A stretch of DNA of 36,504 nucleotides from an archaeon (GTDB lineage Archaea; Nanobdellota; Nanobdellia; Pacearchaeales; UBA284). The DNA is taken from the NCBI GenBank assembly GCA_030612665.1, contig JAUWNL010000006.1:1-36504 (forward strand), read 5' to 3'. Position 1 is the first letter of the stretch. Every line of letters begins with the position of its first letter. The notes under the pieces were generated by a model, which had not been told where the DNA came from, made no database searches, and saw only the letters and a list, made by a program, of their open reading frames with translations. Positions 1 to 36,504 of this stretch are shown piece by piece. Made by a program: the position numbers and the translations under genes.

Positions 1-181
1 TATATTGCAGCACCAAAAAGATAAACAGGTATGGAATATAAGTTGCATTCTTCAGACTTTTAAAATACTTAATTTGCATTTTGATTCTTTTAATGGAAAA
101 ATTATCAAAGAAGAAGAAAAAAACATTTTTGATTTTATCCAGGTTAAGAAAGGAAACAAGGGAAACAAAGGAAAGAAATAG
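1..181 (+). CDS. 3' end of a hypothetical protein (partial, begins before window)
   Basis: Frame open from base 2 to TAG at 179-181: ...QVWNISCILQTFKILNLHFDSFNGKIIKEEEKNIFDFIQVKKGNKGNKGKK*; lysine/glycine tail. Confidence 0.5.
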   Translation, partial: ILQHQKDKQVWNISCILQTFKILNLHFDSFNGKIIKEEEKNIFDFIQVKKGNKGNKGKK

Positions 182-188
182 TTCTTTT

Positions 189-812
189 TTATTTTTTTAC
201 GTAAACAATTATATTTCTTTTTGAATAACGACTGTCTGAAACAGATTTATCAAGAATTTTTGTTATTTCAAATCCAACACTTTTAATGAGACGAGTTATT
301 TCTTTTTTATCATATAAGTAACAATATCTCATATATTTTTTCTCCCCAATTTTCCATGGTAATGCAATTTCTTTTTTTGATTTTTTAAATCTCGGTTGAT
401 CTTTATCCCAAACAGTTATCATTGCTTCAGCTTCTGGTTTGAGGACACGATATATTTCTTTGAGGGATTTTTTTCTTTTTTTGGATGATTCAATACAATG
501 TAACGTGGCTATGAATATTGCTGCATCAAAGAAATTATTTTTGAATGGTAAGTTATGAGCTTCAGCTTTTTTCATAATTGCTTCAATACCTGTTTTTTTG
601 GCATATTGTCTTGCATATTTTAATTGTTCTGAAGAAAAATCAACACCATAAATTATTCCATTAATTTTTACAAAGTTTCTTCCACTTCCGCAACCAAGAT
701 CAAGAATTTTTCCTTTTTTATTTTTTAAAAATTCATATGCTTCCTCGATAGATTTTACCCTATAAGTCTTCCAAGGTTTTGCAATTGAATCCCAGACTTG
801 TTTTTGTTTCAT
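189..812 (-). CDS. Class I SAM-dependent methyltransferase, Trm9/ALKBH8-like
   Basis: N-terminal QVWDSIAKPWKTYR, SAM motif ILDLGCGSGRNF, GVDFSSEQL, LPFKNNFFDAAI. Confidence 0.8.
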   Translation of the reverse strand: MKQKQVWDSIAKPWKTYRVKSIEEAYEFLKNKKGKILDLGCGSGRNFVKINGIIYGVDFSSEQLKYARQYAKKTGIEAIMKKAEAHNLPFKNNFFDAAIFIATLHCIESSKKRKKSLKEIYRVLKPEAEAMITVWDKDQPRFKKSKKEIALPWKIGEKKYMRYCYLYDKKEITRLIKSVGFEITKILDKSVSDSRYSKRNIIVYVKK

Positions 813-841
813 TTTGTTTCTTCCTTTGAAGTGTTATTTTT

Positions 842-869
842 TGTTATCATATGATAACATAAGTTATCA
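842..869. promoter_or_regulatory. Palindromic operator-like site in divergent promoter
   Basis: Perfect 18-bp palindrome TGTTATCATATGATAACA (842-859) followed by ATAA-GTTATCA, giving three GTTATCA/TGATAAC half-sites between divergent genes. Confidence 0.55.
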
Positions 870-964
870 ATTGGAATATAAATTTATCAGTTTTATATTT
901 TAACTATTTACCATTTTAAAAAACAAATACTTTAAATATCTTTCATTTTATTTTCTGATGGAGA

Positions 965-2323
965 ATGGGAAAACAAAGAAAACCAACGAAGACTATAAGT
1001 GGGGTTACGCCTGTTGCTGTAGTTATAAAACCGAGAAAATGTCCACATGGTACTTGTTTGTATTGTCCTAGTCTTGATGTTCCTCAATCATATACTCCTA
1101 AAAGTCCAGCAATAATAAGGGCTGCAAAGTTGAAATATGATCCATATAAACAGGTTCTTGTTAGGCTTAAAGCTTTCAAGGCAATGAAACATCCAACTGA
1201 TAAAATTGAGCTTATTGTTATGGGGGGAACATTTCTCGCTTATCCCTTAGCTTATCAATATAAATTCATTAAAGATTGTTTTGATGCTCTTAATGGCAAG
1301 AAATCAAAAAACCTGGAGCAAGCTAAAAAGATTAATGAAAAAGTAAGGCATAGATGTGTGGCTTTGTGTATTGAAACAAGGCCAGATGTTTGTACTGATT
1401 CTGATATTAAGAGAATGTTAGAATTTGGATGTACAAGGTGCGAGTTAGGAGTTCAAATGCCAGATGATAAAATTTACAAAATAAATAAAAGAGGGCATAA
1501 TGTAAAAGATGTTATTGAAGCTACTCGAAGATTAAAGAACTTTGGGTTTAAAGTTGGTTATCATATCATGCCTGGATTACCTGGATCTAATTTCAAGAAA
1601 GATGTAATGATGTTTAAAAAACTATTTTCTTCTGATGATTTTAAACCAGACCAACTTAAAATTTATCCTTGTCAGGTTCTTAAAGGAAGCAAACTTGTGG
1701 AGTTTTATAAAAAAGGAAAGTATGAGGTTTATTCTAAAGAAGAACTTGTTAAACTGCTTATTGAATTAAAAAAACAAGTGCCTCGATATTGCCGTATAAT
1801 GAGAATCATGAGGGAGATTCCTCCAGAATTTCTTGTTGCTGGAACTAAGAGAATTGATTTGAGAAAAGTTGTTCATGATAAAATGCGCGAGCAAGGAATT
1901 AGGTGTGAATGTATTAGATGTAGAGAGATTGGTTTTGCTTTACTTCATGGTAAAAAGATTGATAGGAAAATCAGATTAAATAAGATTGAATATAATGCAA
2001 GCAAGGGAAAAGAATTTTTTATTGAAGCAATTAATAAAGAGGACATAATTTTCGGATTAGTAAGATTGAGGATTCCCAGAGAATCAAAAAATCTCCTTGT
2101 TCGAGAACTTCATGTTTATGGTCCTTCTCTTGAAATTGGTAAGAAAGCAAGAAGAGGAGGTCAACATAAGGGTCTTGGTAAGAAACTCATGATGAAAGCA
2201 GAGAAAATTGCAAGAAAAAATGGATGTAAGAAGATAATTGTGATAAGCGGTGTCGGTGTTCGTGAATATTATAGAAGTTTAGGATATAGATTAGAAAAAG
2301 GATATATGGTTAAATATTTATAA
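965..2323 (+). CDS. elp3: Archaeal Elp3, radical SAM + GNAT tRNA U34 acyltransferase
   Basis: KPRKCPHGTCLYCPS radical SAM cysteine motif, MGGTFLAYP, C-terminal GNAT (GLGKKLMMKAEKIARKNG). Confidence 0.93.
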   Translation: MGKQRKPTKTISGVTPVAVVIKPRKCPHGTCLYCPSLDVPQSYTPKSPAIIRAAKLKYDPYKQVLVRLKAFKAMKHPTDKIELIVMGGTFLAYPLAYQYKFIKDCFDALNGKKSKNLEQAKKINEKVRHRCVALCIETRPDVCTDSDIKRMLEFGCTRCELGVQMPDDKIYKINKRGHNVKDVIEATRRLKNFGFKVGYHIMPGLPGSNFKKDVMMFKKLFSSDDFKPDQLKIYPCQVLKGSKLVEFYKKGKYEVYSKEELVKLLIELKKQVPRYCRIMRIMREIPPEFLVAGTKRIDLRKVVHDKMREQGIRCECIRCREIGFALLHGKKIDRKIRLNKIEYNASKGKEFFIEAINKEDIIFGLVRLRIPRESKNLLVRELHVYGPSLEIGKKARRGGQHKGLGKKLMMKAEKIARKNGCKKIIVISGVGVREYYRSLGYRLEKGYMVKYL

Positions 2324-2344
2324 CACAAATGTTTTTCATGATAA

Positions 2345-3982
2345 ATGGCAAGGGGGGTCAAAGAAACAGTAATAGCTTTTTTACTAGCTTTATTTTTATT
2401 ACTTGGTTCAGACCCAGACCTAAAATATACTTCTGGGGTTATTGATTCTTTTAATGGTTTTATGAATAAAACTTTTTTTAGTGAGAAATTTAATAAGAAA
2501 TATGAAAAAGTAAGTAAAAAAGATTTTATCACTTGGCGGCCAGACCTTGCAAAATATATGTCTATTCATCCACAAGTAAAAGTAGATGAAAAAAATTATT
2601 TTAATTATATTTTTAATGTAGCTCCATATGCACGAGTTTCACCAAGAACATTTATTTTTGAACCAGAACATACAAAAGAACAATTAGAAACTATTGAACA
2701 AGATTCTATTCTAAATTTTTATTATAAAAAACTTGAATATTTTAGAGGAAATGAGAAACAAGCTTCTTCTCTTGTAAAAGAAATCTTGAGAAAGATTAAA
2801 GATAAAGAAAAAAGACAATTGCTATTCTTACCAAATGATTATTTCTTTTCAAATAATATTTCTTTGTCAAAGGCTATGTGGAAGCATATCAGTATCGTTA
2901 CTTTATTCCTCGATAATCCCCCTTATATAAAGCGCGGCGATAAATTAATTGAATTGAAAAAAAAGTATGGCATTTATTGTGTTGACCAAGATATTTCTCC
3001 TTCAAGAAAAGTTTACTTACAGCTTAATGATAAAGTTTCTGATAATCTAGAAAAATTGAGCCGAGAGAAGTTTAATTTAGAAATACTTCTTGATAAAACA
3101 TATACTGAAAAGATTCCATTTCTTGAACTTGATACTATTAAACAGATTGGCAGGGCTAAGTTAATTTATGCTACAAAAGAAACATTAGATTATATTTTTG
3201 CTTATAATAAAGATTTTAATGATTTATATTTTGTTTTGGAAGATGCAGAAAAAAATAAATTTGAAAAAATTAAAGAAAAGAATAGGATATTTTGGAATTT
3301 CAAAAATAAAGTTCAGTCATCTATAGATGCAATGGTTTCGGAGAAATTATTTTTTGATGAACCTGCACGTGAAGAAGGCCAAGAAGATGGACTACTGAGA
3401 TTGTTATGGAAAAACAGGTATTTTGCTGGGGGGCATTATTATACATTGCATGATACTACTTATTGTGTTTTTAGTATTGATGGAATTCCAATGGTTCCTC
3501 AACTTTGTAGCGATTTTATTATGGATGTCTGGGAAAGATCTTCTGGAGCTTGGTGGTTAAAAAGAAATGAAGGTAGAAAAAAAACAGAAGGCACTATAGA
3601 TATTCCAGTTCGTGGTTCTTATGGATTGATTAATTATTGTAAAAAAAATGATGAAATGTTTGAGATTATTGATATTCCTAAAGAACGTAGAGTTCCTTAT
3701 TATAAAAAGAAAGAATTTTTTAATAATCTAATTAAATCAAAAAAAAGTTTCAGTGTAGGCGATGTTTTTATTGTTTATGGATGGATTCCACAAGGAAGAA
3801 TGGCTCGCCATTCTTATATGGTTTATGAAACAGATCCAGTTACTGGATTTCCATTGATTTTTGCTGAAAATCCAAGCTATGCTAAACTTAATTCTTGGAA
3901 TGAGATAATGAGAAGATCTTCAACAAGAAAAATTCATCATATATTTAATATAAAGCCAGAATGGATTATTGAAAATTTTTGA
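2345..3982 (+). CDS. Membrane-anchored/secreted protein with possible C-terminal NlpC/P60-like (papain-fold) domain
   Basis: N-terminal hydrophobic helix; candidate triad QLCSDFIMDVW (Cys), GDVFIVYGW...ARHSYMVYE (His), AENPS (polar residue). Confidence 0.5.
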   Translation: MARGVKETVIAFLLALFLLLGSDPDLKYTSGVIDSFNGFMNKTFFSEKFNKKYEKVSKKDFITWRPDLAKYMSIHPQVKVDEKNYFNYIFNVAPYARVSPRTFIFEPEHTKEQLETIEQDSILNFYYKKLEYFRGNEKQASSLVKEILRKIKDKEKRQLLFLPNDYFFSNNISLSKAMWKHISIVTLFLDNPPYIKRGDKLIELKKKYGIYCVDQDISPSRKVYLQLNDKVSDNLEKLSREKFNLEILLDKTYTEKIPFLELDTIKQIGRAKLIYATKETLDYIFAYNKDFNDLYFVLEDAEKNKFEKIKEKNRIFWNFKNKVQSSIDAMVSEKLFFDEPAREEGQEDGLLRLLWKNRYFAGGHYYTLHDTTYCVFSIDGIPMVPQLCSDFIMDVWERSSGAWWLKRNEGRKKTEGTIDIPVRGSYGLINYCKKNDEMFEIIDIPKERRVPYYKKKEFFNNLIKSKKSFSVGDVFIVYGWIPQGRMARHSYMVYETDPVTGFPLIFAENPSYAKLNSWNEIMRRSSTRKIHHIFNIKPEWIIENF

Positions 3983-4069
3983 TTATATTAATTCTTTCAA
4001 AAGATTATTAATATAAAACATATCCGAGTCATTTAAATAACAATTATCTTTTCTTAGATAAACATTTAA

Positions 4070-4393
4070 TTATGTAGGCATCACTAATTGTTTTTCTTTT
4101 ATTAATCCTATTGAAATTTCACGCTCCATTTCTTTTATTCTTTTTACTAAGGGATGTTCTAAATTAATCTTGTAGAGTGTTGCTCTTCCTATTTTTCTAG
4201 AAGACAAAACAATTTTGTATTTTTCTAATATACCAAAATTATTATAAAAAGTAGTCTTGCTCATTCCTAAATTCCTTACCATTTCTTCCTTGGTGAAATC
4301 GTTAAAAGGAAAATCCAGTAAAAAGCTGATTATTCTAACTTTTGGTGAAGTACCGAATATTTCTACAATAATCGTTTTTTCTTCTTTTCTCAT
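4070..4393 (-). CDS. Winged-helix transcriptional regulator
   Basis: FTKEEMVRNLGMSKTTFYNNFGILEKYKIV helix-turn-helix pattern. Confidence 0.7.
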   Translation of the reverse strand: MRKEEKTIIVEIFGTSPKVRIISFLLDFPFNDFTKEEMVRNLGMSKTTFYNNFGILEKYKIVLSSRKIGRATLYKINLEHPLVKRIKEMEREISIGLIKEKQLVMPT

Positions 4394-4469
4394 GAAAATA
4401 CAATTATGGTAAAGTATTTAAAGGTTACCCTACAACGTATCATTATAGTACTTAACTAAAGAGTCTAAA

Positions 4470-4748
4470 ATGACCTCTAGAGAATATAGCAATGTCGAAT
4501 TAAAAGTCTTAATTTTAAATTTCTTGGAAAGAAGAGGAAGATGGGGAAAAAATTATTTTCCTTTGCATACAATGATAAATTGGTTAAGTTCTGCTGTAAA
4601 AAATGATGGAAAAAGGGTTAAAAATTGCATAAAAAGCCTTGTTAAGGAGAATTTTGTTTTAGTGCATAAAAAAGGAAATGTGATTTCTCTTAGCCCTAGG
4701 AAGAAAGTGAATATTATCGAGTTAATAGATAAATTCCTTAGACCTTAA
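4470..4748 (+). CDS. Small winged-helix-like protein
   Basis: 92-aa ORF, basic, wHTH-like (INWLSSAVKNDGKRVKNCIKSLVKENFVLVHKKGNVISLSP). Confidence 0.5.
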   Translation: MTSREYSNVELKVLILNFLERRGRWGKNYFPLHTMINWLSSAVKNDGKRVKNCIKSLVKENFVLVHKKGNVISLSPRKKVNIIELIDKFLRP

Positions 4749-5404
4749 ATAACAATTATCCTTCCTTTTCTTCCTATATTTATTACTTTTGTTTTTCCTA
4801 TTTTTTCCTCAATTCCTTCTCCTTCATGAATATGGGCGTGGAGAAAAAGATCTGGTTTGAAGTAATTTATTGCTTTTCTCAATGTTGGTTCTCCTGGAAC
4901 CCCAGAAAATTCTGATTTTGTTCCTGCTGCATGAAGATGAGAGATTAGTATTTTCTTCCTTGACTTCATTTTTTTGAAATTTTTGTTTAATTTATCTAGA
5001 GTCTTTTTTTCTCCAATTGATAATTTAAAGTCAGAAACTCCCACTCCCACAATTCCAACATCTTTGTATGTAGTATAATAGCCATCAAGATTTTTTACTT
5101 TATGGATGTCTTGTAACATTGCTGCATCAATAGAAGAATCCCAGTTCCCTGGAATGAAAACAATTTTCTTTTTAGCTTTTTTGAATGGCTTGATTATATC
5201 TTCTATATCTGCTTCAACAATCCCAAAAATATCTCCTAAAAGTACAACAAGATCAACTTTTTCTTTTTTAGCTTTTTTAGCAAGCTTTGATGCTTGTCTT
5301 GAATCTCCATGAAGATCTCCAATTGCAAGAATCTTAAGATGTTCTTGTTTTTTCTTTATTTTCCTTCTTGTTTTCATCTTCATTCTTTTTTTCTTTATTT
5401 TCAT
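4745..5404 (-). CDS. Metallophosphoesterase (calcineurin-like)
   Basis: AIGDLHGD, LLGDIFG, IPGNWD, ISHLH, HAHIHEG motifs; lysine-rich N-terminus. Confidence 0.85.
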   Translation of the reverse strand: MKIKKKRMKMKTRRKIKKKQEHLKILAIGDLHGDSRQASKLAKKAKKEKVDLVVLLGDIFGIVEADIEDIIKPFKKAKKKIVFIPGNWDSSIDAAMLQDIHKVKNLDGYYTTYKDVGIVGVGVSDFKLSIGEKKTLDKLNKNFKKMKSRKKILISHLHAAGTKSEFSGVPGEPTLRKAINYFKPDLFLHAHIHEGEGIEEKIGKTKVINIGRKGRIIVI

Positions 5405-5406
5405 TA

Positions 5407-6171
5407 TTATATTACTCGTTTTGGTTTTAAAAAACTATTTTCTTGATTTGCTAACACAATAATCTTTTTATTGTGAAATATGGCAATTCTTTCATCTTCC
5501 TTGTATTGATTTGTAACTTTAATAGGACTGCCATTTTTTAATGCTTCAGCTTGTTCGTCTGAAACTCGAAGAATTGGGACTTTTAATCTTTTTATTATTT
5601 TTTCCATAGAAATAATATCTTTTTCTTCAAGGTCATTTAATTTTATTGATTCTTTTTCAAGAAAAGGTCCTTGCTCTATTCTTTTAAGACTAGTCATATG
5701 TGCTCCCCCCGCTTTTTCTCCCAAGTCATGGATAAGCTTTCTGATATATGTTCCTGCTTCACAATAAACAAGATATGTGAAAGATTTATTTTGTTTTTTT
5801 AATAATTTGAATTCATAAATCTCACGTGTTCTTTCTTGTCTTTTGACTCTGCTTCGTCTTGGGGGTAACTGGATAATTTTTCCCATGAATTTTTTTATTT
5901 CCTGTTTTAGTTCTTTTTCTGATATTTTTTTATGTAAATGAGCTGTGCCTTGGTATTTTTTTGGAAGTTTGTTTAATAATGGAAAAATTTTTGTTGCTTT
6001 GTTTAATGCTATGACTAAAACTCCAGTGACTGCTGGGTCAAGGGTTCCTGCATGACCTGCTTTCTCTGCCCCAAGTTTTTTTCTTACTGCATCACAAGCT
6101 TGAAAACTTGTCATTCCTGCAGGTTTATCAAGAATAATAATTCCTGGTTTATATTTTTCTGATTCGTTCAT
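5407..6171 (-). CDS. tRNA/rRNA pseudouridine synthase, Cbf5/TruB family
   Basis: ILDKPAGMTSFQA, GHAGTLDPAVTGVL catalytic Asp motif, YCEAGTYIRKLIHDLG, short PUA-like C-terminus. Confidence 0.92.
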   Translation of the reverse strand: MNESEKYKPGIIILDKPAGMTSFQACDAVRKKLGAEKAGHAGTLDPAVTGVLVIALNKATKIFPLLNKLPKKYQGTAHLHKKISEKELKQEIKKFMGKIIQLPPRRSRVKRQERTREIYEFKLLKKQNKSFTYLVYCEAGTYIRKLIHDLGEKAGGAHMTSLKRIEQGPFLEKESIKLNDLEEKDIISMEKIIKRLKVPILRVSDEQAEALKNGSPIKVTNQYKEDERIAIFHNKKIIVLANQENSFLKPKRVI

Positions 6172-6294
6172 GAGATAAAAGAAACTTTTAAATATATAAT
6201 CCTTTTCTTTTATATAACAATGTTTATAATATTAAACTAATAAACTAATATTAAATTGATACTAAATAAATATTAAATAAAAGGAGGTAAATAA

Positions 6295-6645
6295 ATGGAA
6301 AAAAGCTTTTTTTGGGCATTTTTCATAATTGCTTTAGTTGTAGGAATCTCCCTGGGATTTTCTGTTAATAATACAGTAATAACTGGCATGCTTGGTCAGG
6401 ATCTACCTTTTGAAATACTGAGGGTTTGGGATAGTGACAATGGAGTGAATGTGGAAGTCCAAGGATTTTGTAGGGGTGCTGATGGAGAAACTTTTATTGA
6501 TGTATGCCTTAATGAAGATACACTTATAGAATATCAACTAAATTTTAATAATCTTTGCTCACCAGTGTATTTTAACTGTCCTCAAGGAGGATATGCTAAT
6601 GGCTGTCAATTTGGATCTTGTATTAATGGCGAACCAATAAAATAG
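6295..6645 (+). CDS. Short secreted/membrane-anchored Cys-rich protein (paralog of 6787-7590)
   Basis: N-terminal anchor FFWAFFIIALVVGISLGF..ITG; AAAGGAGGTAAATAA Shine-Dalgarno. Confidence 0.65.
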   Translation: MEKSFFWAFFIIALVVGISLGFSVNNTVITGMLGQDLPFEILRVWDSDNGVNVEVQGFCRGADGETFIDVCLNEDTLIEYQLNFNNLCSPVYFNCPQGGYANGCQFGSCINGEPIK

Positions 6646-6786
6646 AAAGATTAATTCTAATTATTTTTTTTTATTAATTTTTAATTTTACGAAACTTTTA
6701 TATATCTTATTTTAGTTCTATAGATATTATAGATATAATAATTAATCAGTAATTTAAATTGTAAATTAAATTAAAGGAGGTAAAAT

Positions 6787-7590
6787 ATGGATAATAATGC
6801 TTTTTGGGCATTTTTCACAGTTGCAATAATCGCAGGATTTGCTATTGGAATGGTTTTTACAGGTACAGGGATAACTGGACAATTTACTCAAGCGGTTTCT
6901 ACTCCTGCTGTAGAAGCACCTACTTTTGGTGAAACTGATGGAGGTTTAGATTATACTACTCCCGGAACTTGTACAGATAGTACAGGAATTCACACAGACT
7001 TTTGTGCTAATGCGGGCACAGTATTGGAGTATGTCTTTAATGAAGAAAATCAAATGTGTTCTGCTGTAGCTTATAATTGTATTTTGGGTGGTTTCAAAAA
7101 ATGTGAAGCAGGAGCTTGTACTAATGGCTGGCCAAAAGGAGAAAAAGTAACAACAATTGTAGCAGTAGAACCTGCTGTTGGAACAATAGCCGTAGAAGAA
7201 CCAGTTGAAGCAATTGGCGGCGGAGGAGCAGCAACTACTGGAACAGCTGGAGAACAACCAACTACTGGAGCAATAGGTGGAGGAGTATTTCATGAAACTT
7301 CAACTAGCCAAAGTGTAAGAAGCAGTTTAAAATCAACAAGAACCAGTTTTTTCAGACAAACAGGATTTTTCTTCACATTTGGAGAAGAAGTTTTCTTTAT
7401 GAGTTCAGATGGAAAAGTATTGTGGGTATTGACAACTATCAGTAATGCTGCAACAACTACTTCTGGAAGAGGTGTTTCATTTGAATGTACAGGAACATTT
7501 ATACAAACTTCATTTGGAGCAGTTTGTCAGGGTGGAAATCCGTTTGTAGGTGAGAAAATGCTAGGAGAATACGGAACTCCATCTACATAG
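6787..7590 (+). CDS. Secreted/membrane-anchored Cys-rich protein, paralog of preceding gene
   Basis: Same FWAFFTVAIIAGFAIGM..ITGQ anchor and Cys pattern (DFC..VLEYVFN..NQMCSAVAYNC..GGF..C); same AAAGGAGGTAAA site. Confidence 0.65.
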   Translation: MDNNAFWAFFTVAIIAGFAIGMVFTGTGITGQFTQAVSTPAVEAPTFGETDGGLDYTTPGTCTDSTGIHTDFCANAGTVLEYVFNEENQMCSAVAYNCILGGFKKCEAGACTNGWPKGEKVTTIVAVEPAVGTIAVEEPVEAIGGGGAATTGTAGEQPTTGAIGGGVFHETSTSQSVRSSLKSTRTSFFRQTGFFFTFGEEVFFMSSDGKVLWVLTTISNAATTTSGRGVSFECTGTFIQTSFGAVCQGGNPFVGEKMLGEYGTPST

Positions 7591-7679
7591 AATTTTTTTA
7601 ATTTATTTTTTTCTTTTTTTTCTTTTTTTAATTTTTAATCTTTAGAAATAGTTTTATAATTATTTTTTCTTTTTACTTT

Positions 7680-8261
7680 TTATTTTTCTAAGGATTTTCT
7701 ATGTTTGGCTCCAAAAGCCTGGGTTGGCTTGATGAGTTTTTGGGTTTTCTCTGTTGGCTCGATTTTCTTTAGAAGTTTATCTTTTTCTTTCTTTTCCCTT
7801 TCTTCTTTCTTCTCTCCCTCTGTCTTTTGTTCTTCTTTTTCCTTCTCTTCCTTCTTTTCTTCCTTGCCTTCCTCTACTTTTTTTGCTTCTTCCTCTTTCT
7901 TCTTCTGTTTTTTCTTATCTTCTTTAGCTTTTTTTATTACTTCGAGCTTTTTCTGCTTCTTTTTTAATTTTTTATCTTCTTCTCTGAATTTTTTTGGTAA
8001 TGAAACAAATGTGACTATGAAATTATCATCTTCTTTTTTTACTTTAACAGTTATTTTATAGGGAGGTTTTTTTATTCCCCTTGCCCATAATGCTTCGTTT
8101 GTTAAAGGATCGAGTTTTATCTTACTGAAGTCCTTATCACGAATTTTTAGATGTCTTGCTAAAAATTCTTTTATAGTTTTAGAAGCTTTCTTTGCTCTTT
8201 TATATTTTGGAACTTTTAAGAATTTTCTTCTGAGCGGAATTGTGTATATTGTGTCTGCCAT
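7680..8261 (-). CDS. rpl31e: 50S ribosomal protein L31e with long Lys/Glu-rich C-terminal extension
   Basis: TIYTIPLRRKFLKVPKYKRAKKASKTIKEFLARHL...DPLTNEALWARGIKKPPYKITV. Confidence 0.85.
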   Translation of the reverse strand: MADTIYTIPLRRKFLKVPKYKRAKKASKTIKEFLARHLKIRDKDFSKIKLDPLTNEALWARGIKKPPYKITVKVKKEDDNFIVTFVSLPKKFREEDKKLKKKQKKLEVIKKAKEDKKKQKKKEEEAKKVEEGKEEKKEEKEKEEQKTEGEKKEEREKKEKDKLLKKIEPTEKTQKLIKPTQAFGAKHRKSLEK

Positions 8262-8307
8262 TTTTTATTTTATTTTATTTTACTTTTTCTTTCTTTTTTT
8301 CTTTCTT

Positions 8308-8538
8308 TTAATATTTTTTCTTTTTTCTTCCTGATTTAATATTACGTTTTTTGCTTTCCTTAATTGCCTTATCTATATTACTTCTACGCCATGATCTTTT
8401 TATTCTTGTTAATCTTGAAGGATGAACTTTTTTTCCTTGGCCAAATACTTTTGGGATTATCCAAAAAGGAGCCCATCTAGTTCTCTTATTTTGTTTCCCC
8501 AGATGTATTTTTTTAGACAGTTTTTTGTATTTTGCCAT
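8308..8538 (-). CDS. rpl39e: 50S ribosomal protein L39e (extended)
   Basis: KKLSKKIHLGKQNKRTRWAPFWIIPK...HPSRLTRIKRSWRRSNI; longer than the classic ~50-aa L39e. Confidence 0.75.
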   Translation of the reverse strand: MAKYKKLSKKIHLGKQNKRTRWAPFWIIPKVFGQGKKVHPSRLTRIKRSWRRSNIDKAIKESKKRNIKSGRKKKKY

Positions 8539-8561
8539 TTTTTAGACTATTTTTTAGACTT

Positions 8562-9005
8562 TTAGATAGTTTTTAATTCAGATGCAACCTGGTCAAGAAA
8601 AAGCTTTCCTTTTTTTGTGAGTCTTCTTCCTGCTTTCTTTTCTTTTATATGTTCAGCAAACTCTGCTTTAGTTGCCTGTTGCAGGATTGTTCTTAATATT
8701 TTCCCAGAGGCTTTCATGAATTTCTCTGGCTTCGCGCCCCTGTCTTTTCTTGAACCATAATAATTTCTAAGTTTGCCTACCCCTACTAATCCTTTTGTAT
8801 ACAATTTTCTAAGAACACTTGCAGCTCTTATATACCACCAATCTTTCTCTTCTGGAGGTCTTTCCTTAGCTTGGCCTGTTTTTACAAATAATGCCCATTC
8901 AGGCATTTTAAACTCATTAATTGTTTTAAGCTTTTCAGCTAAAGCTCTTATAAATTTCTCTGATTCTATTTCATATGGGGTTGTCATTATCGTGCTTTTC
9001 TCCAT
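8562..9005 (-). CDS. rps19e: 30S ribosomal protein S19e
   Basis: EKDWWYIRAASVLRKLYTKGLVGVGKLRNYYGSRKDRGAKPEKFMKASGKILRTILQQ. Confidence 0.93.
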   Translation of the reverse strand: MEKSTIMTTPYEIESEKFIRALAEKLKTINEFKMPEWALFVKTGQAKERPPEEKDWWYIRAASVLRKLYTKGLVGVGKLRNYYGSRKDRGAKPEKFMKASGKILRTILQQATKAEFAEHIKEKKAGRRLTKKGKLFLDQVASELKTI

Positions 9006-9250
9006 TTTTTTATAGATAAAGTATATCCTATTAATCTATATGTAAAACCTTTGTTCTCTGATTGTTTTAATTCAGAGCAGATTTTATCTCCGATTGCTCC
9101 AGCTTCTTTTTTATTGCGAGAGCAAGATTTTAGTATGTTAACTTTAACTAAATCATGCTTTTTAAATGTTTTTTTAAGCATTTCTATGAATCCTGCAGTG
9201 AGACCTTGCTTGCCTAACTGAAAAGAAACAATGGGAGTTTTAGTAGACAT
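8987..9250 (-). CDS. CRM/YhbY-family RNA-binding protein
   Basis: FQLGKQGLTAGFIEMLKKTFKKHDLVKVNILKSC...RLIGYTLSIKKW. Confidence 0.75.
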   Translation of the reverse strand: MSTKTPIVSFQLGKQGLTAGFIEMLKKTFKKHDLVKVNILKSCSRNKKEAGAIGDKICSELKQSENKGFTYRLIGYTLSIKKWRKAR

Positions 9251-9665
9251 TTTTATTTAATTTATCTAAGTTATCTAATGATTCTATTTCTTTCTTTTTA
9301 ATTTTAATATTTTTATGATTCGTTACACCAAAAGTACCTGTTTTCATATCAGTGGTTTTGAAAACATCTTTGCCTTTGAAATAATGAATATTAATTATGT
9401 TTGGTTTTCTTTTCGCTTGTTTCCATTTTCTGCTGTGTTTAGCACAGAAGATTGCTGCTTCTTTAATGTCTTTTTTAGTTGCCTTACCTTTTATATTTAC
9501 AAAAGGACTTCCAGCATCTTTTGAATGTAAAACTATTTCAGTGTTCTTTGCTTGTTTAATAATCTCTTCATTCTGCTCTGCGTTCTTTCCTGCAAAAACT
9601 TTCTTTTTGCTTGGGGTAATAAATTTTCTAAAATTTGTTTTGCTCGTTTTATTTGTTTTTTTCAT
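9240..9665 (-). CDS. Standalone NFACT-R (DUF814)-like RNA-binding domain protein
   Basis: VFAGKNAEQNEEIIKQAKNTEIVLHSKDAGSPFVNIKG...DIKEAAIFCAKHSRKWKQ...GTFGVTNHKNI. Confidence 0.75.
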   Translation of the reverse strand: MKKTNKTSKTNFRKFITPSKKKVFAGKNAEQNEEIIKQAKNTEIVLHSKDAGSPFVNIKGKATKKDIKEAAIFCAKHSRKWKQAKRKPNIINIHYFKGKDVFKTTDMKTGTFGVTNHKNIKIKKKEIESLDNLDKLNKNVY

Positions 9666-9677
9666 CTTTTTGCTTTT

Positions 9678-10271
9678 TTATAACTTTTTTATCGGACAAG
9701 AAGTAAAATCTTCTTTAGTCAATCTAAAATAATTAGAGCAACAATCAATTAATTCATTTGACAAAGAAAACTTTGATCTTCTTTTTCTATCAAAATAAGT
9801 ATAAAGAATAACTTCTATTTTGTCTCTTTTCTTTATATCTCTAATTATTGGACAAAAATCTGTATCTGAAGAAACTAATATAATTTTTTTTATCTCAGGA
9901 AAATCATCTTTTATGTGGCCCAAATTTATAGTTAATAAAGTGTCTACTCCTTTTTGACGGAATTCAAGTTTTCCCTTTTCATTAAGTATTCTTTGACATC
10001 TTCCTTCCATTATTGTCAGATCTTTATTTTTAGATAATGCAGTAATAAATTTATCATGGCCCTTTTTTCTTTCTGCTTCCTCTTTTGTTGGTTTGTCTGA
10101 TTGAAAAGGTGGACAGGTATAATAAAATAAATGTTTACAAAGAAAGTTTTGTTTTTTTGCAATTCTTTTAGCAAAATCAAATTTATCAAACTTTATCCTT
10201 TTTCCGCCTCCAAATAGTTTGAGTAATTTATCTAAAAATCCTTCATCAATAAAAACTAATGTTTCTTCCAT
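9678..10271 (-). CDS. NYN-domain (PIN-like, LabA/DUF88-type) nuclease, copy 1
   Basis: TLVFIDEGFLDKL, QKGVDTLLTI, SSDTDFCPII conserved Asp motifs. Confidence 0.8.
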   Translation of the reverse strand: MEETLVFIDEGFLDKLLKLFGGGKRIKFDKFDFAKRIAKKQNFLCKHLFYYTCPPFQSDKPTKEEAERKKGHDKFITALSKNKDLTIMEGRCQRILNEKGKLEFRQKGVDTLLTINLGHIKDDFPEIKKIILVSSDTDFCPIIRDIKKRDKIEVILYTYFDRKRRSKFSLSNELIDCCSNYFRLTKEDFTSCPIKKL

Positions 10272-10329
10272 ATTTGTAAGCTTCCTTTTAAGTTTAAATA
10301 TTTAGCTAGAAATCCAAAAATAAAATCAT

Positions 10330-10353
10330 CTAGCGACCCCGTAGGATCACTAG
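10330..10353 (-). ncRNA. 5'-leader RNA hairpin of NYN copy 1
   Basis: CUAGUGAUCC-UACG-GGGUCGCUAG: 10-bp stem, C(UACG)G tetraloop of UNCG type; matches element at 14833-14856. Confidence 0.65.
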
Positions 10354-10383
10354 GGAACATTCTAATAATATGTAATATTTGTG

Positions 10384-10392
10384 ATTTATAAA
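10384..10392 (-). promoter_or_regulatory. TATA box of NYN copy 1
   Basis: TTTATAAAT, 23 nt upstream of ATG at 10360; identical spacing in copy 2. Confidence 0.55.
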
Positions 10393-10528
10393 ACTTACTA
10401 TCTCTTTGATTTGGATTTTGAGTTTGATGAATCCAAAAGCATCTGGGGCATTCTTCCATCAAGTTTAGGGATGATGGGGAGAACTTGAATGTTTTTTTAA
10501 TTTTTTCCATTTCCCTTCTTTTCTTCTT

Positions 10529-10657
10529 TTATTTCCCGCAATGTGTTTTTTCATTTATTTTATGATGATAATCTTGACATTCATCGCATTTACCATGTCT
10601 TTCATAATCATAAGGACATAGACAAGAAGAACAAGAATCTTCTTCTGATTTTTCCAT
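10529..10657 (-). CDS. 42-aa Cys-rich zinc-binding-like protein (resembles DUF6485)
   Basis: MEKSEEDSCSSCLCPYDYERHGKCDECQDYHHKINEKTHCGK*; below the ORF track length cutoff. Confidence 0.55.
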   Translation of the reverse strand: MEKSEEDSCSSCLCPYDYERHGKCDECQDYHHKINEKTHCGK

Positions 10658-10683
10658 CTTTATATTATTTTTTATTTCTTTCT

Positions 10684-12249
10684 TTATTTCTTTGTTATAT
10701 TTTGTAGGGGTTTCACTTTTGTCCCTTCAGAGGTATCTTCGATTGTGTAGCCTTGCTGTTTTATTTGTTCTCTGAGTTTATCTGCGATAGGGAAGTTTTT
10801 GTTTTTTCTTGCTTGTTCTCTTTGTTTTATTAATTGAGAGATTTTTTCTGGGATTTTTATTTTTTCTTCTTTTACTTTATCAAGATCTAAAGCAAAAATT
10901 TTATCAAAAATAAGAATTAGGGAGTATTTTTCATTATTTTTTAGATTATTATCTTTGACAACTTTCCAAAGCAATGCGAGAGCCTTTGGCATGTTTAAAT
11001 CGTCATTAATTACTTTTTCAAATTCTTTTTTATATTTTGATATTCTGTCTGAACTTATTTGTCTTACTTCAAGATTTTGTTTTATCTCTAAGATTCTTTT
11101 TTTAAGGGAATTAAAAGCATTTTGTGCTGCATCCAGGTTTTGCCATGAAAATTCAAGTTGTGTTCTATAATGAGCAGTGAGACAAAAGTATCTGTAGGTT
11201 AAGGAATTATATCCTTTATTTTCAAGAGCAGAAATTGTGAAGATGTTTCCCTCACTTTTTGCCATCTTTTCTTCTTTGAACAATAACCATCTTGCATGTA
11301 ACCAATAATTCACAACTTTTTTTCCTGTTGCAGCTTCACTCTGGGCTATCTCATTTGTATGATGAATTTGAATATGATCCTCTCCTCCAGTATGGATGTC
11401 AAAATTTTCTCCGAGATAAGCCATGGACATTGCAGAACATTCAATATGCCAGCCAGGCCATCCTTCTCCCCACGGACTCTGCCATTTGAAAATATGGCCC
11501 CTGAATTTTGAACCTTTATCTGAGAACCAAAGCACAAAGTCTCTTGGATTTTTCTTTTCTTTATCTATCTCAACACTTACTCCTGCCTTTTGATCTTCTA
11601 ACTTAAGGTTTGCAAGTTTTGTATATTTTTTGAACTTGGATGTATTAAAATAAACATTTCCATTTTTTCCAATGTATGTATAACCCTTTTCTTCCATTCT
11701 TTCGATTAGAGTTATCATTTCTTTGATATGTTCTGTGGCCTTTGGCCATACATCTGGTTCAGTTATGTTTAGTTTTTGTAAATCTTGTTTGAAAATATTT
11801 GTATATTTTTTAGCTAACTTTAACATTGATTCTTTTGTCAGTGGAAGATTTTCTCTTTTGAGGGCTTGAATCATTTTATCTTCGCCAGTATCAGCATCAC
11901 TCGTGAGATGACCAACATCAGTTATATTCATTACATGTCTGATAGTATAACCATTATAGGTAAGAACTCGTTTAAGAATATCAGAAAAAATATAAGTTCT
12001 CATGTTGCCTATATGTTGATACCAATAGACTGTTGGGCCACAACTATAAATTCCAACTATATCTTTTTTTATTGGTTTGAATAATTGTTTTTTTCTTTTT
12101 AGGGTATTATAGAGATAAAGTTTAGGATGTTTGAATTCCAACCCAATTTTCTTTATTCTTTCAATCTTCTTCGTCTTTTTGGTTTCTTTTCTTTTCTTCC
12201 CTATCCTTCTTGTTTTGCTTTTCTTTCTAGACTTTGGTCTTGATTTCAT
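10684..12249 (-). CDS. cysS: Cysteinyl-tRNA synthetase with basic N-terminal extension
   Basis: GIYSCGPTVYWYQHIGNMRTYIFSD, WPGWHIECSAMSMAYLG, FDIHTGGEDHIQIHHTNEIAQSEA, KMAKSEGN. Confidence 0.95.
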   Translation of the reverse strand: MKSRPKSRKKSKTRRIGKKRKETKKTKKIERIKKIGLEFKHPKLYLYNTLKRKKQLFKPIKKDIVGIYSCGPTVYWYQHIGNMRTYIFSDILKRVLTYNGYTIRHVMNITDVGHLTSDADTGEDKMIQALKRENLPLTKESMLKLAKKYTNIFKQDLQKLNITEPDVWPKATEHIKEMITLIERMEEKGYTYIGKNGNVYFNTSKFKKYTKLANLKLEDQKAGVSVEIDKEKKNPRDFVLWFSDKGSKFRGHIFKWQSPWGEGWPGWHIECSAMSMAYLGENFDIHTGGEDHIQIHHTNEIAQSEAATGKKVVNYWLHARWLLFKEEKMAKSEGNIFTISALENKGYNSLTYRYFCLTAHYRTQLEFSWQNLDAAQNAFNSLKKRILEIKQNLEVRQISSDRISKYKKEFEKVINDDLNMPKALALLWKVVKDNNLKNNEKYSLILIFDKIFALDLDKVKEEKIKIPEKISQLIKQREQARKNKNFPIADKLREQIKQQGYTIEDTSEGTKVKPLQNITKK

Positions 12250-12384
12250 AATACATAAAGAAAAAAAGGATATAAAAAATTATCCTATTGCTATGTCCTT
12301 TTGCTATTCAACTCTTGTTATTGTTTTGTTATTATTGTATCAATAGACTAAAAACTAACAGCAGACTATAGACTAACAAACAAA

Positions 12385-12945
12385 CTAACAGACAGATTGT
12401 TGTAGCCAACCTGCTCTTTTGATATTGAGCCTCATAGTTGGGCTTGCAATTGTTTGGCCACCTTTTTTTACTTCAACCTCGATGACAATCATTCCTTCTG
12501 GAGCATTATCTGGTGGTCTTATTGCAAAAGTAGCATATTCTGTTGTTCCTGGTCCTACTGATTTAGTTCCTGTTAGAGATTCTGTTATCCATCCAGTAGT
12601 GTCTATATTTTGTCCACTTATATCTTTTGCACTAGTGATAGTAAAACTATAGGTATAAGTTGTCTGGACTTTGGGTTGGAAACCACACCCAATAATATTA
12701 TAATTTTCTGGAATAATATCAATTGGAGTTCTTACGCCTATGCAAGTAACTTCCTCACCTCTTTCTTCTCCAAAAAGTTTGTTGATTTCTGACTGTGCAC
12801 CTTCAAGGGTCGTTGTGGCAATATTCATTGCACCACACATTATTGTTCTGATAAAAACTAACCCAAGAATTAACATGACAACTGCCATGACTATTACAAT
12901 TATAGTAGTCATTGACATCTCAAAAGCTGCTTTCTTGTTTTTCAT
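12385..12945 (-). CDS. Pilin-like/secreted protein with N-terminal hydrophobic helix
   Basis: KKAAFEMSMTTIIVIVMAVVMLILGLVFIR class III-signal-like N-terminus, beta-rich body. Confidence 0.55.
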   Translation of the reverse strand: MKNKKAAFEMSMTTIIVIVMAVVMLILGLVFIRTIMCGAMNIATTTLEGAQSEINKLFGEERGEEVTCIGVRTPIDIIPENYNIIGCGFQPKVQTTYTYSFTITSAKDISGQNIDTTGWITESLTGTKSVGPGTTEYATFAIRPPDNAPEGMIVIEVEVKKGGQTIASPTMRLNIKRAGWLQQSVC

Positions 12946-13068
12946 TCTCTTTTCTTTTACTTTTATTGCCTCTTTTTTATTTAATATTTTAAAGTAAGAC
13001 TATTTTATAAAGGTTTTTAAATGTTTTTGCTAAATGTTTTGCTAGATTTTGTTTGATTTTATTTGATA

Positions 13069-13142
13069 TGGGAAGTCGGGGGTTTGAACCCCGGACACTG
13101 CGGGCTTCAGCCGCATGCTCTCCCAGACTGAGCTAACTTCCC
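13069..13142 (-). tRNA. tRNA-Phe (GAA)
   Basis: GGGAAGTTAGCTCAGTCTGGGAGAGCATGCGGCTGAAGCCCGCAGTGTCCGGGGTTCAAACCCCCGACTTCCCA; cloverleaf folds, anticodon loop CTGAAGC. Confidence 0.92.
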
Positions 13143-13195
13143 ATGTTTTAAATGCAGAAGAGAGACTTTATAAATCTATTTTTGTTTTGGAGATT

Positions 13196-14542
13196 ATGAT
13201 TAAAATTTATACTGTCGGTGGATTTAGTGAAGTGGGTAAGAACATGACAGCAGTTGATCTTGGAGAAGATGCTGTGTTGTTTGATTGTGGTCTTTTTCTT
13301 CCACCTATTGTTGAAATGGAGAACCAAGAGAAAGAATGGACTGAAAAAAAGCTTAGAATGATTAAGGCAGTACCTGATGATCTTATCTTAGATAAAATAG
13401 GAGTTAGAAATAAAGTAAGAGCCATACTTGTGAGTCATGCTCATCTTGATCATGTTGGTGCAGTACCTTATCTTGCTTCGAGATATAATGCAGAGGTTGC
13501 AGCAACTCCTTTTACAATTGAAGTTCTTAAGTCTTTATTGAAAGATTCGGGCATTAAACTGAAAAATAAACTTAGGGCTATTAATCCAAATGGAAATTAT
13601 ACTATCCATGGCAAGAGAAAAGATTACAAGGTTGAATTTTTGAACATTACTCATTCAACACTTCAAACTGCTTTGATTGCCTTACATACAGACAAGGGAG
13701 TTATTCTTTATGCTAATGATTTTAAATTTGATAATTATCCTGTTCTCGGAAAAAAGCCAAACTATAAACGGCTTAAAGAGCTTAGTGAAAAAGGCAAAGG
13801 CATTTTAGCTTTGGTTGTTGATTCTCTTTATTCTGGTGAAGAACGAAAGACACCAAGTGAAAAAATTGCTAGGGGATTGTTAGAAGATGTATTACTTACT
13901 ACACATAATCAAAATTCTGCAATTATTGTAACAACTTTCTCCAGTCATTTGGCAAGAATTAAAAGTATTGTTGATTGTGCTACTCAACTTGGCCGTAAGA
14001 TTGTTTTTATTGGTCGTTCTCTTCGCCGTTATGTAAGTGCAGCTGATGCAATTAATCTTGTGCCTTTTATGAATAAAGTTAATAATTTGATTAGTTATAA
14101 AAACGAAATTGAGAGAGTTATGAGAAAAGTTATGAAAAATAGAAATGAGTGGTTGATTGTTTGTACTGGTCATCAAGGGGAACCAGGCTCGGTTCTTGAA
14201 AGAATGGCTAGAGATACTATGCCTTTTAAGATTCTTGCTAATGATCATATTATTTTTTCTTCAAGCATTATTCCTAGTCCAATAAATGTTGCTAACAGAA
14301 GACAACTTGAAAAAAGACTTAAAGCTAAGGGAGCAAGAATTTTTACAGATGTCCATGTATCTGGACATTGTGGTAGAGAAGACCTACGTGACTTGATTGA
14401 AATGACTCAACCTAAACATATTATTCCAGCTCATGGAGACCTAAAAAAATTAGCTCCGATGGTTGAGTTAGCTCGCGAGATGGGTTATAAACTTGGAAAG
14501 ACAGTGCATTTAATGCAAGATGGACAGAAGTTAATTTTATAA
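13196..14542 (+). CDS. Archaeal RNase J (beta-CASP metallo-beta-lactamase)
   Basis: SHAHLDHVGAVPYL; beta-CASP region and C-terminal SGHCGREDLRDLIEMTQPKHIIPAHGD; start set at MIKIYTVGGFSEVGKN because the supplied ORF start lies in the tRNA region. Confidence 0.9.
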   Translation: MIKIYTVGGFSEVGKNMTAVDLGEDAVLFDCGLFLPPIVEMENQEKEWTEKKLRMIKAVPDDLILDKIGVRNKVRAILVSHAHLDHVGAVPYLASRYNAEVAATPFTIEVLKSLLKDSGIKLKNKLRAINPNGNYTIHGKRKDYKVEFLNITHSTLQTALIALHTDKGVILYANDFKFDNYPVLGKKPNYKRLKELSEKGKGILALVVDSLYSGEERKTPSEKIARGLLEDVLLTTHNQNSAIIVTTFSSHLARIKSIVDCATQLGRKIVFIGRSLRRYVSAADAINLVPFMNKVNNLISYKNEIERVMRKVMKNRNEWLIVCTGHQGEPGSVLERMARDTMPFKILANDHIIFSSSIIPSPINVANRRQLEKRLKAKGARIFTDVHVSGHCGREDLRDLIEMTQPKHIIPAHGDLKKLAPMVELAREMGYKLGKTVHLMQDGQKLIL

Positions 14543-14556
14543 ATAAAGGGTATTTC

Positions 14557-14748
14557 TTGTTTGGTATGGTAAGAGAAGATTTGATTGCAGCATTAAGGAA
14601 TGCTATTGAAAGAGGCGAAACTCTTGAAGAGGCTATAGAGAGTCTTGAAAATGCAGGCTACAATAGAATTGATATTGAAGAAGCTTCAAGACAATTAAGA
14701 AATGTGAGAAAAGAAGGCTCTTTCTTACCTCCTGCTCCACGAAGGTGA
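14557..14748 (+). CDS. 63-aa UBA/CUE-like helical protein
   Basis: LEEAIESLENAGYNRIDIEEASRQL, immediately downstream of RNase J. Confidence 0.45.
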   Translation: MFGMVREDLIAALRNAIERGETLEEAIESLENAGYNRIDIEEASRQLRNVRKEGSFLPPAPRR

Positions 14749-14793
14749 AAGGTAAATTAGTATAAGGTTAAGGGAAAATGAAAATACGAAAGA

Positions 14794-14802
14794 TTTATAA
14801 AT
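14794..14802 (+). promoter_or_regulatory. TATA box of NYN copy 2
   Basis: TTTATAAAT, 23 nt upstream of ATG at 14826; same spacing as copy 1. Confidence 0.55.
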
Positions 14803-14832
14803 TATATAGATATAATATTAATAACATGATCC

Positions 14833-14856
14833 CCAGTGATCCTAATGGGTCGCTGG
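14833..14856 (+). ncRNA. 5'-leader RNA hairpin of NYN copy 2
   Basis: CCAGUGAUCC-UAAU-GGGUCGCUGG: 10-bp stem; U-A in copy 1 replaced by C-G. Confidence 0.65.
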
Positions 14857-14914
14857 ATGAGTTTTTTTTTCTTAGTAATTTTTTTAGATATAATAAATTA
14901 AGGAGAATATTTTT

Positions 14915-15505
14915 ATGGAACCTACTTTGGTCTTCATAGATGCTGGATTTTTATCTAAATTAAATAAACATTTTGGTAAGGGCAGATATATTAAATATGA
15001 TATCTTAAAGTTTGCTAAATTATTATCAAAAAAACAAAATTTATTTTGTAAGAATATTTTTTACTATACTGCTCCTCCCTTTCAAAGTCCAAGACCTACA
15101 AAAGAGGAATCGATAAGATATAAACAATATGACAAATTCATAAAGAAATTATCTTCTAATGAAATTATTTTAATAAGAGAAGGAAGATGTCAACGATTAA
15201 AAATTAATACAGGAATTTTTATATACAAACAAAAAGCTGTTGATTCATTAGTAATTATGGATATGATGACCGTCCCAATAGACTTTCCAGATATAAAAAA
15301 AATAATTTTAATCGTTTGTGATAGTGATTTTGTTCCAGCCATTAATAAATTAAAAAAATTAAATATTAAAAGCATTCTTTATACTTACTACGATAAGAAA
15401 AGAAATTCTTTATTTTCAACATCAAACGAATTGATAAAAACTGTTGATAAATATGTTCTTTTAAATAAGGCAGATTTTCATAGCTGTCTTTTAAATTTAA
15501 AATGA
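14915..15505 (+). CDS. NYN-domain (PIN-like) nuclease, copy 2
   Basis: TLVFIDAGFLSKL, QKAVDSLVIMD, VCDSDFVPAI; aligns end-to-end with copy 1. Confidence 0.8.
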   Translation: MEPTLVFIDAGFLSKLNKHFGKGRYIKYDILKFAKLLSKKQNLFCKNIFYYTAPPFQSPRPTKEESIRYKQYDKFIKKLSSNEIILIREGRCQRLKINTGIFIYKQKAVDSLVIMDMMTVPIDFPDIKKIILIVCDSDFVPAINKLKKLNIKSILYTYYDKKRNSLFSTSNELIKTVDKYVLLNKADFHSCLLNLK

Positions 15506-16719
15506 AATTTGCACATTTAGCTGATTGCCATCTTGGTTCATGGAAAAGTTCTAAACTACAGAGACTGAACATGGAATCATTTAAGTTTGCTATTGCAAGA
15601 TGTATTCAAGAGAAAGTTGATTTTGTATTGATTGCTGGTGATTTGTTTGATGCGGCAATTCCTTCGATTGATGTTCTTAAAGAAGCTACTGCCAAACTCA
15701 AAGAATTAAGTGATAATAATATTGAATGTTATATTATCCCAGGCTCTCATGATTTTAGTGTTTCAGGAAAAAGCATGATTCATGTTCTCGAGAAAGCAGG
15801 ATTATGTCATAATGTAGCTGAATCTGGTTCTGTTGAAACCACGGATTATTTCATTACAGGCCTTAAAGGAGAAAAAAGAGGTCTTGAAGTAAAAAATGTT
15901 GGTTCAATCAAAGATATTGAGAAAAAAAATAAATTTAAGATTTTGATGTTACATACAACTCTCAAAGAAATGAATCTACCTTTTATTGATTCTGTTTCTC
16001 TAAAAGATCTTCCTAAAGGATTTGATTATTATGCCCTTGGCCATATTCATATCAAGAAAATTTTTGATAAAGATAGAGGAAAAAGCAAGGTTGTTTATCC
16101 CGGAGCATTATTTCCTTGTAATTTTTCTGAACTCGAGCATTTTCATTTTGGTTCTTTTTTTATTGTGAAGTTTGATAAAGTTAAGGGAATAGATTTACAA
16201 GAAATTAAAGTTAAAATTAAAGAAGTAATTAATTTTGATATTAATGCAGATAATGAAAATCCACAAAGTTTAAAAGAAAAAGTAATTGAGAAAATTAATG
16301 TTAGTGTAACCAATAATGTAACCAATAAAATAGTTACACTAAGAATTTCAGGGATTCTTGCTTCTGGAAAACCAAGTGAAATTGATTTTAGAATTATTAA
16401 TGAAGAATTTGAAAAAGCAGGCGCTTATTGCGTGCTTAGGAATACTTCTAAACTTATGAGCAAGGAATTCGAATTAGCTTATAAAGAACTTAAAGACCTT
16501 GAAATTGATACAGTTGATATTTTTAATTTCGAGAAAGAGATTATCAAGAAAATGATTGAACAGAAAATTATTGAACATGGAGATAAAGATAAAGTGATTG
16601 AATTAATGAAATGTTTTGATGTGGAAAAAATAGAAGGAGAAACTAACGATACTTTCGCTTATCGACTCACGAATGAAGTTATAAAAAAATTAAAATTAAA
16701 ATTCATAAAAAAATGTTGA
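15502..16719 (+). CDS. mre11: Mre11-like DNA repair exonuclease
   Basis: HLADCHLGSW, AGDLFDAA, IPGSHDFSVSG, YALGHIHIKK; ATGA overlap with NYN copy 2. Confidence 0.9.
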   Translation: MKFAHLADCHLGSWKSSKLQRLNMESFKFAIARCIQEKVDFVLIAGDLFDAAIPSIDVLKEATAKLKELSDNNIECYIIPGSHDFSVSGKSMIHVLEKAGLCHNVAESGSVETTDYFITGLKGEKRGLEVKNVGSIKDIEKKNKFKILMLHTTLKEMNLPFIDSVSLKDLPKGFDYYALGHIHIKKIFDKDRGKSKVVYPGALFPCNFSELEHFHFGSFFIVKFDKVKGIDLQEIKVKIKEVINFDINADNENPQSLKEKVIEKINVSVTNNVTNKIVTLRISGILASGKPSEIDFRIINEEFEKAGAYCVLRNTSKLMSKEFELAYKELKDLEIDTVDIFNFEKEIIKKMIEQKIIEHGDKDKVIELMKCFDVEKIEGETNDTFAYRLTNEVIKKLKLKFIKKC

Positions 16720-18770
16720 TTAAAAAGATAAAACTAGAAAATATAAGGAGTTATGTTAAACAAGAAATTGAATTTCCTAAAGGAAGTATTCTTTTGAGCG
16801 GGAATATTGGTGCTGGTAAAACAACTGTACTTCTTGCTGTTGAGTTTGCATTATTTGGGTTACAACGAGGAATTATTGACGGAGCTGCACTTCTTAGAAA
16901 TGGAACAAACAAAGGATCAGTTGAACTTGAAATAGAGATTAATAGAAAAAAGATTAAACTTAAAAGAACTCTCAAGAGGAAAAAAGATAGTATTGTTCAG
17001 GACAACGCAGTTCTTGAAAAAAATGGAGAAGAAAAAGAGTTAAGTGTTACTGAACTTAAGGCATTTGTTTTGAATACTCTTAATTATCCTCCCCAACTTT
17101 TGAAAAAACAGAATTTAATTTATAGGTATACTGTCTATACTCCTCAAGAGCAGATGAAGTATATTCTCCTCTCTAAATCAGAAGAGAGAATAGATATAAT
17201 AAGAAAAATTTTTAATATTGATAAATATAAGAGAATTGAAGATTCTTGTAATATCTTTATTTCTAAAATCAGAGAATTGAGCAAGCTCAAAGAAGGCCAG
17301 CTTTCTGATATGGATTTTAAAAGAAATGAATTGGCGAAGAAAAAAGCAAGTTTTGTGGAGATTGAGAAAGAACTTGAAAAAATTCTTCCTAAATTTGAGA
17401 AGATACAACAAGAAATAAAGGAAATTAAAAAAGAAAATGAGGAACTGCAGTCAGGTCTTAAAAAATTCAATGAGTTGAAACAAGATCTCGCTAAAGATGA
17501 AACAGAACTTCATGAGAAACAAGAACAATTAGGGGATTTTAGAGAATCTTTTGAGAGGATAGAAAAAATGGTTTTGAAATTGAAAAAAGAGGTTGAGATT
17601 AAAATTGATGTCAATTTAATTGGAAAAAAAGATATGTTTGAACAAGCGTATGACAAAAAGTCAGAAGAAGAAAGGAGATGCGGGAAAGAAATTTCTGGTT
17701 TTCTCGCTGTGAAAGCAAGGTTAGAATCAGATAATAAAAAGATTTCTTCTCTTAAGATTTGTCCAGTTTGTAAACAAGAAGTTAGTGAAGAGCACAGAAA
17801 GAAAATTAATGGAGAAATAAATACTGAGATTAAGAGGCTTGATAAGAATATAAAAGAAAAAGAAAAAATAGTTCATGATTTAAATGAACAAATTGAAGAT
17901 TTAGAAAAAAAACTTAAAGAAATTACAGAAAAGGAAAGAATTTTCGAAGGATTAAAAGTTAAAAGCTCTACTTTGAAAGAAAAGCAAAAAGAGAAAGAAG
18001 AATTAACAAAGAAAATTACCTGGCTAGAAAGAAAAGTTGATGAATTGAGAGCCACTAAACAACAAATCAAAGATGAAATTTTTAAATATGAGAATTTTGA
18101 GAATAATAAAAAGAAAATTGATAGGGAATTAATGGAGAAATTGGAGGAAGAGAAAGAGGTTATTCAAGAAAAGGCAAGTTTTGAAAAAGGAAAGAAAGAT
18201 GTGGAAATAGAAGTAAAAGAATTGGAACAAGAGATTAAAAGCAAGGAAAAAGTAGCTGAGGATCTTCAAAAGATTTCTGAGCTTAGAGATTGGCTTTCAA
18301 AACAATTTATTCTAGTTATGCAGCAAATTGAAAAACAAGTTATGTATAAACTTAATCTCGAGTTTAACTTGTTATTTAAGAAATGGTTTTCTATGCTTGT
18401 CGAAGATGCTCTTGAGGCAAGAATTGACATAGATTTCACACCTTTTGTTGAACAATCTGGATATGATATAAGTTATGCTTATCTAAGTGGAGGAGAGCGC
18501 ACTGCTCTTGCTCTTGCATACAGGCTTTCCTTGAATCAGGTTATAAATTCAATGCTCTCTAAAATTTCTACAAGAAGCATATTGATTCTTGATGAACCAA
18601 CAGAAGGGTTTAGTTCAGAACAACTTGATAAAATGCGCGAGGTTCTTAAGGAAATTAAGGTTGAGCAGTTGATTCTAGTCAGTCATGAATCTAAGGTAGA
18701 GAGTTTTGTTGATAATGTCATTAACTTCATTAAAAAGGCGAACGAGACTGAGGTACAACAAAATATTTAA
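16713..18770 (+). CDS. rad50: Rad50-like SMC-family ATPase
   Basis: Walker A GNIGAGKTT, zinc hook CPVCKQE, coiled coils, YLSGGERTALALAYRLSL, ILDEPTEGF. Confidence 0.93.
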   Translation: MLIKKIKLENIRSYVKQEIEFPKGSILLSGNIGAGKTTVLLAVEFALFGLQRGIIDGAALLRNGTNKGSVELEIEINRKKIKLKRTLKRKKDSIVQDNAVLEKNGEEKELSVTELKAFVLNTLNYPPQLLKKQNLIYRYTVYTPQEQMKYILLSKSEERIDIIRKIFNIDKYKRIEDSCNIFISKIRELSKLKEGQLSDMDFKRNELAKKKASFVEIEKELEKILPKFEKIQQEIKEIKKENEELQSGLKKFNELKQDLAKDETELHEKQEQLGDFRESFERIEKMVLKLKKEVEIKIDVNLIGKKDMFEQAYDKKSEEERRCGKEISGFLAVKARLESDNKKISSLKICPVCKQEVSEEHRKKINGEINTEIKRLDKNIKEKEKIVHDLNEQIEDLEKKLKEITEKERIFEGLKVKSSTLKEKQKEKEELTKKITWLERKVDELRATKQQIKDEIFKYENFENNKKKIDRELMEKLEEEKEVIQEKASFEKGKKDVEIEVKELEQEIKSKEKVAEDLQKISELRDWLSKQFILVMQQIEKQVMYKLNLEFNLLFKKWFSMLVEDALEARIDIDFTPFVEQSGYDISYAYLSGGERTALALAYRLSLNQVINSMLSKISTRSILILDEPTEGFSSEQLDKMREVLKEIKVEQLILVSHESKVESFVDNVINFIKKANETEVQQNI

Positions 18771-18792
18771 ACAAAAAAAGCTAAATTCTAGT

Positions 18793-20223
18793 ATGGTAAA
18801 AAGAGAGGCAATTTTCATTATAGTATGTTCTATCTTTTTTATATTTCTTCTATCCTTTTTATCTCCCTTGATTGTTTCACAGGGATATGATGCAATTACT
18901 ATCCAAGAAGAGAAGGTTATTAATGATGTTATTGCTAAAGAACTAAATATTCCTGCAGAATTTGAACTTAAGATTAGAAATAATCAACTTAGTGCAGATA
19001 ATTTTGAAATTTATTCATTACTTGATGTGATTATCACACCACTTGGAACCTTTGTGATTGAACCTTCTACTGTCAAGACTATAAAGGTTACTGTAATGCC
19101 AAGGACTAAGCAAGAGGGAAGGTTTGGGATTACTTACTATATTCGTGGAGAGAATGCTGGACCAGCACAAGCAAAACAAGATAGTTTAGTTATTGAAGTT
19201 TCTTTGTTTTCAGATATTGTGGGGATTAGTATTCCTAAAACCATTGATAGAGAAAGAACAGAATTAACTTTTAAGATTTCAAATCCTGAAAATATGGATT
19301 TTGGAAAGGGAACTGTTGTTGTTGAGAGTGATTTTTTTGATTTTGAAAAAAATGTTGACTTGGGCCCAGGAGTAAGCCAAGAAATAAAACCTGATTTGAA
19401 AGATTTACAAAATTTGGATGCTGGGGATTATACTATTAAATTTAAATTTAATCTTGATGATCATAAAGGAATCGAGCTTATTGCAGAGAGAGATGTTAAA
19501 TTAATTGAAGTAATAAAAATCACAGAAAGTGATTTTAAGAGAACAGGATTATTGAGTTATACGAGAAATATTATTAAGAAGAATGATGGGAATGTTGAAC
19601 AATATGTTCGTCTTGAAATCAGTCAATTTATTCTTGAAAGGATTTTTTCTAGATATAATGTTGAGCCAGATGATTCTTATTATTCTGGCTTGATGCATGT
19701 AGCTGTTTGGCAACGGGAATTAAAGACTGGCGAAACTCTTGAGATTAAAGCTACAATTGATTATACTATCCCTGTCTTGATTTTGATTGCCCTGATTATT
19801 CTTTATGTTGGAATACAAATTGCGAAGCGTCCAAGAATAATTTTAAGAAAAAAAGTTGTAAAGGTTAGGACTAAAGGGGGAGAATTTGCATTAAAAATAA
19901 TATTAATTGTTAAAAATATTGGTTCTATAGCAGAAGATGTTATTATTGTGGATAGATTACCTATGTCTGCAAAGATACATAGAAGGTTTAGTGTAATTAA
20001 GCCAGACAAAATTGAAGGAAACAGGCTAATCTGGAAGTTTGAAAAATTAATGCCTGGAGAAGAACATATTCTTTCATATGTTATCTATAGTAAAGTTGTA
20101 CCTATAGGAAAAATACATATTCCTAGAGCAGTATCACACTATACAGATGTTAAAGGCAAACGCAAGATCTCTTATTCTACAAAACTCTATGTTGTTCATG
20201 AACCAGTAATAGGAAAAGATTAA
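18793..20223 (+). CDS. Secreted/membrane protein with Ig-like domains and C-terminal TM
   Basis: N-terminal hydrophobic segment FIIVCSIFFIFLLSFLSPLIVSQG, TM IPVLILIALIILYVGIQI; start moved from 18706 to MVKREAIF. Confidence 0.6.
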   Translation: MVKREAIFIIVCSIFFIFLLSFLSPLIVSQGYDAITIQEEKVINDVIAKELNIPAEFELKIRNNQLSADNFEIYSLLDVIITPLGTFVIEPSTVKTIKVTVMPRTKQEGRFGITYYIRGENAGPAQAKQDSLVIEVSLFSDIVGISIPKTIDRERTELTFKISNPENMDFGKGTVVVESDFFDFEKNVDLGPGVSQEIKPDLKDLQNLDAGDYTIKFKFNLDDHKGIELIAERDVKLIEVIKITESDFKRTGLLSYTRNIIKKNDGNVEQYVRLEISQFILERIFSRYNVEPDDSYYSGLMHVAVWQRELKTGETLEIKATIDYTIPVLILIALIILYVGIQIAKRPRIILRKKVVKVRTKGGEFALKIILIVKNIGSIAEDVIIVDRLPMSAKIHRRFSVIKPDKIEGNRLIWKFEKLMPGEEHILSYVIYSKVVPIGKIHIPRAVSHYTDVKGKRKISYSTKLYVVHEPVIGKD

Positions 20224-20246
20224 AAATAGTTAAGTTATGCAAAATT

Positions 20247-20501
20247 ATGGTATTGGAATCTTTAGAAAAAGCTTTAATAGACTCAGTAAAGAATGGTTGT
20301 GGTGCTGTCGCACTTACTGCTTTATTTTATACTGTTTGTACTATTAATCCCCCAAGTGATTTTAATTTTTTAGATATGGGTGGTTTATCTTTGTTAATGG
20401 GAATTATAGCATGTTATGCTTCCTTGCCTTTCTATTTTATTCATTATCATACTAAGGAAAAGGAAGAGAAGAAAGAGGAAAAATATAAAGATAAGTTTTA
20501 A
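20247..20501 (+). CDS. Small membrane protein
   Basis: Two hydrophobic segments, charged C-terminus. Confidence 0.5.
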   Translation: MVLESLEKALIDSVKNGCGAVALTALFYTVCTINPPSDFNFLDMGGLSLLMGIIACYASLPFYFIHYHTKEKEEKKEEKYKDKF

Positions 20502-20525
20502 ATATGATTTTTTCTTTTATTTAAT

Positions 20526-21824
20526 ATGACTGGGACGAGTTTTATTTCAATAAATGAGGCAATAAAAAAGAAGAAAGGCAAGATAGCTATTCGTGGGTGG
20601 ATTTATCGCGAGCGCGGTTCTAATAAATTTAAATTTCTCGTTATCAGAGATTCAACTAATCTTATTCAAGTTGTACTTAAGAAAGAAAAATTCAAAAAAC
20701 AATGGAAAGAAATTGATGCTCTTCAAATTGAAGCATCTATTGAGGTTGAAGGAACTATTAAAGAAGATAAGAGAGCACCAATTGGATTTGAGGTTCAAGC
20801 TGAAAAGATAAAAATTATTGGCAAGTCAGATAATTTTCCAATTCAAAAAGACCAATCAACAGAATTCTTGCTTGATAATAGACATCTCTGGATTAGGTCA
20901 AGAAAAATGGTTTCAATTATGAAAATACGTTCTACAGTTTTTCAAGCTCTGAGAGAGTATTTCAATAATCTCGGTTATTATGAATTCCATTCTCCATCTA
21001 TTTCGTCTGTTGCTGAATCTGGACAAGAACTTTTTGAAGTAAAATACTACAATCATAAATTATTTCTTTCACAGACTTGGCAATTCCACGCAGAAGCAGC
21101 AATGTATGGTCTTGAGAAGATTTATACTATTGCTCCAAGTTTCAGAGCAGAAAAATCAAAAACCACGAGACATTTATCTGAATATTGGCATACTGAAGTT
21201 GAAGCTGCTTGGATGAATCTTGATGAACTTATGGACCTTGGAGAAGGAACTGTGAAACATGTCCTTAAAAGAGTTCTTGAAAAAAATAAAAAAGAATTAA
21301 AAATTCTTAATCGCGATACTAATATCTTAAAAAAATATCTCACAAAAAAATGGCCAAGAATTACTTATGATAAAGCTCTCAAATTGCTTAAAGAAAAAAA
21401 GAAAATGAAAATTCTTTGGGGCAAGGATCTTAGAACAATTGAGGAGGATAAATTAACCCAGATTTATGGGTTGCCTGTTTTTATTACACATTATCCAAAA
21501 AAAGAAATGGCTTTTTACAAACCCCGCGATCCTAAAACTCCAAAAACATCTATATGTTTTGATTTGATTGTGCCAGAAGGGTGGTGTGAATTGATTGGTG
21601 GTTCAGAGAGAGATACAAACATAAAGGAATTAAAAAAATCCTTGAAGGCAATAAAAGAAAAACTTGAAAATTATAGATGGTATCTTGACATAAATAAATA
21701 TGGGGCTATTCCGCATGCAGGATTCGGTCTTGGAACTGAAAGGCTTATTGCCTGGATATGTAAACTTGATTCAGTTAAAGATGCAATTGGATTTCCAAGA
21801 ACAATGTTAAGATATTCCCCTTAA
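20526..21824 (+). CDS. asnS: Asparaginyl-tRNA synthetase (class II)
   Basis: GWIYRERGSNKFKFLVIRDST OB-fold, YTIAPSFRAEKSKTTRHLSEYWHTEVEAAW, GFGLGTERLIAWICKLDSVKDAIGFPR. Confidence 0.9.
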   Translation: MTGTSFISINEAIKKKKGKIAIRGWIYRERGSNKFKFLVIRDSTNLIQVVLKKEKFKKQWKEIDALQIEASIEVEGTIKEDKRAPIGFEVQAEKIKIIGKSDNFPIQKDQSTEFLLDNRHLWIRSRKMVSIMKIRSTVFQALREYFNNLGYYEFHSPSISSVAESGQELFEVKYYNHKLFLSQTWQFHAEAAMYGLEKIYTIAPSFRAEKSKTTRHLSEYWHTEVEAAWMNLDELMDLGEGTVKHVLKRVLEKNKKELKILNRDTNILKKYLTKKWPRITYDKALKLLKEKKKMKILWGKDLRTIEEDKLTQIYGLPVFITHYPKKEMAFYKPRDPKTPKTSICFDLIVPEGWCELIGGSERDTNIKELKKSLKAIKEKLENYRWYLDINKYGAIPHAGFGLGTERLIAWICKLDSVKDAIGFPRTMLRYSP

Positions 21825-21865
21825 TTATTTTTAATCATATTATATTCAATCATTTTAAAATAAAA

Positions 21866-22309
21866 ATGGCAAAGAAAATGAAAAAAATAAAAAAGAAAAA
21901 GAGGATAAAGAAACTAAGAGTTAAAACACTTAAAACAAAAACAAAAAGAGATAACAAAAGACAAATTGCTTCGATTCTAGTCTGGGTTGCTATAGTATTG
22001 TTGTTATTCCAGGGAGTTTATTCAATTGTAGTACGAGATCAACTTGTTTCACAAATTGATGAACAGAGTATGCAAGAATTGACAGATATGGAAGTAACTG
22101 CAGATATGATGAAAGTAACTATTTTGTATATTGCAATACTCTGGATTGTTTTTGCGGTACTTTTCTTTCTTGTAAAGACAGGAGTTGAAAAGAAAAAAGT
22201 TGGTTGGGGCTGGTTATTGGCTTTATCAATAATAACTTTGTTTACAGGGCGTATAGAATCAGCAATTTTAGGAATAATCGCTTCAGTACTTTATGCAAAA
22301 AGCAAATAA
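21866..22309 (+). CDS. Small membrane protein with basic N-terminus
   Basis: KKIKKKKRIKK start, three hydrophobic segments. Confidence 0.5.
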   Translation: MAKKMKKIKKKKRIKKLRVKTLKTKTKRDNKRQIASILVWVAIVLLLFQGVYSIVVRDQLVSQIDEQSMQELTDMEVTADMMKVTILYIAILWIVFAVLFFLVKTGVEKKKVGWGWLLALSIITLFTGRIESAILGIIASVLYAKSK

Positions 22310-22395
22310 AGCAAGTGAAACAAATAAAGCAAGTGAAAGCAAACAAGTAAAAACAAAGAAAAAACAAGTAAAAACAAGTAAAAACAAAGAAAATA
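22303..22395. repeat. Short tandem/low-complexity repeat
   Basis: CAAATAAAGCAAGTGAAA twice (22303-22320, 22321-22338), then AAACAAGTA-type units. Confidence 0.7.
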
Positions 22396-22424
22396 AAATC
22401 CTCGAAATAAAGTAAAAATAGAGA

Positions 22425-23090
22425 ATGAAAATAAAAGAAATAGACTTGGAATGGCTTGGCCATGCGAGTATTAGAATAAAAAGTGGCAAGAAAGTAATTT
22501 ATATTGATCCTTATCAAATCTCAGTGAAGGAAAAAGCAGATATAATTCTTATAACCCACAGTCATTTTGATCATTGTTCTCTTCAAGATATTGAAAAAAT
22601 TGTAAAAGACGGCACAATTATTGTTTGTACTGCTGATTCTCAGAGTAAGATTGCTAGGATCGAGAAAAAAATTAAGATGGGATTAATTGAAGCTGGTAAA
22701 GGATTTAATGTTGGTAAAATTAAAATTCAGGCTATTCCAGCATATAATCTAAATAAAAAATTTCATCAAAAAAGTGAAGGGTGGGTTGGTTATATAGTTC
22801 AAATTGGTAGTGTTGTAGTTTATCATTCTGGTGATACTGATGTTATCAAAGAAATGGAAAAGCTAACAGGTTATTCAAAAAAAGGAAATTATTTTGTTGC
22901 TCTATTGCCTGTTGGTGGAACATATACTATGGATGCTGAAGAAGCATCTAGGGCTGCTTCAATCATTAAACCTACATTAGCTATTCCAATACATTGGGGT
23001 TCAATCATAGGGAGTAGAAATGACGCTAAGAAATTTGTTGAACTGTGTAATGCAAAAGGAATAAAAGCCGAGATTTTGGAAAAAAGTTGA
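22425..23090 (+). CDS. Metallo-beta-lactamase fold hydrolase (UPF0173-like)
   Basis: WLGHASIRI, ITHSHFDHCS, VYHSGDTDV, AIPIHWG. Confidence 0.85.
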   Translation: MKIKEIDLEWLGHASIRIKSGKKVIYIDPYQISVKEKADIILITHSHFDHCSLQDIEKIVKDGTIIVCTADSQSKIARIEKKIKMGLIEAGKGFNVGKIKIQAIPAYNLNKKFHQKSEGWVGYIVQIGSVVVYHSGDTDVIKEMEKLTGYSKKGNYFVALLPVGGTYTMDAEEASRAASIIKPTLAIPIHWGSIIGSRNDAKKFVELCNAKGIKAEILEKS

Positions 23091-23095
23091 ATATA

Positions 23096-23497
23096 TTAAA
23101 TATATTCTTCAAGATGAAGTTTTTTCATTATTTTTCTAATAGCTTTTTCAAGCCCCTTTCTTGGCAATTTTTCTGTTTCTTGTTCTGTTTCTATCACTAG
23201 ATTATCATTTATTTTTATAACTGCTTCTCTCAATTCCTTACCAAAACTCTCTTCATGATTTTTTCCATAAATAATTACTATAGAAATAACATATCTCTCC
23301 CCACTCTCCATTTCTGGAGCATAAGATATAGCATCTTTAATAGTAACATCTTTTTCTTTTATATATTTTTCAAGGACTACCCAGCTGTTTTCTCCATATA
23401 TCTTATAATTTCTTTTTATTAGTCTTGATAAGTCTTTTACATCATCTACTAAATTTCCTGTTCTGGGATTTATATTTATTTCTTCTTCGTTTTTCAT
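23096..23497 (-). CDS. Hypothetical protein
   Basis: 133-aa ORF without competing frame. Confidence 0.5.
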   Translation of the reverse strand: MKNEEEININPRTGNLVDDVKDLSRLIKRNYKIYGENSWVVLEKYIKEKDVTIKDAISYAPEMESGERYVISIVIIYGKNHEESFGKELREAVIKINDNLVIETEQETEKLPRKGLEKAIRKIMKKLHLEEYI

Positions 23498-23531
23498 CTT
23501 AAAATATTAAAGTATTAAATATTAAAATATA

Positions 23532-24671
23532 TTAAAATACAAATTGATAAATTATTCCGATGAGGAATATTAATATTAAAAGCCCGGCTATGAACCAATT
23601 TATTGGAAATTTATATTCTGGTTCTCTTTTTCCAGATTTTTTTGCTTTTATGGCCATGAGTACTATGAGAATTCCCCCAATACCTCCTGCAACAGCACCT
23701 GCAAATGAAATTATTTCTATGAAAGTTGCAAGATTAAAAATAATTATTGCTAAACCTATGAGCAAGACTGGAATAAATGTAAGAATCCATGACATGAGAT
23801 GTTTTATCTTTAAATCATACCAAAAAATTTCTTTTTGTGCTATTCCTACAGCAAGGAATGATGTGAACATAGTAAAGACTGCAAATAATGAAGTAAATCT
23901 GCCAAGGGCAAGAGTTGCAATTTCTGGAGTTGCCATGCCTTTGAAACCTATTACAGTTAATGTAAATAAAAAATAAATAAATATGGGAATTATCCCTCCG
24001 ATGATGATTGCTTTTTTCATTTTTCTTTTATTTTTTATAATTTCTTTCATCTCTGGGACAGCAGAAAAACCAAGATAAGCAAAAAGTATTGCTCCATAAG
24101 GATAAAAAAATCTAAAAAGAAGGTTTGGGTTTTGTGTATAAAAGTTTCCTATTTGTGCTTGGGGTAAAAAGAAAAGAGTTATTGCAATTACCATGGCAAT
24201 TATTGCTCCCAATCCTATTAATTCTCCTTTCCCGAGTGCCTTGAGACCAAGGAAGACAAGAAGAGACATTAATGTAAAAAAGATTAAAGAAAATAAGAGA
24301 TGATAAGGCAAGGAGGTTGTTCCAAGAATAACAAAACTAAGAACTTCACCTTCTCCAATCAAATATGCAGTAAGGGCTCCGTATTGAACTAATAACATTG
24401 AAATTAACATGAGAATTTTTCCTGATTTTCCAAGATAAATTGAAGCATAACCAGGCAATTGATGTTTTCCTTTAGTTCTTAGAATAATCTCACCAAGATA
24501 AAGATAAACAACAATAACTATTAAACCTATTCCAATTAAATTAATGAGTCCCCAAAAGAGACCAGCTTGAGAAATTACATAAGGAATTCCAAGGATGCCA
24601 GCTCCAATTATCATTCCTACGAGAATGGCTATAGCTTCTGCAGTATACAACCCCCTTTTCATATACTTCAT
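23532..24671 (-). CDS. Amino acid permease (aromatic amino acid / APC-type)
   Basis: AIAILVGMIIGAGILGIPYVISQAG and about ten TM segments. Confidence 0.8.
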   Translation of the reverse strand: MKYMKRGLYTAEAIAILVGMIIGAGILGIPYVISQAGLFWGLINLIGIGLIVIVVYLYLGEIILRTKGKHQLPGYASIYLGKSGKILMLISMLLVQYGALTAYLIGEGEVLSFVILGTTSLPYHLLFSLIFFTLMSLLVFLGLKALGKGELIGLGAIIAMVIAITLFFLPQAQIGNFYTQNPNLLFRFFYPYGAILFAYLGFSAVPEMKEIIKNKRKMKKAIIIGGIIPIFIYFLFTLTVIGFKGMATPEIATLALGRFTSLFAVFTMFTSFLAVGIAQKEIFWYDLKIKHLMSWILTFIPVLLIGLAIIIFNLATFIEIISFAGAVAGGIGGILIVLMAIKAKKSGKREPEYKFPINWFIAGLLILIFLIGIIYQFVF

Positions 24672-24726
24672 ACAAACACGGGGGGAAAGTATTTTAAATA
24701 CCTTATCTTGATGTATTTGTTATTTG

Positions 24727-24798
24727 GGCTCATAGTTCAATGGATAGAATGTGGGGCTTCGGACCCTGAGATCCAGGTTCGAATCCTGGTGGGCCCAT
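24727..24798 (+). tRNA. tRNA-Arg (UCG)
   Basis: GGGCTCATAGTTCAATGGATAGAATGTGGGGCTTCGGACCCTGAGATCCAGGTTCGAATCCTGGTGGGCCCA; anticodon loop CTTCGGA. Confidence 0.92.
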
Positions 24799-24814
24799 GT
24801 AAGATAAGGCTAAG

Positions 24815-25090
24815 ATGGGAAAAACAGCAAAGATAAATTTTGTATGTACAAAGATTGATCATCCAGAACAGCTTATTAAGAAGGGACTCTTTTATTATCT
24901 TGATAAATATGAACAGTTTGACCAAAAAGCTTTATTATATTTAAATGGATTTACAACTCATCTTCCGCAATCTATTGTTTGGCTGTTCAAAGGAAAGTTT
25001 AAAGAAAAAATAAAACAAAAACAATTAGAAGAACAACTAGAACAACTAGAAGAGAAAATTTTTCCATTATATCTTGGTATTTCTAAGTAG
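24815..25090 (+). CDS. Hypothetical protein
   Basis: 91-aa ORF between tRNA-Arg and RuBisCO. Confidence 0.45.
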   Translation: MGKTAKINFVCTKIDHPEQLIKKGLFYYLDKYEQFDQKALLYLNGFTTHLPQSIVWLFKGKFKEKIKQKQLEEQLEQLEEKIFPLYLGISK

Positions 25091-25137
25091 TAATTTTAAT
25101 TAGTAAACTTTAAAAGAAGGCTTTTGTTTATTTTTTT

Positions 25138-26379
25138 ATGAAGTATCTTGATTATATTTATCTTGGATATAAACCAAAAAAAGGAAAAAAAGGGGACTTT
25201 ATTTGTGAGTTTCATATAGATCCTTGTGGTTGTGATATACAACTTGCTGCTGGTGCTGTGGCATCTGAAAGCAGTATTGGAACTTGGACTGAACTTACAA
25301 CAATGACAAAGAAGATTCAGAAGTATGCTGCAAAAGTTTTTTTCATTGATAAAAAAAAGAATAAAATAAAGATTGCTTATCCTTATGATCTTTTTGAAGA
25401 AGGGAATATTCCCCAGGTATTGAGTAGTATTGCTGGAAATATTTTTGGAATGAAACTTGTTAAGGGGCTCAGGCTCAAGAGAATTGATTTTCCCCCGGGC
25501 CTTATTTCTAGTTTTTATGGACCCTTGTTTGGGATTAATGGAATTCGAAAGATTCTAGGAGTTTATAACAGGCCATTATTAGGAACTATTGTTAAACCAA
25601 AATTAGGATTAAATGATAAACAACATGCAAAAGTAGCATATGGTGCTTGGATTGGGGGGTGTGATATTGTTAAGGATGATGAAAATTTAAGTTCTTTGGC
25701 TTTTAATAAATTTAATAAGAGGATTGTTGAAACTCTTCGAGCTCGAAACAAGGCTGAAAAATACAGTGGTGAAAAAAAAGTGTATATGCCAAATGTTACT
25801 GCTTCAGTAAGTGAGATGATTAAAAGGGCGAAGTTTGTCAAAGCTCATGGTGGAAGATATATTATGGTTGATATTATTACTTGCGGATGGAGTGCTCTTC
25901 AGGAACTTAGAAAAGAAAATCAAGAACTTAAGTTAGTTATTCATGCTCATCGGGCTGGTTATGCTGCCTTATCAAGAAACCCGCATCATGGAATTAGTAT
26001 GATGGTTATTGCAAAACTTGCAAGATTAATTGGGGTTGATCAATTACATGTTGGAACTGCAGTGGGAAAAATGTTTGAAGATAAACGTGAGGTTCTAGAG
26101 AACTGTGATATTCTAAGAGGAAAAATGGATAACAAAAAGCCAGCAATGCCTGTTGCTTCTGGAGGTCTTAATCCACTTGATGTTCCGGCACTGTTGAAAA
26201 TTTTTGGAAAAGATTGCATTATTCAAATGGGTGGTGGAATCCATGGACATCCAATGGGAACACTTTGTGGAGCAAGAGCTGCTCGTCAAGCTCTAGAAGC
26301 CTCTCTCAAAAAAATATCTCTTTCTGAGTACTCAAGGAAACATCATGAGTTGGCTGTTGCATTAAAGAAGTTTAAATAA
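25138..26379 (+). CDS. rbcL: Form III-like RuBisCO large subunit
   Basis: GTIVKPKLGL, GGCDIVKDDENL, HAHRAGYAA, GTAVGKMFEDK loop 6 lysine, ASGGLNP, QMGGGIHGHP. Confidence 0.93.
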   Translation: MKYLDYIYLGYKPKKGKKGDFICEFHIDPCGCDIQLAAGAVASESSIGTWTELTTMTKKIQKYAAKVFFIDKKKNKIKIAYPYDLFEEGNIPQVLSSIAGNIFGMKLVKGLRLKRIDFPPGLISSFYGPLFGINGIRKILGVYNRPLLGTIVKPKLGLNDKQHAKVAYGAWIGGCDIVKDDENLSSLAFNKFNKRIVETLRARNKAEKYSGEKKVYMPNVTASVSEMIKRAKFVKAHGGRYIMVDIITCGWSALQELRKENQELKLVIHAHRAGYAALSRNPHHGISMMVIAKLARLIGVDQLHVGTAVGKMFEDKREVLENCDILRGKMDNKKPAMPVASGGLNPLDVPALLKIFGKDCIIQMGGGIHGHPMGTLCGARAARQALEASLKKISLSEYSRKHHELAVALKKFK

Positions 26380-26403
26380 AGTTTTCTTTATTTTTTTCTA
26401 TTC

Positions 26404-28131
26404 CTATTTTTTCTTCTTTATTTTTTTCCTTCTCTTCCTTCTTTTTACATTCGCTTCTGCTTTTTTTAGATATAAAATTATTGATGTAGCAATTATTATT
26501 CCTATAATTGCAATGATAAAATAAAGTCCATTTTGTTTAATAAATTCATAAATTAAAGATGATCCGCCAACCAATACAGCTAATAGGGCAAATTGGGATA
26601 CTAGAGAGGCTAAAATGAAATTTGTAATCTTGCTTCCAATTTGACCCAAATTTATAATCTCAAAAAATTCTACTATGTATGTTGGGATATCCCCAAAAAA
26701 GCCAAAGATTTTTGAAAAAATTTCAGAGGAATATTCAGATAATGAAGAAAAACCTTTTCCAATTTCTTCTCCCATGAATTTTAATCCATTAATGCTTCCT
26801 TCAGCAAGCTTATTATCTAAGAAATAATATTGCAAAAAATATAAAGCAGTAAGGAAGAAAATTATTAATAAAATTATCCATGCCCATTTATTTTTTTCAA
26901 GCCAATTTTTCTTTCCTTTTCTCTTCTTTTCAGATTTTAGTTTTACTGCCATTACTGTTCTTATTGATTTTACTGGTTTTACTGGTTTTTTTCCTATTTT
27001 TAATCCATCTATTCTATCTTGAATTTCTTTTATTTTTCGAATTTTTGGCTTTTCAACTTTCTCAATTTTTCTAAAAAGATATAATAAAAAGAAAAAACAT
27101 ATAATAAAAAAGAACATAAATACAATCAAGACTATCGCAGTAGCATAACAGGTTGAGCTAAGATAACAGCTCCTCAAGAATTCTGAAGGACTTAATCTTT
27201 TTTCTAGGGATTTTACTATATTAAACATATAGCTTGAGGTTCCTACGTTGCTTCCAAAACTTACTGAAGCAGCAAAAATGTAAGTTCCCTCTTCAAGATT
27301 TTGTGGAATATTTATTGTTTTTTTGAAAGCAAGCTGGGTTTTAGGCACAATCACAGTTTCTTTTTCTCTGATAATTGTATTTCCATCAAGATCTTTAACA
27401 AAATAATCCAAATTGACACTTTGTGCTTTAACACTACGCAAATTGAAAATTTTTACATTTATTAAAATATTTGTACCTTGCATAACTGTTCTTGATTCTG
27501 CTGGAACATCTAAATTAACATCAAATAAAGTTTCTTTTGTTTCAATTTCAATTATTACTGGAATTTTCTGTATAAAATTTTCTTCTGCATCTGTGGTTGT
27601 GATTATAAGATCTCCAACATATACTCCGGGAGAAAATTCCACACTATCACTTTTTTTAGAATTGAAATTTATTTCAACAGTTTTGATTTCTCCAGGCATC
27701 AGTCTAAACTCTGAATTTTCAGAAGTTAATGTAACCAGATTATCGAGATGGGTTGGAGTCACACTAAAAGATAACATCTTATCTGCGATATTTGTAACTC
27801 TTATAGTATTAACTGAATTTTCTCCATTTTTTAGCAGGATTTTAATTAAGATAGAATCAACATTAAATAATTTTTCTGTTTTACTTCCAATTATTATATT
27901 TTGATTTGAAAATAAAAGATATAGGGAGGCAAGAATAATCAAGAAAAGGATTATAAGAAATAAAATCAAAAGTGTTTTAGTTACAGTAAACTTTTTTCCA
28001 CTTTTTATTTGTTCATGAGGGGGTCTAGAGCCTAAGTAAATAGTCTTTATTTTTCCATTTTCATCTTTTATATTCTCATAATAATAAGGTCCATGTTTTT
28101 TTCCCTTTTTATAAATATATCTCTTATACAT
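26404..28131 (-). CDS. Multi-pass membrane protein with extracellular Ig/CARDB-like domains
   Basis: MYKRYIYKKGKKHGPYYYENIKDENGKIKTIYLG start, several TM segments, beta-rich region. Confidence 0.6.
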   Translation of the reverse strand: MYKRYIYKKGKKHGPYYYENIKDENGKIKTIYLGSRPPHEQIKSGKKFTVTKTLLILFLIILFLIILASLYLLFSNQNIIIGSKTEKLFNVDSILIKILLKNGENSVNTIRVTNIADKMLSFSVTPTHLDNLVTLTSENSEFRLMPGEIKTVEINFNSKKSDSVEFSPGVYVGDLIITTTDAEENFIQKIPVIIEIETKETLFDVNLDVPAESRTVMQGTNILINVKIFNLRSVKAQSVNLDYFVKDLDGNTIIREKETVIVPKTQLAFKKTINIPQNLEEGTYIFAASVSFGSNVGTSSYMFNIVKSLEKRLSPSEFLRSCYLSSTCYATAIVLIVFMFFFIICFFFLLYLFRKIEKVEKPKIRKIKEIQDRIDGLKIGKKPVKPVKSIRTVMAVKLKSEKKRKGKKNWLEKNKWAWIILLIIFFLTALYFLQYYFLDNKLAEGSINGLKFMGEEIGKGFSSLSEYSSEIFSKIFGFFGDIPTYIVEFFEIINLGQIGSKITNFILASLVSQFALLAVLVGGSSLIYEFIKQNGLYFIIAIIGIIIATSIILYLKKAEANVKRRKRRKKIKKKK

Positions 28132-28155
28132 TCAATTCACCCTTTTTTAATCTCT

Positions 28156-28195
28156 TTAGTGTAACTATATATGAAAATAATAACAGGTTACACTA
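28156..28195. promoter_or_regulatory. Dyad operator candidate upstream of 26404-28131
   Basis: TAGTGTAAC-N21-GTTACACTA enclosing a TATATA sequence. Confidence 0.5.
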
Positions 28196-28263
28196 TTTAA
28201 ATTTTATCTTATGGCAGTAGTAAACTTTGAGGAAGAGTTATTTTTTCCTATTAAGAAAAAATT

Positions 28264-28290
28264 AGAACCACGTCTTCTGGCTTTTTTATT
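28264..28290 (-). repeat. Array repeat copy A (divergent)
   Basis: Plus strand AGAACCACGTCTTCTGGCTTTTTTATT; similar to copies D and E. Confidence 0.5.
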
Positions 28291-28297
28291 TTAATAA

Positions 28298-28726
28298 TTA
28301 TTTTAACTTAGGATAAATCTTATATAAAAATTTTAAAACTTTATCAGCATATTCTTTGTGGAGGATAATCCCATAATACTTTATCCCATTCCGGTAATAT
28401 CTTATTTCATTTATAAATCTTATATCTAACTCATGAAAACCAATAATTCTCGCATATGAAATTTCTGCTTCATGGGCGCCTTCTCCAGAACATTTAAATC
28501 CCGCTAAATATAATTTCACTCTTATTAACTCCATTATAATATCATAACAAGAATCAACAATAAAATTAGCATATATTTTTTCAAGTGGAATATCTTTTAA
28601 TACTGTCTCTAAAAATTGTTTTTTCTTTTTTGCTTCTTTTAATAAAAACCTAGCTCTTTCTTTATTTGGACTCCGCTTTTTTACAATTCCTAAATTCAAA
28701 TATTCCTCAAATTTTTTAAAATTCAT
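28298..28726 (-). CDS. HEPN-domain protein (partner of MNT)
   Basis: Helical HEPN-like pattern with INEIRYYRNGIKYYG; ATGA overlap with MNT gene. Confidence 0.7.
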   Translation of the reverse strand: MNFKKFEEYLNLGIVKKRSPNKERARFLLKEAKKKKQFLETVLKDIPLEKIYANFIVDSCYDIIMELIRVKLYLAGFKCSGEGAHEAEISYARIIGFHELDIRFINEIRYYRNGIKYYGIILHKEYADKVLKFLYKIYPKLK

Positions 28727-29268
28727 AATTCTATTGCCCCCTTAAGTATAATTCCATTTAAAATATTATTTAGCAGATGTTTATCTATGTCATGAAAAGA
28801 CTTATAATAATTAAGAATAATTGTCCTTTCAAGTAGTTTATCAAATTTTGTTAAATCAGTATCTTTTTCTTTTGTTCCGATTATTGCGATATCTATATCT
28901 GATTTGATTGTATCTTCTCCAAAAGAATAAGAGCCAAAAAGAATAACATCTCCACTTGGAAAATTATCATAAATGAATTGAACAAACCCAGATTCATATA
29001 ATTGTTTAAGATTATCTGCTCTTTTTAATCCAATAACAAAAGAGTTGTCTCTATTAAGCTGAATAGAGAATCGTTTTGATTCCTTGTCTTTTTGAACTTT
29101 GATTAAGCCCCCCTTTTCCAATTCTCCTAAAGACTTTGCAATTGATGTGGGAGAAACTTTTAAAGATCTAGCTATCCCTCTTTGATTTAAAGATATCCCC
29201 ACTTTTATACAAAGAAATCTAAAAATCTCATTTTGTAAGGTTGTCCATTTTAGTTTATACATGTCCAT
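28723..29268 (-). CDS. wHTH + MNT-type minimal nucleotidyltransferase
   Basis: N-terminal wHTH (LNQRGIARSLKVSPTSIAKSLGELEKGGLI) and ILFGSYSFGEDTIKSDIDIAIIG. Confidence 0.85.
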   Translation of the reverse strand: MDMYKLKWTTLQNEIFRFLCIKVGISLNQRGIARSLKVSPTSIAKSLGELEKGGLIKVQKDKESKRFSIQLNRDNSFVIGLKRADNLKQLYESGFVQFIYDNFPSGDVILFGSYSFGEDTIKSDIDIAIIGTKEKDTDLTKFDKLLERTIILNYYKSFHDIDKHLLNNILNGIILKGAIEL

Positions 29269-29279
29269 TTTAGTTTATA
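29242..29279. repeat. 18-bp direct repeat (20-bp period) at MNT start
   Basis: TGTCCATTTTAGTTTATA twice (29242-29259, 29262-29279). Confidence 0.85.
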
Positions 29280-29298
29280 AACTTTTCGCTTTCAGCTT

Positions 29299-29366
29299 CA
29301 GAACCTAACCTAATTTAGAACCTAATCGAACCTAATTAGAACCTTGCCTTTTTGACTTTTTCTCAT
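29299..29366 (-). repeat. Array repeat copy B with iterated AGGTTCT units
   Basis: Minus strand ATGAGAAAAAGTCAAAAAGGCAAGGTTCTAATTAGGTTCGATTAGGTTCTAAATTAGGTTAGGTTCTG. Confidence 0.65.
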
Positions 29367-30634
29367 TCTTGTTCTTGAAGAAGCCATTTCCATAATGGGA
29401 TAAACTTAACTTTTTTACCTTCAACTATTTCTTCTGCTTCATAATCTTTTGTTAGAATAAGCAGATTATTACACTTTAGTTCTCTGCTTGCTTTGATTAA
29501 AGCTCTAATCTCTCTTTCTTTAATCTCATTTTTATTATCTGCATATGTAACTTGGATTAATTGTTTTATATTTGTTCTTTCTTTTATAACAAAATCAACT
29601 TCATTTTGTTGATAATCTTTCCAGTAGTAAATTTCAATTAAAGGATTAAGTGATTTTTTTCTTTGTAATTCTATTGCAACAGAATTTTCCATAAGTTTGC
29701 CAAAATTTTCTGAAAATCTAAAACCAGTTATATTTACAATACCATTGTCAATACAATAAATCTTTTTTGGTGCTAAAAATTGTTGCTTTAATTTAAAGGA
29801 AAATCTTTCTAACTTAAGAATTAAAAAAGAATCTTCTAAATAAGAGATCCACTTTGATAATGTAGAAACATGTTTCACATTTAAAATTTTTGCTAATTTG
29901 CTATAACTAATCTCTTCGCAAAAGTTTGTAATTAAATATTTTGCTAATTTTTTAAATTCTTCTTTTTTCTTAATTTCATATCTTAATAGAATATCTTTTG
30001 TGATTATATCCCCATAGATCTTCGGTAAAATCGGTTTTCCAAATTTATTAACTTCTGGGAAACCCCCCACTTCTAAATATTCCTTTAAAAGTTTCAGAAT
30101 TTTTGCTTTCTCTTTTGTAGTATAAACTTTACTTTTCTTTATTTGATTTAAGTCTAAAAATTCCTTAAAAGAAAATGGAAAAAGTATTATATCTAAATGT
30201 CTGCCAGTTAAATGTGTAGCCAATTCACCAGCCAAAAGTTTTGAATTACTTCCAGTTATTATAACTCTTTTTGTTCTTCTTAATCTATTAGCAAAAAGCT
30301 CCCATTTTTTAATATTTTGAATTTCGTCTAAAATAAGATAGTTTATATCCTCATAAAGCTCATAAAAAGCTTGTAAAATTTCATTTAAATCTTCAGTTTT
30401 TGTTCCTGTTAATCTTTCATCATCAAAATTAATATACCCAAATTTGCTTTTTTTAGCGAGCAAATAAGAAAAAATTGATTTTCCACATCTTCTAATCCCA
30501 GTAACTACAAGAACATTTGGATACTTTAAGAATTTTTTCCCCTCATCTAAAAATTCTCTTTTAATTATTTTTTCTTGTTTTTCAATCTGTTCAAGTTCTT
30601 TTCTTTGTTCCTTTATTATTGTCTTAAAATCCAT
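29363..30634 (-). CDS. AAA ATPase with DUF4143 C-terminal domain (ATPase 3)
   Basis: VVTGIRRCGKSIFSYLL Walker A, NYLILDEIQNI Walker B, ENSVAIELQRKKS...YYWKDYQQNEVDFVIKE. Confidence 0.88.
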   Translation of the reverse strand: MDFKTIIKEQRKELEQIEKQEKIIKREFLDEGKKFLKYPNVLVVTGIRRCGKSIFSYLLAKKSKFGYINFDDERLTGTKTEDLNEILQAFYELYEDINYLILDEIQNIKKWELFANRLRRTKRVIITGSNSKLLAGELATHLTGRHLDIILFPFSFKEFLDLNQIKKSKVYTTKEKAKILKLLKEYLEVGGFPEVNKFGKPILPKIYGDIITKDILLRYEIKKKEEFKKLAKYLITNFCEEISYSKLAKILNVKHVSTLSKWISYLEDSFLILKLERFSFKLKQQFLAPKKIYCIDNGIVNITGFRFSENFGKLMENSVAIELQRKKSLNPLIEIYYWKDYQQNEVDFVIKERTNIKQLIQVTYADNKNEIKEREIRALIKASRELKCNNLLILTKDYEAEEIVEGKKVKFIPLWKWLLQEQE

Positions 30635-30639
30635 GATAA

Positions 30640-30676
30640 TATAATAGAAAACTTCTTTAAAAACCTTTCTATTATA
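30640..30676. promoter_or_regulatory. 11-bp inverted repeat in ATPase 3 promoter
   Basis: TATAATAGAAA-N15-TTTCTATTATA. Confidence 0.6.
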
Positions 30677-30738
30677 CTGGTAAGATTTTAGAAGTTAAAT
30701 TAAGACAGATTAAAACATAGAAAAAGATTAATTTTAAT

Positions 30739-30768
30739 TCAGAACCTCATTTTCTGACTTTTTCTCAT
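30739..30768 (-). repeat. Array repeat copy C
   Basis: ATGAGAAAAAGTCAGAAAATGAGGTTCTGA = MRKSQKMRF*, overlapping ATPase 2 stop. Confidence 0.75.
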
Positions 30769-32051
30769 TCTTCCCGCTCTTGAAGAAGCCATTTCCATAA
30801 AGGAATGAATTTAACTTTTTTACCTTCAATTATTTCTTCGGCTTCATAATCTTCTGTTATGATTAACCCTCTATTTATCTTGAATTTTTTCAATACTTCC
30901 ATTAAACCATTAATTTCTCGTTTTTTAACATCAATATTTTCACTATCATAACAGACCTGAATTGCTTCTTTTATTTTTAATCCTTCTTTTATCAAAAAAT
31001 CACATTCATATTTATTTTTCCAATAATAAATTTCTTTCTGTTTTCTTTTTAATTCTATAAAAACAGCATTTTCATATGCCCTTCCAATATTCTCACTAAA
31101 GTTGAAACCAACATTATTAAAAAATCCAAGATCACAAACATAAATTTTTTTTGAACTTATCTGCTGCGTTCTGACAGAATAAGAAAACTTTGGCAAAAGA
31201 AAAAATAAAAATACTTCTTTAAAATAATGCAAGTAGGTATTTATACTTTCTAAAGATAAGCCATATGTTCTCGAATATTTTCTCAAATTAAAAAGGCATG
31301 TTGAATTGGAAACTAGAAAATCTGCTAGAGGTTTTATTTTTATATAATTTATATTATATCTTTCCACTATATCTTTATGGATTACATCATTGAAATATTC
31401 AATAAGAATCCTTTTTTTTAAAGCAGGATTTTTAAAAAAAACTTCTGGAAATCCTCCCCATTTTAGAAAAGAAAATAATTCTTTTTTTATCCTGTTAATT
31501 TCTTCTCTGTTTAATAAATGACCAAAATTGATTTTTTTCCAATTAAGATATTCTGCAAAAGAAAGTGGTAGAACAATGAATCTAGTTGTTCTTCCTGTCA
31601 ATGCTTGCGCGTATTCTGATTTAATAAATTTTGAAGAAGAATCAGTTATAAAGATTTGCTTTACTTTTTTTAAATCATACAGCTTTCTTAAAAAGAGGAC
31701 CCATTCTTTACATCTGTGAACTTCATCAAGAAAAAGATATGGTTTTGTGTCAGGATTTATATTTGACTGATATATATCAAAAATTTCCCTTAAGCTTTTT
31801 TTTGCTAATACATCATCCTCAAAGTTTATTAATAAAATTTCCTCAGGCTGAATATTTTTGGCCATTAACTGATTAATTAACTGATAAAATAAAGTCGACT
31901 TGCCACTTCTTCTTATGCCAATTAATAACTTCATTTCTCTTGATGTTTCTTTTTTTAATTCCTTTAAGATTATTCTTTCTTTTCCCAATAAATCTGCTTC
32001 TACTGCTTTCTCTTTCCACCAGTGATTCCATTCAGCTAATGCACTTATCAT
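30765..32051 (-). CDS. AAA ATPase with DUF4143 C-terminal domain (ATPase 2)
   Basis: LLIGIRRSGKSTLFYQL, KPYLFLDEVHRCKEW, ENAVFIELKRKQKEIYYWKNKYECDFLIKEG. Confidence 0.88.
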   Translation of the reverse strand: MISALAEWNHWWKEKAVEADLLGKERIILKELKKETSREMKLLIGIRRSGKSTLFYQLINQLMAKNIQPEEILLINFEDDVLAKKSLREIFDIYQSNINPDTKPYLFLDEVHRCKEWVLFLRKLYDLKKVKQIFITDSSSKFIKSEYAQALTGRTTRFIVLPLSFAEYLNWKKINFGHLLNREEINRIKKELFSFLKWGGFPEVFFKNPALKKRILIEYFNDVIHKDIVERYNINYIKIKPLADFLVSNSTCLFNLRKYSRTYGLSLESINTYLHYFKEVFLFFLLPKFSYSVRTQQISSKKIYVCDLGFFNNVGFNFSENIGRAYENAVFIELKRKQKEIYYWKNKYECDFLIKEGLKIKEAIQVCYDSENIDVKKREINGLMEVLKKFKINRGLIITEDYEAEEIIEGKKVKFIPLWKWLLQEREE

Positions 32052-32064
32052 ACTAATTTAATAG

Positions 32065-32085
32065 AACATTTAGTTCTTAAATGTT
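32065..32085. promoter_or_regulatory. 8-bp inverted repeat in ATPase 2 promoter
   Basis: AACATTTA-GTTCT-TAAATGTT. Confidence 0.45.
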
Positions 32086-32135
32086 TCGTTTTATTAGAAC
32101 ATTATAAAATTAAAAACTATGTTCATTCCTAGAAC

Positions 32136-32165
32136 TCAGAACCTCATCTTCTGGCTTTTTCTCAT
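32136..32165 (-). repeat. Array repeat copy D
   Basis: ATGAGAAAAAGCCAGAAGATGAGGTTCTGA = MRKSQKMRF*, overlapping ATPase 1 stop. Confidence 0.75.
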
Positions 32166-33478
32166 TCTTGTTCTTGAAGAAGCCATTTCCATAATGGGAT
32201 AAACTTAACTTTTTTACCTTCAACTATTTCTTCTGCTTCATAATCTTCTGTTATAACAAGAAGATTTTTACATTTTAATTCTTTACTTGCCTTGAGCAAT
32301 GCTTTTATTTCTCGTTTTTTTGTATCATAATCTTTTAGATTAGAACAGACTTGGATAAGATGTTTAATTTTTAGGCCTTCTTTCATCACAAAATCAACTT
32401 CTTTTCCATCTTTTGATTTCCAATAAAAAATTTTTATTTTTTTCTTTTTTAGAGATTTTTTAAAAAGATGAATTGCTGCACAATTTTCCATTATTCTTCC
32501 TTTATCTTCAGAAAATTTAAATCCAAAATAATTAATAAAACCATTATCTAAACAATAAATTTTTCTTGGATATTGAAGCTGTTCTTTAATTTTATATGAA
32601 AAAATTTGAATATCAAAAAATAAAAATGAATCTTTCATAAGCCAAAAATATTTTTCTAGAGTTGGAACAGAAATTTTTATATTTCTCTCTTTTAATATAT
32701 TTGAAAGTTTTGAAAAACTTGTTAATCTTGCCGCGTAGCTGCAGAGGAAATAGCCCATTTCTTCAATAATCTCTTTATTTTTTACTTTGGGCATAATATC
32801 CTTAGTTATTATGTCAAGAAATAATGTTTCAATTATTTCTTCATTGTCACTCAAAACAGCCTCTGGAAAACCACCTTTCATTAAATATTCTCTTAAAAAT
32901 TTCTCTATTTTTGCCTTTTTTTCTTCTGTAATAATCTTTCCATATTCAAATCCTTTAAATTTTAGGAATTCTTTAAAACTTAAAGGAAAAACAACTGTCG
33001 TTAGGTGTCTTCCAGTAAGAAGATAATTAAGTTTTGATTTTGTTAGTTTGGAGGTTGAACCTGAAATAAATATTTTTATTTTCCCTTTAAATTCATCATA
33101 AATACTTCGTAGATATTTTTCCCAATTTTTTATTTTTTGTACTTCATCTAAAAAGAGGTAGAGGCGCCCAAATTTATCCAATAGCTCTTCTTCATGAATT
33201 ATCTCAATTAAATCATTAAAATATTTTTCTTCTAATGGAAATAATTTTCTGCTTTCAAAATTAATATAGATTATTGCTTCTTTCTTTACTTTTTCAAGAA
33301 GCTTTTTTATGGTGAGCATCATAAGATAAGTTTTGCCTGATCTTCGAGGCCCGACTATGTCATTAATCAGATCTCCATCTGTTTTAAGCCAAATTTCTCT
33401 TTCTTTAATTTCTGGCAGAATTTTTACTCTTTGTTCTTCAAGGTATATCCTTAACTTATCTTTACGATTTTCCATCAT
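32162..33478 (-). CDS. AAA ATPase with DUF4143 C-terminal domain (ATPase 1)
   Basis: IVGPRRSGKTYLMML, RLYLFLDEVQKIKNW, ENCAAIHLFKK...KEVDFVMKEGLKIKHLIQVC. Confidence 0.88.
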   Translation of the reverse strand: MMENRKDKLRIYLEEQRVKILPEIKEREIWLKTDGDLINDIVGPRRSGKTYLMMLTIKKLLEKVKKEAIIYINFESRKLFPLEEKYFNDLIEIIHEEELLDKFGRLYLFLDEVQKIKNWEKYLRSIYDEFKGKIKIFISGSTSKLTKSKLNYLLTGRHLTTVVFPLSFKEFLKFKGFEYGKIITEEKKAKIEKFLREYLMKGGFPEAVLSDNEEIIETLFLDIITKDIMPKVKNKEIIEEMGYFLCSYAARLTSFSKLSNILKERNIKISVPTLEKYFWLMKDSFLFFDIQIFSYKIKEQLQYPRKIYCLDNGFINYFGFKFSEDKGRIMENCAAIHLFKKSLKKKKIKIFYWKSKDGKEVDFVMKEGLKIKHLIQVCSNLKDYDTKKREIKALLKASKELKCKNLLVITEDYEAEEIVEGKKVKFIPLWKWLLQEQE

Positions 33479-33500
33479 ATCATTAAATTGATTTAATGAT
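33479..33500. promoter_or_regulatory. 10-bp inverted repeat between TATA box and start of ATPase 1
   Basis: ATCATTAAAT-TG-ATTTAATGAT. Confidence 0.6.
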
Positions 33501-33525
33501 TTATAAATCTTTCTCCCACCAGAAC

Positions 33526-33555
33526 TCAGAACCTCATCTTCTGGCTCTTTCTCAT
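33526..33555 (-). repeat. Array repeat copy E, in frame at the C-terminus of the surface protein
   Basis: ATGAGAAAGAGCCAGAAGATGAGGTTCTGA = ...MRKSQKMRF*. Confidence 0.75.
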
Positions 33556-36504
33556 TTTGGAGATAACCTTTATAATAATAACTAAGACCAATATCCCGCT
33601 AATTAGGAAAATACTAATAATTATATACTTTATTGTTGAAAAAGGAAGTTTTGGAATAAAAGGCTCTCCGATTTTAAAGCTGTCGCTTGAAACTGCTACT
33701 TGATCATGATATCTTAGCTCTATTCCTAACACATAATTTCCATTCTTAAGTTCAGTTGTATCAAATTCTTTAGTATAGGATTTTTGATCAGCTATTGCAA
33801 AAGTTTCACTTTGTTCAAGAACTATATTCCCAAGAGAATCTTTAATTAAGTATGTTATAGTTACATCCTGATGAATTGTTTTACCTATTCTGAATAAATT
33901 TATTTCTGCCTTAAGTGGATCTCCTTGTTCCAGTGATTTATATTCATTTGGAATAGTTACTTTTGCATCAAACATACTCATTGCAGTTCCTACTCCAATG
34001 CTAGTAAGAATTGATTTTGAAATGCCCCCAGCTTTTACTTTTATTGTTCCAACATATATTCCTGCTTCTCCAGATTTTACATGTATTTTTACTGTTTTTG
34101 TTTCATCAAGTGTTAAACCTCTCCTTGCATTTAGGGCATCTGTAGAATTAATTGTAATAAGCTCAGCTATTTCTCCACCAAGATTTGTAATAACGAAAAT
34201 ATAAATCTCTCCTGTATTTGTTATATCAAATTCTTCAGTTAATTCTTGATTTTCATCCATTCCAATAATAAATTCTTTTGGATCAAGTTCAAAACTTCCT
34301 AAAATAAGAGGACCGCCACCGCCTCCGGCTCCTCCACCTCCGCCAGGAGTTTCGCCACCAGGACCCCCGCCAGAAGGAATCGTATAAGTTAAACTAAAGT
34401 TTGATTCAGCAGTTCCATTATTATTACTTGTATCAACAGCTCTGCAGTTCCATGTATAAGTTCCTTCAGCTGGCAAGGTATAAGAAAATGTTGTTAAGTT
34501 TACAGTTCCTGAAACAGTTGTATTTTTCTCACTAACAGTTACCCCAGCACTATTCCAAACAAGAAGTGTTACATTCGACAAACCACTATCATCACTACTA
34601 TTACAAATAAGTGTAACAGTTGCAGTAGTTACACTAGAATCTGTCGCAGGGGAAATAAGTGTGACATTAGGAACATCTGTATCAAGAGTCAAGACAATTT
34701 TGTTATTATCAATTGCGTTAGTTGTTAAATTAACTTGCTCTGTTTCTGAAATATATTTTCCTTTTGTTGCATTAACAGAATAATTAATAAAGAAATATTT
34801 ACTTGTCGAGTTTTGATAATATTCTGAAACATTTTGTCTTGAAATCATTCCATCACTTTCTGTCGTGTCTTGATATTGTAAAGTTTCATTATTATCAAAG
34901 AATTTTACATTTGCATTACTTGCATTACTCGAATTTGAATAATTAACATAAGCATCAAGATACCACTTGACATAAAGAGTTCCTGAATTAATTATTGAAA
35001 TTTTTTCTTTATTGTGTGTTGTGTTTAAGAAAGTATTATTTCCTGAAGTTGTAGCCCCTGTCCAGTAAAAATCATAAGAAGCTGAATTGTTAATAATTAC
35101 ATCTTTAAATTCATTATCAAAATTATTTCTTAAAAGAGAGATGGCAGAATCACCAGAATTATTTATATAATTTAGGATAAAAGTATTATTGTTATTTGGA
35201 CTTCCTGGTTTAACTCCAGCTTGCTTTAAAAAATATATTCCTGTAGTTACATCATAAATTTTATTGTTCTCTAAATAATTGTTTGATGAACCCCCGCCAG
35301 CAGATTGTCCACTATCAAAATATATTCCATATGTTCCTCCCTTTATTGTATTATTTATTATCGTATTGTTCTGGCTTTTAGAAAGATATAAAGAATTACT
35401 GCTTCCTAACGTGTTTAATGTATTATTATTAAAAGATGTAAGATGAGAACCAGCAGCAATTAATACATTCCATCCATTATCGCCAGAATAATTAAATATA
35501 TTGTTTTCTATAGTATGGTTCCATGCTTGATAAAGATAAATAGAATATCCTGAATCTCCTGTTGAAATGATTACATTATTTTTTGCAGTATTATTATAAT
35601 TTAATTCATCAAAAGCTATCCCTAACTTCCCAAATCCATAAACATTTATAAGATTGTCACTAATATTATTATTGCTACTTTTATAATTCCATATTCCATA
35701 GTTGTCAGTGCTATTTACAGTATTATCAACAACTGAAATATTTGACGAATTAAAAATATAAACTGATTCCGCAAAGTTAGTAAAATTATTATTTTGTATT
35801 AAAATATTTTCTCCTCTTATGTATATCCCATAACCATTATTATCACTAATTTCCTTTACATTAAGATTTTTTATTGTCGTTCCATTATAATTAGTATTAT
35901 TTATTGCATTCCCTATTGAAGTAGAGGAATAATTAATTGTATGGCTATTTCCATCGACTATAAGATCATTTGCCCCGATTGTCAGGCAAGTTTCATCTGC
36001 CGTGACATCATGATTATAAGTCTTATCTTCATACAAATTTCCACAACCTATCTTAATTGTTCTATTACTTGTGACATTTCTTGCATTATTTGAATCATAA
36101 CATTCAATTGCCCACAAATAATCAAAACCATCATAAGGTAGAGTGAGTTCAATTCCGTGAAGTGTGTCATTCTCAACAGCAGATAAATTTGTTTGTTTGT
36201 TTATAAAAGAACCATTTGAATAATAAAGATATGACGAACAATTTTGTAATGCTTTGTCATCTGTTGCTGTGAAAGTGAAATTAACTGCTCTTGTTGCATT
36301 CCATGTATTATTTAGAGGGTCTTCAAGAGTTATGTGAGCAAAAACATTTAATTGAATAGTAGTCTGCCATAAATCAGTTCTATTCAAATGTCCTCCTTTA
36401 TCAACAACATAAGCAGTATAATTTATTGTTGAACCATCTGAAATTGCTGTGAAATTGTGTTCAAGTCGATATGTTCCTGCATTGTATGATGCATTTATTT
36501 CTTC
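33526..36504 (-). CDS. Surface protein: parallel beta-helix (NosD/PbH1-like), Gly-rich linker, Ig-like domain, C-terminal TM (5' partial)
   Basis: Repeated NNT/NNxI beta-helix pattern, GGGPGGETPGGGGGAGGGGG linker, YIIISIFLISGILVLVIII; frame stays open upstream of the ORF-track start to the window edge. Confidence 0.8.
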   Translation of the reverse strand, partial: EEINASYNAGTYRLEHNFTAISDGSTINYTAYVVDKGGHLNRTDLWQTTIQLNVFAHITLEDPLNNTWNATRAVNFTFTATDDKALQNCSSYLYYSNGSFINKQTNLSAVENDTLHGIELTLPYDGFDYLWAIECYDSNNARNVTSNRTIKIGCGNLYEDKTYNHDVTADETCLTIGANDLIVDGNSHTINYSSTSIGNAINNTNYNGTTIKNLNVKEISDNNGYGIYIRGENILIQNNNFTNFAESVYIFNSSNISVVDNTVNSTDNYGIWNYKSSNNNISDNLINVYGFGKLGIAFDELNYNNTAKNNVIISTGDSGYSIYLYQAWNHTIENNIFNYSGDNGWNVLIAAGSHLTSFNNNTLNTLGSSNSLYLSKSQNNTIINNTIKGGTYGIYFDSGQSAGGGSSNNYLENNKIYDVTTGIYFLKQAGVKPGSPNNNNTFILNYINNSGDSAISLLRNNFDNEFKDVIINNSASYDFYWTGATTSGNNTFLNTTHNKEKISIINSGTLYVKWYLDAYVNYSNSSNASNANVKFFDNNETLQYQDTTESDGMISRQNVSEYYQNSTSKYFFINYSVNATKGKYISETEQVNLTTNAIDNNKIVLTLDTDVPNVTLISPATDSSVTTATVTLICNSSDDSGLSNVTLLVWNSAGVTVSEKNTTVSGTVNLTTFSYTLPAEGTYTWNCRAVDTSNNNGTAESNFSLTYTIPSGGGPGGETPGGGGGAGGGGGPLILGSFELDPKEFIIGMDENQELTEEFDITNTGEIYIFVITNLGGEIAELITINSTDALNARRGLTLDETKTVKIHVKSGEAGIYVGTIKVKAGGISKSILTSIGVGTAMSMFDAKVTIPNEYKSLEQGDPLKAEINLFRIGKTIHQDVTITYLIKDSLGNIVLEQSETFAIADQKSYTKEFDTTELKNGNYVLGIELRYHDQVAVSSDSFKIGEPFIPKLPFSTIKYIIISIFLISGILVLVIIIKVISKMRKSQKMRF

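Follow-up and report, generated by a model that had tools for sequence, protein, structure and literature searches.

A covarying RNA hairpin accompanies a mobile NYN-nuclease gene in archaea of the Pacearchaeales and recurs in viral tail-gene leaders

Results and Discussion

The 24-nt hairpin found in front of two NYN-nuclease genes in the window, i.e., the 36,504-nt stretch of contig JAUWNL010000006.1 analyzed here, is a genuine RNA element that exists in far more than two copies. It pairs near-exclusively with one NYN subfamily, and promoter, hairpin and NYN gene together form a mobile cassette. This suggests a previously unrecognised RNA-controlled nuclease module. Our preferred reading is that the NYN nuclease encoded behind the hairpin recognises it as its cognate RNA ligand, and that the hairpin thus restrains expression or activity of this nuclease; we put its probability at about 0.48, i.e., slightly below even. 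Little is known about regulatory RNAs and about toxin- or defence-like modules in the DPANN archaea, as most of these organisms are uncultured. Since a covarying RNA is defined here at nucleotide resolution and linked with viruses as well as with a single nuclease subfamily, protein-RNA interaction can be assayed with synthetic pieces and without the organism.

Layout of the two window copies

Copy 2 lies on the plus strand. Its TATA box (14794..14802), recognized from the sequence and the base-frequency profile of the family, has BRE-like bases immediately upstream and is followed by ATGATCC (14826..14832), a form of the conserved ATGNTCC at which the transcript is predicted to start, judging from the TATA distance. 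The hairpin itself (14833..14856) is matched by covariance model R1 with 69.8 bits (E 5.8e-11) and is backed by covariation and folding. ATGA and the U-tract ATGAGTTTTTTTTTC follow (14857..14871), in line with the T enrichment of the family, and then the NYN-domain nuclease gene (14915..15505; PF01936, E 3.6e-10), whose product has the conserved catalytic Asp and the NYN fold. Copy 1, on the minus strand, comprises a TATA box (10384..10392; sequence and family profile), ATGTTCC (10354..10360), the hairpin (10330..10353; R1 65.3 bits, E 4e-10), ATGA with the U-rich tract ATGATTTTATTTTTGG (10314..10329) and its NYN-domain nuclease gene (9678..10271; PF01936, E 1.3e-6). The same genome has a third hairpin copy, which precedes a further NYN gene.

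Re-reading the sequence bore out the originally described common layout of both copies: TTTATAAAT, 23 nt, ATGNTCC, hairpin, 58 nt and the NYN ATG. The stem had been described as eight identical pairs plus one compensatory pair; each stem has in fact ten pairs, nine of them identical, and the compensatory exchange of U-A for C-G holds. Likewise, the 58-nt spacing is true of both window copies but coincidental as a family trait, because the distance from hairpin to NYN gene ranges from 2 to 269 nt across the family; it is the TATA-to-hairpin distance that is conserved. Compared with dinucleotide shuffles, the two leaders fold with z = -3.5 and -5.1.

Distribution and covariation of the hairpin

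Covariance model matches occur in 65 of 180 genomes from the window's archaeal order, with named records mostly assigned to Pacearchaeota, and many lie upstream of NYN genes, as had been expected if the element were real. The window pattern alone, with at most two mismatches, is present in 34 of 200 genomes from this order, whereas the reversed pattern, used as control, matches none; these matches are hence not due to chance. Individual matches judged to be chance were three viral ones (L094, L096, L231) and two from genomes (L029, L073). About 12% of the genomic copies are orphans without a NYN gene. Among the 4227 models of Rfam 15, none matched the element at the eight loci scanned.

Variation across the homologues preserves the stem: 98.4% of the cells are paired in alignment A1 and 97.7% in alignment A2, and changes on both sides are seen at seven of the ten stem pairs. 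Covariation amounts to 0.406 versus 0.213 +/- 0.010 in shuffled alignments, a value reached by 0 of 500 shuffles. The U.G wobble at 8-17 is near-fixed (97 of 100 rows), the GTGATC arm is fixed, and the loops are often UNCG or GNRA tetraloops, commonly UUCG, UACG, GCAA or GAAA. The archaeal 16S rRNA ends in GGATCAC at its 3' end. Pairing of GTGATC with this end in the manner of a Shine-Dalgarno (SD) sequence was noticed but set aside, with just six fixed bases and no properly spaced start codon.

Promoter, predicted transcript start and U-tract

In 71 elements, the hairpin lies 35 nt from the TATA centre. One clade shows a distance of about 53 nt, with an extra hairpin in front. The promoter profile of the family consists of a BRE-like R-N-A-A-R plus TTTATAAA. 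We also asked whether the TATA box could be a coding Tyr-Lys motif; the Tyr codon TAC is used in 0 of 84 cases while non-synonymous TATA variants occur, and thus the TATA box is not a coding signal. Being located 35 nt behind a BRE/TATA box, the hairpin is close to the expected 5' end of the transcript, and the TATA distance thereby supports the original placement at or adjacent to a predicted start site, presumably at ATGNTCC.

Behind the hairpin, T is enriched from +5 to +14 (118 elements), and runs of at least five T occur in 77 of the 118 elements versus 29 of 118 control windows. Some copies that are fused to NYN have weak U-tracts.

Association with one NYN subfamily

The model detects the hairpin at 74 of 83 close NYN genes. 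Of the remaining nine, five carry a diverged hairpin in the equivalent position; contig ends or an N gap make the last four unreadable. Only two of 38 distant NYN matches have a hairpin, both being pieces of close-family genes. NYN-related ORFs are found at 52 of 55 loci; the next commonest ORF (6 of 55) reflects overlapping minus-strand frames, and no partner gene besides NYN recurs across the 55 loci. The suggested RNA-guided module thus finds no sign in its favor. At about a quarter of the loci the hairpin lies within the NYN reading frame as an in-frame fusion, and hence not every copy is a leader RNA separable from the coding sequence. The type of hairpin goes with the NYN clade, a pattern that common descent alone would give.

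The window proteins score 29.4 and 41 bits against PF01936, both above the curated cut-off of 24.2. Among 48 members, D110 and D138 are invariant, and D9, D116 and D136 are conserved in at least 90%. With these PIN-like catalytic acids and a NYN fold whose best PDB matches are VPA0982 and MARF1, the subfamily is predicted to consist of NYN ribonucleases. Fold and catalytic acids are shared with the LabA-like and CRISPR-associated NYN ribonucleases and the NYN domain of MARF1, and a CRISPR-linked NYN protein is an active Mn-dependent RNase (PMC11346440). Distant NYN genes of the same genomes lack the hairpin of the cassette. For LabA-like or CRISPR-associated NYN proteins and for the MARF1 NYN domain, we are aware of no report of a hairpin leader.

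Mobility of the cassette

Copy 2 has invaded mre11 at its start codon. The corresponding site is empty in sister genomes, and relatives preserve the NYN-free order RNase J-like gene, small ORF, mre11, rad50. To the left, the target AAAATGAAA (14775..14783, plus strand) represents the former mre11 start codon, preceded by its SD-like AAGGG (14770-14774, plus strand). The right duplicate (15499..15507, plus strand) overlaps the NYN stop and provides the present start of the mre11/sbcD-like gene (15502..16719, plus strand). Occupied and empty sites with a target duplication are thus seen at mre11, as for an insertion sequence. Some other copies are flanked by duplicated 5' gene ends, and flanking repeats with E<1e-8 were found at 12 of 82 loci versus 0 of 246 controls. 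In front of copy 1 lies the truncated 5' end of a putative nuclease gene (10395..10510, minus strand), which we take to be PD-(D/E)XK-like from its motif rather than from a family match. It is in frame with the hairpin peptide of copy 1 (ORF 10256-10510). The same gene fragment precedes another copy (C41), where a longer gene with the same start follows the NYN gene.

A single nuclease gene spreading to numerous sites, flanking repeats that range from short to long, and empty sites in sister genomes recall free-standing homing endonuclease genes and simple insertion sequences. The cassette differs from these in that neither terminal inverted repeats nor a transposase were seen and in that the start of the invaded gene recurs behind the insert. 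NYN is the sole encoded gene, no transposase or recombinase being seen; the right end follows the NYN stop, where no common motif was apparent by eye. To our knowledge, NYN proteins are not known as DNA integrases, and insertion at start codons raises the question of how a gene without visible transposase moves. The ATGA overlap between NYN and the next gene was discarded as an insertion signal, given a baseline of already 25% among other gene pairs at the same loci.

Viral copies

The hairpin also occurs on four related contigs of tailed viruses, where it is part of a tail-gene leader and NYN is absent; in one virus it stands directly before the tail-gene ATG. NYN genes of this subfamily were found neither in viral contigs nor in phage records. 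The hairpin-carrying viruses probably infect the same hosts.

Possible functions of the hairpin

The mobile one-gene cassette, made up of promoter, hairpin, U-tract and NYN ribonuclease gene, inserts at starts of host genes. As we picture it, the nuclease would bind its leader hairpin and probably cut the leader or be held by it, and the cassette would thereby keep its own nuclease low. The U-tract may stop part of transcription early, which would yield more of a short hairpin RNA than of the NYN message. Viruses may use the hairpin copy in their leader as a decoy of the nuclease, or exploit the same recognition. A parallel is given by Regnase-1 (Zc3h12a): this PIN/NYN-like RNase degrades its own mRNA by way of a conserved stem-loop in that transcript (PMC8241994). 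Regnase-1, however, is a eukaryotic zinc-finger protein with several 3'-UTR targets, whereas the archaeal cassette has one hairpin at the predicted 5' end and a mobile gene. If the nuclease does recognize its leader, RNA-controlled RNase modules would extend to archaeal NYN proteins. We are doubtful about the more far-reaching view of a new category of selfish or defensive one-gene module, which would insert into gene starts, rebuild the start behind itself and check its NYN protein by the hairpin RNA of its own leader, with viral mimics as counter-defence.

Conservation of a coded peptide, MxPSDPxGSLDDFF, with the hairpin as by-product, is refuted as main cause. In favour of the peptide, most copies keep the frame open, about a quarter continue it into NYN, and in-frame upstream ATGs with SD are enriched. 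Yet coupled Ser/Gly and Leu/Pro replacements track base pairing exactly (31 + 31 rows, 0 mixed), in-frame loop stops occur or the ATG is lost (L006, L023), with ATA in 30 of 119, the frame is shifted in L018_2, and the diverged hairpins L222-L224 do without the peptide. In-frame ATGs upstream of the promoter, and likewise the depletion of stops there, are better explained as left-over starts of invaded genes than by a conserved leader peptide. Recognition at the DNA level during cassette movement, as for the subterminal hairpins of IS200/IS605 ends or REP elements, would suit a hairpin that lies close to the left end of an element that moves. We consider it highly improbable: the U.G pairs and the UNCG/GNRA loops speak for RNA, no counterpart of the hairpin was noticed at the right end, the position is fixed relative to the promoter, and in viruses the hairpin occurs without the rest of the cassette.

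Alternatively, the hairpin might stabilise the 5' end or act in translation through a host factor that reads it (as RNase J shield, or by way of the ribosome or an Sm-like protein), and cassette and viruses alike would use it. The predicted 5'-terminal position, stable tetraloops and U-tract, the placement in viral tail-gene leaders, and tolerance of a coding or non-coding state agree with this, and the NYN-less viral hairpins and the orphans fit it equally well as they fit a nuclease ligand. We nevertheless regard it as unlikely, as the hairpin is all but confined to one NYN subfamily and does not precede ordinary host genes, and since a generic stabiliser would not need features as specific as the fixed GTGATC arm and the U.G pairs. 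In an arrangement akin to type III toxin-antitoxin systems, excess short hairpin RNA, released by termination at the U-tract, would act in trans as antitoxin of a toxic NYN, and viruses would carry mimics. In ToxIN, CptIN and TenpIN, a single promoter is followed by RNA, terminator and RNase gene, the toxin co-evolves with its RNA, and phages can mimic the latter (PMC5086642, PMC3475682). The cassette has a similar order of promoter, RNA, a U-tract that may act as terminator, and RNase gene; its NYN genes are solitary, patchy, multi-copy and sometimes decayed, with orphan RNAs left behind; the viral copies recall the pseudo-ToxI of phage PhiTE; and HEC-09, a candidate defence model of PADLOC, matches 31 of 48 members. 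Such a system has little probability in our view, because, unlike known type III antitoxins, the RNA is a single hairpin per gene without tandem repeats or a visible pseudoknot, the protein has the NYN rather than the ToxN fold, and the hairpin can lie in the nuclease frame, with some fused copies showing no clear U-tract. The sole tandem hairpin pair (L162) is composed of two promoter-hairpin units.

Structure and Conservation of the Hairpin

The layout claimed in the original prediction, i.e., TTTATAAAT, 23 nt, ATGNTCC, a 24-nt hairpin, 58 nt and the ATG of the NYN-nuclease gene, was recovered at exact positions in both copies of the cassette. Copy 1 lies on the minus strand (TATA 10384-10392, hairpin 10330-10353, NYN 9678-10271), copy 2 on the plus strand (TATA 14794-14802, hairpin 14833-14856, NYN 14915-15505). 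The compensatory pair in the stem also stood (pair 2, U-A in copy 1 and C-G in copy 2), but the number of pairs had to be corrected to ten, nine of them identical. With PF01936, both NYN genes score above the cut-off. The archaeal genome holding the window comprises 0.67 Mb, and most of its named relatives are Pacearchaeota.

An obvious alternative to an RNA hairpin is conservation of a coded peptide: the hairpin of copy 1 lies inside an 84-codon ORF, and PSDPxGSLDD or PSDPxGSLDE can be read from both window copies in one frame. The relatives remove this explanation, as their paired positions change in a coupled manner. Pair 3-22 is A-U and G-C equally often with zero mixed rows, such that Ser to Gly and Leu to Pro change together; pair 2-23 shows four pair types, and pair 10-15 occurs as A-U, U-A and U-G. 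Some copies carry stops in the loop (loci L006 and L023), have lost the ATG or are shifted in frame. The diverged copies L220 and L221 keep the stem with other letters (CGCATGGTCC-TACG-GGGCCGTGCG and CCAGTATTCC-TACG-GGAATGCTGG, respectively). Across 100 distinct rows, pairing is preserved in 97.7% of the cells, and both sides have changed in seven of ten pairs. In the pattern used to scan the genomes, positions 2 and 23 and the loop were unconstrained, and R or Y was permitted at 3 and 22; pairing at these positions was therefore not imposed. The hairpin is thus well supported as an RNA element.

Distribution and Association with the NYN Nuclease

The scan pattern matched 34 of 200 genomes of the order, its reversed control none. 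A covariance model derived from 62 host copies revealed 96 elements across 65 of 180 genomes of the order, and, within the class, matches in scattered families. Among 84,980 species scanned, 52 stretches were returned, 51 of which are DPANN-type or unassigned MAG records; the single Nocardia match was judged to be due to chance. No family corresponding to the hairpin was found in Rfam.

Among the 83 close NYN relatives in these 180 genomes, 74 show a model match 2 to 269 nt upstream. The hairpin therefore recurs before further NYN genes, a result in favour of the original prediction; the uniform 58-nt spacing of the window pair does not hold for the family. Of the remaining nine genes, three lie at contig ends, one has an upstream N gap, and five show a diverged hairpin in the corresponding position. 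Distant NYN matches have the element nearby in only 2 of 38 cases, both being gene fragments from the close family. Viewed from the elements, an NYN reading frame lies within 250 nt of 93 of 110, and inspection by eye revealed NYN starts or remnants at four more. No other recurrent gene family was found around the element loci. The association is well supported.

The catalytic acids are retained in the NYN proteins, and a confident structure prediction (pLDDT 95.6) is similar to VPA0982 and to the NYN ribonuclease domain of MARF1. The PADLOC LabA-like NYN model matched 40 of 48 members, the candidate defence model HEC-09 31 of 48. Several NYN genes of the subfamily contain in-frame stops or frameshifts with the hairpin retained (contigs G042:C26, G120:C2, G128:C8 and G009:C35); nuclease decay seems common here.

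Leader Anatomy

From -49 to -31, base frequencies follow an archaeal BRE/TATA-like profile. Because the TATA-encoded Tyr codon is TAC in 0 of 84 cases, a coding motif is ruled out and TATA is a promoter signal. In 71 elements, 35 nt separate its centre from the hairpin; in a separate NYN clade the distance is about 53 nt, owing to an additional hairpin, frequently with a UUCG loop, that precedes the main one. In archaea, TATA and transcript start are usually 24-28 nt apart; judged by this distance, transcription would start at or adjoining ATGNTCC. The hairpin is followed by ATGA and a U-tract (runs of at least five T in 77 of 118 elements versus 29 in the control window); in roughly one locus in four, it lies within the NYN reading frame.

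An NYN clade marked by a VDDGFF/VDNGFF motif has a second stem-loop upstream of the hairpin at the predicted 5' end, e.g., CAGUC-UUCG-GACUG, with letters varying by locus (L043, L166, L174, L186, L190, L191, L196, L198, L199, L202 and L213) and the TATA box shifted about 18 nt upstream. At L003 and L005, with a trace in L216, another stem-loop, CCCCGGUAU...AUGCCGGG, separates the hairpin from a divergent NYN (DANNWYHN type).

Insertion of the Cassette

The stretch preceding the TATA box shows an excess of ATG codons that have an SD and share the hairpin frame; most plausibly, these are start sites left behind from other genes. At 12 of 82 loci, the sequence before the promoter is repeated directly 3' of the NYN stop (E<1e-8; control pairs 0 of 246), e.g., over 128 nt (85%) at L158 and 46 nt (93%) at L003; L128 is a further case (71 nt, 97%). 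Copy 2 adjoins mre11 (15502-16719, plus strand). Sister genomes have mre11 without NYN, most with a small ORF and an RNase J-like gene in front. Because copy 2 is flanked by 'AAGGTTAAGGGAAAATGAAA' before and 'AAAATGAAATTTGCACAT' after, where genome G005 has 'AAGGCTAAGGGAAAATGATATTCGCACAT', its insertion at the mre11 start codon with a duplication of about nine bases is well supported. In a second case, the cassette precedes an aldolase-like gene in genome G047, and NYN is absent at 16 orthologues in relatives. The cassette has no transposase and no visible terminal repeat. Recombination between gene starts, instead of transposition, is an alternative means of movement, because both flanking repeats are truncated gene starts in some glycan loci.

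Short ORFs resembling glycosyltransferase N-termini (LLVFASTFPRW..., MNxLFITRSCSKxKGGKE...) form repeated leaders before NYN and then before DUF3800-like or epimerase-like genes (L128, L158, L065, L131 and L081). Genes that recur behind the cassette are, by motif, presumably hsdM-like three times (L077, L120, L196), PD-(D/E)XK-like nucleases three times (L064, L003, L216) and PheT-like twice (L076, L151).

Viral Copies and Proposed Mechanism

In four IMG/VR contigs (L093, L095, L100 and L107), the hairpin occurs without NYN in an intergenic leader that separates a neck/tail-completion gene from the following gene, probably a tail gene. With a covariance model built without the viral copies, the best two score 62 bits (E about 1e-9 for 116 kb), the other two 36 bits. 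The related viruses L098 and L101 are without hairpin. Archaea of this order would fit as hosts, since one genome of the order encodes a relative of the protein behind the L095 hairpin. The viral leaders of L093 (6025-6205, minus strand), L095 (740-885, minus strand) and L100 seem to have a larger junction-like structure, with a closing stem of GUGCAA/UUGCAC type, directly before the hairpin.

The NYN nuclease, whose gene follows the hairpin, is the nearly invariable protein partner of this element and would therefore be its most economical reader; we infer ligand and mode of action on this basis. One-sided GTGATC conservation and the near-fixed U.G pair fit a specific recognition surface. Binding of the nuclease to its own leader hairpin would lead both to negative autoregulation, by cutting or blocking of its mRNA, and to restraint in trans by the hairpin RNA, in the manner of an antitoxin; the U-tract may favour a surplus of short RNA. 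For the logic of such control, though not for membership, Regnase-1 and type III systems serve as precedents. Reading by a host factor is possible, its main support being the orphan and viral hairpin copies.

Elsewhere in the window (29363-33478, minus strand), three tandem paralogous ATPase-like genes have nearly identical C-termini (...EDYEAEEIVEGKKVKFIPLWKWLLQE) and are otherwise diverged, which suggests gene conversion among them.
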